This document shows positions 1 through 64,000 of a DNA stretch of 64,000 bases, piece by piece. The notes beneath the pieces are model-generated. The model saw nothing but the letters and a program-made list of their open reading frames with translations, searched no databases and was not told where the DNA came from. Source of the stretch: Christiangramia crocea (GTDB lineage Bacteria; Bacteroidota; Bacteroidia; Flavobacteriales; Flavobacteriaceae); NCBI RefSeq assembly GCF_022410465.1, contig NZ_JAJSON010000016.1, forward strand, positions 124,001-188,000. The letters are read 5' to 3'. The position numbers were made by a program, and so were the translations under genes. Within the stretch, counting starts at the first letter, position 1; every line of letters starts with the position of its first letter.

Positions 1-1045
1 ATCCGAATTCCGGATTATACTTTTCATTCGGCTCACCATTTTCACCGTATTCCAAATAACTACCTAAACTTGTGAAAAAACTTCTTTGGTTATGTTGTTG
101 TGGTGCACCGGTTAAAATAAAATTGAAGTCATGGTCATCATTAAGTCTGTAACCTGCACCAATAAAATAATTATAACCTTCAAACTCCGTCCCATTCACA
201 TAACCGTCTCCGGAAGTTCTGCTTAAAAGAAAAGAACCAGACCAGCCATTATCATTAAGACCGGTATTATAAGAAGCGATCGTCTTAAGATAGCTATCAT
301 TACCTACACTAGCCTTTACAAAACCACCTTCTTTTCTTTCGGCAGATCTTGTTACAACATTTATAGTACCACCTACAGAAGATACGGCAAGTTTAGAAGA
401 ACCAAGTCCTCGCTGTACCTGAATAGCAGAAGCCACATCACTTAGTCCAGCCCAGTTACTCCAATAAACCTGACCGTTCTCCATATCATTTACAGGAATA
501 CCGTTAATCATCACCGCAGAGTTTTGAGTATCAAAACCACGAATAGTGATACGTGAATCTCCAAATCCACCTCCTTGCTTGGTAGCATAGATAGAAGGAG
601 TAGTACTCAGGATTTCCGGAAATTCCTGGTTCCCCAGTTTTTCCTCGATTTCCTGAGAACGAATAGTTGAAACAGCAACTGGAGTCTGTCGATCTTTAGC
701 TAAGTCAACCACCCCGGTAATCACTACTTCAGATAATGCATTCGCATCAGCACTCAATACGATCTGTCCAAGATCCTGAGTCTCCCCGTTAGTTACGTTG
801 AAAGATACCGTTTTTGTTTCGTAGCCTACAAAACTGATACGAATCCTTCCAGATGCATCTTCAACATCAATGCTAAAGTTTCCATCAAAGTCCGTCATTG
901 TACCTTGTTGGGTTCCTACCACCATAACGTTCGCGCCAGGCAGAGGTCCATCCATTTCAGAATCTATTACCGTACCGGTAATAATCCCTTGAGCAAAAAT
1001 GGTAGCGGATGTTAAAAACATCGCTAACAGTAATAATTTCCTCAT
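1..1045 (-). CDS. TonB-dependent outer-membrane receptor, N-terminal part (cut by left edge)
   Basis: About 348 residues are visible, read from an ATG at 1045 down to the edge. Residues 1-18 form a signal peptide ending FAQ. Residues ~20-105 are a carboxypeptidase-regulatory-like domain (GTVIDSEMDGPLPGANV, then DFDGNFSI and SFVGYETK). The plug domain follows, with IRGFDTQNSAVMINGIPVND and the end-of-plug motif VGGTINVVT, then the first barrel strands. Family knowledge: such receptors import large or scarce ligands across the outer membrane using TonB energy. The substrate cannot be told and no SusD partner is visible, though one could lie beyond the edge. The upstream region carries a -7-like element and an inverted repeat. 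The missing C-terminus is a window artefact. Confidence 0.93.
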   Translation of the reverse strand, partial: MRKLLLLAMFLTSATIFAQGIITGTVIDSEMDGPLPGANVMVVGTQQGTMTDFDGNFSIDVEDASGRIRISFVGYETKTVSFNVTNGETQDLGQIVLSADANALSEVVITGVVDLAKDRQTPVAVSTIRSQEIEEKLGNQEFPEILSTTPSIYATKQGGGFGDSRITIRGFDTQNSAVMINGIPVNDMENGQVYWSNWAGLSDVASAIQVQRGLGSSKLAVSSVGGTINVVTRSAERKEGGFVKASVGNDSYLKTIASYNTGLNDNGWSGSFLLSRTSGDGYVNGTEFEGYNYFIGAGYRLNDDHDFNFILTGAPQQHNQRSFFTSLGSYLEYGENGEPNEKYNPEFG

Positions 1046-1099
1046 TTGTTTAATAGTTTGTGTTTGATTAAAATTCGCTGCAAAAAAAACACTTTCCTA

Positions 1100-1139
1100 C
1101 AAAACTACCATTACCCAAAAGTTAAGAATTTTAACTTTT
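1100..1139 (-). promoter_or_regulatory. Candidate promoter -7 element plus inverted repeat upstream of the TonB receptor
   Basis: On the minus strand TAGTTTTG (1107-1100) fits the Bacteroidota -7 consensus TAnnTTTG, about 55 bases before the receptor start. No good -33 TTTG lies at the usual 19-21 base spacing. Immediately upstream, 1117-1139 is a perfect inverted repeat with 9-base arms AAAAGTTAA / TTAACTTTT around a 5-base centre. Its position next to the -7 element would suit a regulator site; that role is inferred. Confidence 0.4.
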
Positions 1140-1286
1140 TATCCACTTCCTCAGAAATCTCCCTAAAATTTTTTCTCTGTGAATTACTGCTATAGCTTAG
1201 ATTACCGTCTTGTTTAACCAGATACCAATTTGTTAATATCTATGCACGCATAATTAATTTCATGTCAATATAATTTGAGCATATTC

Positions 1287-1318
1287 CATAAAAAAGCTCC
1301 GGATTTTCTCCGGAGCTT
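1287..1318 (-). terminator. Rho-independent terminator after pgi
   Basis: A 9-base stem, AAGCTCCGG (1294-1302) with CCGGAGCTT (1310-1318), closes a 7-base loop. Read on the minus strand it is followed by a run of T. It lies 31 bases past the pgi stop and ends the DUF3108-kynA-M23-pgi run. Confidence 0.85.
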
Positions 1319-1348
1319 CCCATAAATCTGCCTTTATTATATTTATTC

Positions 1349-2980
1349 TTATTCCATATAATATTTCAATAAATTGCTGGTAGAAGAATCGTGGTTGTCC
1401 ACATCATGGGTTTCAAACTCAGCCAGAATTTTACTCGCCAGTTGTTTACCTAATTCCACACCCCACTGATCATAGCTGAAAATATTCCAGATAACTCCCT
1501 GAACAAAGATCTTATGTTCGTATAGGGCAATGAGTTTCCCCATACTCTCAGGATTCAATTTATCTATTAAGATGGTATTAGTAGGATTATTCCCTTCAAA
1601 GACCTTGAATGGCTTTATCCTGTCTATCTCTTCCTGCCTGAAATTCTTGAATTTTAACTCTTCTTCAACTTCTTCCTCATTTTTTCCGTTCATCAAGGCT
1701 TCAGTCTGAGCGAAATAATTAGCCATCAGTTTATCATGATGTGACTTATCCTGAAACAGGGATCTTTTAAATCCGATGAAATCTGCAGGAATCAGTTTTG
1801 TACCCTGATGGATCAACTGGAAGAAAGCATGTTGAGAATTGGTACCTGGTTCCCCCCAAATGATGGTTCCCGTTTGATAATCAACCCACTTCCCATTACG
1901 ATCTACGCTCTTACCATTACTCTCCATGATCGCCTGCTGAAGGTAAGAAGGAAATTTATCCAGGTATTGAGAATAAGGGATCACCGCTTCGCTCTCGGCT
2001 TTAAAAAAGTTATTATACCAGATACTTAGAAGAGCCAGTTGAACCGGTAAATTCTTATCAAATGAAGTATTCTTGAAATGTTCATCCATTTTACGGGCTC
2101 CATCAAGAAGGGCTGAAAAATTATCAAAGCCAATAGCCAGACTTATGGACAGGCCTACCGCACTCCATAACGAGAAACGACCACCTACCCAGTCCCACAT
2201 CGGGAAAATATTGTTCCGGTCTATCCCAAAAGAGGCTACCTTTTCAAGATTAGTAGAAACCGCCACGAAATGTTTAGAAACCTCTTCTTCAGGTACCGAT
2301 TTCAGGAACCATTCGCGAACGGTAGTAGCGTTGCTAAGGGTTTCCATTGTAGTAAAGGTCTTGGAAACTATGAGGAACAGCGTGGTTTCAGGATTCAGGT
2401 CCTTTATGGTCTCATGAACATGATCTCCATCCACATTCGAAATAAAATGAAGATTAAGATGGTTCTTATAGAATTTCAGACTTTCAGTTACCATATTAGG
2501 TCCAAGATCCGAACCACCAATCCCAATATTTACAACATCGGTAAAGGCTTTACCGGTATAACCCTTTCTTGCTCCACTGATTACTTCAAAGCTGAAATCA
2601 CGAATTTTTGCTTTTACTTCCTCAACTTCCGGAAGAACATTTTCTCCCCTCACTTTTATTTCCGCATTCTTATCGGCCCGCAATGCTGTATGTAGTACAG
2701 GTCTGTTTTCGGTTTGATTAATAGCCTCTCCGGAAAAGTAACTGTTGATAGCTTCTTCAAGCCGGCATTCTTCTGCCAGTTTCAGCAGAAGGTTTCGGGT
2801 GTCTTCCGTGATCCTGTTCTTGCTATAGTCTATATAGAAATCTTCCCACCGAATACTGAACTTTTCAGCACGATTTTTATCTTTTTTGAACATATCTCTC
2901 ATATGTTCACTTTCAATTTCGCTAAAATGACTTTCTAACTCCTTCCAGGCTTCGGTTGTGGTTGGATTTATATTTTTCAT
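1349..2980 (-). CDS. pgi: Glucose-6-phosphate isomerase
   Basis: A 543-residue cytoplasmic enzyme interconverting glucose 6-phosphate and fructose 6-phosphate in glycolysis and gluconeogenesis. The length is normal for the family. Signature segments are visible: [13 protein letters not shown] (sugar-phosphate binding), [12 protein letters not shown], and [15 protein letters not shown] with the conserved histidine. The ATG at 2980 abuts the stop of the upstream M23 peptidase gene, so it is probably co-transcribed with it, and it is followed by a strong terminator. The pairing with an M23 peptidase and tryptophan dioxygenase gives no obvious pathway logic and is probably just operon packing. 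Confidence 0.98.
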
Positions 2981-4213
2981 CTATATATTTTTGTAAGGAA
3001 TTTGATCTAATTCTTCTTTTAAAGGCTCGATATATGCAAAATACTCATCCTTCAGTTCTTCTTCAATATGTTTGGCTGAAGGCAGATTTTGACGGTAGGG
3101 ATCCACCTGTCTTCCATTCACCCAGAATCTGTAGCACACATGAGGTCCCGTTGCCAGTCCTGTACTTCCAACATAACCTATCACATCTCCCTGTTTTACA
3201 GTCTGGCCGGTTCTAACCGCTCGCTTGGTCATATGAAGGTACTGGGTAGTATATTTACTGTTATGTTGTACTTTCACATAATTACCATTTCCTGAGGTAT
3301 AACTGGAAGCTATTACCCTTCCATTCGCAGTACTTACGATAGGTGTCCCGTAAGGAGCCGCATAATCGGTTCCCAAATGAGCTTTCCATCTTTTCTGAAC
3401 AGGATGAAAACGTCTTTTGGTATATCTTGAAGATATTCGGGAATAATTAAGGGGAGCTTTTAGAAAAAAGCTCTGCAATGCTTTAGCTTCAGAATCATAG
3501 AAGCTTGGTTTTCCCGAAATGCTATCCGTAAGATATCTGAAAGCATAAAAAGGTTTTTCTGAATGTTTGAAAACAGCGGCATCCACTTTTTCGATTCCCG
3601 CAAAAATAGTGTCCTCAATATATTTTTCATGATAGACCATCTTAAACTGGTCTCCCTTTTGAAGTTTAAAGAAATCTATACTCCACTGATAAATATTAGA
3701 AAGTTCATAAACCAGAAGGTTACTAAGACCCTGTGCCTGCATGGCTTCAGAAAGAGACGAAGTGATAACTCCGGAAACCTCTCTTTTCTTTATGGTTACA
3801 GGGCGCTTTCGCCGTGCTGCATAAATACTGTCTCCCAGGGCCACCACCGTATAATTGATCTTATCATTCTCGTATATGAAAAACTCCGGTGTTTTGGCTG
3901 AATCTTTGGCCTTTAGGATCATGTATTTTTTACCGGCCACAATTCGCGCCGGATTAAAAGTATCGGTTACTTTCTGCGTGATCTCATAAACTTTTCCAGG
4001 ATCAACCCCGCTTTTATCCATTATAGCACCAAAAAAATCTCCCGACTTTATAGTATCCTTTACTACTTCATAATTGTTAAGCACAAAACCATATTCTTTC
4101 TCAACCGGCGGCAGTTTTTTTTCTTTAACCTCTTTTACAGCCTGGTCTTTTTCATCATCATTGCAGGCAACAAATGCCAGCATCATCATTAACAATAAAC
4201 CTAGTTTCTTCAA
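2981..4213 (-). CDS. M23-family metallopeptidase lipoprotein (LytM type)
   Basis: 410 residues. The N-terminus is a lipoprotein signal with lipobox ending at Cys17 (LAFVAC), so the protein is probably membrane-anchored in the periplasm. Residues ~40-125 are LysM/OapA-like with no firm assignment; residues ~275-375 are the M23 (LytM) domain that cleaves peptidoglycan cross-links in known family members. The first zinc motif HLGTD (H279, D283) is intact. The second is H358-V-C360 instead of HxH, so the usual histidine zinc ligand is cysteine; the codon is a clean TGC at 3136-3134. The only start giving a full signal peptide is TTG at 4213, 11 bases after the kynA stop. The gene abuts pgi. Confidence 0.9.
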   Translation of the reverse strand: MKKLGLLLMMMLAFVACNDDEKDQAVKEVKEKKLPPVEKEYGFVLNNYEVVKDTIKSGDFFGAIMDKSGVDPGKVYEITQKVTDTFNPARIVAGKKYMILKAKDSAKTPEFFIYENDKINYTVVALGDSIYAARRKRPVTIKKREVSGVITSSLSEAMQAQGLSNLLVYELSNIYQWSIDFFKLQKGDQFKMVYHEKYIEDTIFAGIEKVDAAVFKHSEKPFYAFRYLTDSISGKPSFYDSEAKALQSFFLKAPLNYSRISSRYTKRRFHPVQKRWKAHLGTDYAAPYGTPIVSTANGRVIASSYTSGNGNYVKVQHNSKYTTQYLHMTKRAVRTGQTVKQGDVIGYVGSTGLATGPHVCYRFWVNGRQVDPYRQNLPSAKHIEEELKDEYFAYIEPLKEELDQIPYKNI

Positions 4214-4224
4214 TTTTTTGTTTT

Positions 4225-5184
4225 TTATTTTTCTGTATTAAAAGTGTGATTAACCCATTGTCTGCCCCAATCATCCTGTTCTTCCTTACTCCATAAATTA
4301 GGGAAGAAAGATATTTTCTGAAAGCCAGGAGGTAAAAACTGTTTCCAGTTAGTTCCGCCCGTAGCTTTGATAGTAGAATTCTCTTTACTAAGATAACGAT
4401 AGGCTGCACCCATATGCATAAGCAACCAGTTGATATTCACATTTACGTCCAGGTTTCGCAACGCCTGAATAAGATCTTTATTGTTCCTGTCTTCTTCATG
4501 CATATTCAAATAGCGATGGTAAATGGTATTGCCTTTCACCTGATTTGCGATTCGTAAAAACCGGGGGGTATAACGTTTTTCAAATTGTCTTAACGTAAGC
4601 GTTTTTTCACCCGTTTTAAGATCGATACCTCCCTTTTTCCAGTATATATTCTCGTAAAGTTCTTCCAGACTATCTTCTTCTGAAAAATTCTCACGAATTT
4701 CTGTGGAGACCAAATGCTCCAAAGGAGTTGAATATAACTCTATCATCCTGAACTGCGCAGACTGAAAACCACTTGCGGGCAAAAGTGCCATTCTGAATTT
4801 CAGAAACTGCTCTCTTTCCATTCCCTTGATCATCACATCAAATGAATCTATCAGGATTCGGAAATAACGGTTAATCCTTTTCAGTTTTTCAATGAAAAAA
4901 GAGGTAGTAAGTGTCGGGCTTTCTATGATCTGCTTCTGCTCATGAATAATGAGCTTAAAATAAAGCTCCGTTATCTGGTGGTAGGTGATGAAGATAGTTT
5001 CATCAGGAAAATGAGTGTTTGTTTTTTGAAGACTAAGAAGCGTATCCACACTTATATAGTCCCAGTAAGAAAGGTAACGGTCATATAACAGACCGTCCAG
5101 ATAGGAACCCATATCCTGCCCCGAATTCCTGAATTTTTCTTCAAGCTTATTAATTCGTTCGGCGATTTCGGGTTTTATTTCCAT
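4225..5184 (-). CDS. kynA: Tryptophan 2,3-dioxygenase
   Basis: 319 residues, heme enzyme opening the indole ring of tryptophan to N-formylkynurenine, the first step of the kynurenine pathway. Motifs: FITYHQITELYFK at 65-77 (H69 is the distal-pocket histidine position), GFQSAQFRMIE at 139-149, WLLMHMGAAYR with candidate proximal heme ligand H257, and TGGTNW at 275-280. The ATG at 5184 is two bases after the stop of the DUF3108 gene. Kynureninase, kynurenine monooxygenase and formamidase are not in the window, so the rest of the pathway must lie elsewhere. Tyrosine-degradation genes sit just upstream, giving an aromatic amino acid catabolic neighbourhood. Confidence 0.93.
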   Translation of the reverse strand: MEIKPEIAERINKLEEKFRNSGQDMGSYLDGLLYDRYLSYWDYISVDTLLSLQKTNTHFPDETIFITYHQITELYFKLIIHEQKQIIESPTLTTSFFIEKLKRINRYFRILIDSFDVMIKGMEREQFLKFRMALLPASGFQSAQFRMIELYSTPLEHLVSTEIRENFSEEDSLEELYENIYWKKGGIDLKTGEKTLTLRQFEKRYTPRFLRIANQVKGNTIYHRYLNMHEEDRNNKDLIQALRNLDVNVNINWLLMHMGAAYRYLSKENSTIKATGGTNWKQFLPPGFQKISFFPNLWSKEEQDDWGRQWVNHTFNTEK

Positions 5185-5186
5185 AT

Positions 5187-5963
5187 TTAATTCATTATAA
5201 TACTAAACTGATGTTTAAGTCCTTTATACGCCTCCAGATCAGCATCTAAAGAACCCACGGCCAGATCAGCCTCTATCTTGATAGGAATCTTATTCTTATC
5301 GTCGCTCACCCAAAATGTAAGGCTCTCCTTTTCTTTAAATACCCGACCCGCCAAAACATAAGGCCTGAATTTTAAAGTAGCTACCTTTCCAAATTTGGTT
5401 TTGATCACTTCCCGTCCAAGGAAAACAAGCTTAAAATCAGTATTTTCATCATCGATGAACATCTTCAATGTCATCTCATCCCCTGGTTTCAGATCCTGGC
5501 CATTAATCTGGTTGCGAATATAATAAAATGCAGACAACATATCATGTACATTATTGGGAACCCAATAGCTCTGTCTTATATCGGTTTCCTTATTTAGTAC
5601 GTGGGCTTTATTGGACTGATGATCAAAGTCTATTTCCAGATCCTTGGTATATCCCCCCTCGTAAATTTTCCTGATAAATTTATAGGGTTTTCCCGTCCTG
5701 CGATCTATATAGGTTTGGTAATCGTCATCTACTTTGAAAAAAAGGCTCAGCAAACCGGTAGATTTACCCCGGCCCTTAACATGATAAACGGATTTATCAT
5801 TAAGCCAGGTCTCATCTACTTCCAGAGTCGCATAACTTGCATTAAAAAAACCGTAATGAATACGGAATTTAAACCATTCTCCTGCTTCAAATGCCTGCTG
5901 GGAGAACAGCTTAGTGGTAGATATTAAGACAAATATAAAGGTAATTGCAAAAAGTCTTTTCAT
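5187..5963 (-). CDS. DUF3108 domain exported protein
   Basis: About 258 residues from the ATG at 5963; a GTG one codon upstream is also in frame. A signal peptide ends near LFSQQ. The rest is predominantly beta, with FEAGEWFKFRIHYGF near the start and LTFWVSDDKNKIPIKIE near the end, the pattern of DUF3108 proteins of Bacteroidota. The family has no firm biochemical function; the beta-barrel-like fold suggests periplasmic lipid or envelope binding, but that is conjecture. First gene of the run leading through kynA and M23 to pgi. Confidence 0.8.
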   Translation of the reverse strand: MKRLFAITFIFVLISTTKLFSQQAFEAGEWFKFRIHYGFFNASYATLEVDETWLNDKSVYHVKGRGKSTGLLSLFFKVDDDYQTYIDRRTGKPYKFIRKIYEGGYTKDLEIDFDHQSNKAHVLNKETDIRQSYWVPNNVHDMLSAFYYIRNQINGQDLKPGDEMTLKMFIDDENTDFKLVFLGREVIKTKFGKVATLKFRPYVLAGRVFKEKESLTFWVSDDKNKIPIKIEADLAVGSLDADLEAYKGLKHQFSIIMN

Positions 5964-6043
5964 CACATTAAATTTCCTAAGTTACTGTAATTTATGGGGC
6001 TTGATACGCTATTTACAATTACTATTCCAAAAGTATTAAAACA

Positions 6044-6070
6044 AAAAACCCCATCAAATTAATGACGGGG
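6044..6070 (-). terminator. Rho-independent terminator downstream of hppD
   Basis: Stem CCCCATCA (6049-6056) with TGACGGGG (6063-6070), one A-C mismatch, 6-base loop. On the minus strand it is followed by a run of six T. It lies about 195 bases past the hppD stop, an unusually long trailer that contains the small plus-strand ORF at 6105-6245. Confidence 0.75.
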
Positions 6071-6104
6071 AATTTTGTTCTATTAACCAACTAAAACTTA
6101 AATT

Positions 6105-6245
6105 ATGAAAAAAATTAAATCATTCCTGGTAACCACTCCAAAAATGCGGATGCAAAAGTCTGATATTTCTACCTTGTCCGCAACACTTAAATTAACTTTA
6201 ACTAAAAATTTATGTGATTATCAGAATTTTATTTTTCCAGTTTAA
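6105..6245 (+). CDS. Possible small ORF, 46 residues, with RiPP-leader-like motif
   Basis: ATG at 6105 to TAA at 6245, on the strand opposite its neighbours. It is preceded by an A-rich leader (ATTAACCAACTAAAACTT) of the kind seen before Bacteroidota starts. The peptide begins MKKIKSFLV, contains MRMQKSDISTLSATL, has a single Cys near the C-terminus and ends NFIFPV. The middle fits the pattern hydrophobic-x-hydrophobic-x-K-x-x-I-S-x-L seen in leader regions of flavobacterial lanthipeptide-like precursors. There is no GG cleavage site and no modification enzyme or transporter nearby. It may equally be a chance frame in a long hppD trailer. Confidence 0.3.
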   Translation: MKKIKSFLVTTPKMRMQKSDISTLSATLKLTLTKNLCDYQNFIFPV

Positions 6246-6265
6246 ATTTTAGTAGTTTTTTAATT

Positions 6266-7408
6266 CTAATTCAACGTACCTCGTAAATCCTGCTCCCTTT
6301 CTATTGCCTCAAATAAGGCTTTAAAGTTTCCTTTTCCGAAAGACTGAGCACCCTTACGCTGGATGATCTCGAAAAACATAGTTGGCCTGTCCAGAACAGG
6401 TTTGGTAAAGATCTGTAATAGATAACCTTCATCGTCCCGGTCTACTAAAACTCCAAGCTCTTTTAATGGCTCGAGATCTTCATCGATCTCTCCAACTCTA
6501 TCCAGAAGATCGTCATAATAGGTTTCAGGCACGTACAGGAATTCCACACCACGATCCCGTAATGCAGTTACGGTTTCTATAATATTATCTGTGGCCAGCG
6601 CAATATGCTGAACCCCGGCACCATTGTAAAAATCTATATATTCCTCGATCTGGGATTTTTTCTTTCCTTCAGCGGGTTCGTTTATGGGGAATTTAATTCG
6701 CCCATTTCCGTTACTCATCACCTTACTCATAAGAGCAGTATAGTCAGTAGAAATATCTTTATCGTCAAATGATACCAACTGGGCGAACCCCATAACTTTT
6801 GCATAAAATTCCACCCATTTATTCATTTCATTCCAACCCACGTTTCCTACCATATGGTCTATGAATTTCAGGCCGGTATCCTTAGTTTCAGCTTTGGTGT
6901 TCCAGGCTCTATAACCGGGAAGAAAAGGACCTTCATATTCATTCCTTTCAACGAACAAATGCACTGTCTCTCCATAGGTGTGAATACCTGAGATCACGGC
7001 TTTACCGTTATCATCCTCCAATTCATAAGGCTCAACATAGGATTGGGCTCCCCTTTTGGTAGTCTCCTCGTAACTTTTGCGAGCATCATCTACCCAAAGA
7101 GCTACGAATTTTACACCGTCACCGTGCTTGTTGATATGCTCATTGATATCTCCATCTCTAACAAGAGGAGAGGTCAAAACCAGTCTTATTTTTCCCTGTT
7201 GCAGTACATAAGAAACGGTATCTTTTTTTCCGGTTTCAAGCCCCGCATAGGCCACGGGCTGAAAACCCCACGCATGCTGATAATAGTAGGCCGCCTGCTT
7301 GGCATTTCCTACATAGAGTTCAACAAAATCTGTACCCAGGATAGGAAGGAAATCTTCAGCATCTGGTACTACTTTTTTCAATTTTAATGATGTGTTATCT
7401 GTTGACAT
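6266..7408 (-). CDS. hppD: 4-hydroxyphenylpyruvate dioxygenase
   Basis: 380 residues, cytoplasmic Fe(II) dioxygenase converting 4-hydroxyphenylpyruvate to homogentisate in tyrosine degradation. It has two vicinal-oxygen-chelate halves. Predicted iron ligands are H185 (KFIDHMVGNV), H268 (GVQHIALAT) and E347 (MFFEIIQRKG). C-terminal helix residues are complete. It follows hmgA by about 100 bases on the same strand, so the two enzymes that act in sequence are probably co-transcribed. Its trailer is unusually long before the terminator at 6044-6070. Confidence 0.97.
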   Translation of the reverse strand: MSTDNTSLKLKKVVPDAEDFLPILGTDFVELYVGNAKQAAYYYQHAWGFQPVAYAGLETGKKDTVSYVLQQGKIRLVLTSPLVRDGDINEHINKHGDGVKFVALWVDDARKSYEETTKRGAQSYVEPYELEDDNGKAVISGIHTYGETVHLFVERNEYEGPFLPGYRAWNTKAETKDTGLKFIDHMVGNVGWNEMNKWVEFYAKVMGFAQLVSFDDKDISTDYTALMSKVMSNGNGRIKFPINEPAEGKKKSQIEEYIDFYNGAGVQHIALATDNIIETVTALRDRGVEFLYVPETYYDDLLDRVGEIDEDLEPLKELGVLVDRDDEGYLLQIFTKPVLDRPTMFFEIIQRKGAQSFGKGNFKALFEAIEREQDLRGTLN

Positions 7409-7510
7409 AATATTTTTAATTTTGAATGTGCTAAATGATAAATTTTTTTAGGGAAATTTTAAAGCTTTACCACATAGCCCTGTCCTGAGCTAAAAGATCT
7501 TCTTTCATAT

Positions 7511-8683
7511 TTATTCCTTATCCTCTTCTTCCAGCCATGATTTATGATAGCTTTCATCGGCAATTTCCATCGCATCCTCGGTAAGCATAAGAGGTTTGAA
7601 AGTATCTACCATTACGGCAAGTTCTTCGGTCTCTACCTGACCAATACTTCTTTCCACAGCTCCCGGATGAGGCCCATGAGGTATTCCGGCAGGATGAAGG
7701 GAAATATGGCCTGCTTCAATATCATTTCGACTCATAAAATCACCGTCTACATAATACAACACCTCATCACTATCTATATTGCTATGGCTATATGGAGCGG
7801 GAATGGCATCCGGATGATAGTCGTACTTACGTGGGCAGAAACTGCAAACCACAAAGGCATCGGTCTCAAAGGTCTGATGCACCGGTGGTGGCTGGTGAAT
7901 TCTACCGGTTATCGGTTCAAAATCGTGGATAGAGAAAGCATACGGATAGTTATAACCATCATAACCCACCACATCAAAAGGATGGGTAGCATACACCATA
8001 TCAAATATCTTCCCCTGTTTTTTGATCTTTATTAGAAAATCTCCACGCTCGTCATTGGTCTCCAGTTCATATGGCTGCCTTAGATCTCGCTCACAGAATG
8101 GCGAATGTTCCAGCAACTGCCCAAACCAGTTCCTGTATCTTTTAGGAGTGTAAATAGGTCTTCTTGACTCTACAATGAACAACCTGTTGTCTTCTTCATC
8201 AAAATCCATCTTGTATATGGTTCCTCTCGGAATAAGAAGGTAATCACCATACTTGAAGTCAAGATTACCAAGATGCGTTCTTAGTTTCCCCGTTCCTTTA
8301 TGTATAAAGATCAGTTCATCAGAATCTGCATTCTTATAGAAATAATCTTCAGTTGATTGTTGCGGAGAAGCCAGAATGATATCACAATCTGAATTTGTTA
8401 GAACAGGCTTTCTACTTTCCAGGTAATCGGGATGCGGAGTTATCTGAAATCCCTTAAAACGGTAAGATTTCAGATTATTCTCTACAGCAAGCTTTGGTCT
8501 TACATCATAACTCCCCTTAATCTCCTTAACCTGCGTGGGACGGTGCTCATGATATAGGTTTGATGACATCCCATCAAATCCTATAGTTCCAAAGAGCTGT
8601 TCATAATAAAGACCCCCATCAGGTTTTCTAAATACCGTATGGCGCTTATGTGGGATTTTACCAAGTTTATGATAAAAAGGCAT
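7511..8683 (-). CDS. hmgA: Homogentisate 1,2-dioxygenase
   Basis: 390 residues, cupin-fold Fe(II) enzyme opening the homogentisate ring to maleylacetoacetate. Recognisable segments are YHEHRPTQ near the N-terminus, PRGTIYKMDF, and the metal-binding region YSHSNIDSDEVLYYVDGDF followed by HPAGIPHGPHPG (H336/H339). It is shorter than the ~440-residue proteobacterial and human enzymes and belongs to the more divergent short branch found in Bacteroidota. It is first in an operon with hppD. Maleylacetoacetate isomerase and fumarylacetoacetase are not in the window. Confidence 0.93.
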   Translation of the reverse strand: MPFYHKLGKIPHKRHTVFRKPDGGLYYEQLFGTIGFDGMSSNLYHEHRPTQVKEIKGSYDVRPKLAVENNLKSYRFKGFQITPHPDYLESRKPVLTNSDCDIILASPQQSTEDYFYKNADSDELIFIHKGTGKLRTHLGNLDFKYGDYLLIPRGTIYKMDFDEEDNRLFIVESRRPIYTPKRYRNWFGQLLEHSPFCERDLRQPYELETNDERGDFLIKIKKQGKIFDMVYATHPFDVVGYDGYNYPYAFSIHDFEPITGRIHQPPPVHQTFETDAFVVCSFCPRKYDYHPDAIPAPYSHSNIDSDEVLYYVDGDFMSRNDIEAGHISLHPAGIPHGPHPGAVERSIGQVETEELAVMVDTFKPLMLTEDAMEIADESYHKSWLEEEDKE

Positions 8684-8865
8684 AATTTACAGTTTTAAAA
8701 TCGATCAAAAAGCTATAATTTTTGAAGGATTCCGATTATTTCTACTTTATTTTTCGATTTATACAAATATCATGAAATTTTAGCGAAATATTCTTAAATG
8801 AAGTCTAAAAACCGGAACTGAAACGTGAAAACAACTTACTCCCGGATCTCCAGGTATTTTTACAG

Positions 8866-11091
8866 CTAAAACCAGAAGCCAAGGCTGAAGAACCAGTAAC
8901 TTTCTTCCACTTCAGGAGAATACGTATATTTCACTTCCATAGGACCTAAAAAAGTATCCAGACCATAACCCAGCGCATAGCCTGAATAATCCGGCCAGCT
9001 AAACCATCTTCCTGTAGTATATAACCGGTTTTCTACATTGGCAAAATTGGCGCTGGCAATGATGTGGTTATTTGAAAACGCCTCATAATCGAGCTCTAGC
9101 AAGCCTCTTATATAACTGTCTCCAGAAAGACTAATAAAATCATAGCCATAAAAGGGAATAAAATTATTGATAAGGTTGTTCCCATAGCCTCCGAGGAAAA
9201 AATCGAATACATTAATGTTATCATTACCTATTTTGAAACCGGTATCGGTAGAAAAACGCATCACGAATTTGCTCGATAAAGGCGTGGCATAACCTATCTC
9301 CCCCTTAGCGATGGAAAATTCGGCGAAATCCGGATCATCATTCGAAGCCAGCAGATAGACATGGAAATCACCATTGAAATACAATCCTTTCCTGGGAAAA
9401 TATTTGTTGTCATAACTATCATAAGTAAGATACCCGAAAGTGCTAAAATAATGGGTGTCCTCAAAAACATTATTTCTGTTTTGAGGCTGCGGATTGTTAA
9501 TAGTTGAAGACGCTATGTTCAGGTATTTGTGCTCGGCTCCCATTCCGAAAAGAAACACTTGTTTGAACAGGGTTTGAACGTAGAACTGATTGGTAAAATC
9601 CTTGTAATCCACTACTATCTCGCGCACCCCTCCAAGTTCATCAAGACCAGCATTTTCACGGGCCAGGTCGAAGCTCACATCCTTATCAAAATTATTATAC
9701 CTGGATTTAAGTCCGATACTCCAGTAATAACCCTTATCAATATAATAATCAAAGTTATACCTGAACTTATCTCCAACGATCATGTCCAGGGAGACCACAT
9801 CGTTTGTGAACATTAAACTTTTTTTCGTAAGGTTCACCAGCGCTGCACTTTGATAGAGCTCATCATAATGCAGCCCCAGCCTGAGAAATGTTTTATTCTC
9901 ACTCTCCTCAATTTGCATGGCCAGGGTATAATCTCTCGGTTCCTCATTTGGAATAAGCTGATAATTTATCCTGTTGAAATTACCGGTAGCCGAAAGGTTG
10001 TTTATCCCTATTCCCAGATCATCCAGATCGTAGGGTTCATCATAATCCAGTTTCAGTTTTCCAAGAATATAAGACCGCGGATAATTACTGTTGCCTTCCA
10101 GCACGAGGCCACTGATATTGAATTTTTCGAGCTTTGGAACCACAAACTTTTCCCGTGGGGACTGATCTTCGGCAAGTTCCTTTAATTTATCCATCTTTTC
10201 CAGGGTTGCAACCCTGCCCGAATCGATTATTGCCGCACCTTCATCAAAAGACAAAATTGAAAAAGCAGAAATATCAGGTTTGATGTAAATATCGGTTAAA
10301 GGTTTCTTCACCTTCATATCGGCAATAGTTCTAAAATTGTTTATCTGGGTGAGAATATCAAAAACACTTCTCAGTTCTTCGCGGGCGATAAGACTATCCT
10401 GTACGTCCACGCCAATTATTATCTCCGCGCCTCTTTTCCGAAGTTCTTCAACCGGATAATTATTAGCCACACCACCATCTGTAAGTAATCTTTCATTGAT
10501 CTTAACCGGACTGAACAAAGAAGGGATCGCTCCGCTTGCTGAAATAGCTTTAGCAAGTGAACCTTCATCCAGGATCACCTCCTCCCCAGTTTCAATATCG
10601 GCAGCGATACAGAAGAATGGGATTGGAAGATCGCTGAAATCTTCTATCTCACTTACATGCATTGTAAGCCGGGCCATGAGATTGTAAATATTCTGACCTT
10701 TGGATAAACCTGAAGGAAAGCTTATCTGAAAATCGTCAAAAGGAAGGGTGAGAGCATATTTCTCGGTATCTTCCTTTTCATAAAAGGTTTTGGCGCTTCT
10801 GGGAATATCATCCTGGATAAGGATATTAAAATTAGTAGCATGAAAGATCGAATCCAGCTCGGTAGCAGAGTAGCCGGCAGCATATAAACCACCAATGATA
10901 GCCCCCATACTAGTACCTCCAATGTAATCTACACGTACCCCGGCTTCTTCAAGCACTTTTAACGCCCCTATATGAGCAAGTCCCTTTGCGCCCCCTCCAC
11001 TCAGCACAAGGCCTATTTTTGGATCCTCATTTTTCTGAGCATATCCAAAAAATGTGAAAATAAAGAATAGCAAAGGAAGAAATCTTCTCAT
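8866..11091 (-). CDS. Patatin-like phospholipase with BamA-type outer-membrane barrel
   Basis: 741 residues. Signal peptide 1-18 (GYAQ). Residues ~25-230 are a patatin domain: glycine-rich oxyanion loop SGGGAKG (31-37), nucleophile S61 in GGTSMG, and the dyad aspartate in LLTDGGVANNYP. A POTRA-like section (~320-400) and a C-terminal beta-barrel of the surface-antigen type follow, ending with terminal Phe (LGFWF). The architecture matches PlpD-like proteins: a lipase carried by an outer-membrane barrel. The biological substrate is unknown; membrane lipid turnover is likely. The ATG abuts the uvrC stop, so translation is probably coupled to uvrC. Confidence 0.92.
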   Translation of the reverse strand: MRRFLPLLFFIFTFFGYAQKNEDPKIGLVLSGGGAKGLAHIGALKVLEEAGVRVDYIGGTSMGAIIGGLYAAGYSATELDSIFHATNFNILIQDDIPRSAKTFYEKEDTEKYALTLPFDDFQISFPSGLSKGQNIYNLMARLTMHVSEIEDFSDLPIPFFCIAADIETGEEVILDEGSLAKAISASGAIPSLFSPVKINERLLTDGGVANNYPVEELRKRGAEIIIGVDVQDSLIAREELRSVFDILTQINNFRTIADMKVKKPLTDIYIKPDISAFSILSFDEGAAIIDSGRVATLEKMDKLKELAEDQSPREKFVVPKLEKFNISGLVLEGNSNYPRSYILGKLKLDYDEPYDLDDLGIGINNLSATGNFNRINYQLIPNEEPRDYTLAMQIEESENKTFLRLGLHYDELYQSAALVNLTKKSLMFTNDVVSLDMIVGDKFRYNFDYYIDKGYYWSIGLKSRYNNFDKDVSFDLARENAGLDELGGVREIVVDYKDFTNQFYVQTLFKQVFLFGMGAEHKYLNIASSTINNPQPQNRNNVFEDTHYFSTFGYLTYDSYDNKYFPRKGLYFNGDFHVYLLASNDDPDFAEFSIAKGEIGYATPLSSKFVMRFSTDTGFKIGNDNINVFDFFLGGYGNNLINNFIPFYGYDFISLSGDSYIRGLLELDYEAFSNNHIIASANFANVENRLYTTGRWFSWPDYSGYALGYGLDTFLGPMEVKYTYSPEVEESYWFFSLGFWF

Positions 11092-12885
11092 TTAGCCTGT
11101 GTGATAATGATTATAAATAATTCCTGCTTTAGAAGACCCTATTACTTCGGCCAGTTCTTTCTGGGAAGCCTCCTTTACCCTTTTTAAAGACCGGAAATGC
11201 GTCAGCAATTCCACCACGGTCTTTTCTCCTATTCCGGCAATAGCTTCCAGTTCTGTATTAAGCGCTGTTTTACTTCTTTTATTGCGGTGAAATGTAATCC
11301 CGAATCTGTGCGCCTCATTCCTGAGCTGTTGAATTATCTTTAAAGTCTCTGATTTCTTATCCAGATATAAAGGTATTGGATCTTCCGGATAGAATATTTC
11401 TTCTAATCTCTTCGCTATCCCGATGATCGCAATCTTTCCTCTTAAACCAAGTGTTTCGAGAGCCTTCACCCCGCTAGAAAGCTGACCCTTACCCCCATCA
11501 ACTATAATAAGCTGGGGCAGTTCTTCTCCTTCATTCAGCAACCTGCGGTATCTTCTGAAAACCACCTCTTCCATAGAAGCAAAATCGTTAGGCCCCTCAA
11601 CGGTCTTGATATTAAATTTACGATAATCTTTTTTACTTGGTTTCCCATTCTTAAAAACAACACAGGCCGCCACAGGATTGCTACCCTGTATATTGGAATT
11701 ATCAAAACATTCGATATGTCTTGGCTCCTCACTAAGCCTGAGATCTTCTTTCATTTGCGCCATTACCCGGTTCACATGTCTGTCCGGGTCCACGATCTTC
11801 ATCTGTTTGAAGCGTTCCTGCCTGTAGTACTTCGCATTTCTTTGTGAAAGCTCCACAATTTTCTTTTTATCACCAAGTTTCGGAATGGTCACCTTTAGAT
11901 CTTCCCCGGCATCCACCTTAAACGGAACATAGATCTCCCTGGAATTCGAGTTAAATCGCTGCCTGATCTCAATGATGGCAAGCTCTAGCAATTCCCTGTC
12001 GCTCTCGTCCAGTTTCTTTTTCATTTCAATGGTATGCGATCTAATAATCGCCCCATGGGACAACTGAAGGAAGTTTACATAACCATAGCCCTCATCGGTG
12101 ACTATGGAGAAGACATCCACATTATTGATCTTCGGGTTTACAACAGTGGATTTAGACTGATAGTTTTCCAGTACATCTATCTTATTCTTAATTCGCTGGG
12201 CATCCTCAAACTCCATCTTTTCAGCATGCTCTTTCATTTGGTTCCTGAAACGCTGAAGCGAATCTTTAAAATTTCCTTTTACGATCTGCCTGATCGCTTC
12301 TATATTCTTGTTGTAATCTTCTTCTGCCTGCAAAGCTTCACAGGGCCCTTCGCAATTTCCAAGATGATATTCGAGACATACTTTATATTTCCCATCTCTT
12401 ATCTTATCTTCAGCGAGATCATAATTACAAGTCCTTAATTTATAGAGTCCTTTTATGAGCTCCAGCAGGGTATTCACGGTTTTAAAACTCGTGAACGGGC
12501 CATAATACTCGCTTCCGTCCTTTACCAGTTTTCTTGTAGGGAAGACACGGGGAAATCTTTCGTTCTTTATGCAGATCCAGGGATAGGTTTTATCATCTTT
12601 CAACATCACATTAAAGCGAGGCTGATGTTTTTTTATGAGATTGTTTTCCAGTAAGAGCGCATCGGTTTCAGAAGCAACCACTATATGCCTTATCTCATGG
12701 ATTTTCCTAACCATCACCCCTATGCGATGGCTGTCATGCTTTTTATTAAAGTAAGAAGTAACTCTTTTCTTTAGATTTTTTGCTTTTCCAACGTATAGTA
12801 TCTTCCCATTCTTATCAAAATACTGATAAACCCCGGGATTGTTGGGCAGAGTTTTTAACTGAACTTCCAGAGCAGGTTTTTCCAT
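11092..12885 (-). CDS. uvrC: Excinuclease ABC subunit C
   Basis: 597 residues, the dual-incision nuclease of nucleotide excision repair. The N-terminal GIY-YIG domain is visible (PGVYQYFDKNGKILYVGKAKNLK), then a UVR helix motif (EFEDAQRIKNKIDVLENY) for UvrB binding. A Cys-containing segment follows in the first half, then an RNase-H-like endonuclease domain (HIECFDNSNIQG, IIVDGGKGQL) and C-terminal helix-hairpin-helix (IAGIGEKTVVELL). Length and domain order are standard. It is divergent from the retropepsin/RimK operon across about 150 bases. Confidence 0.98.
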   Translation of the reverse strand: MEKPALEVQLKTLPNNPGVYQYFDKNGKILYVGKAKNLKKRVTSYFNKKHDSHRIGVMVRKIHEIRHIVVASETDALLLENNLIKKHQPRFNVMLKDDKTYPWICIKNERFPRVFPTRKLVKDGSEYYGPFTSFKTVNTLLELIKGLYKLRTCNYDLAEDKIRDGKYKVCLEYHLGNCEGPCEALQAEEDYNKNIEAIRQIVKGNFKDSLQRFRNQMKEHAEKMEFEDAQRIKNKIDVLENYQSKSTVVNPKINNVDVFSIVTDEGYGYVNFLQLSHGAIIRSHTIEMKKKLDESDRELLELAIIEIRQRFNSNSREIYVPFKVDAGEDLKVTIPKLGDKKKIVELSQRNAKYYRQERFKQMKIVDPDRHVNRVMAQMKEDLRLSEEPRHIECFDNSNIQGSNPVAACVVFKNGKPSKKDYRKFNIKTVEGPNDFASMEEVVFRRYRRLLNEGEELPQLIIVDGGKGQLSSGVKALETLGLRGKIAIIGIAKRLEEIFYPEDPIPLYLDKKSETLKIIQQLRNEAHRFGITFHRNKRSKTALNTELEAIAGIGEKTVVELLTHFRSLKRVKEASQKELAEVIGSSKAGIIYNHYHTG

Positions 12886-13037
12886 TACTCAAATTTAAAA
12901 CATAATTAATAGCCTGATAAATTTTTAAAGCAGGATTAAAAATTTATCGATATTAAAAAAAGCTTTTGATTATATGCATAATCTTTGCTTTACTTTGTGC
13001 TAGCTTAACTTTTGATGGCTTTTTATTATATTGCATT

Positions 13038-13487
13038 ATGGAGAAAATCGTGATTGGAAGGTTCGACAAAGCAGATTTTCCTGCCTTAAACCTTAACGAT
13101 ATTGCCGTAAAGATCGATACCGGCGCCTATACTTCCTCTATTCATTGTGAAAATATAATTGAGAAGGATAATGAGATCCACTGCAGGTTTCTGGATGAGG
13201 AACATCCTCTGTACGATGGCCAGAAATTCATATTTGAAGACTACGATATTGTATTCGTAAGAAGCAGTAATGGCATCATCCAGAAAAGGTATCAGGTTCA
13301 GTCGAACATCCGCTTATTCGGAAAAACATTTAAAATATCCCTTTCGCTATCAGACCGGCAGGAAATGAGATACCCGGTGCTGATAGGTAGAAAATTTTTA
13401 ACCAAAAAGTTCATTGTGGATACTGAATTGATCGATGTATCCTATAATCAAAAGATAAATGAAGATAAGAATTCTATCAAGAAATAG
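13038..13487 (+). CDS. Retropepsin-like ATP-dependent zinc protease domain protein (RimB type)
   Basis: 149 residues from the ATG at 13038, giving [11 protein letters not shown]. The frame is open from 12966 but that extension adds an unlikely hydrophobic tail, so the internal ATG is preferred. The core is [13 protein letters not shown] with the aspartic-protease-like D27-T-G, and [15 protein letters not shown] near the end, the signature of pfam05618. In other bacteria this family is encoded beside RimK and, in studied cases, processes or modulates RimK-linked poly-glutamate products. The stop overlaps the rimK start by 29 bases, indicating translational coupling. Confidence 0.87.
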
Positions 13488-14331
13488 CAGGCTCTACTCT
13501 ACCAAGAGACTTGTGGAGGCTGCAAAGAAAAGAAATCATGAAGTTGAAGTGATAGATCCAATAAAGTGTGATCTTATTATTGAGAAAAAAAATCCCTGCA
13601 TTTATTATAGAGGCCACTTTCTGGAAGATACCGATGCGGTTATCCCTAGAATTGGTGCTTCCATCACCTTTTACGGTACAGCGGTAGTGAGACAGTTCGA
13701 AATGATGGGTACCTTCACCACAACCGAGTCACAGGCACTGGTGCGAAGCCGTGATAAACTAAGAAGCCTCCAGATCCTGTCCCGGGCCAGGCTAGGGCTT
13801 CCAAAGACCGTTTTTACTAACTATTCCAAAGACGTAAAAGAAATAATTGAACATGTGGGGGGCGCTCCCGTAATCATTAAATTACTGGAAGGAACCCAGG
13901 GACTAGGGGTTGTACTTGCCGAAACTCAGAATGCTGCCGAGTCGGTTATTGAAGCATTTAACGGTCTACAGGCGAGGGTGATCGTACAGGAATTCATTAA
14001 GGAGGCCGGTGGTGCCGATATTCGTGCATTTGTAGTGGATGGCCAGGTTGTTGGAGCCATGAAAAGACAGGGAAAAGAAGGAGAATTCAGATCCAATCTG
14101 CATCGCGGCGGATCGGCGTCTGTGATCCAGCTTACCGATGATGAAGAAAACGCTGCCATCAAGGCAGCGAAAGCGATGGCGCTGGGAGTTGCCGGAGTGG
14201 ATATGCTTCAAAGTAGCCGGGGACCACTTATTCTTGAGGTGAACAGCTCACCGGGGCTTGAAGGAATTGAGGAGGCTACGGGAAAGGACATCGCCAAGAC
14301 AATAATCCGATATATAGAAAGAAACGTGTAA
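13459..14331 (+). CDS. rimK: RimK-family ATP-grasp alpha-L-glutamate ligase
   Basis: 290 residues, ATP-grasp ligase. The N-terminal pre-ATP-grasp domain ([21 protein letters not shown]) is complete. Then come [24 protein letters not shown], the glycine-rich ATP loop [14 protein letters not shown], and metal ligands in [15 protein letters not shown]. Characterised RimK adds glutamates to the C-terminus of ribosomal protein S6; relatives make other glutamyl peptides, so the acceptor here is open. It overlaps the retropepsin-like gene upstream and is followed within 4 bases by an AstE-like deacylase. That trio suggests a ligate/cleave system. Confidence 0.93.
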
Positions 14332-14334
14332 TAT

Positions 14335-15330
14335 ATGCCTCGTATAGACAAGAACAATGTTCTTGAGATTTTAGGAGAAAAAGTACTTCCGGGAAAGGGA
14401 GCTACCATTAATTTCAATATGGCCAAGCTTTACACAACTACTTCAGTTGAAGTTCCCGTGATCATAGAACGCTCCAAAAAACCGGGGCCAGTGGTACTTC
14501 TTACCGCAGGAATACACGGAGATGAGATCAACGGGGTAGAGATTGTCAGACAGATCATTTCCAAAGGAATCAATAAACCGCAAATAGGAACCATCATCTG
14601 TATTCCTATAGTCAACATATTCGGATTTTTGAATATGGCACGGGAATTTCCTGACGGAAGAGACCTGAACCGGGTTTTTCCAGGAACAAAACACGGATCT
14701 TTGGCCAGTCGTTTTGCCTATCAGTTCGTAAAGAAAATATTGCCCATAGCCGATTTTTGTCTTGATTTCCATACAGGAGGAGCGGCCCGCTTTAATGCAC
14801 CACAAATAAGAGTTAAAAAAGGAGATGAACAAAGCATAAAATATGCACGTATTTTCAATGCTCCTTTTACCATACATTCCAAAACCATTACCAAATCTTA
14901 CCGCGAAACCTGTTCAAAACTTGGAATTCCCGTTCTCCTTTTTGAAGGCGGAAAATCACTGGACAGTAATAAGGATATTGCCAAATACGGAGTGGAAGGG
15001 GTTATGAGAATTCTTAGCCATCTTGAGATGCTCAATAGCAGGTTTGAATACCCCGATGTAAAAAAAGATACCGTACTCATCGGAAACAGTTCATGGCTTA
15101 GGGCAAAATACAGCGGACTCCTGCACATAAAAATTCCCTGCGGAAAACATGTGGAAAAAGGAGAGTATATCGCGACCATTACCGATCCTTATGGAAAATT
15201 CAGGCATAAGATAAAGTCTGGCAGTGAAGGATATGTGATCAATGTTAATGAATCGCCTATAGTTTATCAGGGAGACGCCATTTTCCATATTTCCATGCAG
15301 CCAAAAACAGAAGATCATGCAGAAGAGTGA
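14335..15330 (+). CDS. Succinylglutamate desuccinylase/aspartoacylase-family zinc hydrolase
   Basis: 331 residues. Zinc-carboxypeptidase (M14-like) fold with ligands H61 and E64 in AGIHGDEING and H146 in LDFHTGG; the catalytic glutamate is probably in LLFEGG. Family members remove acyl groups from, or cleave peptide-like bonds of, N-acylated acidic amino acids. The C-terminal ~90 residues form a beta-rich domain typical of the AstE-like branch. It starts four bases after rimK and overlaps the next gene by 14 bases. A role acting on a RimK-made glutamyl product is inferred from position only; the true substrate is not known. Confidence 0.88.
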   Translation: MPRIDKNNVLEILGEKVLPGKGATINFNMAKLYTTTSVEVPVIIERSKKPGPVVLLTAGIHGDEINGVEIVRQIISKGINKPQIGTIICIPIVNIFGFLNMAREFPDGRDLNRVFPGTKHGSLASRFAYQFVKKILPIADFCLDFHTGGAARFNAPQIRVKKGDEQSIKYARIFNAPFTIHSKTITKSYRETCSKLGIPVLLFEGGKSLDSNKDIAKYGVEGVMRILSHLEMLNSRFEYPDVKKDTVLIGNSSWLRAKYSGLLHIKIPCGKHVEKGEYIATITDPYGKFRHKIKSGSEGYVINVNESPIVYQGDAIFHISMQPKTEDHAEE

Positions 15331-15886
15331 GATAAGAAAAAAATATAAGCGGCTAAGAACTGAATTGAGCGAGGAAGATATCGAAAGAATGAGCCTTGAG
15401 ATCGCCAACAAATCCCTGGAACTGCCTGTATGGGATTATCGGTTTTATCATATCTTCCTAAGTATCGCCGAACAAAAGGAAGTGGATACGGAATATCTAC
15501 TTCACATTCTTCAGGGAAAGGATAAGGAAGTGGTGATTCCGAGAGCCGATAATAAAACAGGAAATCTCGTAAACTACTTACTTACTGATCAAACCGTAAT
15601 TAAGAAAAGCCGGTGGAATATCCCCGAGCCTCTGGAAGGGATAGAGATTTCGACAGAGAAACTTGAAGTTGTTTTCATTCCTCTGCTTGCATTCGATAAA
15701 AAGGGGCATAGAGTGGGATATGGAAAGGGATTTTACGACCGGTTTCTGGCAGGCTGCAGGCCTGACCTGGTTAAAATAGGCCTTTCATTTTTTGAGCCTG
15801 TTGAAGAGATAAAAGAGATTTTAAGCAGTGACGTACCTTTAAATTACTGTGTCACACCTGAAAAGATTTATGAATTTCGTCATTAA
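15317..15886 (+). CDS. 5-formyltetrahydrofolate cyclo-ligase
   Basis: 189 residues, ATP-dependent enzyme returning 5-formyl-THF to 5,10-methenyl-THF in folate metabolism. Motifs: basic N-terminal KSEIRKKYKRLR, VVIPRADNKTG, and the characteristic FDKKGHRVGYGKGFYDRFL that binds ATP phosphate and folate. Length is normal. The ATG at 15317 lies inside the end of the AstE-like gene, so it is the last member of the rimK operon; a functional tie to that trio is not evident. Confidence 0.95.
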   Translation: MQKSEIRKKYKRLRTELSEEDIERMSLEIANKSLELPVWDYRFYHIFLSIAEQKEVDTEYLLHILQGKDKEVVIPRADNKTGNLVNYLLTDQTVIKKSRWNIPEPLEGIEISTEKLEVVFIPLLAFDKKGHRVGYGKGFYDRFLAGCRPDLVKIGLSFFEPVEEIKEILSSDVPLNYCVTPEKIYEFRH

Positions 15887-15942
15887 ATAATATTTGTAAT
15901 GATGATACTATTACGTTATTTTTAACCTGACAAATCACTTTG

Positions 15943-17400
15943 ATGCTCAGCGACCTACAGTTAAATAGCATACTGGAAGATTTTGATATCGCCTACTGGA
16001 AAATAAACCTGTTTTCAAAGGAGATAACCTGGTCTGAGCATTTCAACTTGCTAGTTGGAAATCCTGAGATTCATGAAGACCGCTTCGAGTTTTTCATAAA
16101 TCATATACTTCATCCCGACTATCGTTACGATTTCCGTATCCATTTTGAACAACTCATTAAAGAAAATGAGGCCTTTAGTTTTGAAATAAAGTTAAAACTG
16201 GAAAACGGAAAATATCGCTGGTTTGAATGTAAAAACCTGAAAAATAAAGGACATAGTAGTTTACGCGAAACGGCCGTCCTGCTATTTGTAAATATCCATC
16301 AGAGCAAACGGGACCAGTACACGATCGAGGAGAATTTCTTCTACTACCGCGAAACGGCCGAAATGACATCTACCGGCGGCTGGTATATAGACACCGTTCA
16401 CAAGAACATTTACTGGGACGATGTGTCAAGAAAGATCGTAGACTGTCCCAAAGATTTTCAGCCTGCCTATGAAGACCGAATGAATTTCTACGCAAAAGAA
16501 CATCATAACCGCATGAAAAATGCCTTTGATAAATGCGAGAATTATGGGATTCCGTTTAAGCTGGAAATCAAGATGGTGTCTTTTCAAAATCGTGAATTCT
16601 GGGTAAGGTTAACAGGTAAGCCGGTTTACAATGAGGAACAGGAGGTAATTGGCATTCGCGGAGTACTTCAGAATATTGACGACAACAAGAACAACGAACT
16701 GAATCTTCAGAATTCACTGGACATTATTGCAACACAGAATTCAAGACTTTTCAATTTTGCCCATATCGTTTCCCATCATCTTAGATCTCACAGCAGTAAT
16801 TTAAGCCTGATTGTAGAATTGCTGCGAGAGTCAAAAACAGATAGGGATAAACTCGATCTTTTAGCAAATGTGGAAGATGTCGCCGGCAATCTGGACAACG
16901 CCATTTCCAGACTCAACGATATTGTTAGCATTCAAACCTCGCTTAAGAAAGAACGGGTACGCATTAAATTTGAAGAGGCCATGGAAGTGGTTTTAGCATC
17001 CATCTCCTCACTCATTAATCGGGAAAATGCAAAAATCGTCGCTGAATTTCAAGATCTAAAAGAAATTCGCTATATCCCTGAATATCTTGAAAGTATTTTA
17101 TTAAATTTAATCACGAATGCAATCCGGTACAGACAACCGGGACGTAAACCAGTTATTTTTATTCAGACCTATGTTGAAAATGACAAGGAGTATCTTGAAA
17201 TTAGCGACAATGGAATGGGGATCGATCTGGAGGAATATGGTGACAAGATGTTTGGCATGTACAAATCTTTCCATCAAAACAATCCGGAAGCAAAAGGAAT
17301 TGGTTTATTCATAACAAAGAACCAGGTTGAAGCCCTTGGCGGGACCATATCTGTGAGTAGTACTGTTAATATTGGGACTACTTTTAAAATACAATTCTAG
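15943..17400 (+). CDS. PAS-domain sensor histidine kinase (soluble)
   Basis: 485 residues from ATG at 15943; a TTG one codon earlier is also in frame. No membrane segment is visible, so it is probably cytoplasmic. Residues ~12-125 and ~130-250 are two PAS-like domains (YRWFECKNLKNKG and WVRLTGKPVYNEEQEVIGIRG are PAS C-terminal strands). The dimerisation helix has FAHIVSHHLRSHSSN with the phospho-accepting His at ~278/279. An ATPase domain follows with NLITNAIRYR, ISDNGMGIDLEEYG and KGIGLFITKNQ. It precedes a single-domain receiver by 11 bases, its likely phosphorylation partner. The signal is unknown. Confidence 0.93.
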   Translation: MLSDLQLNSILEDFDIAYWKINLFSKEITWSEHFNLLVGNPEIHEDRFEFFINHILHPDYRYDFRIHFEQLIKENEAFSFEIKLKLENGKYRWFECKNLKNKGHSSLRETAVLLFVNIHQSKRDQYTIEENFFYYRETAEMTSTGGWYIDTVHKNIYWDDVSRKIVDCPKDFQPAYEDRMNFYAKEHHNRMKNAFDKCENYGIPFKLEIKMVSFQNREFWVRLTGKPVYNEEQEVIGIRGVLQNIDDNKNNELNLQNSLDIIATQNSRLFNFAHIVSHHLRSHSSNLSLIVELLRESKTDRDKLDLLANVEDVAGNLDNAISRLNDIVSIQTSLKKERVRIKFEEAMEVVLASISSLINRENAKIVAEFQDLKEIRYIPEYLESILLNLITNAIRYRQPGRKPVIFIQTYVENDKEYLEISDNGMGIDLEEYGDKMFGMYKSFHQNNPEAKGIGLFITKNQVEALGGTISVSSTVNIGTTFKIQF

Positions 17401-17411
17401 ATCTATTTAAT

Positions 17412-17828
17412 ATGGGGCAAAAAGTAGAGCTAGCGTGTATCATTGATGATGATAAGATATACGTGAACTTAGTAAAGAAAATCATCGAAATTAAAAAGCT
17501 TTCCGAAAATTTACTTATCTACAAGAACGGTAAGGAAGCACTCGATTATTTTAAGGAGATCATGGAGAACGCTACCGATGAAAACAAGCTCCCTGACATT
17601 ATTTTTCTCGATCTCAACATGCCGGTTATGGACGGTTGGGAATTCCTGAACGAATTCATCAAGATCAAGAACAAGCTCAACAAAAAGATCACCTTATACG
17701 TGGTGAGCTCTTCCATAGACCCACGTGACCTTGAAAGAGCCAGGTCTTTCAATCTGGTGACAGATTATCTTATCAAGCCCATTGAACTGAAGAAATTCGA
17801 AAAGATATTCGAAAAGACGGCTGCTTAA
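17412..17828 (+). CDS. Single-domain response regulator (CheY-like receiver)
   Basis: 138 residues consisting only of a receiver domain. The acidic pocket IIDDDK, the phospho-acceptor Asp in IIFLDLNMPVMDGWEFL, the Ser/Thr switch in VVSSSIDPRD and the Lys in DYLIKPI are all present. There is no DNA-binding output domain, so it probably acts by protein contact or in a phosphorelay. It is encoded directly after the PAS histidine kinase. The stop overlaps the stop of lspA on the other strand by four bases. Confidence 0.94.
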   Translation: MGQKVELACIIDDDKIYVNLVKKIIEIKKLSENLLIYKNGKEALDYFKEIMENATDENKLPDIIFLDLNMPVMDGWEFLNEFIKIKNKLNKKITLYVVSSSIDPRDLERARSFNLVTDYLIKPIELKKFEKIFEKTAA

Positions 17829-18445
17829 TTACTTGTTCCCTCTTCCTTCTCCTTAGGAAAAGCCCTCTTATTGAAAAGAAGTAAGATTGCCACCCCAACA
17901 CTTATTGCAGAATCGGCTATATTGAATACCGGTTCGAAGAAAGTAAAATACTTCCCGCCCCAAAACGGGATCCACTCAGGTAAATAACCTTTCCACAGAG
18001 GGAAATAGAGCATGTCTACCACCTTTCCATGAAATAATGAACTGTATCCTCCTTCTGCCGGTAAAAAGCTCGCTATCTGCCCGTAACTATCGTTAAAGAT
18101 GATTCCGTAGAACACAGAGTCGATAATATTTCCGAAGGCTCCGGCAAAGATCATCGCTACTGAAACTATCAGGATCTTTGAACCGCCCTTTCGTACGGAA
18201 TCCCAAAGCCAGTATCCAATTCCAACGATAGCCCCGAGACGGAAAAGTGTAAGCGCCAGTTTTCCATATTCCCCGGGTATTTTAGTACCCCAGGCCATGC
18301 CTTCATTTTCCACGAAAAGTATCCTGAACCATTCTAAGACCCTTACTTCATCTCCTAAGGCAAAATTGGTTTTTATATAGATCTTTGAAATCTGATCGAT
18401 AAGTAGGATCAGAATAATAATGATTCCGGCTTTTTTAAGGGACAT
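17825..18445 (-). CDS. lspA: Lipoprotein signal peptidase (signal peptidase II)
   Basis: 206 residues, inner-membrane aspartyl protease that removes signal peptides from prolipoproteins. Four transmembrane segments are visible. Catalytic aspartates are in GAFGNIIDSVFYG and FNIADSAISVG. It is longer than the ~165-residue proteobacterial form, with an extra loop between the two catalytic motifs (~135-170), a feature of Bacteroidota enzymes. It lies at the end of the ileS-dksA-like-adhesin-like-lspA run. The window encodes several lipoproteins that would be its substrates. Confidence 0.95.
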   Translation of the reverse strand: MSLKKAGIIIILILLIDQISKIYIKTNFALGDEVRVLEWFRILFVENEGMAWGTKIPGEYGKLALTLFRLGAIVGIGYWLWDSVRKGGSKILIVSVAMIFAGAFGNIIDSVFYGIIFNDSYGQIASFLPAEGGYSSLFHGKVVDMLYFPLWKGYLPEWIPFWGGKYFTFFEPVFNIADSAISVGVAILLLFNKRAFPKEKEEGTSN

Positions 18446-18488
18446 GAAAAATAATTTGTTGAAAACGGGTCAAAAATACTAATATTAT

Positions 18489-19109
18489 TTAGTTTTTAAG
18501 CACCCGAATATCACCATCTATGCTTGTAAGTCTCAAAGGCTTCCGGCCTGGTAGAAATTCAGGGATGTTCACCTCTCCATTTCTGCTCCTAGCCTCTATT
18601 AATCCCGAAGTTGTTTCTACGTAGATATCCCCGCTATAGGTATTGATCACGGCAGATCCTGAGTATGATAATAAATGGCAATATCCCTGCTTAAGGTCGG
18701 CGTAGACAGATTCATAATCGCCTTTAACAATCACAGAGGCCAGGTTAGATTTAATAATGACTTCCATCCCTTTAGGGACTTCCAGTTCGATTTCAAGAGA
18801 AAACACTTTATGAGCACTCAGTTTATCATAGCCCCCACTTAGGATTTCCGGGTAACGGCTACTAAGCCTGAACTCATCTCCTTTCAGGGAAGTGTCGAGA
18901 ATTATATCGTCATAATATTCTCCTTCAGAATGTGTACGGAGCGTTATGGTAGAAACCTCTGTAGTAGTAAGGCGTATCCTGTAAACCTCATCAGCATCAA
19001 TACGGATAGTTTTGATATTCCCGGCATCTATCTTTTCTTCCGTATCCCTTTGAGCCAGTGCCAGGCACGAAACCAACATCATTACCAAAATAATCCAACT
19101 ACTTTTCAA
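18489..19109 (-). CDS. Exported DUF4097/adhesin-like beta protein
   Basis: 206 residues. The signal peptide (MKSSWIILV...LALAQ) is complete only from a TTG start at 19109. The mature part is a succession of short beta strands with repeated turns (IIKSNLASVIVKGDYESVY, INTYSGDIYVETTSGLIEAR, LTSIDGDIRVLKN). This matches the right-handed beta-helix-like DUF4097/putative auto-transporter adhesin head fold common in Bacteroidota. Function is unknown. It sits between the dksA-like gene and lspA, just after a terminator (19125-19164), so its expression may be partly independent of ileS. Confidence 0.7.
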   Translation of the reverse strand: MKSSWIILVMMLVSCLALAQRDTEEKIDAGNIKTIRIDADEVYRIRLTTTEVSTITLRTHSEGEYYDDIILDTSLKGDEFRLSSRYPEILSGGYDKLSAHKVFSLEIELEVPKGMEVIIKSNLASVIVKGDYESVYADLKQGYCHLLSYSGSAVINTYSGDIYVETTSGLIEARSRNGEVNIPEFLPGRKPLRLTSIDGDIRVLKN

Positions 19110-19124
19110 AACATACCGCCCTAA

Positions 19125-19164
19125 ACAAAAAACGTCCTGTACCAGGTGATGGTCGGACGTTTAA
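19125..19164 (-). terminator. Terminator between the dksA-like gene and the adhesin-like gene
   Basis: Arms AAACGTCC (19130-19137) and GGACGTTT (19155-19162), with a second inner stem ACCA/TGGT in the loop. On the minus strand the stem is followed by TTTTTT. Its end lies only about 16 bases before the TTG start of the downstream gene, so read-through or an internal promoter must supply adhesin-like and lspA transcripts. Confidence 0.7.
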
Positions 19165-19184
19165 TATATTGAAATTATGTAATC

Positions 19185-19568
19185 TTATCGTTGCATATTC
19201 TTAGCTTCGATGCTAAGTGTAGCATGTGGTACCAAAAGAAGTCTTTCTTTAGCTATAAGTTTTCCGGTCACCCTACAAACGCCATATGTCTTGTTCTCGA
19301 TACGCATGAGGGCATTTTTAAGATCTCTGATGAATTTCTCCTGGCGAATTGCCAACTGGGAGTTAGCCTCCTTACTCATGGTTTCGCTTCCTTCTTCAAA
19401 TGCCTTGAATGTTGGCGATGTATCATCGGTACCATTGTTACCATCATTCTTATAGGCATTCTTATAGATCTCCAGTTGTTCCTGGGCTTTCTCTATTTTC
19501 TTTTTGATCAAAGCCTTAAATTCTGCCAAATCGGCATCACTGTAACGTTCTTTTACTTCTGTAGACAT
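19185..19568 (-). CDS. TraR/DksA-family protein with degenerate zinc finger
   Basis: 127 residues. The N-terminal half is a charged coiled coil (LAEFKALIKKKIEKAQEQLEIYK), the part that in DksA enters the RNA polymerase secondary channel. The C-terminal domain reads YGVCRVTGKLIAKERLLLVPHATL: the position of the four-cysteine finger keeps only one Cys. Bacteroidota homologues commonly lack the full set, so this is a lineage feature rather than decay. It is four bases after ileS and probably co-transcribed with it. A transcription-modulating role is inferred from the family. Confidence 0.87.
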   Translation of the reverse strand: MSTEVKERYSDADLAEFKALIKKKIEKAQEQLEIYKNAYKNDGNNGTDDTSPTFKAFEEGSETMSKEANSQLAIRQEKFIRDLKNALMRIENKTYGVCRVTGKLIAKERLLLVPHATLSIEAKNMQR

Positions 19569-19571
19569 AGC

Positions 19572-22500
19572 TTAATGTTTTTTAATAAACAATTTAGTGG
19601 CGATATCATCGAATTCTACCTCGGCACCTTCATCTACCACTTCTGCAAATTCGAGTTTTGCAGTTAATGTTTCGTTCTTAATATAGGTTATATTATCGTG
19701 GACGGCATCCTCGACAATACCATCCTTTTGTAGGGTCACATCTATTGTATCGGTCACTTCGTAGCCCGAATCCTTTCGGAGGTTCTGGATTCTGTTCACA
19801 AGCTCCCTGGCAACGCCTTCCTTCTTCAACTCAGGACTAATGCTAACATCCAGAGCTACAGTAAGATTACCACTACTGGCAACCAGCCAACCTTCGATAT
19901 CCTGTGAGCTTATCTCAACCTCATCTCGTGACAAATTAACTAAATTTTTGTTAATTTCCACTTTAATCGCGCCATCCCTTTCGATTTTTGAAATTTCTTC
20001 CGGCCCGAATTCATTTATTTTACTGACAATCAGCTTTATATCCTTTCCAAATCTTGGACCAAGAACCCTGAAATTTGGTTTTATTTGTTTCTTTAACAAG
20101 CCAGAAGCGTCATCGATCAGTTCAATTTCTTTAACATTTACTTCAGATTTGATCAGATCCTCAACTGCCTGAATCTCTTTCTTTTGAGCCTCGTCAAGCA
20201 CCGGAATCATTACCCTTTGCAACGGCTGTCGGACCTTTATCATCTCTTTCTTTCTGAGAGAAAGCACCAATGATGAGATGGTTTGAGCCTTTTCCATCTT
20301 TCGTTCCAAAGATTTATCAACAAATTCCGGTTTATAAACAGGGAAATCAGCGGTATGTACCGATTCTGATTTGTCCTTACCGGTAGCGGCATTAAGGTCT
20401 CTGAACAATCTGTCCATATAGAACGGTGCAACTGGTGCGCTAAGTTTAGCGACCGTTTCCAGGCATGTATATAAGGTTTGATAAGCAGATATCTTATCCT
20501 GCTCATAATCGCCTTTCCAGAAGCGTCTTCTGCTTAATCTCACGAACCAGTTACTCAGGTTCTCCTGAACAAATTCTGAGATCGCCCTGGTAGCTTTTGT
20601 AGGTTCATAATCTGCATAGAACTTATCCACTTTCTCAATAAGTGTATGCAATTCTGAAAGTATCCATCTGTCTATTTCCGGTCTTTCTTCAAGTGCCACA
20701 TCTTCTTCGGAATAGGTAAATTCATCGATATTAGCATAGAGCGTAAAGAAAGAATAGGTGTTGTAGAGCGTTCCAAAGAATTTTCTCTGTACCTCCCCAA
20801 TACCTTCTATATCGAACTTCAGGTTATCCCATGGATTCGCATTGGAGATCATATACCAGCGTGTAGCATCCGGGCCATAAACCGCGAGTGTTTCAAATGG
20901 ATCTACCGCGTTACCCAAACGTTTGGACATCTTTTGACCATTCTTGTCCAATACGAGTCCGTTAGACACCACATTTTTATATGCAACATCATCAAAGATC
21001 ATGGTAGCAATTGCATGTAAGGTATAGAACCATCCACGCGTCTGATCCACTCCTTCTGCAATGAAATCGGCCTTACGCCATTTATTCTCTACTTTTTCCT
21101 TGTTCTCAAATGGATAGTGCCACTGCGCATAAGGCATGGATCCCGAATCGAACCAGACATCGATAAGATCTGCCTCCCGTTTCATAGGTTTTCCAGAATC
21201 TGAAACCAGAGTGATACTATCTACCACATTCTTGTGGAGGTCTACTTTATCATAGTTCTCCTCACTCATATCTCCAGGGTCAAAACCTTCAAAGATATCT
21301 TTATCCATAAATCCGGCTTCAACGGCCTTTTTCATTTCCGCTTTTAGCTCGGCTACGGAGCCCATCACCTTAACTTCTGTTCCATCTTCTGTTCTCCAGA
21401 TAGGTAACGGAATTCCCCAGTAACGGCTTCGGCTTAGGTTCCAGTCATTCGCGCTGGCTAGCCAGTTGCCAAAACGCCCTTCACCGGTGGATTTTGGTTT
21501 CCAGTTGATCCCATTATTGAGCTCATACATCCTGTCCTTGAACTCGGTCACTTTAATGAACCAGGAATCAAGGGGATAGTATAATATAGGTTTATCAGTC
21601 CGCCAGCAATTTGGATAGCTGTGAACATATTTTTCTACTTTGAAGGCCCTGTTATCTTCTTTCAGCTTAATGGCAAGCTCAACATCTACCGATTTTTCCG
21701 GGCCCTCACCATCTTCATAATATTCATTCTTAACATACTTGCCGGCATGCTCACCCATCTCCGGTCTGAACCTTCCCTGAAGATCAACAAGAGGAACAAG
21801 ATTTCCATTCTCGTCTTTCACCAGCATTGGTGGAACTTCTGGTGTCGCCTGCTTCGCGACAAGGGCATCATCTGCACCAAAGGTCGGCGCGGTATGCACT
21901 ATCCCGGTACCGTCTTCAGTGGTAACGAAATCTCCAGAAATGATTCTGAAGGCATTCTCTGGATTATCATTTGGCTGGGCATATGGCAATAATTGCTCAT
22001 ATTTCATCCCGACAAGGTCTGAACCTTTAAAACTTTTGCCTATCAAATAAGGGATCTTCTTATCCTCTTTGGAATATGAATTCAGGTCTTCTTCAGATTC
22101 TGCTTTTCTGAATTTTTTATCGAACTGTTTTTCAGCCAGCTCTTTGGCAACAATTATTGTTATGGGCTCAAAAGTATACTGGTTATATGTTTTAATCGTA
22201 ACATAATCGATCTTAGGGCCTACTGTTAAAGCAGTGTTTGAAGGAAGAGTCCATGGTGTTGTGGTCCATGCGATAAAGAACAGGTTCTCTTCGAATTCCT
22301 TCAAAAATTCAGGAAGAGATTCCTTTTTAACCTTAAACATTGCGGTAACAGTAGTATCTGTTACATCCTGATAGGTTCCCGGCTGATTAAGCTCATGAGA
22401 ACTCAATCCCGTTCCGGCTTTTGGAGAGTATGGCTGAATAGTGTAACCCTTATAAATAAGATCTTTTTTATAGATCTCAGAAAGCAGCCACCATACAGTC

Positions 22501-22985
22501 TCCATATATTTAGACTTGTAAGTGATATATGGGTCATCCATATCCACCCAGTAACCCATCTTCTGGGTAAGCTCATTCCATACATCGGTATAACGCATCA
22601 CCGCATTCTTACAGGCTTCGTTATATTTTTCAATACTTATCTTCTTCCCGATATCTTCTTTAGTGATCCCAAGTTCCTTCTCTACACCCAATTCCACGGG
22701 AAGGCCGTGAGTATCCCATCCTGCCTTACGCTTTACCTGGAAACCTTTCTGTGTCTTATAGCGACAAAAAATATCCTTAATGGCACGGGCCATTACGTGA
22801 TGAATCCCTGGCAGACCATTTGCTGAAGGCGGGCCTTCAAAGAATACAAAAGGCTCCTTTCCCTCACGCGTGGTTACACTTTTTTCAAAAACATCATTCT
22901 CTTCCCAATAGTTTAGGATTTCCTCTGCCAGCTTGGGCAGGTCAAGACCTTTATATTCAGGGAATTTTCTACTCATTTTCTCCAT
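19572..22985 (-). CDS. ileS: Isoleucyl-tRNA synthetase
   Basis: 1137 residues, charging tRNA-Ile. Class I motifs: PPSANGLPGIHHVMAR (HIGH variant) near residue 55 and GQKMSKRLGN for KMSKS. The editing domain includes FFIAWTTTPWTLPSNTAL, and WDTHGLPVELGVEKELG is intact. Length above 1100 and these motif variants fit the eukaryote-like type (IleS2-like) found in Bacteroidota, which in other organisms is associated with reduced mupirocin sensitivity. The C-terminal ~200 residues are the extended tail of that type and lack the zinc-binding cysteines of E. coli IleS. It leads the dksA-like/lspA run. Confidence 0.98.
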   Translation of the reverse strand: MEKMSRKFPEYKGLDLPKLAEEILNYWEENDVFEKSVTTREGKEPFVFFEGPPSANGLPGIHHVMARAIKDIFCRYKTQKGFQVKRKAGWDTHGLPVELGVEKELGITKEDIGKKISIEKYNEACKNAVMRYTDVWNELTQKMGYWVDMDDPYITYKSKYMETVWWLLSEIYKKDLIYKGYTIQPYSPKAGTGLSSHELNQPGTYQDVTDTTVTAMFKVKKESLPEFLKEFEENLFFIAWTTTPWTLPSNTALTVGPKIDYVTIKTYNQYTFEPITIIVAKELAEKQFDKKFRKAESEEDLNSYSKEDKKIPYLIGKSFKGSDLVGMKYEQLLPYAQPNDNPENAFRIISGDFVTTEDGTGIVHTAPTFGADDALVAKQATPEVPPMLVKDENGNLVPLVDLQGRFRPEMGEHAGKYVKNEYYEDGEGPEKSVDVELAIKLKEDNRAFKVEKYVHSYPNCWRTDKPILYYPLDSWFIKVTEFKDRMYELNNGINWKPKSTGEGRFGNWLASANDWNLSRSRYWGIPLPIWRTEDGTEVKVMGSVAELKAEMKKAVEAGFMDKDIFEGFDPGDMSEENYDKVDLHKNVVDSITLVSDSGKPMKREADLIDVWFDSGSMPYAQWHYPFENKEKVENKWRKADFIAEGVDQTRGWFYTLHAIATMIFDDVAYKNVVSNGLVLDKNGQKMSKRLGNAVDPFETLAVYGPDATRWYMISNANPWDNLKFDIEGIGEVQRKFFGTLYNTYSFFTLYANIDEFTYSEEDVALEERPEIDRWILSELHTLIEKVDKFYADYEPTKATRAISEFVQENLSNWFVRLSRRRFWKGDYEQDKISAYQTLYTCLETVAKLSAPVAPFYMDRLFRDLNAATGKDKSESVHTADFPVYKPEFVDKSLERKMEKAQTISSLVLSLRKKEMIKVRQPLQRVMIPVLDEAQKKEIQAVEDLIKSEVNVKEIELIDDASGLLKKQIKPNFRVLGPRFGKDIKLIVSKINEFGPEEISKIERDGAIKVEINKNLVNLSRDEVEISSQDIEGWLVASSGNLTVALDVSISPELKKEGVARELVNRIQNLRKDSGYEVTDTIDVTLQKDGIVEDAVHDNITYIKNETLTAKLEFAEVVDEGAEVEFDDIATKLFIKKH

Positions 22986-23115
22986 TTTTCAAATGATTTG
23001 CGAAAATAATCATTTTTAAGAAAAGAAACCTTCATTCCAGAGTAAAATACATATAGGATTAATTCTTAAGCCTCCGTATAAAATACTGAAACTTAGCTAT
23101 TTTATTAAAATAAAC

Positions 23116-25515
23116 TTAAAAAGTATATGATAAAGCGATGATCAGATTCCTGCCAGCAGCCGCTATCCCAGATGAATAGGTCCGGTAGCGCTGGTCGGTA
23201 ATATTCTCTACTGATACCGTTGCGAGCCAGTTGGAACTAACTTCATACTGCCCGGTCAAATTCACGGTATACCATGAAGGAGAATAAGGATTGCCATTTT
23301 CATCAAGGGCGTAGAGATAAGGTTTATCCTGTTCGCCCGGAGCAAGATCCTCAAAATCGAACTGACCATTATATTCGGTAAAAAGATCCAGCTTCAGCCT
23401 TCTTTTATTCCATATAAGATGTGTGTTCCCGAACATTGGAGCAGCATGCCGTAACGGCACATAATCTCCACCTTCATTTTCTTTTCCTTCGGTATAGCTG
23501 AACTGGGATTTTAACCTCAAAGCAACCGAAAAGTCTACTTCCAGTCCTGCTTCAACTCCATACACATAGGCATTGGCTGCATTCTGAATGGCCTGTACAC
23601 GGCTGGGCTCTCCCTGATAATCTATCTCGGTAACCCCGTTCAGATTAAAATCACGACGCACCATGGCATCATCCAGATACGTATAGTATCCGGTAAGGTC
23701 CAGCCTAATATTATCAGAGATATTAAGATCAGCACCAATCTCCGCATTATAAGCATATTCAGGTTTCAACCCTGGATTAGGAACCACCACAGAACCGGGT
23801 TCAGAATCAAAAATCTTTCCAATATCATCTATATTCGGAGCACGGAAGGCGGTGGAAAGTCCCAGCCTCCATCCTACAAAATCATTTTGTCTCCAGTTGA
23901 ACCCAAGACTTCCTGTTAAAGCCCCGGTGCTTATATCAGCTTTATCAAACGGGAAAGCGTAAAAACGATCGTCAAAAGTAGCATCTACAAGAATGTGATT
24001 ATACCTCACCCCCGACTGGAGCGACAAATCCTCACTGAGCTTCCACTGATAGCTGGAATATACCGCCATGGACTGCCATTTTGAACCATCAGGATATCTG
24101 CTGGCCGTCTCTCGTGCCTCGGCAGTTTCAATATTCCTGAAACTTCCATTCGAATCTATATTGTTGAGCACATACTCAAAACCATAAAAAAACCTGCTTT
24201 TTAAAAAGTCTTTTTCGAAGTCCAGATTTATCGAGTAAGCATCCACGTTTTCTTTGGTAGTAAAAAGTATGGGGTCACCAAAATTTCTGTCGTTCCTGCT
24301 TTCTGCAAAAAACTGATATGCCCCTGTAAACTGAACTTTATCATAGAACTCAGAATTGCTTCTATGGTTTATGTTCAGGCTTCCCAAAAACCAGGTTTGA
24401 GGACCATAATACCATTCAGCAGAACGCAACACTCCGTCCCTTTTTCTATACAGCCTGTCATATCTTGGAAAATTAGAAGTATTCGAATAGACCAGGCCAA
24501 GATTGAGATCCCAGTCTTTGGACGGCATGTATTTAACTTTCTGTAAAAGGTTGATCTGTTCATAGCCCGTCGGTTTCTGAACCAGAGGATCCTCATTTTC
24601 TACCATGATATCTTCCCCTTCACCCCTAACTGCATAATCCGGACGGAGATAGTCATCGGGGCCATGTTCACCCATTTTAAGATCTCCAAAGTCAGAATAG
24701 GTAACCCCGGTCCTGAAAGCCCAGTTTTCCCGGCCTACATTAAGATCGGCATGAACCGTATTTTCATTATTGGCCGTGGCAAACCTCGTATAGATGTTTC
24801 CAGAAAAAGAGGTTGCTTCATCGAAGCTGAATTTCGGCTTGAGGGTAAAGAAATTCATTACTCCCCCAATGGCATCACTCCCATAGACAACCGAGCCCGG
24901 CCCAAGGATTACCTCAGTACTTTCTACCATCATCGGATCTATGGAAATTATATTCTGAAGGTTTCCGCTACGGAAAATGGCAGAATTCATTCTAACCCCA
25001 TCTACGGTAAGCAGCAAGCGGTTAGTCGCAAAACCACGGATCATAGGACTCCCGCCTCCCAGCTGACTCTTCTGCACATAGACCTGTCCGGTACTTTCCA
25101 GCAGATCGGCCGAGGTTTGCGGACTGGCCAACTGCACTTCAGCAGGCGAAATGCTAACGATCTTCTGTGGGATCTCATCTTTATTAAGTTTGAACCTCAC
25201 CACCGAAATGGTGACCTGTTCCAGCTGATTTTCGGTCGGTTCCAGAAAGACAGTATTGTCATTATTAAGAATCTCCCTCTTTCTTCTATAAGTCTCTACA
25301 TAAAACACAGACTTAAATATGATCACTTCTGTATCAGTGAATTCTGAAATATCGGCTTTTCCATTAATATTGGTAATGGCAGATTTTGATTTGTCTTTAT
25401 TATAGATCGCAACATTCGTTAACGGTTCTCCAGTGGTATTGTCAACAACCGTAATTTCCTGTGCATTGCTTATCGAGAAAATCAATAAAAAGAGAGCGAG
25501 TAATTTAAATTGCAT
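23116..25515 (-). CDS. TonB-dependent receptor, heme/iron-type
   Basis: 799 residues. Signal peptide (ISNAQ), carboxypeptidase-regulatory-like domain (EITVVDNTTGEPLTNVAIYN), plug with SPMIRGFATNRLLLTVDGVR and VVYGSDAIGGVMNFFTLKP, then a 22-strand-type barrel ending in ALSYTF. The segment STAFRAPNIDDIGKIF followed by VVPNPGLKPEYAYN resembles the FRAP/NPxL block of hemoglobin/heme-type receptors. That points to heme or ferric ligand uptake, although vitamin B12 receptors share plug features. No transport partner is adjacent. The ATG abuts the recO stop. Confidence 0.9.
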   Translation of the reverse strand: MQFKLLALFLLIFSISNAQEITVVDNTTGEPLTNVAIYNKDKSKSAITNINGKADISEFTDTEVIIFKSVFYVETYRRKREILNNDNTVFLEPTENQLEQVTISVVRFKLNKDEIPQKIVSISPAEVQLASPQTSADLLESTGQVYVQKSQLGGGSPMIRGFATNRLLLTVDGVRMNSAIFRSGNLQNIISIDPMMVESTEVILGPGSVVYGSDAIGGVMNFFTLKPKFSFDEATSFSGNIYTRFATANNENTVHADLNVGRENWAFRTGVTYSDFGDLKMGEHGPDDYLRPDYAVRGEGEDIMVENEDPLVQKPTGYEQINLLQKVKYMPSKDWDLNLGLVYSNTSNFPRYDRLYRKRDGVLRSAEWYYGPQTWFLGSLNINHRSNSEFYDKVQFTGAYQFFAESRNDRNFGDPILFTTKENVDAYSINLDFEKDFLKSRFFYGFEYVLNNIDSNGSFRNIETAEARETASRYPDGSKWQSMAVYSSYQWKLSEDLSLQSGVRYNHILVDATFDDRFYAFPFDKADISTGALTGSLGFNWRQNDFVGWRLGLSTAFRAPNIDDIGKIFDSEPGSVVVPNPGLKPEYAYNAEIGADLNISDNIRLDLTGYYTYLDDAMVRRDFNLNGVTEIDYQGEPSRVQAIQNAANAYVYGVEAGLEVDFSVALRLKSQFSYTEGKENEGGDYVPLRHAAPMFGNTHLIWNKRRLKLDLFTEYNGQFDFEDLAPGEQDKPYLYALDENGNPYSPSWYTVNLTGQYEVSSNWLATVSVENITDQRYRTYSSGIAAAGRNLIIALSYTF

Positions 25516-26235
25516 TTAACTAAAAATTTCGTTTAGTACACTTAAGGACCTGGGTTTATGAAAACCTTCAATATGCAATTCATAATATAATAACAGCATA
25601 TTGAGAAACTCATTTCTAGAGGTCTGATTCATTTTTATGTGCTGCATGGCATCAAAATCAATGCCTAAGAGGTTTTTGAGCAAATCTACATTCCTTCCTT
25701 CTACACAGTAATCGTTGGTGGGTATGTCCTGAAATACCCCATCCAGAAGGTTAAATACCGGAAGATCATTCTTTTCTATTTCAGGCTGAAATCCCAGGTA
25801 CCGGGTTAGGTTTAGTAAAAAAAGCAAATGAAAATTTGCAATTTTATCGGTAGCATCCAGAAATTCAAAACTATATTCGAGGTAATTGAAAAGGGATGGA
25901 TTGCCTTCCTCTTCTTTGATAGTATTCTTAAGCATTTCTGCCAGGAATATGGCCATCGTCATTTTAATGGGATGAGTATAGATACTTTGGTAGCTGTTGG
26001 CCACCTTGGCCTCTTTAAGATATTCCATCCTGCCCCCTCCTCGGTGATTGGCTATGATCTCCAGTCTGGTAAGACTTTGGAACATTGACGCTTTGAATTT
26101 TCCCTTTTTGGATTTAAGTACTCCTTTGAGCATATAGGTCTTAAGGCCGTCACTAAGGGTATAAGCTTTCACTATAAGATCGGCCTCCCCATATTTTAGC
26201 GCACTTATCACAATAGCATTGGTACGAACGAGCAT
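25516..26235 (-). CDS. recO: DNA repair protein RecO
   Basis: 239 residues, loading RecA with RecR in RecF-pathway recombination. The N-terminal OB fold is recognisable (AIVISALKYGEADLIVKAYTLSDGLKTYMLKGV), followed by the helical domain with FLAEMLKNTIKEEEGNPSLFNYLEYSFEFLD. The zinc-finger cysteines found in some RecO proteins are absent, as is usual for Bacteroidota. The downstream TonB receptor starts directly at its stop. The gdhA terminator lies just upstream. Confidence 0.93.
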   Translation of the reverse strand: MLVRTNAIVISALKYGEADLIVKAYTLSDGLKTYMLKGVLKSKKGKFKASMFQSLTRLEIIANHRGGGRMEYLKEAKVANSYQSIYTHPIKMTMAIFLAEMLKNTIKEEEGNPSLFNYLEYSFEFLDATDKIANFHLLFLLNLTRYLGFQPEIEKNDLPVFNLLDGVFQDIPTNDYCVEGRNVDLLKNLLGIDFDAMQHIKMNQTSRNEFLNMLLLYYELHIEGFHKPRSLSVLNEIFS

Positions 26236-26260
26236 TCGGGAAAATTTGGAGTGAATTTAT

Positions 26261-26287
26261 AAAAAAAGCCGCGTTTTACGGCGGCTT
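26261..26287 (-). terminator. Rho-independent terminator after gdhA
   Basis: Stem AAGCCGC (26266-26272) with GCGGCTT (26281-26287), 8-base loop, followed on the minus strand by a run of seven T. It lies 22 bases past the gdhA stop and directly before recO. Confidence 0.85.
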
Positions 26288-26309
26288 CATTTATTTTTAA
26301 GAAACTGGC

Positions 26310-27695
<1,386 letters not shown>

Positions 27696-27703
27696 TTATG
27701 TAG

Positions 27704-27711
27704 CAAATATA
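27704..27711 (-). promoter_or_regulatory. Candidate -7 element of the gdhA promoter
   Basis: TATATTTG on the minus strand fits the Bacteroidota -7 consensus TAnnTTTG about 50 bases before the gdhA ATG. No clear -33 TTTG was seen at the standard spacing. Confidence 0.45.
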
Positions 27712-27824
27712 AATATTCTTTAATGATTAGTGGTTTCATTTTTCTATTTGATATAAAATTAACTTTTATATTTAGAGGGTACGGTTATACTAGGATCATT
27801 TAATTTTTCGTTAAGGTATTTTGT

Positions 27825-27832
27825 TATATTTG
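27825..27832 (+). promoter_or_regulatory. Candidate -7 element for the outer-membrane protein gene
   Basis: TATATTTG, a match to TAnnTTTG, lies 22 bases before the ATG at 27855. The -33 position is T-rich but lacks a clean TTTG. Confidence 0.45.
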
Positions 27833-27854
27833 CTTTCACTCCAAGCCTGTTCTC

Positions 27855-28631
27855 ATGATTAACACCAGAGCAATCTTAGTAATTCTTTTGGTTCTCACGC
27901 TTTGGTCGGGGAAGGCTTTTGCACAGCTTAGAGTTTCACATGAAATTGGGGTAATTACCGGACCGGCGGGATTCTTCACAGATTATGGTGAACGCTGGAA
28001 TATTCGTAACAACCTAGAAAATGAAGGTTTTGGAATTGGCCTGGTACATTATATGAACTTCGCATTCAAACCTGAATGCAGTTGCCGACCTACTAAATTA
28101 TTCTTTACCAAGCATTTCAGAATAAGAAGCGAAATAGATTATATGCGATCAAAGCTGGACCATTACGGTCCGGTTGCTTCGGGAAATGATGAAAGCGGCA
28201 AACAACTGAGGGCCATGCATGGACGCACCCAGCTTTTCCAGGGTGGACTGGCTCTGGAATATCACCTTTTCGGGATAAAGGAAGCACGGGATTTTGCCGT
28301 TCTGTTCGCCCCCTATATCAGCCTGGGTGCGCATTACGTATATTATGATCCGCATGCTTATTCAGATCTTGGACCTTTAGATAGCCCAAAGGTTTTATTC
28401 CGAACTTTTGAAGACGGATTATTTCTGGAAGGAGGCCACACCTTTGCCATCGTAGGCAGCGGGGGGATTAGATACCGGCTTGGAAGATATAATGATCTGA
28501 TGGTGGAAGCCCGGGCACATTATTACGATACCGATCGCCTTGACGGCCTTGAGGTGCAGGGTGCGCAAAACAAATTCAATGATTTTGTGCTGTGGATAAC
28601 TGTAGGCTATGTTTATTACCTCAATTTCTAA
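27855..28631 (+). CDS. Predicted outer-membrane beta-barrel protein (family found beside gdh in flavobacteria)
   Basis: 258 residues. Signal peptide ending KAFAQ, then SHEIGVITGPAGFFTDYGER and many alternating strands rich in Tyr/Phe, ending VGYVYYLNF with a C-terminal Phe: the outline of a small outer-membrane barrel. It has a conserved Cys pair, ECSC, near residue 75. It resembles a family I associate with a position next to glutamate dehydrogenase genes in flavobacteria, which sometimes leads to mis-annotation as that enzyme; it has no dehydrogenase motif. Function is unknown. It converges on pncA, overlapping by four bases. Confidence 0.72.
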   Translation: MINTRAILVILLVLTLWSGKAFAQLRVSHEIGVITGPAGFFTDYGERWNIRNNLENEGFGIGLVHYMNFAFKPECSCRPTKLFFTKHFRIRSEIDYMRSKLDHYGPVASGNDESGKQLRAMHGRTQLFQGGLALEYHLFGIKEARDFAVLFAPYISLGAHYVYYDPHAYSDLGPLDSPKVLFRTFEDGLFLEGGHTFAIVGSGGIRYRLGRYNDLMVEARAHYYDTDRLDGLEVQGAQNKFNDFVLWITVGYVYYLNF

Positions 28632-29239
28632 AACTTCAGATTGGTAGATCTTATCACTTTCCCTCCTTTTCTTAAAATATCGATCTTCGCTTTTTCATAA
28701 TCTTCAGCCTTTAAAGCTCTTGTACCGTCTTCGATAAGCGTACAGTCAAAACCCTCATCTAAAGCATCTTTAATTGAAAAGTAAACACAATAATCAGCAG
28801 CAAGGCCCACAAAATAAAGTTCTGTTGCTCCCTTTTCCTTTAAATAACCCGTAAGACCCGTAGATTTCAAATGGGCATTATCATAAAACCCACTATAACT
28901 ATCAATTTTGGGATTTGTACCTTTTCTAAAGATAGCCTCTATCCCTGAGGTTTCCAGCTTTGGATGAAAATCGGCACCTCTGGTATTCTGCACACAATGT
29001 TCTGGCCATAGAACCTGATCAAGACCATCTAATTTTATCACCTCAAACTCCTTTCCATTCTCATGGCTGGAAGCAAAACTTGCATGTCCTGCCGGATGCC
29101 AGTCCTGAGTCGCTATTACCAGCTCAAATTTAGGTTGCAGTTCATTGACCAAAGGAAGTATTTCATCTCCTTCTGGCACCGCCAAAGCACCCCCAGGCAT
29201 AAAATCATTCTGTGCATCTATAATTAACAAGGTTCTCAT
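28628..29239 (-). CDS. pncA: Nicotinamidase
   Basis: 203 residues, hydrolysing nicotinamide to nicotinate in NAD salvage. Catalytic triad: D8 (LIIDAQNDFMPGGAL), a Lys in FRKGTNPKIDSYSGF, and Cys in GLAADYCVYFS. Metal-binding residues are in ATQDWHPAGHASFA. The ATG at 29239 overlaps the pncB stop by four bases (ATGA), so the two consecutive enzymes of the Preiss-Handler salvage route are translationally coupled. The stop overlaps the convergent outer-membrane protein gene by four bases. Confidence 0.96.
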   Translation of the reverse strand: MRTLLIIDAQNDFMPGGALAVPEGDEILPLVNELQPKFELVIATQDWHPAGHASFASSHENGKEFEVIKLDGLDQVLWPEHCVQNTRGADFHPKLETSGIEAIFRKGTNPKIDSYSGFYDNAHLKSTGLTGYLKEKGATELYFVGLAADYCVYFSIKDALDEGFDCTLIEDGTRALKAEDYEKAKIDILRKGGKVIRSTNLKF

Positions 29240-30648
29240 TTTAAAGAATTTTTATGTGATTGGATCAGTTTTTCCCTTTCTTCTCTCAACTGTGTGCTGA
29301 TCCCTATCTTATAAATATGAGGATTATTAAAGCGCTTGTATTCTATAGGCAGTTCAGAAAGTCGGCTAAGGCTATATTCCGAGATCTCGGCCAGAGATCT
29401 TTTTTCAATTAAAACCTTCCCGTTTTCCATCACTTTCTTTAACAGTGGTTCCTGCTCATAATCATCAATTTTCATCGATTTATAAGGTTCGAATGGATGG
29501 AACATCTCCCCTATATGATTTTGATCCCGAAGCCCCACAGCATCCGCTCCAATACACCTATTATTTTTATCCTTAATTCTGAACACCTGCTTTTTATGCG
29601 GAAGCGTTACCTTAACTATACTTTCCGAAATTTTAATTCTGGGCTTTCCGTTGGACCAGGAAAGTTTATAAACTCCATCCAAGGCACCGTCGGGATCGCC
29701 TGTCACCAGGTTGGTCCCAACTCCAAAAACATCAATGGGAGCCTGCTGTTCCAGCAAACTTTTGATCACATTTTCATCAAGCTGATTGGAGGCAGCTATT
29801 TTAACATACTCCAACCCGGCATCATCCAGCATCTTCCGGCTATTTTTAGCAAAATAAGACAGGTCACCACTATCCAGCCTTATGGCAAGCAATTTATCGC
29901 CACGGGCTTCCATCTCTTTGGCCACTTTAATGGCATTAGGGACACCACTTTTAAGGGTGTCATAAGTATCCACTAACAACACACAGTTCTTGGGCCTGCC
30001 TTCCGCAAAATCCCTGAAAGCTTCCAGCTCATCATCATAACTCTGAATAAAAGAGTGGGCCATAGTACCTGAAACAGGAATCCCAAATTCCTTCCCGGCG
30101 ATCACATTACTGGTCCCGTTAAAACCTCCAACCATGGCAGCACGGCTCGCATAATAACCTCCTGTAGCCTGTGCCCGTCTTAACCCGAAATCCAGGAGTT
30201 TCGCGTCTCCGGCCACCAGCCTGATACGACTGGCTTTCGTAGCTATCAGCGTTTGGAAATTGAGTAGGTTCAATAAAATTGTTTCTATGATCTGGGCTTC
30301 GATGATGTTGGCCTCAACTTGAAGTACAGGGCGCGTTGGAAAAACAACATCCCCTTCCCGGCTAGAATAAATAGTGCCATTGAACTTAAAGTTCTTCAGG
30401 TATTCAAGAAAGGCTTCTTTAAAACCCTGTTCTTTCAGATATTCAAGATCTTCTTCACTAAACCGCAGATTAGAGATGATCCCGAGCAGATCTTCCATTC
30501 CGGCGAAAACCGCATAACCCCCTTCAAAAGGTAGTTTTCTAAAGAAATAATCAAAGACAGCATCATGATCCTGATGGCCTTTTTCAAAGTATACCTGTGC
30601 CATCGAAAGCTGGTACAGATCTGTATAGATAGCAGAGAATTTTTCCAT
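29236..30648 (-). CDS. pncB: Nicotinate phosphoribosyltransferase
   Basis: 470 residues, making nicotinate mononucleotide from nicotinate and PRPP. Recognisable are TDLYQLSMAQVYFEKG at the N-terminus, LLDFGLRRAQATGGYYASRAA (phosphoribosyl site; given here as FGLRRAQATGG), GTMAHSFIQSYDDE with the phosphorylatable His, and DVFGVGTNLVTGDPDGALDG. Length fits the longer class of NAPRTase. It lies 15 bases after the macrodomain gene and overlaps pncA, forming a NAD-salvage operon. Confidence 0.96.
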   Translation of the reverse strand: MEKFSAIYTDLYQLSMAQVYFEKGHQDHDAVFDYFFRKLPFEGGYAVFAGMEDLLGIISNLRFSEEDLEYLKEQGFKEAFLEYLKNFKFNGTIYSSREGDVVFPTRPVLQVEANIIEAQIIETILLNLLNFQTLIATKASRIRLVAGDAKLLDFGLRRAQATGGYYASRAAMVGGFNGTSNVIAGKEFGIPVSGTMAHSFIQSYDDELEAFRDFAEGRPKNCVLLVDTYDTLKSGVPNAIKVAKEMEARGDKLLAIRLDSGDLSYFAKNSRKMLDDAGLEYVKIAASNQLDENVIKSLLEQQAPIDVFGVGTNLVTGDPDGALDGVYKLSWSNGKPRIKISESIVKVTLPHKKQVFRIKDKNNRCIGADAVGLRDQNHIGEMFHPFEPYKSMKIDDYEQEPLLKKVMENGKVLIEKRSLAEISEYSLSRLSELPIEYKRFNNPHIYKIGISTQLREEREKLIQSHKNSLK

Positions 30649-30663
30649 TAAGTGAAAGATTGG

Positions 30664-31200
30664 TTAGCCTACAGCAATTTCCTTCAGCTTTGATTCATAC
30701 AGCTGAAGATCCTGATCACCGAACATCACAAATTTAATCTTTTTTAAATGGCGGATTTTTGGTAGTTCCGGTAAAAGTGTATTAAAAACGACTTCCACTG
30801 CCTGCTCCTTGGGATATCCAAAAATCCCTGTTGAAATCCCGGGAAATCCAATTGACTCCAGTTTATTTTCTTCAGCCAGTTTCAGACTATTGCGGTAACA
30901 GGAAGCCAGTAACTGATCTTCAGGTTTATCACGGCCATATACCGGGCCCAGACAGTGAATCACATGTTTATTTGGCAACCCATAAGCTTTAGTGATCACT
31001 GCTTCTCCAGGGGCGATGGGTGCCAGGGGCTTGCATTCCTCATAAAGTTGGGGACCTGCGGTACCGTGAATTGCTCCAGCTACCCCACCGCCGGGTGCAA
31101 GTTCAGCATTAGCCGCATTCACAACGGCGTCCAGTTCCGGCTGCCTCGAGATATCTCCTTTTTCCACCTCTATCCCTATATTCTGAATTACGGTTTTCAT
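30664..31200 (-). CDS. Macrodomain protein (O-acetyl-ADP-ribose deacetylase-like)
   Basis: 178 residues, a single macrodomain. The ADP-ribose-binding loops are DAVVNAANAELAPGGGVAGAIH near residue 25 (Asn and glycine-rich loop) and GFPGISTGIFGYPKEQA near 120. Well-studied relatives remove acetyl from O-acetyl-ADP-ribose or ADP-ribose from proteins. Placed first in an operon with pncB and pncA, it may recycle ADP-ribose derivatives formed by NAD-consuming enzymes; that link is inferred from position. Confidence 0.93.
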   Translation of the reverse strand: MKTVIQNIGIEVEKGDISRQPELDAVVNAANAELAPGGGVAGAIHGTAGPQLYEECKPLAPIAPGEAVITKAYGLPNKHVIHCLGPVYGRDKPEDQLLASCYRNSLKLAEENKLESIGFPGISTGIFGYPKEQAVEVVFNTLLPELPKIRHLKKIKFVMFGDQDLQLYESKLKEIAVG

Positions 31201-31390
31201 AACCTAATGATTAAAATTTAGATTACTTAAAATATAACCAAATTTTACCAAAAGCAGGTAAAAAACCCTTTTTAAAAGGAAGGCTTTCTTATTAGCTATT
31301 TTAATATTATTTTTATATTAATCTGTTTTCCAGGATGTTGCCTCCATCCAGATGAATGCAGTACTGGATTAATCTTTAAATACTGAAGTT

Positions 31391-31981
31391 ATGAAGATGA
31401 ATAAAAAACTATGGAGGCTGAATTTGATGCTTCTTCTATGCCTGCTGATCATTCCGGCTTTCGACCACCCCGTTTTTGGACAGGAGAATGATAATCCCGG
31501 GAACACCTCTGATAACATACACAATAAAAAGGCACCTGAATTTTCCCTGGAAAGTCTTGATGGGAAAACAATCAGCCTTAAGGATTATGAAGGTAAAATA
31601 CTGGTGCTCCATATCGCTACCACCTGGTGTCCCTTCTGCAATGCCGAGGCTCCTCACCTGGAACAGCTATATCAGGATTATAAAGGCAGGAACGTGGAGG
31701 TCCTGATAATTGATGTAAAGGAACCTAAAGAACTGGTTAAAAATCAACTGAAAGAAAAACATAACCTTAGTTTTCCCATTTTACTGGACCCGGAAGGTGA
31801 AGTTGCGGCAAGCTTTGCTCCTCAAGATGTGTTACCCGATCTTTCACGCGACGAGGTGATGCTGGCTTCAAATCTCATTATAGATAGAGAAGGCAAGATC
31901 CAGTTTATGTCGCTTCTAGACTCCAAAAACTTTGATGCCGAACTGGTTGAACTCAAAAAGCGCCTCGATGAAATACTTTAA
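31391..31981 (+). CDS. TlpA/AhpC-type thioredoxin-fold exported protein
   Basis: 196 residues. An N-terminal hydrophobic stretch (LMLLLCLLIIPAF) is a signal peptide or anchor. Residues ~47-190 form a redoxin domain with FSLESLDGKTISLKDYEGK, active site TTWCPFCNAEAP (C80, C83) and the cis-Pro region. Family role: periplasmic thiol-disulfide exchange, for example in cytochrome maturation. The next gene encodes a DsbD-alpha-like domain and overlaps by 14 bases, which suggests a redox pair. The start could also be the ATG two codons downstream. Confidence 0.88.
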   Translation: MKMNKKLWRLNLMLLLCLLIIPAFDHPVFGQENDNPGNTSDNIHNKKAPEFSLESLDGKTISLKDYEGKILVLHIATTWCPFCNAEAPHLEQLYQDYKGRNVEVLIIDVKEPKELVKNQLKEKHNLSFPILLDPEGEVAASFAPQDVLPDLSRDEVMLASNLIIDREGKIQFMSLLDSKNFDAELVELKKRLDEIL

Positions 31982-32423
31982 TCTTTTATTTTTTGCCATA
32001 ATATTTTCCTTTACACCATTACAGGACGAATTTGTAATATTCCAGGCAGAGGAAACAGAGGTGAAAAAATCCCAGGAGGAATATAGGATCAGTCTTCCGT
32101 TTAAGATTATAGATGGGTATTATATTCAGGCAGAAACCGATGTGCCTGAAAATATCATCTCCACACAGGTAAGCTTTAAGGAAAATGATTTCTACCAAAT
32201 AACCCATCATGCCTTTTCTTCTGAAGGAGAACAAACCATATATTTAGACACTACTGCACATAATGTTTTAAGCGGTAGATTTGAGATAGTTGTTTTTTTA
32301 AAACTTAAGGACAAGGCCCTGAACCGGACAAAAAAATTAAGAGGAGAAGTTCTATACCAGGCCTGTAATACCCGGCAGTGTTTCTACCCCAGAAACTTAA
32401 GTTTTGAAATTGAATTTATATAA
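31968..32423 (+). CDS. Stand-alone DsbD N-terminal (alpha) domain-like protein
   Basis: 151 residues from the ATG at 31968, inside the end of the TlpA-like gene; this start gives a signal peptide (MKYFNLLFFAIIFSF). The remainder is beta-rich with YYIQAETDVPENI and the diagnostic GEVLYQACNTRQCFYPRNL, whose two cysteines (C133, C138) match the redox pair of DsbD-alpha. In DsbD this domain takes electrons from the membrane domain and reduces periplasmic partners. Here it lacks the membrane and gamma domains, so it would need another electron donor, or deliver to the adjacent TlpA-like protein. The partnership is inferred. Confidence 0.75.
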   Translation: MKYFNLLFFAIIFSFTPLQDEFVIFQAEETEVKKSQEEYRISLPFKIIDGYYIQAETDVPENIISTQVSFKENDFYQITHHAFSSEGEQTIYLDTTAHNVLSGRFEIVVFLKLKDKALNRTKKLRGEVLYQACNTRQCFYPRNLSFEIEFI

Positions 32424-32426
32424 TAG

Positions 32427-32460
32427 AAAAGACCGCTGGATTAGCGGCCTTTTTAATTTT
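32427..32460. terminator. Terminator between the convergent DsbD-alpha-like and PiT genes
   Basis: Stem GACCGCT (32431-32437) with AGCGGCC (32443-32449), one mismatch, then TTTTT on the plus strand and TTTT on the minus strand. It can serve both converging genes. Confidence 0.75.
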
Positions 32461-32473
32461 TAGATAGATAGAA

Positions 32474-34717
32474 TTAACCTTTCTTATAACTGGCGTTATA
32501 CTCTTCCATCAATTTCATAATGCTGTTTACCAGATCTTTTGTCTCCATCAGCACACTAAAATAGAGTGTTGTGTTCTTGGGGCTGGATTCTTCATTACGT
32601 GTTCTTGAAACCTGCTTCTCGATCTTATCAGAAAGCAAAGACAGCGTTTGCTCCTTATGCGCCATAATAGTTTTAATCTTATCAAACTTATGAGCGTTGA
32701 ACACTTCCTCTATTTCCTTAAGCAATTTTTCCAGGTTATCGTCAATCTCTTTTAAATCATTGATCTGATTGTACCGGAGAGGCTTATGATTATTGTTCAC
32801 ATGCTTATAGCTCTTTTTGGAAATGAATTCCAGAGACTGGGCAATATCTGTAAGGTATCCGAGTATGGTTATATAGAAACTACTTCCGCGTACACTCTTT
32901 TCATCAAGTCTTTTAATAAAAAAGAAGATATGATCCCTCAATTCCTCAATTTCAGCATCCAGCTTATCCACTCCTTTTTTACTCTTTTTAAGCTTTTTCT
33001 TATCCTGTAATGCCAGTCCTTCAAGAACATCAGTATATATCTTATTTGTTCTGGTGATCACGTTGGCAACATTATTGGCACTTTCACCAATAATCCCCTG
33101 TACAGTCTTACTTTCAGACTTCTGCAATCCGGATTTATCAGACTTGGCAACCTGTTTCTTTTTATGAGAAAGATAATTTCTTACCAGAAGTCCTATAGCG
33201 ACCAGTAATAAAATAGCTATTGCCGGCCCCCTTCCAAGGAAAATGATATAGGTAAGGATCCCTGCCGCTGCAAATGCACTAAAAGCTGTGAAGAACCATC
33301 CTCCAATTACATTCAGCACTCCGGCAACACGATACACCGCACTCTCGCGTCCCCAGGCTCTATCAGCCAGAGAGGTCCCCATAGCCACCATAAAGGTAAC
33401 ATAGGTCGTGGAAAGCGGAAGTTTATAGGAAGTTGCAATAGAAATTAATACTCCGGCAACCGTTAGGTTAATAGAGGCCCTGATCATATCGAAAGCCGGT
33501 CTGTCTTCATAATTTATATAGGAATCGTCTTTGTCAGGTTTAGAAAAACTCGCCCTCATTTTTCTTTTAGCCCCTATCGGAATAATGGATTTAATTCCTT
33601 CAAAAAGCGCTGTGCTTCCTTTAACTACACTTCTTGACAAAAGGTTAGGGTCGAATTTTTCAGAGCCATAACCCTGTCTGGAAAGTCCTATTTCAGTTTC
33701 GGCTACGCTTCTGGCTTTTTTAGAGAGCCACAAGGTTAACACCATTATTCCCCCTGCAATAAAGAGTAAATATGGTTGTGCAGGCACTTTATTCTGAAGC
33801 ACTTCCATAGAAAATGTTGTAGCAGCTTCACCGGAAGCTGACCAGGCCAGGAAAGAGTGATAAGCTGCCATTGGCACCCCGATGAAGTTTACCAGGTCGT
33901 TACCTGAGAATGCCAGTGCCAACCCAAAGGTTCCTATAGCAATGACTATAGGTAAGATGCTTTTCTTAAATATTTTTGTGTAGGCAAAAGAAAATATAGT
34001 CCAGAAAATATAGCTGACGATGATAATCATTAATGCCTGACTCTCAAGCACGTCCTTAAAATCAGCATAATAAGGAGTTCCTTTAAGGCCTTTAAAGAAG
34101 ATAAAATACCCGATCGCTGTTAAACAAAAACCGCCAAAGAATGCCCCAAAATTCTTGATTTTCTTCTCATACTCAAAAGTAAAAATTAGCCTGGACAAGG
34201 CTTGAATAATAGCACCAACAGTAAAGGCAATTATTACAGAAAGAAAAATCCCGGATATGATTTGTGTGGCTTTTTCTGTATTTATATAATTTAATACATC
34301 TGAAAAAGTACCGGCATCATCAGCACTTACCTTTATAAGAGCCATTACCACGGCCGCACCCAGTAATTCAAAAACAATGGATACTGTGGTTGATGTAGGC
34401 ATCCCCAGCGTATTAAAGAAATCCAGGAGTAAAATATCGGTGATCATGACGGCCATGAAAATTATCATGATCTCATTGAAATAAAACTCCCCGGGAACAA
34501 ATATCCCTTTCCTGGCAACCTCCATCATTCCACTTGAAAAAACCGCCCCGATAAATATTCCAAGGCTGGCAACAATCATAATCGTTTTAAATGAAATTGC
34601 CTTCGACCCAATAGCCGAATTTAAAAAGTTTACGGCATCGTTGCTAACTCCAACCACGAGATCGGCAATAGCAAGCACTACCAAAGCCACTAGCATTAAC
34701 AGGTAAATATTTTCCAT
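32474..34717 (-). CDS. PiT-family inorganic phosphate transporter with PhoU-like C-terminal domain
   Basis: 747 residues. The N-terminal part has the duplicated PiT signature: VGVSNDAVNFLNSAIGSKA near residue 25 and a second in the NDLVNFIGVPMA region, with about a dozen transmembrane segments to ~residue 510. Residues ~540-740 are a soluble helical region (DAEIEELRDHIFFFIKRLDE) resembling PhoU four-helix bundles, charged and coiled. In many bacteria this module is a separate DUF47/PhoU-like gene next to pit; here it is fused. The protein should import phosphate, possibly as metal-phosphate, with the tail as a regulatory domain (inference). Confidence 0.9.
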   Translation of the reverse strand: MENIYLLMLVALVVLAIADLVVGVSNDAVNFLNSAIGSKAISFKTIMIVASLGIFIGAVFSSGMMEVARKGIFVPGEFYFNEIMIIFMAVMITDILLLDFFNTLGMPTSTTVSIVFELLGAAVVMALIKVSADDAGTFSDVLNYINTEKATQIISGIFLSVIIAFTVGAIIQALSRLIFTFEYEKKIKNFGAFFGGFCLTAIGYFIFFKGLKGTPYYADFKDVLESQALMIIIVSYIFWTIFSFAYTKIFKKSILPIVIAIGTFGLALAFSGNDLVNFIGVPMAAYHSFLAWSASGEAATTFSMEVLQNKVPAQPYLLFIAGGIMVLTLWLSKKARSVAETEIGLSRQGYGSEKFDPNLLSRSVVKGSTALFEGIKSIIPIGAKRKMRASFSKPDKDDSYINYEDRPAFDMIRASINLTVAGVLISIATSYKLPLSTTYVTFMVAMGTSLADRAWGRESAVYRVAGVLNVIGGWFFTAFSAFAAAGILTYIIFLGRGPAIAILLLVAIGLLVRNYLSHKKKQVAKSDKSGLQKSESKTVQGIIGESANNVANVITRTNKIYTDVLEGLALQDKKKLKKSKKGVDKLDAEIEELRDHIFFFIKRLDEKSVRGSSFYITILGYLTDIAQSLEFISKKSYKHVNNNHKPLRYNQINDLKEIDDNLEKLLKEIEEVFNAHKFDKIKTIMAHKEQTLSLLSDKIEKQVSRTRNEESSPKNTTLYFSVLMETKDLVNSIMKLMEEYNASYKKG

Positions 34718-34949
34718 TCCTTTTTATTTTAAGGGAGATAGTTATTAATCGTAATCTAAATTGTGTCCCAATATGCTCTTTACTAAATATAAAGAACTAA
34801 ACTTTTTAAGCAATCTTTAATTTCAGGCCAAAAATATGATAAATTAGAGAATAATAAACCTTTTCAAGAATAGTCTGTTAAAAAAGAAAGGGCCCTTAAT
34901 AAAAATGAGCGGTTTTTATGCTCCTCAGACAATCTACTCCAAAAATGAT

Positions 34950-35939
34950 ATGAAAATAGCAGTATTTAGTACAAAACCTTACGATCAGGAATACTTTGAA
35001 CGTTACAATGAGAAGTCCAATTTTGCATTCACTTATTTTGAAACACCTCTGAATCATCATACAGCAAATCTTACTTCAGGATATCAGGCAGTGTGTATTT
35101 TTGTGAATGACAAGGTTGATAGTAACGCGATAAGGATATTATTTAAAAATGGAGTCAGGTTAATCGCGTTGCGTTGCGCCGGATACAACAATGTTGATAT
35201 GGAAGCTGCAAAGGAATACGGAATAAAGGTGGTAAGGGTTCCTGCCTATTCACCAGAAGCGGTTGCAGAACATGCAATAGCTCTGATTTTAACATTGAAC
35301 AGGAAAACACATAAAGCTTATAATAGAATCCGGGAGAGCAACTTTTCTTTAAATAAGCTTATAGGTTTTAATCTTCATGGAAAAACCGTTGGGGTTATAG
35401 GAACAGGAAAAATCGGGACAGCTTTTTGTAAGATCAGCAGGGGCTTTGGTTGTAAGATTATTGCCTTCGATAAATACGAATCTGATGAAGTGATCAACCT
35501 GGGTGGAGAATATAAATCCTTGGTTGATGTTTTTAAAGAGTCGGACATAATTTCCCTGCACTGCCCACTTAATCCGGAAACCAAGCATATGATAAACGAG
35601 CAGTCCTTATCTATGATGAAAAACGGAATTATGATCATTAACACCAGCAGGGGAGCATTAATAGACACAGCAGATATTATAAAGGGCCTGGCTAACAAGA
35701 AAATTGGATATTTAGGGATTGATGTTTACGAACAGGAAGAAAATCTATTCTTTAAAGACTTATCCGAAAGTATCATTGAAGATGATATGATCTTAAGATT
35801 AATCAGCTTTCCAAATGTCTTAATCACTTCCCATCAGGCCTATTTCACAAAAGAAGCTATGGAAGAAATAACCCATACCACCTTAGAAAATATCCGGGAT
35901 TTTGAAAAAGGTGAAATATTGAAGAACGAAATAGCATAA
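34950..35939 (+). CDS. D-2-hydroxyacid dehydrogenase (D-lactate dehydrogenase-like)
   Basis: 329 residues from the ATG at 34950 (MKIAVFSTKPYD); the frame is open from 34905 but the internal start fits the family better. NAD-binding GVIGTGKIGTAFC is present, with catalytic Arg in LIALRCAGYNNVD, Glu in the DVYEQEEN region and His in ITSHQAYFT. This matches the D-lactate dehydrogenase branch reducing pyruvate to D-lactate; other 2-ketoacids are possible. It stands alone, followed at 35943-35983 by an inverted repeat without a T-run. Confidence 0.92.
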   Translation: MKIAVFSTKPYDQEYFERYNEKSNFAFTYFETPLNHHTANLTSGYQAVCIFVNDKVDSNAIRILFKNGVRLIALRCAGYNNVDMEAAKEYGIKVVRVPAYSPEAVAEHAIALILTLNRKTHKAYNRIRESNFSLNKLIGFNLHGKTVGVIGTGKIGTAFCKISRGFGCKIIAFDKYESDEVINLGGEYKSLVDVFKESDIISLHCPLNPETKHMINEQSLSMMKNGIMIINTSRGALIDTADIIKGLANKKIGYLGIDVYEQEENLFFKDLSESIIEDDMILRLISFPNVLITSHQAYFTKEAMEEITHTTLENIRDFEKGEILKNEIA

Positions 35940-36068
35940 CTAAAGCCAGGAATTGATATATCAATATTAAACCTGGCCTGGCTGTTTGGCCTAAAAAACC
36001 AAAAATTGGAGTCTTTTATTCCTCTTCCTTTACTTCTGAACAGCATCTTACTATCCATACACAGTTCT

Positions 36069-36135
36069 AAAAAAAACCAGCCTTTTTCAAGGCTGGTTTA
36101 ACTTAGTTTTGCTCCTCAGGCAGAGCTCGAACCAA
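36069..36135 (-). repeat. tRNA-Asn 3'-end remnant with terminator hairpin (copy A)
   Basis: Bases 36111-36135 match the 3' end of tRNA-Asn (40530-40554) at 22 of 25 positions: the acceptor 3' strand, loop TTCGAGC and part of the T stem. The T stem no longer pairs and the 5' three-quarters of a tRNA is absent, so this is a fragment. Beside it 36075-36098 is a perfect 10-base hairpin (AACCAGCCTT / AAGGCTGGTT) followed by T-run on the minus strand, an arrangement parallel to the real tRNA and its terminator. The hairpin also terminates the PepSY-like lipoprotein gene. Confidence 0.75.
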
Positions 36136-36193
36136 TAAGGAATATCTTAATATATTTCAGTACTATTACTAGGTTCCTAAAAGAATGCTTTAA

Positions 36194-36943
36194 TTAATCA
36201 TTATCATCTTCTTCGTCCTCTTCATCATCCCCATTTCCATCTTCTTCACTAAGTAAATTACCGTTCTGGTCAAATTCCAGTTCTATTCCATTATTAAGGG
36301 TTACCTCATATCCTTCTTCTTCACTTTCGGCCTCAATTATTGTATTATCAGGATAATTTTCAGCTATATAATCCAGTATTATCTGAGGTAAATCACTTGG
36401 ATCAATATCTTCTTCATCCTCTCCCTGGTCGTCACCGTTTTCATCCTGTGCCTGACCCAGAAAATTCCCATTGGCATCAAAAATAAGTTCCACATCATTC
36501 TCCAATTCTACTTCATAATTCCCATTATTCTCCAGCTCAGCTTCTTCTATATTTACACCAGGATAGTTATTACTTATAAAATCGAGAATAACTTGGGGTA
36601 AATCAGATGGATCTATCTCTTCATCATCAAATTCATTTTCCTCATCATCAATACCCAGAAAATCACCTTCAGAATTAAATATCAATTCAGTACCATCGCT
36701 AAGCTCGATCTCATAATTCTGATTATCCTCAATTTCTGCCTCAACTATTCTTAGATCGGGATAATTTTCAGTTATATAATCCAGAATATTTTGAGGCAAT
36801 GTTGAAGTTTGTACATGTGCATCAGCTGAAAAAGCTACAGCATTAAGATCTGGCCCAGCCGAATTATCGTCATCATTATCGGAGCATGACTGAAGCAGCA
36901 GTGCGAAAAAAACAACTGCCGCAAGAATTCTATTTGCTTTCAT
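36194..36943 (-). CDS. Lipoprotein with three PepSY-like repeats and acidic linkers
   Basis: 249 residues. Lipobox LLLQSC followed by DNDDD. Three repeats of ~48 residues begin LPQNILDYITENYPDLRI, LPQVILDFISNNYPGVNI and LPQIILDYIAENYPDNTI, each ending in a strand like ELIFNSEGDFLG. This is the PepSY-like/PF11396 pattern. Linkers and the C-terminus are almost wholly Asp/Glu, so the protein is extremely acidic and may bind cations such as calcium. Function of the family is not established. It lies between tRNA-remnant copies A and B/C, suggesting the gene arrived or was duplicated as an insert. Confidence 0.82.
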   Translation of the reverse strand: MKANRILAAVVFFALLLQSCSDNDDDNSAGPDLNAVAFSADAHVQTSTLPQNILDYITENYPDLRIVEAEIEDNQNYEIELSDGTELIFNSEGDFLGIDDEENEFDDEEIDPSDLPQVILDFISNNYPGVNIEEAELENNGNYEVELENDVELIFDANGNFLGQAQDENGDDQGEDEEDIDPSDLPQIILDYIAENYPDNTIIEAESEEEGYEVTLNNGIELEFDQNGNLLSEEDGNGDDEEDEEDDND

Positions 36944-37061
36944 AATTAGTAGTTTAGATTAATTTAAAAACCGGGTAATTTTCACCGGTTTTAAGATAAC
37001 GGATGGGGCTTAATTAGATTGTATGGCCTTTAGAAAAATTACGGAAAGGTGTCTGGCTGTT

Positions 37062-37093
37062 GTGGGTTTTCAATAGGCTGCTCAGGTTGGGCT
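37062..37093 (-). repeat. tRNA-Asn 3'-end remnant (copy B)
   Basis: 32 bases identical at 30 positions to 40515-40546, which spans the terminator arm, spacer and acceptor/T-arm end of the tRNA-Asn gene. The rest of the tRNA is missing. The match includes the spacer outside the mature tRNA, which argues for duplication of this locus rather than chance similarity to any tRNA. Confidence 0.8.
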
Positions 37094-37094
37094 T

Positions 37095-37112
37095 CCTTCG
37101 ACTAAGCTCAGG
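37095..37112. repeat. Short CTTCGAC...GCTCAG motif
   Basis: CCTTCGACTAAGCTCAGG resembles a short dispersed intergenic motif of the form TTCGACTnnGCTCAG that I associate with many genomes. Only one copy was noticed here, directly next to remnant copy B. Confidence 0.3.
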
Positions 37113-37151
37113 ATATCCCGATCATCAGGACTACACCTGAAATAATTAAAC

Positions 37152-37200
37152 AAAAAAACCAGCCTTTTTCAAGACTGGTTTATTGCTTTTTGCACCTCAG
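37152..37200 (-). repeat. Terminator hairpin plus degenerate tRNA end (copy C)
   Basis: 37152-37182 is identical at 30 of 31 positions to 36070-36100 of copy A (hairpin AACCAGCCTT / AAGACTGGTT, one stem mismatch). After an 8-base spacer GCACCTCAG (37192-37200) matches GCTCCTCAG of the tRNA acceptor end with one difference. Copies A and C are direct repeats about 1.08 kb apart, flanking the PepSY-like lipoprotein gene. Confidence 0.7.
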
Positions 37201-37429
37201 TTTAACTCCATTAATAGTCACCTAATTTAGAACACAGAGAATATACCTAATTAAAATACATTAAATAAACTACCAATTATTCATAATTAATTAATGTTTT
37301 TGAATAATATAGATATAATATTTAATTATTATTTATTTTTACACCAAACAGTTACAACTTAAAGCCTTTTTTACCAATACAAATTTCTCCAAATTAAATA
37401 TTGCACCCAATTTCTTAACTAACCAAAAC

Positions 37430-37825
37430 ATGAAAGCTCTTAAATATTATTTAAAAATAATATTCATTTTCGTTCCTTTTTTAATTTCCTGTAGTAGAGA
37501 ACCATCTATAAAGAAGGAGTATATGATAATTCCTTACCCAATGACTGGTTCAATCATGATCCATGATAAAAACTATGATTTTGAAAATGGAACAAAATGT
37601 AGAAATGGTGATGGATATAGTTTCATACTAAATGATTCTGAATCAGAGTTGGATATAACCATAGAAACACCTTACATACCAGATAATATATTTTTCAACC
37701 AATATCAGGGAGAACAAAAATGGATTAGAATTGGTCCCAAAAAATATCAGTTAATCGGTCAACGAGATCTTTTACTACTTCCCCCAGAGAAATACTGGAT
37801 TGTAACTATAGATGTTTCGAATTAA
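37430..37825 (+). CDS. Small lipoprotein of unknown function
   Basis: 131 residues. N-terminus MKALKYYLKIIFIFVPFLISC is a clear lipoprotein signal with lipobox LISC. The mature part is mostly beta with a single further Cys (GTKCRNGDG) and segments YQGEQKWIRIGPKKYQL; no family recognised. The coding sequence is noticeably A/T-rich compared with neighbouring housekeeping genes. It is 60 bases before a second lipoprotein gene on the same strand and within the tRNA-Asn-bounded accessory stretch. Confidence 0.75.
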   Translation: MKALKYYLKIIFIFVPFLISCSREPSIKKEYMIIPYPMTGSIMIHDKNYDFENGTKCRNGDGYSFILNDSESELDITIETPYIPDNIFFNQYQGEQKWIRIGPKKYQLIGQRDLLLLPPEKYWIVTIDVSN

Positions 37826-37885
37826 AAAATGAAATCGAATCTTCTTCCTTCCTAGAATTATCACTTCCACAAAAATTAGCTTATA

Positions 37886-40216
37886 ATGAAAAAATTAATA
37901 GTTATTCTATTCTGTCTTGGCTTGCTTCAAAGTTGCAGCAAAAGTTCTGAAAATGAGACTATGAAACCAACCAATGAAAATCCCAAATCAATTGAAATAA
38001 GTAAGATTTCAGGCTATATTCAGAAAGGCCCCTACGTCAACGGCACGGGAATAGTAATGCACGAACTGGATGATACTATGACCCAAACCGGGAAAAGCTT
38101 CACAACTCAGATTAATAGTAATGACGGTAAATTTGAGATTAGTGATATTAATCTTAGCTCTGAGTACGTTGAATTATCAGCTAACGGATTCTATTTCGAC
38201 GAGGTAAAAGGTGAAATATCTTCTTCCCAACTTAATCTTTATGCATTATCAAATGTTCAATCTGTTTCAGACGTAAATGTTAACCTTCTAACCCACTTGG
38301 AAAAGCAAAGAGTTGAACATCTTATTGAGGAAGGCCACTCCTTTGAGGAGGCCAAAAAAATGGCTCAAAAAGAGATACTGGCAATATTCAATATTCACGA
38401 AGACGATCTCGCCCCTTCAGAGTTACTTGATATTTCCAAAGATGCCATCCTTCTTACTATTTCCTCCATCCTTCAGGGCAATAGAAGTGTTGGTGAGTTA
38501 ACTGAGCTCCTGGCCAGCATTTCTTCAGATATTGCAGAAGATGGGGTTTTGGATGATACCAGTATTCTGGAGCAATTGCGTCAATCTGCCCTAAACCTTG
38601 ATCCCAGCCAAATACGTAATAATCTCGTAGAGCGTTATGAATCATTAGGGATTGAAGTAACAATTCCCGTGTTTGAGCAATATGTTGAAGGCTATTTAAA
38701 TTTCACAGCAACAAATCCAGAAATAACGAATGTAGAGGTTAACGTAATTACAGCAGATAGTATTGCAATAATTAGCAGGGTTATGGCCAACAACTCCGAA
38801 ACCGAGGTGATTTTTGAATATGGGGTAACTGAGAGTTTGAATGAAAAGGTTGTTTTTAGCGAGAGCCCAATAAATGGTAGTAATGTCACATCATTAAGCT
38901 TAGATATATCGGGGTTGAAGCCCGCCACAACTTACCACTATCAGGTGTCGGCAAGCAACGAATTCGGCAATGTTAGTTCACCTGTAGACAGTTTTACCAC
39001 CTTAGGTGGTTTGCCTGAAGAAATAGGCAACTTAACTCTAGTTGCAGGAACCCACAAAATTGAAGTTCAGGGAGCGGTAAATCCCAACTATTTGGAAACC
39101 GAAGTTCACATCCAATTTATAGAATACCAGCAGAATTTTGAACAAGCAGACTCTGTAAAGGTTGACCAAAGTCCTATAAGTCCTTATTCGGACGGAAATA
39201 TTACCGCATTGATTGAAGATCTTAAACCAGGTACTCGTTATTGGGTAAGATTAAAATTGGAAAACGAGATTGGAGTAACTTATGGGGATCCAATGGACAT
39301 CTATACCCTGGGAAGTGCACCAAATATTTTAATATTCGATATTGCTGGTGGCCAGCCTAAAGCAAAAAGTGTTGAGACGTATATTGAAATTGGTGAAAAT
39401 ACTTTGTCCACCCAGCTTATTTTGGAATATAGCACTTCGAATACGTTCGATAATTCAGTAAAGTATTTGGATACTTTATTAGGCCCATCAGCCCAAGACA
39501 TTGGGTTTCTAAAGAAGATTAATGGCTTGGAAATGGATCAAAATTATTTTGTTAGGTTAACTTTAAAGAATAATGTAGGTGAAGATTCATCTGAGCTTAT
39601 ATTCAAGACCTTGGATGGTATTATAAAGTTTAGTGAACTAATGTACGACTCTACATATTCAGATCCTGAAATTCATCTGTATGTAAACATTAAAGAAGAT
39701 GGAGGCTTGGCCATACAGGAGAGAGGATTGCTATACAGCCTATCTCCGGGTCTTACACTTGAAAATAGCAATGCAACCCGAATTCCAGATCCTGGAAGTA
39801 ATGAAAGCCATTTCACCACCTATCTACCAGATCTTGAGCCAGGTAAAATTTACTACGCCAGGGGATACGCTTTTAATGAATCCGGTGTTTTCTACACCAA
39901 TGAAATTGAGTTTGAATCGCTCAAACTTCCGGAAGTTGCTACTGTGGAAGTTCGAGATGTTACTTCTAATTCAGCATGGGTTATGGGTACGGTAATATCT
40001 AATGGAGGCTCCTCTGTCTTGATTACCGGGGTATGCTGGAGTAAAAACCCAAATGTTACCATAGATGATTCAAAGATTACCGGAGATGGTGAAAAAAAGG
40101 ATTTTACCATAGAAAATCTGGAGCCAAATACTCAATATTATGTTAGGTTTTTTGGTCAAAATGGTGCGGGAACGTCATATGGGGAAGAGCTGCAATTTGT
40201 GACTAATCCGGAATAA
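37886..40216 (+). CDS. Large lipoprotein with fibronectin type III-like repeats
   Basis: 776 residues. Lipobox LLQSC at ~17. Residues ~40-135 form a module starting ISGYIQKGPYVNGTGI that recurs in Bacteroidota surface lipoproteins; a helical part follows (~135-260). From ~270 onward there are about five fibronectin-III-like repeats, each ending in motifs such as LKPATTYHYQVSASNEFG, LKPGTRYWVRLKLENEIG, LEPGKIYYARGYAFNESG and LEPNTQYYVRFFGQNGAG. The last two resemble the Tyr-rich repeats of Bacteroidota cell-surface proteins. Probably surface-exposed and involved in binding polymers or cells (inference). Base composition is A/T-rich. Confidence 0.85.
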   Translation: MKKLIVILFCLGLLQSCSKSSENETMKPTNENPKSIEISKISGYIQKGPYVNGTGIVMHELDDTMTQTGKSFTTQINSNDGKFEISDINLSSEYVELSANGFYFDEVKGEISSSQLNLYALSNVQSVSDVNVNLLTHLEKQRVEHLIEEGHSFEEAKKMAQKEILAIFNIHEDDLAPSELLDISKDAILLTISSILQGNRSVGELTELLASISSDIAEDGVLDDTSILEQLRQSALNLDPSQIRNNLVERYESLGIEVTIPVFEQYVEGYLNFTATNPEITNVEVNVITADSIAIISRVMANNSETEVIFEYGVTESLNEKVVFSESPINGSNVTSLSLDISGLKPATTYHYQVSASNEFGNVSSPVDSFTTLGGLPEEIGNLTLVAGTHKIEVQGAVNPNYLETEVHIQFIEYQQNFEQADSVKVDQSPISPYSDGNITALIEDLKPGTRYWVRLKLENEIGVTYGDPMDIYTLGSAPNILIFDIAGGQPKAKSVETYIEIGENTLSTQLILEYSTSNTFDNSVKYLDTLLGPSAQDIGFLKKINGLEMDQNYFVRLTLKNNVGEDSSELIFKTLDGIIKFSELMYDSTYSDPEIHLYVNIKEDGGLAIQERGLLYSLSPGLTLENSNATRIPDPGSNESHFTTYLPDLEPGKIYYARGYAFNESGVFYTNEIEFESLKLPEVATVEVRDVTSNSAWVMGTVISNGGSSVLITGVCWSKNPNVTIDDSKITGDGEKKDFTIENLEPNTQYYVRFFGQNGAGTSYGEELQFVTNPE

Positions 40217-40530
40217 TAGATTAAACAAAAATAAATGGCAGAATGAAATGGACTTTTGTAAAGGCATCCATTTTAATTATTTCCTATAGACTTTCTAATG
40301 ATACTTAGAAACAATTATACCTGGTGTATCACTGATTAAAAAAATGGAACCATTCAGTAAGGAATTGACTTCATTCCTATTCCTTATGTATAAAATTAAA
40401 AAGCCCAAGATTTAGACAGATTTCCTTTTCCAAACGTATGCCTCATCGGTTAAAGCTAAGGATAGACTTCTTTTCCCTTAAGATTTAAAAATAAAAAAAC
40501 CCACCTTTTTTGAGGTGGGTTTTCAAAAGG
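40217..40530. other. Gene-free region before the tRNA-Asn terminator
   Basis: About 310 bases. Apart from the tRNA terminator at 40493-40523 nothing recognisable was seen; only short frames (about 20 codons) without support are open. Confidence 0.55.
40493..40523 (-). terminator. Rho-independent terminator of tRNA-Asn
   Basis: Stem CCCACCT (40500-40506) with AGGTGGG (40513-40519), 6-base loop, followed on the minus strand by a run of seven T. It begins 8 bases beyond the tRNA 3' end. Confidence 0.88.
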
Positions 40531-40604
40531 CTCCTCAGGTTGGGCTCGAACCAACGACCCTCTGATTAACAGTCAGATGCTCTAACCAACTGAGCTACTG
40601 AGGA
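40531..40604 (-). tRNA. tRNA-Asn (anticodon GTT)
   Basis: 74 bases read on the minus strand. Acceptor stem TCCTCAG / CTGAGGA with discriminator G, D arm GCTC...GAGC, anticodon stem TCTGA / TCAGA with loop CTGTTAA giving anticodon GTT, variable loop, and T arm GTTGG-TTCGAGC-CCAAC, all paired. CCA is not encoded. It is the intact copy whose 3' end is repeated in degenerate form at 36.1 and 37.1-37.2 kb. Confidence 0.97.
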
Positions 40605-40703
40605 AGGTTTTGCTTTAAAAGCGGTTGCAAATATAAATCAAATTTTAAATGCTGTCAAAAGATTTTTTTAATTTTTTTGATCTAATTTTTATTTGAAATT
40701 CTA

Positions 40704-42020
40704 CTATTCAAATAGCCAGCGATATATGTCATTTCCGTTGGCGAATAATACCAGTGCGATAAGAATAAAGAAGCCTACCATCTGGGCAATCTCCATGAAC
40801 TTGTCGTTAGGTTTTCTTCCCGTTACCATTTCATACAACAGGAACATTACGTGACCACCATCCAGTGCAGGAATAGGCAGAATATTCATGAATGCAAGAA
40901 TGATGGAAAGCAAGGCTGTGGTATGCCAGAATCCGGCCCAATTCCAGGTATCAGGGAACAATCCGCCAATTGCTCCAAAACCTCCTAGCTGTGAAGCTCC
41001 TTTTTTGCTGAACACATACTTGAATTGGTACACATAATCTCTTAGCGTCCAGTACCCATAATCAAAGCCTTTGCTAATACTTTCTGCAAAGCCAAAATTC
41101 TTTCTCTTTATCTCGATCCCGGTTACCGGGGCAATTCCCAGTTTTCCGTCTTCATCTGGTTGAACCGAAGTACTTAATATCTCGCCGTCCCTTTTATAGA
41201 CAACTTCGATTTCCTTCTGCTTGTTCTCAGTAGAAATAGGCGCGATCTCATGCCAGTATCCAATTTCGATATTATTCAAAGAAATAATACTATCTCCTTT
41301 CTTAAGTCCGGCTTTTGCAGCGGCCATATTTTCCGCTACCGTATCTAGAACCGGGTAGTTAATAGGAACAAAAGGCTGCATCACTCCCTGTTCAAACATT
41401 CTCACCCCTATCTCCTCAGGAATAGAGATGGTTTCCTCCGTGCCGTTTTCATGAATTACAGTGATGGTCCTTACATCCCTCATAAAGAGATGCTTGTTTA
41501 TATCAAGGCTGTTTTCGAATTCCTTTCCATTAACCTGAAGAATCTTGTCACCATCCTGAAAGCCATATTCCTTAAAAGAATCCACGACGGCAAAACCTTC
41601 CGGCATCTCATCGGGTCCTACATAAGCTTTACCCCAAACGAACATGATCATCATATAGATCAGGAAACCGAGAATAAGATTTACTGTAACCCCACCAAGC
41701 ATTATAATAAGTCGCTGCCAGGCTGGCTTACTTCTGAATTCCCATTCTTTCGGAGGCTGAGCCATCTGCTCCTTGTCCATGCTTTCATCTATCATCCCCG
41801 AAATCTTCACATAACCACCAAGAGGCAGCCAGCCAATTCCATACACCGTATCTCCTATCTTCTTTTTGAAAAGGGCGAACTTCACATCAAAGAAAAGGAA
41901 GAACTTCTCTACCCTTGTCTTAAAGAGTTTCGCCGGAACAAAATGACCCAATTCATGAAGAACGATCAAAAAAGACAGGCTTAATATTAATTGTATGGCT
42001 TTTACTAAAAATGGATCCAT
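40704..42020 (-). CDS. rseP: Site-2 protease RseP (intramembrane zinc metalloprotease)
   Basis: 438 residues. HExxH in LIVLHELGHFVPAKLF (H22, E23, H26) within the first membrane segment, a PDZ-type region (FQDGDKILQVNGKEF and AKAGLKKGDSIISLNN, i.e. two PDZ-like domains), and the C-terminal metal motif LPIPALDGGHVMF. The enzyme cuts transmembrane proteins, classically anti-sigma factors in envelope stress, and clears signal peptides. Length is normal. It is alone on the minus strand between tRNA-Asn and the Sco1 gene. Confidence 0.96.
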   Translation of the reverse strand: MDPFLVKAIQLILSLSFLIVLHELGHFVPAKLFKTRVEKFFLFFDVKFALFKKKIGDTVYGIGWLPLGGYVKISGMIDESMDKEQMAQPPKEWEFRSKPAWQRLIIMLGGVTVNLILGFLIYMMIMFVWGKAYVGPDEMPEGFAVVDSFKEYGFQDGDKILQVNGKEFENSLDINKHLFMRDVRTITVIHENGTEETISIPEEIGVRMFEQGVMQPFVPINYPVLDTVAENMAAAKAGLKKGDSIISLNNIEIGYWHEIAPISTENKQKEIEVVYKRDGEILSTSVQPDEDGKLGIAPVTGIEIKRKNFGFAESISKGFDYGYWTLRDYVYQFKYVFSKKGASQLGGFGAIGGLFPDTWNWAGFWHTTALLSIILAFMNILPIPALDGGHVMFLLYEMVTGRKPNDKFMEIAQMVGFFILIALVLFANGNDIYRWLFE

Positions 42021-42149
42021 CAGTTAACTTCAAATTTAAAATCGCACAAAAGTAAGTTTTTATAAACTCCTATAAAAGTTTATATTCTTTCCAAATTCCT
42101 ACCGCTGAAATTTTTCAATAGAGAATTCGACTATTTGAACATCAGACCA

Positions 42150-42157
42150 TAACTTTG
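42150..42157 (+). promoter_or_regulatory. Candidate -7 element of the Sco1-family gene
   Basis: TAACTTTG fits TAnnTTTG, 16 bases before the ATG at 42174. A TTTG at 42134-42137 is too close (12 bases) for a standard -33 element. Confidence 0.4.
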
Positions 42158-42173
42158 CAGAAATTTCAATACT

Positions 42174-42845
42174 ATGCTCAAGTTTTTTGCACGATATAAA
42201 ACCTTTGCCATAGTTTTCTTTATCCTTTCAGTAATTATAGTTTATATAATTTACACCCTGAAGGTTCCCGAAGAAAGACTTCCCGTTTACCAGCCCGATA
42301 TGGTAAATGCCGAACTGGTGGATTCTACCGTACAATATGTAAGGAAATATCATAAAATTGCCGATTTCAGTCTAATTAATCAGAATGGCGATACCATTAC
42401 ACAGGAATATTATAAGGATAAGATCTATATAGCCGACTTCTTCTTTACCACCTGTTTAACCATCTGCCCTGTTATGACAGATCATATGATCAAAATCCAG
42501 GAAGAGATCAAAGATGATAAGGAGGTGCTTTTACTTTCGCATACCGTTTTCCCTGTAGCAGATAGCGTTCCCGTGCTTAAGGAATATGCCCTGGAAAAAG
42601 GCGTAATCGATGAAAAATGGAATCTGGTTACCGGCGACAAAAAGGAGATATACGACCTGGCAAGAAAATCCTACCTGGCGACCAAATCTACTGGCGATGG
42701 CGGACCGTATGATATGATACATACCGAAAACTTTGTACTGGTGGATAAGGACAGACAGATTCGTGGTTTTTATGACGGCACCGATCCCCAGGCGATTGAA
42801 GACCTAATGCATGATCTAAAGGTGTTGAAAGACCAATACCGTTAA
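42174..42845 (+). CDS. Sco1/SenC-family copper chaperone-like protein
   Basis: 223 residues. A membrane anchor (FAIVFFILSVIIVYIIYT, ~11-28) precedes a thioredoxin-fold domain. The copper site CxxxC is FFFTTCLTICPVM (C94, C98), and the third ligand is probably the His in YDMIHTENFVLVD. Family role: copper delivery to cytochrome c oxidase or thiol redox. The upstream -7 element suggests its own promoter. It precedes feoAB by 80 bases, with an intervening promoter, in the metal-handling part of the window. Confidence 0.93.
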   Translation: MLKFFARYKTFAIVFFILSVIIVYIIYTLKVPEERLPVYQPDMVNAELVDSTVQYVRKYHKIADFSLINQNGDTITQEYYKDKIYIADFFFTTCLTICPVMTDHMIKIQEEIKDDKEVLLLSHTVFPVADSVPVLKEYALEKGVIDEKWNLVTGDKKEIYDLARKSYLATKSTGDGGPYDMIHTENFVLVDKDRQIRGFYDGTDPQAIEDLMHDLKVLKDQYR

Positions 42846-42869
42846 ACATTACTTTTTCTCTCTTTAACT

Positions 42870-42899
42870 TTTGTATTGGGTTAAATTCCATTACTTTTG
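42870..42899 (+). promoter_or_regulatory. Bacteroidota-type promoter of feoA
   Basis: -33 element TTTG (42870-42873), 18-base spacer, -7 element TACTTTTG (42892-42899). This is the best two-box match in the window. Transcription would start near 42906, about 20 bases before the feoA start. A weak, imperfect DtxR-box-like sequence overlaps the start region at 42905-42922 (TTTAAAATCAATCTAAAT). Confidence 0.6.
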
Positions 42900-42926
42900 C
42901 CTTGTTTAAAATCAATCTAAATAAAA

Positions 42927-43157
42927 GTGAAGGTGACAGTTGCTAATCTTAGAAGGGGCCAGCGTGGAATTATCAAGGAGTTCTCGGCAGATATGGTCCC
43001 GTTAAAGCTTCTCGAAATGGGTTGCCTTCCAGGGAACGAGGTAGAGCTTGTACAAACCGCACCCTTCAAAGACCCTATGTATTTAAACATTAACGGCAGC
43101 CACCTGGCAATTAGAAAGGAAACAGCTCTACTAATAGAAATTGAATTAATAGGCTAA
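42927..43157 (+). CDS. feoA: FeoA-family ferrous iron transport accessory protein
   Basis: 76 residues from a GTG start at 42927. Small SH3-like beta-barrel: VANLRRGQRGIIKEF, LLEMGCLPGNEVELVQTAPFKDP, and YLNINGSHLAIRKETALLIEIE. FeoA proteins bind or support FeoB at the inner membrane. No upstream ATG fits and the alignment begins right at this GTG. The stop is one base before the feoB ATG, so the two are translationally coupled. Confidence 0.95.
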   Translation: MKVTVANLRRGQRGIIKEFSADMVPLKLLEMGCLPGNEVELVQTAPFKDPMYLNINGSHLAIRKETALLIEIELIG

Positions 43158-43158
43158 T

Positions 43159-45261
43159 ATGGCTAAGCAAATTAATGTTGCTTTAATTGGAAATCCCAAC
43201 ACCGGCAAGACCTCAGTATTTAATCAATTGACCGGCCTTAACCAAAAGGTTGGAAATTACCCCGGGATCACCGTAGAGAAAAAAGAAGGGATCTGTAAAC
43301 TGCCACGGGGATTAAAGGCACATATACTAGACCTTCCGGGAACCTATAGCCTGAATGCCTCTTCTTTTGACGAAAATGTGGTAATAGAACTACTGCTCAA
43401 TAAGAACGATAAAGATTTCCCTGATGTAGCCGTTGTGGTTAGCGATGTTGAAAATTTAAAACGAAACCTTCTACTTTTTACCCAGATAAAAGATCTTGGT
43501 ATTCCCACAATCCTTGTAGTCAATATGGCCGACAGGATGGAACGAAAAGGAATCACCCTTGATGTTGAGTTGCTGGAAGAACGCCTAAAAACAAAGGTTG
43601 CTCTGGTAAGTGCCAGGAAAAGAATGGGAATCGAATATTTAAAGGAGCTCATCATAAATTACAAGCACATCCCTGTTGAGCCATGTGTGAATGCTTCAAT
43701 CATAGATCCGGATTATTTTGACAATCTTCGCAAGGCTTTCCCAAACCAGTCGTTGTACAAATTATGGCTGGTCATCACTCAGGATGTGAACTTCGGAAAT
43801 ATCAACAGGAGCGAGATAAACAGCAGTTCAGATTTTTATACCAAATCGAAAAGCGACCTTAAAAGACTTCAGCAAAAAGAAACCATCCTAAGGTATCAGT
43901 TCATCAATGGGGTACTCAAGGAAACCATGACAGTGGACAAGAATGCCGCCACAGACCTAAGGTCCAGACTGGACCGCATTCTTACTCACAAAGTATGGGG
44001 ATATGTTATCTTTTTTGGAATTCTATTACTTATTTTCCAGGCAATATACAGCTGGTCCAGCTACCCAATGGATATGATAGATGCCACTTTCGCCTCCCTC
44101 AGTGAATGGACAAAAAACACACTCCCTGACGGCGTCTTCACCAATTTGATTTCTGAAGGAATCATCCCCGGCCTGGGAGGAATTGTGATCTTTATTCCTC
44201 AAATTGCTTTCCTCTTCCTTTTTATTTCGATCCTAGAGGAATCGGGATATATGAGTCGGGTTGTATTCCTCATGGACCGGATCATGAGACGCTTTGGCCT
44301 GAGCGGGAAAAGTGTGGTCCCCCTCGTATCGGGTACGGCATGTGCCATTCCGGCGGTAATGGCCACAAGAAATATTGAACACTGGAAGGAAAGGCTTATC
44401 ACCATTCTGGTAGTTCCTTTCACCACATGTTCGGCAAGACTGCCGGTTTATCTTATAATTATAGCCCTGGTAATTCCAGACAAAGCCTTTATGGGCTTCA
44501 ACTTACAGGGTCTAACACTAATGATCCTCTATCTACTTGGATTTGCCATGGCGATCTTTTCGGCATGGGCGCTTAATAAGATCATGAAGACCAAGATCAA
44601 AAGTTATTTTGTGATCGAAATGCCTAACTATAAGGTACCTATGGTCAAAAATGTAGCTATCAATGTAGTGGAAAAGACAAAATCTTTCGTTGTAGGTGCC
44701 GGGAAGATTATCCTTGCCATTTCAGTGATATTATGGGTACTGGCCAGTTACGGTCCTGGAGAAAATTTTGAAAATGCTGAGGAAATAGTTTCTTCAAAAT
44801 ACAACTCTGAAAGTACCATCTCCCAGGATGAAATAGAAGAAGAGATCGCATCCTATAAGCTGAAGAATTCCTATATAGGTATCATGGGAAGGGGTATAGA
44901 ACCAGCTGTTGCTCCCCTAGGATATGACTGGAAAATAGGAATTGCCATTATAAGTTCCTTCGCGGCAAGAGAGGTCTTCGTGGGTACATTGGCTACCATT
45001 TATAGTGTGGGGAGCGATGAAGAGGAAACCATAAAAAACAGAATGGCCGCAGAGACCAATCCCGTTCTGGGCGGGCCCTTATTTACATTCGCCAGCGGAG
45101 TAAGCCTGTTGTTATTCTATGCATTTGCTATGCAATGTATGAGTACCCTGGCTATCGTAAAAAGGGAAACAAATACCTGGAAATGGCCTTTGCTTCAATT
45201 AGTTGTAATGAGTAGCTTTGCATATGTGGTCGCCCTTATAGCATTTCAACTGCTTAAATAG
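43159..45261 (+). CDS. feoB: Ferrous iron transporter FeoB
   Basis: 700 residues, inner-membrane Fe(II) importer. The N-terminal G domain has G1 GNPNTGKTSVFN, DLPGTYSL (G3) and VVNMADRM (G4-type NxxD variant). The helical spacer follows, then about eight to ten transmembrane segments with the two Gate motifs (KSVVPLVSGTACAIPAV; CSARLPVYLIII) and the late AAREVFVGTLATIYSV. Lengths match the ~700-residue Bacteroidota form. It follows feoA by one base and precedes the Cys-rich peptide by 32 bases. Confidence 0.97.
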   Translation: MAKQINVALIGNPNTGKTSVFNQLTGLNQKVGNYPGITVEKKEGICKLPRGLKAHILDLPGTYSLNASSFDENVVIELLLNKNDKDFPDVAVVVSDVENLKRNLLLFTQIKDLGIPTILVVNMADRMERKGITLDVELLEERLKTKVALVSARKRMGIEYLKELIINYKHIPVEPCVNASIIDPDYFDNLRKAFPNQSLYKLWLVITQDVNFGNINRSEINSSSDFYTKSKSDLKRLQQKETILRYQFINGVLKETMTVDKNAATDLRSRLDRILTHKVWGYVIFFGILLLIFQAIYSWSSYPMDMIDATFASLSEWTKNTLPDGVFTNLISEGIIPGLGGIVIFIPQIAFLFLFISILEESGYMSRVVFLMDRIMRRFGLSGKSVVPLVSGTACAIPAVMATRNIEHWKERLITILVVPFTTCSARLPVYLIIIALVIPDKAFMGFNLQGLTLMILYLLGFAMAIFSAWALNKIMKTKIKSYFVIEMPNYKVPMVKNVAINVVEKTKSFVVGAGKIILAISVILWVLASYGPGENFENAEEIVSSKYNSESTISQDEIEEEIASYKLKNSYIGIMGRGIEPAVAPLGYDWKIGIAIISSFAAREVFVGTLATIYSVGSDEEETIKNRMAAETNPVLGGPLFTFASGVSLLLFYAFAMQCMSTLAIVKRETNTWKWPLLQLVVMSSFAYVVALIAFQLLK

Positions 45262-45293
45262 TAAGGAATCTGTTTTAAAACGACTTAAAAAAC

Positions 45294-45443
45294 ATGGAAA
45301 TATTACAGGAAATACTGGTTTTTATAACGTTTCTAATAGCTTCAGGATACCTGGTTACCAAATTTATCTGGAAACCTTCTTTCTTAGGTGGTAAGAAAAA
45401 GACCGGATCCTGCGGAGTTTCAGATTGCGGTTGCGGAGACTGA
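45294..45443 (+). CDS. FeoB-associated Cys-rich membrane peptide
   Basis: 49 residues, ATG at 45294 to TGA at 45443, too short for standard gene calls. One transmembrane helix (ILQEILVFITFLIASGYLV) is followed by a basic patch (GGKKKTG) and a cysteine-rich tail SCGVSDCGCGD. Such small membrane peptides with a C-terminal Cys cluster are found after feoB in Bacteroidota and other phyla (FeoC-like or attachment-type proteins). They are thought to assist FeoB, perhaps by metal or Fe-S sensing; this is not established. The stop abuts the stop of the convergent gene. Confidence 0.85.
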   Translation: MEILQEILVFITFLIASGYLVTKFIWKPSFLGGKKKTGSCGVSDCGCGD

Positions 45444-45896
45444 TTATTTTTCTGCAGGTTCAGAAACTGTTAGTTCCACACTATATTCTTCCGGGCTTAT
45501 CTTATAACCGGCTTCAGGATAAGGAGTCACGACTAACTTCTGAATATTAAGTTCCTCGACATCAAAAAATTCTGAAATTGAAATATTAAATCCGGGAACG
45601 ATCTTATATTCACCTACCGGGAAACTAGATCCGGATACGACCTTATTCCCTTTGAATTTCCCATCTTCATAGAATTCCACCAGTACTTTAACGTCACCCT
45701 CCCATATACAGTTTACCCCTTTTGGGCATCTGGAATCTGAAATAATCTTTTTGACTTTAATGGACTTGTCACCCATGGCCATTGAGTCCCCCATATAGAG
45801 TATGGCATCCTTAATATTGTATTCTTGCGTAACATTATCCTGGCCTACCATTAAAACTGAATGGAATAGTATAAGGATAAATAAAGTGATTCTCAT
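45444..45896 (-). CDS. Exported protein of unknown function with DSRCP..CIW motif
   Basis: 150 residues. Signal peptide MRITLFILILFHSVLMVGQ. The mature domain has the motif DSRCPKGVNCIWEGDV with two cysteines likely disulfide-linked, followed by strands (KVLVEFYEDGKF). This motif recurs in small exported Bacteroidota proteins of unknown function. It converges on the FeoB-associated peptide with no gap, and lies next to the ZIP gene; a metal link would be guesswork. Confidence 0.75.
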   Translation of the reverse strand: MRITLFILILFHSVLMVGQDNVTQEYNIKDAILYMGDSMAMGDKSIKVKKIISDSRCPKGVNCIWEGDVKVLVEFYEDGKFKGNKVVSGSSFPVGEYKIVPGFNISISEFFDVEELNIQKLVVTPYPEAGYKISPEEYSVELTVSEPAEK

Positions 45897-45947
45897 AAGA
45901 GTCTTTATTATAAAGACGACAGCCTTTTGATAAAGTTGCAGGAAATT

Positions 45948-46769
45948 CTAACCAAGACCCACATCCAGTGTCATCATGACCATAAATCCTCCAATGAATC
46001 CCATAGTAGAGATATCAGTGAAATTACCCTGCTGGGCTTCAGGCACTACCTCTTCTACCACAACAAAGATCATTGCCCCTGCTGCAAAACATAAGGCATA
46101 TGGCAGGATAGGCTGAAAGGTCAACACCGCCCAGGCACCCAGTACGGCAGCAACCGGTTCGACTATAGCCGAAAGCTGTCCGTAGTTAAAACTTTTCCAG
46201 CGGCTTAGGCCCTGTCTTCTCAACGGCATCGCAACAGCAAAACCTTCTGGGAAATTCTGTAACCCGATCCCCAGGGCAAGGGCTACAGCCCCTCCGATAC
46301 TAGCCCCTTCAAAACCAGCCGCGACTCCTCCAAATAAGACCCCCACTGCAAGTCCTTCAGGAATATTATGCAAGGTGATAGCCAGAGTCAACAACACTGA
46401 TTTATGCCATGGTGTTTTTATTCCTTCAGATTCACTCATTTTAAAATTTACGTGCAGGTGGGGCAATACCTTATCCAGTCCAAAAATAAAAAAGGCTCCC
46501 ATCGCAAAACCTACAACGGCCGGCACCACTTTTTCAAAGCCTTCACCCGGACTCATTTCAATTCCAGGAGCTAGCAAACTCCAGAAACTGGCGGCCACCA
46601 TTACTCCTCCGGTAAACCCCAGCATTCCGTCGAAAAAAGCTCGATTCATTCCCCTAAAAATAAAAACCAGGGAAGCTCCAAGAGCCGTAAGCCCCCATGT
46701 AAATAAGGTGGCTAAAAAAGCTGCAAACACGGGATCTATCGATTGAAAATACTCTAATACCTTGTCCAT
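45948..46769 (-). CDS. ZIP-family divalent metal transporter
   Basis: 273 residues with about eight transmembrane segments. The metal-binding transmembrane motifs HNIPEGLAVGVLFGG and QNFPEGFAVAMPLR are the hallmark of ZIP/ZupT-type importers of Zn, Fe, Mn and similar ions. The gene starts two bases after the stop of the DtxR/MntR-type repressor, so it is probably in an operon with it and regulated by it. Metal choice (Fe, Mn or Zn) is not decided by the sequence. Confidence 0.94.
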   Translation of the reverse strand: MDKVLEYFQSIDPVFAAFLATLFTWGLTALGASLVFIFRGMNRAFFDGMLGFTGGVMVAASFWSLLAPGIEMSPGEGFEKVVPAVVGFAMGAFFIFGLDKVLPHLHVNFKMSESEGIKTPWHKSVLLTLAITLHNIPEGLAVGVLFGGVAAGFEGASIGGAVALALGIGLQNFPEGFAVAMPLRRQGLSRWKSFNYGQLSAIVEPVAAVLGAWAVLTFQPILPYALCFAAGAMIFVVVEEVVPEAQQGNFTDISTMGFIGGFMVMMTLDVGLG

Positions 46770-46770
46770 T

Positions 46771-47427
46771 CTATAATGTTTTAATAAATAGATTTGTTGA
46801 TATCTGGTGAGATATCCTTATTTCATTCTTTTCCATTTTGATAAGCATAGACTGATCAAAATCTTCTTTTTCCAAAACCCTGATTTCCTTACCCAGGGAT
46901 ATTCCATTCTTATCCAGGTATTGCAGGAACTCTACTGATGAATCCTTTACCCCAACACAAATTCCCGATTCTCCCTTTCTAAGAGCAGAAAGTAGTATTC
47001 TGTCTCCAACAGTAAACTTACCATTAGCATCTGGAATTGGATCTCCATGTGGATCTTTCTTGGGATATTCCAGAAATTTGTCCAGCTCGTTAGTAAGCTT
47101 TTCCGATTTTATATGTTCAAGCTGCTCGGCCACCTCATGAACCTCATCCCAGTTAAACCCGAGTTTTTCTACCAGAAAAACCTCCCAGAGCCTATGTTTA
47201 CGTATCACTTCTATGGCAGCCTTCTTTCCGGCTTCACTAAGTTTAACACCCTGATATTTTTTATAGTTGACCAGATCCTTATCCGAAAGTCTTTTGATCA
47301 TATCGGTGACCGATGAGGCCTTCGTCTGCATCTCTTCTGCCAAAGCATTAGTGCTTACCCCACTTTTGTATGAAGTTTCAAGATGAAATATGGCCTTAAG
47401 GTAATTTTCTTCAGATAAGCTAAACAT
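46771..47427 (-). CDS. DtxR/MntR-family metal-dependent transcriptional repressor
   Basis: 218 residues from the ATG at 47427 (MFSLSEENYLKAIFHL); the frame runs upstream to 47478 but the family N-terminus begins here. Winged-helix domain (STNALAEEMQTKASSVTDMIKRL; given in part), metal-binding/dimerisation domain with residues such as VHEVAEQLEHIKSEKL, and a C-terminal SH3/FeoA-like domain (FTVGDRILLSALRKGESGI). Such repressors bind DNA when loaded with Fe(II) or Mn(II). It heads an operon with the ZIP gene and is divergent from a TonB receptor, sharing a promoter region that holds a DtxR-box-like palindrome. Confidence 0.94.
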   Translation of the reverse strand: MFSLSEENYLKAIFHLETSYKSGVSTNALAEEMQTKASSVTDMIKRLSDKDLVNYKKYQGVKLSEAGKKAAIEVIRKHRLWEVFLVEKLGFNWDEVHEVAEQLEHIKSEKLTNELDKFLEYPKKDPHGDPIPDANGKFTVGDRILLSALRKGESGICVGVKDSSVEFLQYLDKNGISLGKEIRVLEKEDFDQSMLIKMEKNEIRISHQISTNLFIKTL

Positions 47428-47481
47428 CAAATAAATTTTATTTTTGGCAAAAATACATTTTTTAATTTGATTAATCAATTT

Positions 47482-47497
47482 TTTAGATTCACCTAAA
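47482..47497. promoter_or_regulatory. DtxR/MntR-type operator in the divergent repressor/TonB receptor promoter
   Basis: TTTAGATTCACCTAAA is one mismatch from the canonical palindrome TTTAGGTnnACCTAAA recognised by MntR/DtxR-type repressors. Arms TTTAG / CTAAA pair exactly. It sits between the -7 element of the TonB receptor (47506-47513) and the start of the repressor, so occupancy could silence both. A separate perfect palindrome TTGATTAATCAA lies at 47467-47478. Binding is inferred from sequence. Confidence 0.65.
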
Positions 47498-47505
47498 TTA
47501 TTTTA

Positions 47506-47513
47506 TACCTTTG
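47506..47513 (+). promoter_or_regulatory. -7 element of the TonB receptor promoter
   Basis: TACCTTTG fits TAnnTTTG, 15 bases before the ATG at 47529. No clear -33 TTTG at usual spacing; the DtxR-type palindrome occupies that region, consistent with repression by occlusion. Confidence 0.55.
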
Positions 47514-47528
47514 TCAAAAATTTGATTG

Positions 47529-49886
47529 ATGAAGAGTTTGATTAAGATTATTTTAAGCCTTGTAGTTTCGGCAGCGGGAGCACAAAATATAGAGGTTTCA
47601 GGCCTGGTAACTGAAGATGAACGACCAATACCATTCGCAAACATATTCATTTCGGGAACTTCCACCGGGACCAGCGCTGATATAAAAGGTAATTTTTCCA
47701 TTTCCCTGAAGCCAGAAAAAGTTGAGCTTACTATCCAGGCCATAGGATTCAAAACGAAAAAAATCAGTATCGATCCTCAGGACTACATTGAGAAAAAGTT
47801 AAATATACATCTGACGGAAGATGCCTTAGGACTTGACCAGGTAGTGGTGAGCGCAACCAGGAACCGCATCAACCTGAAGGAGGCCCCGGTAATTGTCAAT
47901 GTACTCAACTCCAAATTGTTTAATGCCACGCAATCTGTTTCTGTAGCTGAAACCCTAAACTTCCAACCCGGCGTAAGAGTAGAAACCAACTGCCAGAACT
48001 GCGGATTTACCCAGGTTCGATTAAACGGGCTGGATGGAAGCTACACCCAGGTACTTATTAACAGCCGCGCAGTATTTAGTGCTTTGAACAGTGTTTACGG
48101 ACTCGAGCAGATTCCTACCTCTATCCTGGACCGTGTAGAAGTTGTTAGGAGCGGGGGTTCGGCACTTTTTGGTTCGAATGCCATAGCCGGAACTGTAAAT
48201 ATCATCACAAAGGAACCTGTCCTTAACACATGGAATGTTTCCGGAAATATGTCCCTTATAGACGGGAAAATCCCTGATAGAACTCTTAACGTGACGGGAT
48301 CAGTAGTCACAGAAGATCTTAACAGCGGGGTTACCATCTATGGAATGAATCGTGACCGTGCAGCTTATGATGCCAATGGAGACGGCTTTACCGAGATTAC
48401 AGAACTCACAAATAACACTCTGGGTGCGAAGGCATTTATGAAACCCAATGAGACCAGTAAGCTTACGCTAGACCTTACAGCACTTAAGGAATACAGAAGA
48501 GGAGGTGACAGGCTGGAGCTAGCCCCTCATCTCACAGATATTACCGAAGAACTCGATCATAATACTATTATTGGAGGACTTACTTATGATCTTTCCAACC
48601 GGGAGATGACCAATAATTTTTCTTTCTATGTCTCGGGACAGCATACCGACAGGAAGAGTTATTATGGGGGACTTGGTGGCGGAAGAACAGCCCAGGACAG
48701 CATCACGGCTTCCAATGCATATGGAAATACTAAAGATGTCTCATTCCTTTCCGGTTTCCAGTACACCAGGAATTTTGAGAACAATGATGTGCTTACCACA
48801 GGGCTGGAGTATAATCTCAGCAATACCCGGGATGATATTGCGGGTTATAAAAGGTTTATAGACCAGGAAGTGAACTCCTACTCGGCATTTGCACAATACG
48901 AATGGAAGCCTCTGGAAAGTTTTACAGCATTGCTGGGGACCAGACTGGACCATGTGAATGTTCTTGGCGATTACCGTGTTGAAACTATAGAAAGAAACTC
49001 GGAAATAGATCAAACAGTGCTAAGCCCCAGGTTAACCCTGCTATATGACATCACTGAAGAATTACAATTCCGGGGAGGATATGCGCGAGGTTTCAGAGCT
49101 CCACAGGCCTTTAACGAAGACCTTCATATTTCTTCGGTTGGAGGTGAACCCCAATTCGTGATACTTTCTGACGACCTGGAAACCGAATTTTCCAATGCCT
49201 ATACAGCCTCCTTCAATTATTCAAAAAGTATCAATAAACTCCAAACCGACTTTTTACTAGAAGGTTTCTATACAGAGTTGGAAAACCCATTTACAACGGT
49301 GAGCACCGGAGCAAGCCTGCCAAATGGTTCTATTCTCAAAGAAGTTAGAAACGGTAGTGGTGCCTATGTGACCGGTACAAATTTTGAAATTGGAATTTCT
49401 CCTTCTTCAGACCTGACCTTTCAGTTAGGAGGGACTTATCAAAAATCCATATACAAGGAAGATCAGGTTCTATATGAAGCCGTCGCTTCGAATGATTCAG
49501 AGGAAGATGTGATAGTCTCTGAATTTGTAAGGAATCCTGATTTTTACGGTTATTTTAATTTCAATACCTCTCCGTTCGAGGGATTTTCAGCAGACCTTAC
49601 AGGAACTTATACAGGGGAAATGACCATTCCAAAAGTGGTGAATGCTAATGGATTTCTGGAATTGAGAAGGTCCCCCTCATTTGTAGACGTGAATTTAAAA
49701 CTGACCCAGCACATAGATATTACAGAAAACTTTCATATAAACCTTAGTACGGGTGTCCAGAATGCGTTCAATTCATATCAGGATGATTTTGATTCCGGCC
49801 CTACACGGGATTCAGATTACATCTATGGACCATCCAGGCCCCGTACTTTTTTCTTTGGTATCAAATTCGGAAACCTTCATGATTAA
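47529..49886 (+). CDS. TonB-dependent receptor, probable metal/siderophore type, CxxC in the plug
   Basis: 785 residues from ATG 47529 (a TTG directly before is also in frame). Signal peptide (AAGAQ), carboxypeptidase-regulatory-like domain (GLVTEDERPIPFANIF), then plug with RVETNCQNCGFTQVRLNGLDG: C155 and C158 form CxxC just before the usual plug motif. The plug continues SALFGSNAIAGTVNIITKEP; the barrel has a FRAPQAF segment and ends FFFGIKFG. It is divergent from a DtxR-type repressor with an operator between them and is next to ZIP and a thioredoxin, so uptake of iron or another metal is likely. The exact ligand is unknown. Confidence 0.91.
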   Translation: MKSLIKIILSLVVSAAGAQNIEVSGLVTEDERPIPFANIFISGTSTGTSADIKGNFSISLKPEKVELTIQAIGFKTKKISIDPQDYIEKKLNIHLTEDALGLDQVVVSATRNRINLKEAPVIVNVLNSKLFNATQSVSVAETLNFQPGVRVETNCQNCGFTQVRLNGLDGSYTQVLINSRAVFSALNSVYGLEQIPTSILDRVEVVRSGGSALFGSNAIAGTVNIITKEPVLNTWNVSGNMSLIDGKIPDRTLNVTGSVVTEDLNSGVTIYGMNRDRAAYDANGDGFTEITELTNNTLGAKAFMKPNETSKLTLDLTALKEYRRGGDRLELAPHLTDITEELDHNTIIGGLTYDLSNREMTNNFSFYVSGQHTDRKSYYGGLGGGRTAQDSITASNAYGNTKDVSFLSGFQYTRNFENNDVLTTGLEYNLSNTRDDIAGYKRFIDQEVNSYSAFAQYEWKPLESFTALLGTRLDHVNVLGDYRVETIERNSEIDQTVLSPRLTLLYDITEELQFRGGYARGFRAPQAFNEDLHISSVGGEPQFVILSDDLETEFSNAYTASFNYSKSINKLQTDFLLEGFYTELENPFTTVSTGASLPNGSILKEVRNGSGAYVTGTNFEIGISPSSDLTFQLGGTYQKSIYKEDQVLYEAVASNDSEEDVIVSEFVRNPDFYGYFNFNTSPFEGFSADLTGTYTGEMTIPKVVNANGFLELRRSPSFVDVNLKLTQHIDITENFHINLSTGVQNAFNSYQDDFDSGPTRDSDYIYGPSRPRTFFFGIKFGNLHD

Positions 49887-49895
49887 AGCCTGGCT

Positions 49896-50363
49896 ATGAA
49901 ACGCATAATTTTCATATCACTACTCTTTTGCCTACATACATCGGTAGCTCAAAAATCTGAGATCGAATGGATAGGTTTCGAGCAACTGGACGATTCTCTT
50001 CAAATCGAAAACAAACCCGTGCTGGTATATTTTTATACCGACTGGTGCGTCTACTGCAAGAAAATGGACAGAAACGCCTTTAAGAATCCGGATATAATCT
50101 CAAGCATCAACGAGAAGTATTATGCGGTAAAAATGAATGCAGAAAGTATGGATTCCATAGAGTTTGAGGGTCAGACCTTCATCAATGAACAGGCGAAGAC
50201 AAAAAGGAATGGAGTACATCAAATTCCACTGATCCTTGCAAGCCGGGAAGATAAGAAGGTCTCATTTCCAACCCTGCTAGTGCTGGACAGAAATTTCAGG
50301 ATTCGCAAAAGAAGTTTTGAGTATATGACTTCAGAAAGAATGAAGGAATTGATTAAAGGCTAG
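49896..50363 (+). CDS. Exported thioredoxin-family protein
   Basis: 155 residues. Signal peptide to ~18 (SVAQ). Thioredoxin-like fold with VLVYFYTDWCVYCKKMDRNAF, redox pair C51/C54, and cis-Pro in FPTLLVLDRN. It resembles the thioredoxin_7/DUF255-like periplasmic group. It starts nine bases after the TonB receptor stop and is followed by a terminator, so it forms a two-gene unit with that receptor. It could reduce the receptor's plug CxxC; this is inferred from position only. Confidence 0.9.
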   Translation: MKRIIFISLLFCLHTSVAQKSEIEWIGFEQLDDSLQIENKPVLVYFYTDWCVYCKKMDRNAFKNPDIISSINEKYYAVKMNAESMDSIEFEGQTFINEQAKTKRNGVHQIPLILASREDKKVSFPTLLVLDRNFRIRKRSFEYMTSERMKELIKG

Positions 50364-50422
50364 TTAATACAGTTTGATCACTTGATTTACAGCTTTTTAA
50401 ATAACTAGTTTTAGTTGGAAAG

Positions 50423-50450
50423 GCCTCCTGTGAAAACGGGAGGCTTTTTT
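50423..50450. terminator. Bidirectional terminator between thioredoxin and DjlA-like genes
   Basis: Stem GCCTCCTG (50423-50430) with CGGGAGGC (50437-50444) including one G-T pair, 6-base loop, then TTTTTT on the plus strand. It follows the thioredoxin gene and lies at the stop of the convergent DnaJ-domain gene. Confidence 0.8.
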
Positions 50451-51186
50451 AAATACCTCTTTCCTTTTTGATCTGGTCGTAGGCTTCCTGCACTTTTCTG
50501 AATTTCTCTTCGGCTCCCTTTCTATAGGCCTCATCCATATGACCCAGTTTATCGGGATGGTATTTCTTGGCCATCTTTCTGAAGGCTTTTTTTACCTCAT
50601 CATCGCTGACACTTTTGTCTATCTCGAGAATGGTATAGGCCGAATCGGTCTTTTTAAAGAACATCGCCTTAATACTTTCGAAATCGCGATGGCCTATTTG
50701 CAGATAGCCGGCAATATCTTTTATTACTTCAGCTTCCGCATCGCTTACCCTGCCATCGGCCTGGGCAATTCCGAATAAAAAATGTATGATTTGAAGCCTG
50801 GTGGCATATCTTGTCCGGGCAGCAAGGTAACGTGCTATATTGGAGGCCGAGACCTGACGGTCCTTCACCACCTCATTAAAAGTTCTAAAAGTCGCATTTG
50901 CCCTTTCCTTACCATAGGCCTGTACAAAATAAGAGCGTACATAATCCAGTTCAGTCTGAGAAACATTTCCATCTGCCTTGATCACAATAGAACAAAGCGA
51001 AAGCAGATTAAGCTCAAAATCTCCCGGAGAGACCTTCTTTTGTTTCTGCTCACCAAAAAGTGAATTGAACATCCCTCCTGAAGAACGTATATAGTTATCC
51101 AGTAAAGATCCTATAATAAATCCAAGAATAGCTCCGGGAAACCGGAAGTAGATATATCCCAGAATTGCGGCCAGCCATTTAATCAT
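50449..51186 (-). CDS. TerB/DnaJ-domain membrane protein (DjlA-like)
   Basis: 245 residues from the ATG at 51186; a TTG two codons before is also in frame. N-terminal hydrophobic segment (IKWLAAILGYIYFRFPGAILGF), then a TerB-like helical domain (~55-170, LLSLCSIVIKADGNVSQTELDYV), and a C-terminal J domain with MAKKYHPDKLGH containing HPD. This is the DjlA order: a membrane-anchored co-chaperone stimulating DnaK. Specific clients are unknown. Confidence 0.88.
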   Translation of the reverse strand: MIKWLAAILGYIYFRFPGAILGFIIGSLLDNYIRSSGGMFNSLFGEQKQKKVSPGDFELNLLSLCSIVIKADGNVSQTELDYVRSYFVQAYGKERANATFRTFNEVVKDRQVSASNIARYLAARTRYATRLQIIHFLFGIAQADGRVSDAEAEVIKDIAGYLQIGHRDFESIKAMFFKKTDSAYTILEIDKSVSDDEVKKAFRKMAKKYHPDKLGHMDEAYRKGAEEKFRKVQEAYDQIKKERGI

Positions 51187-51334
51187 CGGCAATTTTCTTT
51201 AGCCGCTAAGATAACATTTTCAATATTTAAATGGCAATCTGCCCGCTCATATCCCTTTTTTTAAAGCGATAAATCAAACCTATTTACACATAGTAATTAG
51301 AAATTTGATATATGCCCACCTAAACATAATTTGG

Positions 51335-51342
51335 TATCTTTG
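51335..51342 (+). promoter_or_regulatory. Candidate -7 element of the bacilliredoxin gene
   Basis: TATCTTTG fits TAnnTTTG, 36 bases before the ATG at 51379. TTTG at 51304-51307 is too far (27 bases) for a standard -33 element. Confidence 0.45.
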
Positions 51343-51378
51343 TCGTTCATAAACGTTTAATACCAAAAACAAAGATAT

Positions 51379-51789
51379 ATGTATCCAGCAGAATTGGTAA
51401 AACCAATGAGAGAAGACCTTACGAACATTGGTTTTGAAGAATTACATACTGTAGAAGATGTAGAAAAGGCAATGGCGGCTAAGGGAACTACCCTTGTAGT
51501 GGTGAATTCAGTTTGTGGTTGTGCGGCGGCGAATGCGCGTCCGGGAGCCAGACTATCTCTACAGAACAGTAAAAAACCTGATAATTTATTCACCGTATTT
51601 GCAGGAGTAGATAAAGAGGCTACAGATAAAGCAAGGGGTTATATGGTACCTTTCCCTCCATCTTCTCCTTCTATGGCCTTATTCAAAGACGGAGAACTTG
51701 TTCATATGCTTGAGCGTCATCACATTGAAGGACGTCCGGCAGACATGATCGCTGAAAACCTTATAGGAGCCTATAATGAATTTTGCTAA
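51379..51789 (+). CDS. Bacilliredoxin (BrxA/BrxB family)
   Basis: 136 residues. Thioredoxin-like fold with the distinctive CGC active site in VVNSVCGCAAANARPG and a downstream FPPSSPSMALFKDGELVHMLERHHIEGR. Bacillus relatives remove bacillithiol from proteins; the family also occurs in Bacteroidota. Cytoplasmic, no signal peptide. It is followed by a strong terminator and is monocistronic. Confidence 0.94.
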   Translation: MYPAELVKPMREDLTNIGFEELHTVEDVEKAMAAKGTTLVVVNSVCGCAAANARPGARLSLQNSKKPDNLFTVFAGVDKEATDKARGYMVPFPPSSPSMALFKDGELVHMLERHHIEGRPADMIAENLIGAYNEFC

Positions 51790-51810
51790 TCTCAATTTAG
51801 ATAGCTAAAG

Positions 51811-51839
51811 AAAAACCACGCTGGCAGCGTGGTTTTTTT
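51811..51839 (+). terminator. Rho-independent terminator after the bacilliredoxin gene
   Basis: Stem CCACGCT (51816-51822) with AGCGTGG (51826-51832), 3-base loop, followed by seven T. Confidence 0.85.
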
Positions 51840-51885
51840 ATGCCTAAAATTTGAAATAGCTAAATTTGTAGTTTTAAAAGCCAAA

Positions 51886-52617
51886 ATGAAGAGATTTTTA
51901 TCCTACCCCTTATCGGTCGTTTTTTATATTTTCTTTTTCCTTACTCTCCTGATCTTTCATCCAATTCAGTGGCTAAGCCTTAAGCTTGGTGGCTATGATG
52001 CCCATAAAAAAAGCGTGGATATTTTTAATTTTTTCCTTTTAAGGTGTTTGAATATTCTGGGTACGACATTTACGGTAGAGAACGAATACGATCTGCCGGA
52101 AGATAAGACCTGCATCTTCGTGGCCAATCATCAGGGAATGTATGACATCCCCCCTATTGTCTGGTATTTCAGAAAGAACCATCCCAAATTTGTGAGTAAG
52201 AAAGAATTGGGAAAAGGAATTCCAAGCATCTCTTTTAATTTAAGGCACGGGGGCTCTGTACTTATAGACCGGAATAACCGCAGGGAATCACTTCTTAAAA
52301 TGAGTCAATTTGGAGATTATCTTGCCAGTACCAACCGATCGGCAGTTATATTTCCGGAAGGGACGAGAAGTCGCACTGGTAAACCAAAAGTCTTCAGGAC
52401 CAACGGAATGATGATGCTCTTTAAAAAAGTTCCTGAAGCAGTTGTGGTTCCCATAACTATTAACAACTCGTGGAAGCTTTTTAAACATGGTAATTTCCCC
52501 ATAGACCTTGGCGTACACGTGCACCTTAAAACCCATAAGCCAATCCCGGTAAATTCAAATGATCCTGCAAGTCTTGCTGCGGAAGTTGAGAGAACCATTA
52601 CGGCTGATATACGCTAA
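51886..52617 (+). CDS. 1-acyl-sn-glycerol-3-phosphate acyltransferase
   Basis: 243 residues from the ATG at 51886 (MKRFLSYPL); the frame is open from 51829, but that start lies in the preceding terminator. N-terminal membrane segment, acyltransferase motif I FVANHQGMYDIP (NHxxxxD), motif III VIFPEGTRSRTG, and motif IV VVPITINNSW. It acylates lysophosphatidate to phosphatidate in membrane lipid synthesis. Nine bases before the HD-domain gene; the two may be co-transcribed. Confidence 0.93.
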   Translation: MKRFLSYPLSVVFYIFFFLTLLIFHPIQWLSLKLGGYDAHKKSVDIFNFFLLRCLNILGTTFTVENEYDLPEDKTCIFVANHQGMYDIPPIVWYFRKNHPKFVSKKELGKGIPSISFNLRHGGSVLIDRNNRRESLLKMSQFGDYLASTNRSAVIFPEGTRSRTGKPKVFRTNGMMMLFKKVPEAVVVPITINNSWKLFKHGNFPIDLGVHVHLKTHKPIPVNSNDPASLAAEVERTITADIR

Positions 52618-52626
52618 ATAATTTTT

Positions 52627-53280
52627 ATGTCAAAAACCTCTGTGATAGAAAACACCATTCAATTCGTAAAAGACAGCCTGAAAAATGCCGAAGGAGGTCA
52701 TGACTGGTTCCATATTCAAAGAGTATTGAACAATTCCAGACTAATCGCCAGGGGCGAAACCTGCGATATGTTGGTAGTTGAACTCGGTGTACTGCTTCAT
52801 GATATCGCAGACTCTAAATTTCACAATGGAGATGAAAGCGTAGGTCCTGAAAGAGCTGAAAGATTCCTGAAATCTCAGGAAGTATCTCAAGAGGTTATAG
52901 ATCATGTTATCCAAATAATCAGGAATATTTCTTTTAAAGGAGGTAATACAGACCAAAAATTCTCTTCTATAGAACTGGATATAGTTCAGGATGCCGACAG
53001 GCTGGATGCTATTGGAGCTATTGGCATAGCCCGTACCTTTAATTATGGAGGTTATAAAGGCAGAGCCCTTTACGATCCGGAAATTGAACCTAAACTGAAC
53101 ATGACTAAAGAGGAATATAAGGCTTCAAACGCCCCTACAATCAATCACTTCTATGAGAAGTTACTATTATTAAAAGACAGGATGAATACCGAAACAGGAA
53201 GAAGGATCGCAGCAGACCGCCATGCCTTTATGGTAGAATACCTAAATCAGTTTTACGCCGAATGGAATGGGGAAGCCTAA
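52627..53280 (+). CDS. HD-domain phosphohydrolase
   Basis: 217 residues. HD-superfamily metal motifs: HDWFHIQRVLNNSRLIA (first His), LLHDIADSKFHNGD (H-D), and VQDADRLDAIGAIGIARTF (late Asp). Resembles the YedJ/YpgQ-like group of nucleotide or phosphate-ester hydrolases; the substrate is not known. Its stop overlaps the convergent radical SAM gene by four bases. Confidence 0.9.
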   Translation: MSKTSVIENTIQFVKDSLKNAEGGHDWFHIQRVLNNSRLIARGETCDMLVVELGVLLHDIADSKFHNGDESVGPERAERFLKSQEVSQEVIDHVIQIIRNISFKGGNTDQKFSSIELDIVQDADRLDAIGAIGIARTFNYGGYKGRALYDPEIEPKLNMTKEEYKASNAPTINHFYEKLLLLKDRMNTETGRRIAADRHAFMVEYLNQFYAEWNGEA

Positions 53281-54350
53281 AAAAGCTTCATCTGGCCATC
53301 CTTATATTCTTCGTGCAATTTACAATTAAGCTTAGGCCTTTCCCTGTCTTTAAGATATAAATTGCGGGCTATTTTGAACTGCTGGGCCACCTGCGAAGCG
53401 AATTCTCCCTCACCTTTCATCCTGGTGCCAAAACGACTATCGTTTAAACTGCCTCCATGAAGGTTTTTTATCTGATGAAGAACCTTATCTGCCCTGTCTG
53501 GCATTGCTTTTCTTATCCAGTCTGAGAATATCTGACCTATTGCACCATTTAATCGAACAATGGTATAACCTACTCCTAATGCCCCTCTTTCCGAAATCTC
53601 CTTAACCAAAGGCATAATTTCATGAGAATTTATTGAAGGAATTATAGGGGCCATCATTACACTTACTGGAATACTGACTGAAGAAAGTTTTTCAATGGTC
53701 TCCAAACGCCTTTTGATACTTGCTGTTCTGGGTTCCAGTATCCTTCTGGTTTCTTCCTGAAGTGAGGTAACTGAAATATTCACATGCACCAGATTTTCAG
53801 CTGCCAGTTCCCTGAGAACATCAATATCTCTTTGTACCAGTGCGTTCTTGGTGATCATCCCAACAGGGTGCCTGTATTTCAGAAATGTTTGAAGTAGTTT
53901 TCTGGTTATCTGAAATTTTTTCTCTATCGGCTGGTAACAATCGGTATTACCTGAAAGCACTATGGGAGTTGCTTTCCAGCTTTTGCTTTTAAGTTTTTCC
54001 TCCAGTAACTCCACTGCATTCCTTTTCACAAGTATCTTCTGTTCAAAATCAAGACCGGCACTATAACCCCAGTATTCATGCGAATTTCTCGCATAACAGT
54101 AGATACAGCCATGTTCACAACCCTGGTATGGATTAAGGGAATACTCAAGTCCAACATCGGGACTCGTCACTTTATTCACGATGGTTTTGGGAAAAGTATC
54201 TATTATGGTGGTCCGTGACTCGGTGGCTTCATCTCCTTCCACCGCGCAATAGTTGAGAAAATCATCCCTCATTTCATGACTGTGCTGATCGAACCTGTTT
54301 GGTACATTCAACTGAGCTCCACGACCTTTAATATATTCTTCAGAAAACAT
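53277..54350 (-). CDS. PA0069-family radical SAM protein
   Basis: 357 residues. The cluster motif is YQGCEHGCIYCYARN with C78, C82 and C85 (CxxxCxxC), followed by SAM-binding segments such as TPIVLSGNTDCYQPIEKKF and MITKNALVQRDIDVL. It belongs to the family known as PA0069-type, related to spore photoproduct lyase-like proteins, with no established reaction. Monocistronic on the minus strand. Confidence 0.9.
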   Translation of the reverse strand: MFSEEYIKGRGAQLNVPNRFDQHSHEMRDDFLNYCAVEGDEATESRTTIIDTFPKTIVNKVTSPDVGLEYSLNPYQGCEHGCIYCYARNSHEYWGYSAGLDFEQKILVKRNAVELLEEKLKSKSWKATPIVLSGNTDCYQPIEKKFQITRKLLQTFLKYRHPVGMITKNALVQRDIDVLRELAAENLVHVNISVTSLQEETRRILEPRTASIKRRLETIEKLSSVSIPVSVMMAPIIPSINSHEIMPLVKEISERGALGVGYTIVRLNGAIGQIFSDWIRKAMPDRADKVLHQIKNLHGGSLNDSRFGTRMKGEGEFASQVAQQFKIARNLYLKDRERPKLNCKLHEEYKDGQMKLF

Positions 54351-54414
54351 GAAGTAAAAATATGGATTTTTTCCTATTTAAAGGATTTTTTCCTAGTAGT
54401 ATTATAAAAAAGAT

Positions 54415-54457
54415 GGCTAAAAAAAATTTAAAGTGTAACCCTATTTATTTTTTAGCC
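54415..54457 (-). terminator. Possible terminator after the enoyl-CoA hydratase gene
   Basis: Perfect 10-base arms GGCTAAAAAA (54415-54424) and TTTTTTAGCC (54448-54457) around a long (23-base) A/T-rich loop, followed on the minus strand by ATCTTTTTT. It lies 14 bases past the stop at 54471; the loop length makes its efficiency uncertain. Confidence 0.5.
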
Positions 54458-54470
54458 AGCCTTCTTTAAA

Positions 54471-55253
54471 TTATTTACCTGGAAAATCAGCTTTTCTCTT
54501 ATTTAGAAATGCTGAAGTTCCTTCCTTAAAATCTTCAGTACCAAAAGAACGACCAAATTCCTGAATTTCGGTTTCAAAGCCATTCACTCCCGCTTCAAAA
54601 TTAGCATTGATAGATTTAATAGCAGCACTTATAGCCACCATGGAGTTCTTCATGATCTTATTCGCCAGTTCTTCTGCAAATTCCAGTAACTCTTCCTGTT
54701 CGGTTACATGATTCACCAAATTATATTGCAGGGCCTGGTTCGCGTCTATCATCCCCGCAGTCATGATCATTTCCATAGCCCTACCTTTACCTACAAGTTG
54801 TGGTAATCTTTGAGTCCCACCATATCCCGGGATCACACCCAGGGAAACTTCGGGAAGGCCCATTTTCGCGTTATCACTTGCTATTCTGAAGTGAGCCGCC
54901 ATAGCAAGCTCAAGTCCGCCACCAAGTGCAAAACCATTTACTGCAGCAATTACTGGTTTAGGGAAGTTCGCTACATAATTAAACAATTTTTCCTGTCCGT
55001 CGGCGGCCAGTCGTTTACCTTCCTTTGGAGAAAAATCGGCAAATTCACTAATATCGGCTCCAGCCACAAAAGCTTTTTCCCCACTTCCGGTAAGGATGAT
55101 CACTTTTATCTCCTCATTAGATCGGGCCTCCTTAAATGCATTGTGCAGTTCCTGAATGGTCTCCCTGTTAAGCGCATTCAGCTTCTTAGGCCTGTCTATC
55201 GTGATCGTTAAAATATTATCTTCAATCTCTTCTAGAATATTCTTATAACTCAT
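54471..55253 (-). CDS. Enoyl-CoA hydratase/isomerase
   Basis: 260 residues, crotonase fold. Oxyanion-hole segments KAFVAGADISEFADF and VNGFALGGGLELAMAAHFRIAS, and catalytic glutamates in GLPEVSLGVIPGYGGTQRL. Function is hydration of trans-2-enoyl-CoA in fatty-acid or amino-acid breakdown; the exact CoA substrate is not determined by sequence. It starts five bases after the histidine kinase stop; no other beta-oxidation gene is nearby. Confidence 0.94.
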   Translation of the reverse strand: MSYKNILEEIEDNILTITIDRPKKLNALNRETIQELHNAFKEARSNEEIKVIILTGSGEKAFVAGADISEFADFSPKEGKRLAADGQEKLFNYVANFPKPVIAAVNGFALGGGLELAMAAHFRIASDNAKMGLPEVSLGVIPGYGGTQRLPQLVGKGRAMEMIMTAGMIDANQALQYNLVNHVTEQEELLEFAEELANKIMKNSMVAISAAIKSINANFEAGVNGFETEIQEFGRSFGTEDFKEGTSAFLNKRKADFPGK

Positions 55254-55258
55254 ACAGT

Positions 55259-56713
55259 TTATTTTGGAAATCTAACATTAAAGATAGTGCCTTTATTTTG
55301 TTTTGAAACAAAACTGATGCTACCATCGTAGGTCTCTACTATATTTTTAACCATGGCCAGCCCTAATCCCATTCCGCTGGATTTGGTGGTGAATTTAGGT
55401 TCAAAGACCTTGTCTTTATTCTCATCTGAAATACCGGAACCATTATCGGAAACAGAGACGCAAACAGTATTTTCTTCTTCCTCAACCATCACAAGAATAT
55501 GAGGGTTCTCCACACCTTTAAGGGCCTGGATCGCATTTTTTACCAGGTTTGTCACTACCCTAATCAACTGTGTCCTGTCAAATTTTGCCAGGATCTCTTC
55601 TTTCTCACATTTGAATTCTATGTATTTCTCGTTGAAGATATCCAGAGCCAGTTTTACAATCTTAGGCACGTTGAGCGTTTCATTCTGCTGGGCTGGCATT
55701 TTTGCAAAATTGGAAAATGCTGAAGCGATGGAGCTCATCGTGTCTATTTGGTTGATCAGGGTATTACTGTATTCATTTACCTTTTGCTCTATCTCAGGAT
55801 CGTTTTTATCGAAATTTCTCTGAAAGCTCTGTACGCTCAGCCGCATAGGCGTCAATGGATTTTTGATCTCATGCGCTACCTGTTTGGCCATTTCCCGCCA
55901 GGCCTGCTCCCTCTCACCTGTTGCCAGTTTCACAGCGCTTTCTTCCAGCTCATCAATCATGCTGTTATATGCCGAAACCAGTGCATAAATCTCCTCGGTC
56001 GCGTTTGAAAGTTCGATCTTTTTGTTCCTCTTATCAAGCCGGGTCTGATTGATCTTTTCTGAAATGATCTTGAGTGACTTGGTAATGTATTTTGAAAGGA
56101 AGAAAGAAAGTATAATGGCTATGACCAGCATGAAAAGGTAAACCTCAGCCATTCGCATCAGGAAGTTATTCAGATCCCTGTTAAGCAGACTGTCATCCTG
56201 AAGGTAGGGCAAATATAAAATTGCCAGGGGTTTGAACTTATTATCGGTGATATAGGTATACGCCGACTGGTACTTCTGGCCATTGACCTCGGTCTTCTTC
56301 AGATACCTCTTGTCTCTTGATGCATCAAGTTTTTTTAATATCCCTTTATCCAGTTTTGTTTTCGTGGTATCGCGAAAGAAAGATTCATCAGATTTTATGA
56401 TAAGGTTTCCTTCAAGATCATAGATATGGATCTGCATTTCATGAACCTCAGCCATTTCATTGATCTTATTACGGCCGCTAAAGATCGGTTCAAGGTTTTC
56501 GGTTTCCACCACATAGGTGGTCTGGGTAAGAACGTATTTTATATTTTCAAGAATGGCCTTTTGCTTCCTCTCAAGCCTCTCTTTATGATAATTTTCAGCT
56601 TCCAGCTTATATTGATAGACCGTCACTCCAAATATGAGTATCGATGCCCCTAGCACCAATAATATCATGGAGATAAAAATACGGGTTCTTAAAGATAATT
56701 TAAGCAGTTTCAT
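55259..56713 (-). CDS. Membrane sensor histidine kinase (NtrY-like)
   Basis: 484 residues. Two transmembrane helices (11-33, 187-207) bracket a ~150-residue periplasmic sensor region. HAMP ~208-262, dimerisation helix with phospho-accepting H281 in AKQVAHEIKNPLTPMRLS, and ATPase domain motifs NLVKNAIQALKG, SVSDNGSGISDEN and GMGLGLAMVKNIV. The HEIKNPLTP helix is typical of NtrY/NtrB-like kinases. No response regulator is adjacent, so its partner is elsewhere. The upstream HemJ gene is 41 bases away. Confidence 0.94.
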   Translation of the reverse strand: MKLLKLSLRTRIFISMILLVLGASILIFGVTVYQYKLEAENYHKERLERKQKAILENIKYVLTQTTYVVETENLEPIFSGRNKINEMAEVHEMQIHIYDLEGNLIIKSDESFFRDTTKTKLDKGILKKLDASRDKRYLKKTEVNGQKYQSAYTYITDNKFKPLAILYLPYLQDDSLLNRDLNNFLMRMAEVYLFMLVIAIILSFFLSKYITKSLKIISEKINQTRLDKRNKKIELSNATEEIYALVSAYNSMIDELEESAVKLATGEREQAWREMAKQVAHEIKNPLTPMRLSVQSFQRNFDKNDPEIEQKVNEYSNTLINQIDTMSSIASAFSNFAKMPAQQNETLNVPKIVKLALDIFNEKYIEFKCEKEEILAKFDRTQLIRVVTNLVKNAIQALKGVENPHILVMVEEEENTVCVSVSDNGSGISDENKDKVFEPKFTTKSSGMGLGLAMVKNIVETYDGSISFVSKQNKGTIFNVRFPK

Positions 56714-56754
56714 ATAAGCTTACTTGCCCCAATTGTTACAATTATCGCACCACT

Positions 56755-57303
56755 TCAGGCCCTGGGGTTCTTTGCTCTGATTCTTTTATAAAGTCTTATC
56801 CCCAACATTAGAATTGCAGACAGCAAAAATATCCCGATCACTCCATATATCCAGTTGATCGCATCCCTTACCACTACCAGGAAGATCACCGCAAAAAGGA
56901 TAAGAGTGGAACCTTCGTTCCATATCCTCATCTGATTGGAGGTCCATTTCACGACATCTTTCTGTAATTCCTTGAAAATAAAATGACATTTGGTATGATA
57001 AGCATACAAAAGCACTACAAAAGCCAGTTTTACATGCATCCATGGCTGCTTAAGCCATTCCGGGATCATGAATAAGAGGATGAAGGCAAAAATGCTTGCC
57101 AGTATGGCCGAGGGCCAGGTGATGATGAACCAAAGGCGTTTGGTCATCAGCTTTAACTGATCCCCGATAATGGTCTTTTCAGGCTCCTTCTTTTGAAAAG
57201 CTTCGATCTGATACACAAACAGTCGAGGGATGTAAAAGAGCCCTGCAAACCAAGTGATCACGAAGATCAGGTGCAGGGCTTTTATATAATTATAGTATTC
57301 CAT
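56755..57303 (-). CDS. hemJ: HemJ-like protoporphyrinogen IX oxidase
   Basis: 182 residues with four transmembrane helices. Conserved His in YIKALHLIFVITWFAGLFYIPRL (H11; text shortened: KALHLIFVITWFAGLFY) and Lys in MHVKLAFVVLL (K92) match the HemJ/UPF0093 family that oxidises protoporphyrinogen IX to protoporphyrin IX. Ferrochelatase, the next enzyme in heme synthesis, lies about 4.5 kb upstream on the same strand, which supports the assignment. Start and upstream stop overlap as TAATG. Confidence 0.87.
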   Translation of the reverse strand: MEYYNYIKALHLIFVITWFAGLFYIPRLFVYQIEAFQKKEPEKTIIGDQLKLMTKRLWFIITWPSAILASIFAFILLFMIPEWLKQPWMHVKLAFVVLLYAYHTKCHFIFKELQKDVVKWTSNQMRIWNEGSTLILFAVIFLVVVRDAINWIYGVIGIFLLSAILMLGIRLYKRIRAKNPRA

Positions 57304-60300
57304 TATTCCTCTTCAGCTTCAACGAAAAGATAGTTCAGGTCTAACTCATTGAACTGTTGATTGAATTCTTTTACCTCATCGGAAAGCAACTGATCAAATT
57401 TATCCAGTTCTGTGTTTATTTTTGCGGTGAGTTCATTCTTTACCTGAATATCCTGTTCAGTAGGTGGAAAATCATCCATTCCAACAAGACTGTTCAAATG
57501 TGCCAGTTTGTTAGTAAGCTTAATCGGAAAATTAAGAGGGTCCTGACGACTTCTGTTCTTGGTTTGATAAAGTGCATTTTCAATCTCCGAAAGCTCCTCA
57601 CTTAAGGCTTTGGCTTTCTCGATAAGTGGTTCCACTTTCTCATTGCCCTTATACTGCTTTTGAAAATCCTTTAACTGTGCTTCGATATTACGCATTTTTT
57701 TAATCGACTTATGAGCCTTATCAACCGTCTCATTCACATCGCTGATGAATTCATACTGTCTTTGCATCCCGGCAATATCGACCTCAGCATTCTTATCCGG
57801 CAGGATTTTGAAATTTTCGGTGAGCACCTTATCACCAACTTCAAGCACTACCTTATACTCACCGGGAACGGCCTGGGGAGCATCAGTACTTGCCCACCAC
57901 AGTATCATTCCGTCAAGTTTTTCAGCACCTTCACCGCGCATATTCCAGGTATGCATATTGGAGCCTTTGGTTACCTCCAGTTTGTTCTTCTTTTCGTTTT
58001 CTGTACTAAAGCTCTGAATAGTATCATTGGCGGCATTCAGATAGCTGATCTTAACCTTTTTATCTTCAGGATCCTGAAGATAAAAATAAGTGATCACTCC
58101 TGAAGGATGATTGGTTCCAGCAGTCAGGGATTCGCTTGAACGCCCATCCATTCTGTAAGAATCCTTTGGCCTGAAGAGGATATTTGAAGAATTATCATCT
58201 ACTTCCGAGAGCTGATGTACCAGGGTAAGATCATCAATTATCCAAAGACTTCTACCCTGGGTAGCAACTATAAGATTGTTCTCCTTGATCGCAAGATCTG
58301 TAATAGGAACTATGGGCAAGTTCAATTGAAAAGGCTTCCAGTTCGCACCATCGTTAAAAGAAATATACATCCCGGTCTCGGTACCAGCATAAAGAAGTCC
58401 TTCCTTTTTAGGATCTTCTCTAAGCACACGAGTAAAATGTTCTTCCGGAATGCCATTGGTGATCTTTTTCCATGACTTCCCATAATCTTCGGTCTTATAT
58501 AAATAAGGTGCAAAATCTCCCAGTTTATAACGGGTACCGACGACGTATGCCGTAGCTTCATCAAAGGCAGAAGGTTCAATACTATTGATCATCATCCACT
58601 CAGGCATTCCCTTGGGAGTTACATTTTCCCAGCTTTCACCTCCATTCCTGGAAACGTGGATGAGACCATCATCACTTCCAGTCCAGAGAACTCCAGGGGT
58701 AACAGGAGATTCAGCGGCCGCGAAAATCGTGCTGTAATATTCCACGGAAGTGTTATCCTGGGTGATCGGCCCACCCGATGACTTTTGTTTTGACTTATCA
58801 TTTCTTGTAAGATCCGGGCTTATTTCTTCCCAGCTTTCCCCTTCATTCGTAGTAACATGCAAATGGTTTGAAGCTGTGTAAAGCTTATCAGGATCATGGG
58901 GTGAGAAGAAAATAGGGAAGTTCCACTGGAACCTGTATTTTAAATCTTCTGCTCCATGCCCCATCGGGTTATCCGGCCATACACTAACACTTCTCACGGT
59001 ACCGGTTTCATGATTGTACCTGGTTAAGAAGCCATCGTAACTTCCGCCATAAACTATATCAGGATTTTCAGGATCCACTGCAATATGAGCACTTTCACCT
59101 CCTGCAGTAGGTTCCCAGTCCCCCTCATCTATGCTACCTCCTTCGGTACGATGTTTTATTCTGACAGTTGAATTATCCTGCTGTGCCGCATAGATCCTAT
59201 ATGGGAAATCATTATCGGTAGTCACCCTGTAGAACTGCGCCGTTGGCTGGTTATGGTATGTAGTCCAGGTCTCGCCTCCGTCATAAGTAACCTGAGCTCC
59301 ACCATCGTCCCCCATAACCATGCGCTGAGGATTCTCGGGAGCGATCCACAGATCATGGTGATCTCCGTGGGGTGCATTATGATCACTAAAGGTCTTTCCG
59401 CCATCGGTACTTTTATGATAATCAACATTGAGAACATATACTATATCCTCATCTTTTGAATCGGCATAGATCCTTGTATAGTACCAAGCTCTCTGGCGCA
59501 ACTTCCTGTCATCATTTACATAATCCCAGGTTTCTCCTCCATCATCACTTCTGTAAACACCTCCTTTTTCCTTGTTCTCAACAATGGCCCAGACTCTTTC
59601 ACTATTCACCGGAGAAACCGTAACACCTATAATTCCCAAAGTGTCGGTTGGAAAACCCTTGTTTTTTGAGATCTCTTTCCAGGTCTCCCCGCTATCGGTA
59701 CTTTTCCATAATGCCGAACCTTCTCCTCCACTGCTTAAACTATATGGAGTACGTTGTACATTCCAAGTAGAAGCATACAATATTCTCGGGTTATTTGGAT
59801 CCATAACCAGGTCTACTGCACCAGACTGAGAATTGGAAAACAAAACTTTTTTCCAGTTCTTTCCTCCGTCTATTGATTTATAAACTCCGCGTTCTTCGGT
59901 AGGCTTATAAATATTTCCAAGTACAGCAGCATATACCGTATTAAAATCATCGGGATGAGTCACAAGCCTGGGAACGTGCCGGCTTTTTTCAAGTCCGGCC
60001 TGTTGCCATGTTTTACCGGCGTCTACGGTTTTCCAAACCCCATATCCGGAAGAAACATTCCCTCTAACCGTTTTTTCACCACCTCCAACATACATTACAT
60101 TATGATCACTGTTGGCTACCTCTATCGCTCCTATGGACCCTCCGAAATATCCATCTGAAATGTTCTCCCAGGTTCTTCCTCCATTCTTGGTTTGCCATAC
60201 CCCTCCTCCCGCTGCTCCAAAATAGAAGAGATTAGGTTTTCCGGGAACACCTGTAACAGCGGCACTCCTTCCTCCACGGAAAGGTCCTATAAGTCGGTAT

Positions 60301-60413
60301 TCAAGGGCTTCATAAAGTTTTTTGTCATATTCCTGGGCATGAATTTCGTTGTGAAATAAGCCTGAAGCTAAAATGCATACGCAAATAGCAAATTGAAGTA
60401 GATATCTATTCAT
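57303..60413 (-). CDS. Large exported VPS10/BNR-repeat beta-propeller protein
   Basis: 1036 residues. Signal peptide (GLFHNEIHAQ). From ~40 to ~730 many BNR/sortilin-like blades of the type GGRTWEN, AGKTWQQ, GGKNWKK, SGETWKE, GGETWDY and YGKSWKK form one or two beta-propellers of the VPS10 type. Residues ~750-870 are a C-terminal beta domain and ~870-1030 a coiled-coil helical tail ending in an acidic end. Proteins of this outline in Bacteroidota are often called glycosyl hydrolases or VPS10 domain proteins; no catalytic motif is evident. It may bind glycans or proteins. It precedes hemJ with one base of overlap. Confidence 0.83.
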   Translation of the reverse strand: MNRYLLQFAICVCILASGLFHNEIHAQEYDKKLYEALEYRLIGPFRGGRSAAVTGVPGKPNLFYFGAAGGGVWQTKNGGRTWENISDGYFGGSIGAIEVANSDHNVMYVGGGEKTVRGNVSSGYGVWKTVDAGKTWQQAGLEKSRHVPRLVTHPDDFNTVYAAVLGNIYKPTEERGVYKSIDGGKNWKKVLFSNSQSGAVDLVMDPNNPRILYASTWNVQRTPYSLSSGGEGSALWKSTDSGETWKEISKNKGFPTDTLGIIGVTVSPVNSERVWAIVENKEKGGVYRSDDGGETWDYVNDDRKLRQRAWYYTRIYADSKDEDIVYVLNVDYHKSTDGGKTFSDHNAPHGDHHDLWIAPENPQRMVMGDDGGAQVTYDGGETWTTYHNQPTAQFYRVTTDNDFPYRIYAAQQDNSTVRIKHRTEGGSIDEGDWEPTAGGESAHIAVDPENPDIVYGGSYDGFLTRYNHETGTVRSVSVWPDNPMGHGAEDLKYRFQWNFPIFFSPHDPDKLYTASNHLHVTTNEGESWEEISPDLTRNDKSKQKSSGGPITQDNTSVEYYSTIFAAAESPVTPGVLWTGSDDGLIHVSRNGGESWENVTPKGMPEWMMINSIEPSAFDEATAYVVGTRYKLGDFAPYLYKTEDYGKSWKKITNGIPEEHFTRVLREDPKKEGLLYAGTETGMYISFNDGANWKPFQLNLPIVPITDLAIKENNLIVATQGRSLWIIDDLTLVHQLSEVDDNSSNILFRPKDSYRMDGRSSESLTAGTNHPSGVITYFYLQDPEDKKVKISYLNAANDTIQSFSTENEKKNKLEVTKGSNMHTWNMRGEGAEKLDGMILWWASTDAPQAVPGEYKVVLEVGDKVLTENFKILPDKNAEVDIAGMQRQYEFISDVNETVDKAHKSIKKMRNIEAQLKDFQKQYKGNEKVEPLIEKAKALSEELSEIENALYQTKNRSRQDPLNFPIKLTNKLAHLNSLVGMDDFPPTEQDIQVKNELTAKINTELDKFDQLLSDEVKEFNQQFNELDLNYLFVEAEEE

Positions 60414-60473
60414 TATAAGTGATTTGTTTGAGAGGTTTTAAAGATAAGGATTTAAGTCAATTTTCAGAAAACC

Positions 60474-61814
60474 TTATTTCAGGGTCTTAACGATCTCCCT
60501 GTTCAGGAAGTAAGCCGTTATAATTGTGGAAATTATATCGGCCAGCGGGAATGATATCCATACCCCCCACTCTCCATAATAAAGCGGCAGAATAAGGATC
60601 ATAGGGATAAATATGAAACCCTGTCTGGACAAAGTGAGTAAAAATGCCGGCACCGCCTTGCCTATTGCCTGGAAATAGGCCGCCCCTATAAGCTGAATTG
60701 CCACAATGGGTATCGCGGCGAAAACCCATCTCATTGCTGAAGGTGTCTTTTCTATAATTCCGGCTTCACTTGTAAAAACCTTCACTATCGTTGGCGCGAA
60801 AAACATGATCCCGGCGAAGATCACCAGTCCCATTAAACAGGCATAGAATATGGCGGTATTGATACTTTTTCTCACCCGTGGATATTTCTGTGCTCCGTAA
60901 TTATATCCCGCGATCGGCAAAAACCCCTGGGTGATTCCAAGTACCGGAAATAGAGCAAACATGAGCATCCGTGCAATAATTGCATACACGGTGACCGAAT
61001 CTTCTCCCCCCAGATCAAACAGGATATTGTTCATTAAAAGATAAGTGATACTAACCACGGCCTGCCTTGCCAGGGTTACCAGGCCGAGGGCTGACATTTC
61101 CTTCAGAATAGGGATATCGAGACGAAAATGAGAAAAACTGATCTTCAATTCAGAATTCTTAGAAAGAAAAAACCAGATAATATATCCCAGACATAAGATA
61201 TAGGAAGTAGAAGTGGCGATCGCAGCGCCTTCCATGCCCATATTCAACCTGTTTATGAGAATATAATCCAGTACAAGGTTTCCAACCGAAGGCACGATCA
61301 TGGCGATCATGGCGAAACGAGGTTTGCCTTCAGCCCTTATTACACTATTCCCCATCATGGCCAGTGCAAGGAAGGGAACTCCGCATAAGACGATTATATA
61401 ATAAATTTTGGCGGGATCAAAGATGTCTCCCTTTCCTCCAAAGGCAGGTATAAGATCGTTAACAAATATAAGCCCCGGAATTACAAGGCCACTGGAAAGA
61501 AGGATCGTTAAAGTGATCTGGTTTCCGAAAGTCTTTAATGCTTTTTGAGTATTATCGGCTCCCAGGGCACGAGAGATAATTGAAGATCCGCCAATTCCTA
61601 TTGCCATCCCGAGGGCAGCGATAAAGAAAGAAACAGGTAAAACCACGTTTATGGCAGCTATGGCTATAGCTCCAATCCAGTTTCCGACGAAAATCGTATC
61701 TACAAGAACATTGAGGGACATCACCAGTATCCCGATAGATGCCGGTACTGCTTGCTGAACCAGTAGTTTCCCTATTGGTTTTTCTCCCAGTTCTGCAGAC
61801 CTAAGGCCGGGCAT
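60474..61814 (-). CDS. MATE-family multidrug/metabolite efflux transporter
   Basis: 446 residues with twelve transmembrane segments in two homologous halves. Diagnostic segments are PASIGILVMSLNVLVDTIFVGN at the N-terminus (shortened: MSLNVLVDTIFVGN), GIGGSSIISRALGA and PVLGITQGFLPIAGYNYGAQ. Exports cationic compounds by Na+ or H+ antiport; the specific cargo is unknown. The ATG overlaps the hemH stop (TGATG), so translation is coupled to ferrochelatase. A role in porphyrin export is possible but unsupported. Confidence 0.94.
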   Translation of the reverse strand: MPGLRSAELGEKPIGKLLVQQAVPASIGILVMSLNVLVDTIFVGNWIGAIAIAAINVVLPVSFFIAALGMAIGIGGSSIISRALGADNTQKALKTFGNQITLTILLSSGLVIPGLIFVNDLIPAFGGKGDIFDPAKIYYIIVLCGVPFLALAMMGNSVIRAEGKPRFAMIAMIVPSVGNLVLDYILINRLNMGMEGAAIATSTSYILCLGYIIWFFLSKNSELKISFSHFRLDIPILKEMSALGLVTLARQAVVSITYLLMNNILFDLGGEDSVTVYAIIARMLMFALFPVLGITQGFLPIAGYNYGAQKYPRVRKSINTAIFYACLMGLVIFAGIMFFAPTIVKVFTSEAGIIEKTPSAMRWVFAAIPIVAIQLIGAAYFQAIGKAVPAFLLTLSRQGFIFIPMILILPLYYGEWGVWISFPLADIISTIITAYFLNREIVKTLK

Positions 61815-62848
61815 CAGGCTTCAACAGGCTTTTGATGAGCCCATTCATCTATCCATCTGGAAAGAACCTTAACCCATTCGTCCCGGTCATTTAAACAGGG
61901 TACAACTTTAAATTCCTTTCCTCCCACCTCATGAAAAATCTCCTCTCCTTCCATAGCGATCTCTTCGAGGGTTTCCAGGCAGTCTGAAACAAAAGCCGGA
62001 GTAACTATAGCCAGCTTCTTCATTCCCTGATTTCCGAATCTCTCTATGGTACGGTCTGTATAAGGTTTCAGCCATGGATCGAAACCCAGTCGGGACTGAA
62101 ATGAAACGCTATAAGTATTGGGTTTCAAACCAAGATATTCAGCGGTTAATTTTGTGGTCTCAAAACACTGATGACGGTAACAGAACTGATGTGCAGTAGA
62201 AGGAGACTGGCAACAGGAACCATCTATCTTACAATGGGAATTGGTCACATCACTTTTGCGAATATGCCTTTCAGGAACGCCATGATAAGAAAAAAGAAGA
62301 TGCTCATAGTCAACATCCTTCAGACTTTCAGCTATGCTATTTCCAAGGGTCCTTATATAATCCGGATGGTTATAAAATGCTGGGACCGTTGTAAAGCTCA
62401 TTCCCGGGAAATGCTTTTGGCGAAGTTCTTCGGCGAGTACAAGAATGGTTTCGGTAGTGGCCATTGCAAATTGAGGATAGAGAGGAAAAAGCAACACCTC
62501 ATCTACTCCTTTATCATGTAGTTCCTGCAAACCTTGAAGGATACCTGGCTTACCATAGCGCATCGCCAGGGAAATCGGCACGGCGGTATGCTCATCGATC
62601 TTGGATTGAAGTCTTTCTGAAAGTACTATAAGTGGCGAACCTTCTTTCCACCAGATCTTTTCATAAGCCTCAGCTGATTTCTTTGGCCTGGTATTAAGAA
62701 TGATCCCTTTCACCAGCAGTGTTCGGGCCCAATAAGGAACATCTATCACCCGTTCGTCCATTAGAAATTCACCAAGATATCTCTTTACATCTTTGGGGTC
62801 GGTACTATCTGGAGAACCCAGATTAACCAGCAGCACACCTTTACTCAT
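61814..62848 (-). CDS. hemH: Ferrochelatase
   Basis: 344 residues, inserting Fe(II) into protoporphyrin IX to make heme. Motifs: LLVNLGSPDS at the N-terminus, LLFSYHGVPERHIRKSD with the catalytic His, and VVTPAFVSDCLETLEEI with the second pocket Glu (visible as AFVSDCLETLEEI). The QSRLGFDPWLKPYTD segment is standard. A cysteine-rich stretch (DGSCCQSPSTAHQFCYRHQC) matches the loop of Bacteroidota ferrochelatases. It lies on the same strand as hemJ. Confidence 0.97.
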   Translation of the reverse strand: MSKGVLLVNLGSPDSTDPKDVKRYLGEFLMDERVIDVPYWARTLLVKGIILNTRPKKSAEAYEKIWWKEGSPLIVLSERLQSKIDEHTAVPISLAMRYGKPGILQGLQELHDKGVDEVLLFPLYPQFAMATTETILVLAEELRQKHFPGMSFTTVPAFYNHPDYIRTLGNSIAESLKDVDYEHLLFSYHGVPERHIRKSDVTNSHCKIDGSCCQSPSTAHQFCYRHQCFETTKLTAEYLGLKPNTYSVSFQSRLGFDPWLKPYTDRTIERFGNQGMKKLAIVTPAFVSDCLETLEEIAMEGEEIFHEVGGKEFKVVPCLNDRDEWVKVLSRWIDEWAHQKPVEA

Positions 62849-62940
62849 AAATTGTTCTTTTTCGGTCCAAAATTAATATTCTGATCAAATCTGCCCACAA
62901 GTTTCTTATCGGAGTTTTCTATGGTTTGATAAAATCCCGT

Positions 62941-63648
62941 CTAATCAAAGAGGGTGAATCTTATGCAGCGTCTTAAATGCTCGAGAAATTCAGGATCAGA
63001 ATAGGATTCAATAGTATGACCTCCACCTGTGTAGATAGATTTACCACCTCCCGTATAATTCTGAAACCAGGCAATGGGATGATGATCTCCATTCTCACCA
63101 CCTTCATAGGTATTCTCATCAAGGGTCATTAGCACTTTAAGGTCGGGCCTGATATCATAATAATTGTACCACTCATCTGTACGGGTCCATTTTTCCGGTA
63201 AATGGTTCACCGTTATATGATCTGGCATTATCACATTGACCATCGCAGTCTGAATCTCTGGATGTCCTTTAAAATAAGCACCTACAAGTTTGCCATACCA
63301 GGCCCAGTCAAATTCTGTATCGGCCGCAGCGTGTATTCCGAAGAAATTTCCCCCGTTGTCCATATAATTCTGAAAAGCCACCTCTTCATCGGTATTGAGA
63401 ATATCCCCGCTAGTGTTTAAAAAAATGACCAGGTCTATATCACTAAGGTCATTTTCAGTAAAGAACCTGCTATCCCTGCTTACCACGGTAGTAAAGTCGT
63501 TCTCGTTCCCAAGCTCCTGGATGGCCTGTATTCCTGTCTCAATAGACTTATGCCTGTATCCTTCGGTCTCATGGAAAATAAGTACTTTTTTTTGGGCATA
63601 AATAGTATTACTTATAATTAAAAAGGCAATTGCTATAATAAATCTCAT
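62941..63648 (-). CDS. ThuA-domain (trehalose-utilisation-type) exported protein
   Basis: 235 residues from the ATG at 63648, which gives signal peptide MRFIIAIAFLIISNTIYAQ; the frame continues upstream to 63720 without signal. ThuA fold: VLIFHETEGYRHKSIE, LVIFLNTSGDILN, FFGIHAAADTEFDWAWYG and PIAWFQNYTGGGKSIYTGGG. Family members are glutamine-amidotransferase-like proteins linked with carbohydrate utilisation; here it is exported and of unknown substrate. It starts ten bases after the AraC regulator stop and is probably in its operon. Confidence 0.9.
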   Translation of the reverse strand: MRFIIAIAFLIISNTIYAQKKVLIFHETEGYRHKSIETGIQAIQELGNENDFTTVVSRDSRFFTENDLSDIDLVIFLNTSGDILNTDEEVAFQNYMDNGGNFFGIHAAADTEFDWAWYGKLVGAYFKGHPEIQTAMVNVIMPDHITVNHLPEKWTRTDEWYNYYDIRPDLKVLMTLDENTYEGGENGDHHPIAWFQNYTGGGKSIYTGGGHTIESYSDPEFLEHLRRCIRFTLFD

Positions 63649-63658
63649 AGAATAGATA

Positions 63659-64000
63659 TTAGTTGACTGATAGGGTATATTTTTTGGGAGTCGTACCAAA
63701 TTTTTTCTTGAAACCTGCAATGAAATGGCTGGCCGTACTGTAACCCACTTTCAGGCCTACTTCATTTACATTGTATTCCCCGGATTCCAGTAATTTCCTT
63801 GCATATTCCATCTTATAATCAAATAGAAAACTATAGACAGAATCGCCATATATCTGCTTAAAGCCTTCCTTCAGTTTTTTAAGGCTCAGTCCTATTTCAT
63901 CTGAAAGTTCCTGTAATGATGGGGGTTCGGCCATTCTGGAGATCACAATATCCTTGGCTCGTCTAATCTTTTTGATATTTTCTTCATCACTAAGAAAAGG
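63659..64000 (-). CDS. AraC-family transcriptional regulator, C-terminal part (cut by right edge)
   Basis: 114 residues open to the edge, no start seen. The C-terminal helix-turn-helix pair of AraC/XylS proteins is visible: LQELSDEIGLSLKKLKEGFKQIYGDSVYSF (first helix-turn-helix) and NVNEVGLKVGYSTASHFIAGFKKKFGTTPKKY (second; the motif GYSTASHFIAGFKKKFG is diagnostic). The effector domain lies beyond the window. Its neighbours are ThuA and hemH; in other flavobacteria such an AraC gene can border the heme biosynthesis cluster. Confidence 0.92.
   Translation of the reverse strand, partial: PFLSDEENIKKIRRAKDIVISRMAEPPSLQELSDEIGLSLKKLKEGFKQIYGDSVYSFLFDYKMEYARKLLESGEYNVNEVGLKVGYSTASHFIAGFKKKFGTTPKKYTLSVN

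Follow-up and report, generated by a model that had tools for sequence, protein, structure and literature searches.

In Christiangramia, the 3′ end of the tRNA-Asn gene is an integration hotspot with variable cargo, a conclusion supported by 24 genomes of the genus and by integrase-bearing elements in five relatives of the strain studied here. One of the tRNA fragments found beside this gene in our 64,000-nucleotide stretch of C. crocea DNA (the window), named copy B, looks like a worn repeat of another class, which we call a tail unit, rather than an ordinary integrase scar. We estimate the probability that these two statements hold jointly at about 0.8. The features of the locus are collected in Table 1.

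Table 1. Genes, tRNA fragments and hairpins at the tRNA-Asn locus (window positions).
Feature	Position	Strand	Remark
Presumed pit (phosphate-permease-like) gene	32474..34717	-	left flank of variable stretch
D-2-hydroxyacid dehydrogenase	34905..35939	+	PF02826/PF00389
Terminator-like hairpin of copy A	36070..36099		97% identical to 37152-37182
Copy A, tRNA-Asn 3′ end	36111..36135	-	25 nt, T-arm and acceptor strand, without palindrome
Lipoprotein, three PepSY_like stretches	36194..36943	-	PF11396
Terminator and spacer remnant next to copy B	37062..37075		part of 30/32 match to 40515-40546
Copy B, tail of putative worn tail unit	37076..37093	-	17/18 against tRNA tail
REP-like palindrome, joined to copy B at T-loop position	37094..37131	-	covariance model R1
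Terminator-like hairpin of copy C	37152..37182		sequence identity to copy A hairpin
Copy C, weak tRNA tail remnant	37192..37209	-	11/18; supported by its terminator
131-aa lipoprotein-like gene	37430..37825	+	GC 0.295
776-aa fibronectin type III lipoprotein (fn3 gene)	37886..40216	+	PF00041, PF16656
Terminator of intact tRNA-Asn	40493..40523		sequence
Intact tRNA-Asn(GTT), integration target	40529..40604	-	matched in 24/24 genus genomes
rseP-like M50 peptidase, right flank	40704..42020	-	PF02163

The sequence-only reading had placed an intact tRNA-Asn at 40531-40604, with at least three degenerate copies of its 3′ end to the left, all in the same orientation, and had proposed a tRNA insertion hotspot. 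The gene is confirmed as tRNA-Asn(GTT), and copies A and B are genuine copies of its tail. When the window was aligned to the 47-nt 3′ part of tRNA-Asn, copy A (22/25 identical, score 35) and copy B (score 31; 30 of the 32 bases of 37062-37093 identical to 40515-40546, spacer included) took the top two places outside the tRNA, and the next-best alignments reached 19 (same strand) and 21 (opposite strand). With shuffled tails as control, a score of 31 was reached by 0 of 1000 in the 5.76-kb interval (maximum 30) and by 0 of 200 in the whole window. Copy C, which had been called weak, is not significant alone (11/18 in the tail); it adjoins a terminator that is 97% identical over 31 nt to that of copy A. 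The common orientation of all three copies also stands. A survey of 25 tRNA genes of the window's genome found no tail copy up to 600 bases from any of them.

Three lipoprotein genes in this interval had been described as lower in GC. This clearly holds only for the 131-aa gene, at 0.295; against a window mean of 0.403, the deficit is slight in the PepSY gene (0.363) and in the fn3 gene (0.385). Third-position GC favours the description in all three, with 0.232, 0.235 and 0.338 against 0.365-0.456 in five neighbours. As regards their standing as variable cargo, the fn3 gene is found in 1 of the 24 genus genomes and is strain-specific; the PepSY gene is present at the same locus in G007, G009 and G019, and is therefore no recent cargo but common to some members of the genus. 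The 131-aa gene has no Pfam match and is absent from the relatives' stretches at this locus, to which the search was limited. The absence of an integrase was correctly noted: none occurs among five interval and flank genes tested with Pfam, and none was seen in the window's interval. The dehydrogenase had been taken as the boundary of the variable stretch, which actually starts at the gene ending at 34717, which we take from its sequence to be pit. Indeed, the dehydrogenase gave no tblastn match in the locus stretches of 23 relatives and is found at this locus in the window only.

The pit gene lies left of tRNA-Asn on the same contig in 22 of the 24 genomes (in G021 it is on the other of two broken contigs, and in G011 it is cut off by the contig end), and rseP lies to the right in all 24, within about 1.5 kb in 18 and at 1.6-4.6 kb, with other genes between, in six. 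The stretch from pit to tRNA-Asn measures 157 to 22,720 bases and holds different genes; a constant order and spacing, which would speak against a hotspot, was looked for among the relatives, and both differ. Furthermore, five relatives carry elements of 14.0-19.8 kb with a tyrosine integrase, bounded on one side by the intact gene and on the other by a direct copy of 28-50 nt of its 3′ end. The exact copies comprise 50 nt in G009 (copy-to-gene span 15468), 43 nt in G016 (15486), G018 (13967) and G022 (15486), and 28 nt in G004 (19780). The three integrases tested (G016, G004 and G009) belong to PF00589, those of G018 and G022 were identified by close similarity to G016, and the G016 element also carries a relaxase (PF03432). 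The proposed hotspot is thus borne out.

Tyrosine-integrase elements would enter tRNA-Asn and restore the gene with their own 3′ end and terminator, the old 3′ end and terminator being pushed outward. Deletion or decay of such elements would leave tails and orphan terminators lined up between cargo blocks. By this route copy A and the copy C junction would be displaced tRNA ends, and the 131-aa and fn3 genes would have arrived with a lost element. The locus may then be read as displaced tRNA ends stacked in order, and the relatives supply living examples of such elements. The original view of the copies as integration scars can be kept, as an inference, for A and the C junction, and gives way at copy B to a class of repeat that had not been foreseen.

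A tail unit consists of an 18-nt copy of the tail of its own tRNA and a palindrome, which meet at the T-loop, and is flanked by a terminator at either end; such units are found directly behind tRNA genes of 13 amino acids. Among 53 units in named records, 52 copy 16-18 tail bases of their own tRNA, the identity being 18/18 in 45, 17/18 in six and 16/16 in one; the remaining unit has 12/18. The named-genome set was seeded by a pattern requiring GG..TC before the palindrome. The junction pattern, with up to three mismatches, gives 10 matches in seven of the 24 genus genomes, all at the tRNA-Asn locus. The 118 named stretches contain 129 pattern matches, and for 53 of them a tRNA lies on the expected side no more than 130 bases away. 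Six were skipped for missing flank; of the remaining 123, 59 are tRNA-linked and 64, some at contig ends, lack a tRNA up to 480 bases away on that side. A survey of 169 tRNA genes of six genomes (distinct genes in the stretches examined, each with a recognisable T-loop and 250 or more bases of downstream sequence) found own-tail copies downstream of 11, with none inverted and none upstream, and a swapped-tail control gave 8 of 27,508. Exceptions in this survey are tRNA-Cys (L342), with plain copies, and tRNA-Leu-TAA (L051), with another palindrome.

Of 395 genomes of the order, 11 contain the exact pattern, and ten of these, counted irrespective of tRNA linkage, belong to a single other genus; for prevalence, a covariance model of the unit with 58 positions, R1, was therefore used. 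R1 matches 39 of 199 Flavobacteriaceae genomes (one per genus); 30 of these were read at one locus each, and all have tRNA genes there, 29 with an own-tail copy. Over the phylum it matches 10 of 395 genomes, eight from the same family and two from another family of the same order, these being model matches counted irrespective of tRNA linkage. A tRNA gene carries one to five units, and a run of six R1 matches occurs in G563. In the window, the only match at E up to 1 lies at 37084-37131 (E 0.0039), with just 24.1 bits; it is 3.4 kb from its tRNA. Rfam returned nothing but tRNAs above its cut-offs at six unit-bearing loci, and no description of the Flavobacteriaceae units or of the palindrome letters was found in the open-access literature.

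These units could also be extended to the whole locus, all three copies, A and C included, being tail units or fragments of them, with integrases using the same gene independently. Copies B and C are adjacent in the order tail, palindrome, terminator, tail, which is that of tandem units in G003 and G014, and R1 finds a unit at the tRNA-Asn locus in 11 of 24 genus genomes (L004, L025 and L028-L031 left out). However, copy A has a full T-arm and no palindrome, and its hairpin resembles the terminator beside the intact tRNA in G015 and in G004, at the tRNA end of the G004 element. We consider this extension unlikely, if deserving of attention, and retain the reading in which copy B is the putative unit and A and C are displaced ends.

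The outer arm of the palindrome is complementary to the tRNA tail of its unit, pairing over 4.14 bp with its own tail and 1.22 bp with the tails of other tRNAs. Covariation was examined in alignments A1 (all 59 tRNA-linked units, poor ones included) and A2 (35 of 40 matches; five of other lengths left out). Double-change cells number 77 against 40 in shuffled data and 54 against 25 (0 of 500 shuffles in each case), and slid structures score below the actual stem. The measures least prone to relatedness behave as follows: pairs with double change do not exceed the shuffles (418/500 and 169/500 as high), and further pair types do not or barely do so (135/500 and 13/500). G-U and A-C cells are depleted alike (18 against 54.5; 17 against 51.7). 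Preservation of the units for an RNA hairpin function, as small RNAs from tRNA transcripts, might account for a covarying stem and for a position between terminators like that of the E. coli rr repeats, but the depletion of G-U as strong as that of A-C is unexpected under selection for RNA pairing, and worn copies occur in several genomes; we find such a function rather doubtful. Since the arm tracks the tail without G-U preference, the matching suggests a DNA process.

Mobilisation of the units as REP elements by a RAYT (Y1 transposase) would fit the palindrome core found away from tRNA genes (64/123 matches; L040, L042, L046, L048). Yet Y1_Tnp is present in eight of 24 genus genomes, and G014, where units with the core lie at five tRNA genes, is not among them; the exact core occurs in none of 11 Y1 loci of about 2-3 kb each. 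As judged by the exact core only, the palindrome neither flanks nor tracks the Y1 gene, and this mobilisation, which is unsupported, seems improbable. Least credible is decay of an ancestral tandem tRNA-Asn array, which the shared orientation, the retained terminators and the plain tandem 3′ copies at tRNA-Cys in G161 might recall, but which is rejected since a single tRNA-Asn stands at each of 24 loci, none tandem, nothing but 3′ parts is found, the break points of the copies fall in the T-loop, the T-arm or the anticodon loop, and elements lie between copies in five relatives.

How units arise can be approached through their flanks. Near-identical terminators are present on both sides of units in L153, L136, L107, L088 and L114; those inside and outside the unit are unlike, by eye, in G006, G008, G019 and G021, so that pure local duplication is insufficient as an explanation. 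Of 53 units, 50 have enough flank for comparison, and in 20 of these, several being arrays, the inner flank clearly resembles the outer one (z above 6); in the others, which are mostly Thr units within an operon, there is little likeness or none. A junction formed by microhomology between palindrome and T-loop was set aside, inspection by eye having found no bases in common at the break, and an attC-like reading of the arms was dropped after similar inspection. A DNA event at the T-loop may duplicate the stretch from there to the T-run of the terminator, the second palindrome arm being made by copying the tRNA tail; units would then grow in number as tandem copies, and recombination would spread them. 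The distance between the unit and tRNA-Asn in the window would stem from a later insertion.

With the islands in tRNA genes treated in the Islander paper (PMC4383910), the locus shares a displaced 3′ fragment in direct orientation at a distance (copies A and B, and relatives) and variable content between flanking genes. In five relatives an integrase lies between fragment and tRNA, recognised by Pfam in G004, G009 and G016 and by similarity in G018 and G022. The relatives' copies extend as far as the anticodon loop (43-50 nt) or only to the T-arm (28 nt), crossover subsites named in that source. In contrast to islands, no integrase was seen in the interval of the window, where one copy appears to be a tail unit and not an island end. 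Finders that read 3′ tRNA fragments as integrase scars may thus be misled in unit-bearing genomes.

REP palindromes (PMC3733652 and PMC12306157) are like the units short and intergenic, and the unit core also occurs elsewhere in these genomes; the units differ in their fixed place at a T-loop break behind tRNA genes, their tail-matched arm and the tail duplication. E. coli offers a closer counterpart in its tRNA-linked repeats (TLRs), which date from a first description in 1978 and, according to PMC8144298, are still without established function; the same source reports that rr repeats undergo transcription and, in vitro, bind both Hfq and CsrA, and that one TLR is an 18-bp copy overlapping the 5S end. 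Tail units share the anatomy of TLRs such as tyrT/rttR (PMC8144298; tested in MG1655). At tyrT an outer arm pairs with the tail over 10 bp, beginning at base 2 of the 19-nt copy, and GAGAAG comes next; many units are built in the same way. An arm reaching the tail start is present in E. coli at tyrT (8-10 bp), in one arg copy (8) and at proK (6); other arg and lys copies have a 5-bp arm, likely by chance, and several copies have none. TLRs repeat the 18-19-bp 3′ end of the immediately upstream tRNA or rRNA gene in one to five copies per locus; the relatives' units do likewise, and copy B matches its own tail at 17/18 but from 3.4 kb away. The repeat bodies differ (58-position model against a 178-base period in tyrT, in another phylum): R1, run with filters off on 11 MG1655 stretches, gave a best E of 0.51, none above chance. 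Two chance-level matches in MG1655 (E 4.6) lie just behind 5S genes; the last 18 annotated bases of two E. coli 5S genes have no copy of at least 15/18 within 700 bases.

On sequence grounds, then, the Flavobacteriaceae units appear to be repeats of E. coli TLR anatomy without detectable body homology. Their presence behind tRNA genes of 13 amino acids, with an arm that tracks the tRNA and shows no G-U preference, makes the origin of such repeats testable. Tentatively, and at somewhat less than even odds, we propose that in two or more phyla self-copying DNA palindromes are seeded by tRNA genes: tail and terminator would be duplicated in a DNA event at the T-loop, a freshly copied second arm would adapt the repeat to its tRNA gene, and the units would rearrange the 3′ ends used as integrase attachment sites, E. 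coli TLRs and Flavobacteriaceae units being independent or very old products of one mechanism.

The tRNA-Asn region of the window is matched in all 24 genomes of the genus, and wherever the contig permits, a phosphate-permease-like gene (pit) stands to the left of the tRNA. To the right stands an rseP-like gene for an M50 peptidase. Its distance from the tRNA is about 1.5 kb at most in 18 genomes; in six it is 1.6-4.6 kb, with other genes intervening (one to three of them separate tRNA and rseP in the six relatives' stretches L414-L419), so that the content upstream of the tRNA varies as well. The dehydrogenase gene that the sequence-only reading had named as the edge of the locus does not serve as one, being found there only in the window among the relatives' stretches compared. 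The interval between pit and the tRNA measures 157 bases in G020 and reaches 22,720 bases in G009, the longest; in nine genomes a porin-like frame, named by eye, is the only one above 200 aa within it. The fibronectin type III (fn3) lipoprotein gene occurs in one of the 24 genomes, the window's own, and the PepSY lipoprotein gene is also present at the tRNA-Asn locus of G007, G009 and G019.

Such variation, together with integrase elements lying between direct copies in relatives, bears out the earlier proposal of an insertion hotspot at tRNA-Asn. Elements of 14.0-15.5 kb are flanked by exact 43-nt copies in three genomes (G016, G018, G022), one of 15.5 kb by 50-nt copies in G009, and one of 19.8 kb by 28-nt copies in G004. 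All three integrases tested carry PF00589, arm-binding and SAM-like domains, and a relaxase is found in G016. The hotspot is thus real, serves several types of element and is of an ordinary kind. Further likely cases are G011 and G021, both cut by contig ends. In G021, two contigs (C18 and C46; L004, L024) break off within one and the same tRNA-Asn, which is what a repeated att sequence disrupting the assembly would produce. Cargo genes, named by eye (L001, L007, L027, L003, L012, L017), include DNA methylase and helicase-like genes in G009 and G004, an RND-type efflux set in G016 and G022, and a sulfate-permease-like gene in G018.

Features of the tRNA-Asn locus in the window
Feature	Position	Strand	Remark
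Copy A	36111-36135		22/25 identical to the tRNA 3' end
PepSY lipoprotein gene	36194-36943		three repeats in the DNA, 61-80% identical, about 200 bases apart; three Pfam stretches
Copy B	37062-37093		30/32 identical to 40515-40546
Copy C	37192-37209		11/18 tail bases
Intact tRNA-Asn(GTT)	40529-40604	minus	

From left to right, the window holds pit, the dehydrogenase gene, a terminator with copy A, the PepSY lipoprotein gene, copy B with a palindrome, a terminator with copy C, a 131-aa gene, the fn3 gene and a terminator with the intact tRNA. Copies A and B stand as claimed, being the two best matches in the window to the 3' part of the tRNA, with scores that no shuffled tail reached. The tail bases of copy C would not count by themselves; the terminators of copies A and C, however, are 97% identical. 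The nearest relative by tRNA region, G009, has a stack resembling that of the window: a worn unit (by eye), a PepSY gene, a unit remnant, two regulator-like genes (by eye), a unit with the same type of terminator, an att copy, the element and the tRNA. Repeated insertion would be expected to interleave tails and gene blocks in this way; assigning each copy in the window to a particular event is a matter of inference.

When each pit-tRNA interval was searched for the tail of its own tRNA, two sorts of copy came to light: long ones at the ends of elements, and others, in different genomes, of about 18 nt, which stop at the T-loop and continue into a palindrome. This junction (at most three mismatches) occurs ten times in seven of the 24 genomes, always at the tRNA-Asn locus. 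The same palindrome stands behind tRNA-Met, tRNA-Gly and tRNA-Thr genes in G014 and G003, joined to about 18 nt of the respective tRNA. Among the matches listed for named genomes, 53 of 129 have a tRNA gene on the expected side, no more than 130 bases away; in 52 of these 53, unit and adjoining tRNA have 16-18 tail bases in common (18/18 in 45 units, 17/18 in six and 16/16 in one), and the remaining unit agrees at 12/18. Units were found behind tRNAs for at least 13 amino acids: Thr(TGT and GGT), Asn, Asp, Gln, Gly, His, Ile, Leu, Lys, Met, Ser, Trp and Ala. Two of these, the Ser unit and a Thr(GGT) unit (L119, L098), stem from metagenome bins of candidate phyla (CPR2, Levybacteria), so that transfer or misbinning is possible. 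Copy B is most likely a worn member of this widespread class, of which the open-access literature searched held no description for Flavobacteriaceae.

A survey of 169 tRNA genes in six genomes found 21 own-tail copies downstream of 11 genes and none inverted or upstream; swapped tails matched in 8 of 27,508 cases. The palindrome core lies at the break in nine of the 11 genes, another palindrome in one, and plain copies in one. At tRNA-Cys (L342, G161), two tandem plain copies of the 3' part lie 109 bases apart without a palindrome. At tRNA-Leu(TAA) (L051, G014), two tail copies are joined to a different palindrome (CCGATAGCTATCGG), suggesting that other hairpins, too, can be part of a tail unit. 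R1, a covariance model of the unit, has matches in 39 of 199 family genomes (one per genus); one locus was read in each of 30 of these, with tRNA genes in all 30 and an own-tail copy in 29. Across the phylum sample, 10 of 395 genomes matched, eight of the same family. At the tRNA-Asn locus, 11 of the 24 genus genomes have units recognised by R1, that of the window being the second weakest match (24.1 bits). Three matches in G161 (L397, L402, L406) lie next to three copies of the tRNA that in L280 is tRNA-Ile; these sites are probably rRNA operon spacers.

In the RNA sense, a unit consists of an outer arm, in most cases the bases GAGAAG, the palindrome core, the tRNA tail from G57, a trailer and often a terminator. 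Between the outer arm and the first bases of the tail there is complementarity of up to 9 bp (Leu), and the arm tracks the kind of tRNA, pairing over 4.14 bp with its own tail against 1.22 with those of other tRNAs among the matches listed. Double-change cells number 77 against 40 in the building set and 54 against 25 in a second set, above every shuffle in both, the second set having been chosen by R1, which contains the stem, and so being biased towards it. Sliding the stem reduces the covariation score in both sets. Two measures on which relatedness has less influence give weaker results: the number of pairs with a double change does not exceed that in shuffles (418/500 and 169/500 as high), and further pair types stand at 135/500 and 13/500. 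Depletion is equal for G-U and A-C cells, so the pairing looks like something that belongs to the DNA and not to an RNA under selection.

Five units lack a second palindrome outside; in these, the duplication extends from G57 to just beyond the T-run of the terminator (L107 also has a further worn tail). In 20 of 50 units, several of them arrays, the flanks on the inner and the outer side clearly resemble each other; in the others, which are mostly Thr units within an operon, they do not. In G006, G008 and G021 it is, by eye, the outer terminator that looks like the native one of relatives, the inner one being different. Local duplication followed by exchange between genomes would yield both alike and unlike flanks and terminators.

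PMC8144298 defines the tRNA-linked repeats of E. coli by a tail copy, which the units also carry. In MG1655, the 178-base tyrT array was confirmed, and its repeats carry an arm of 10 bases that is complementary to the tail from its second base on and is followed by GAGAAG, a second likeness to the units. Elsewhere in MG1655 such arms span 8 bases in one arg copy and 6 in proK, with 5 or none, possibly by chance, in the other arg and lys copies. R1 did not recognise the MG1655 repeats (best E 0.51), so that this test gave no sign of homology between the repeat bodies. The units look like a variant of the tRNA-linked kind rather than proven members of it.
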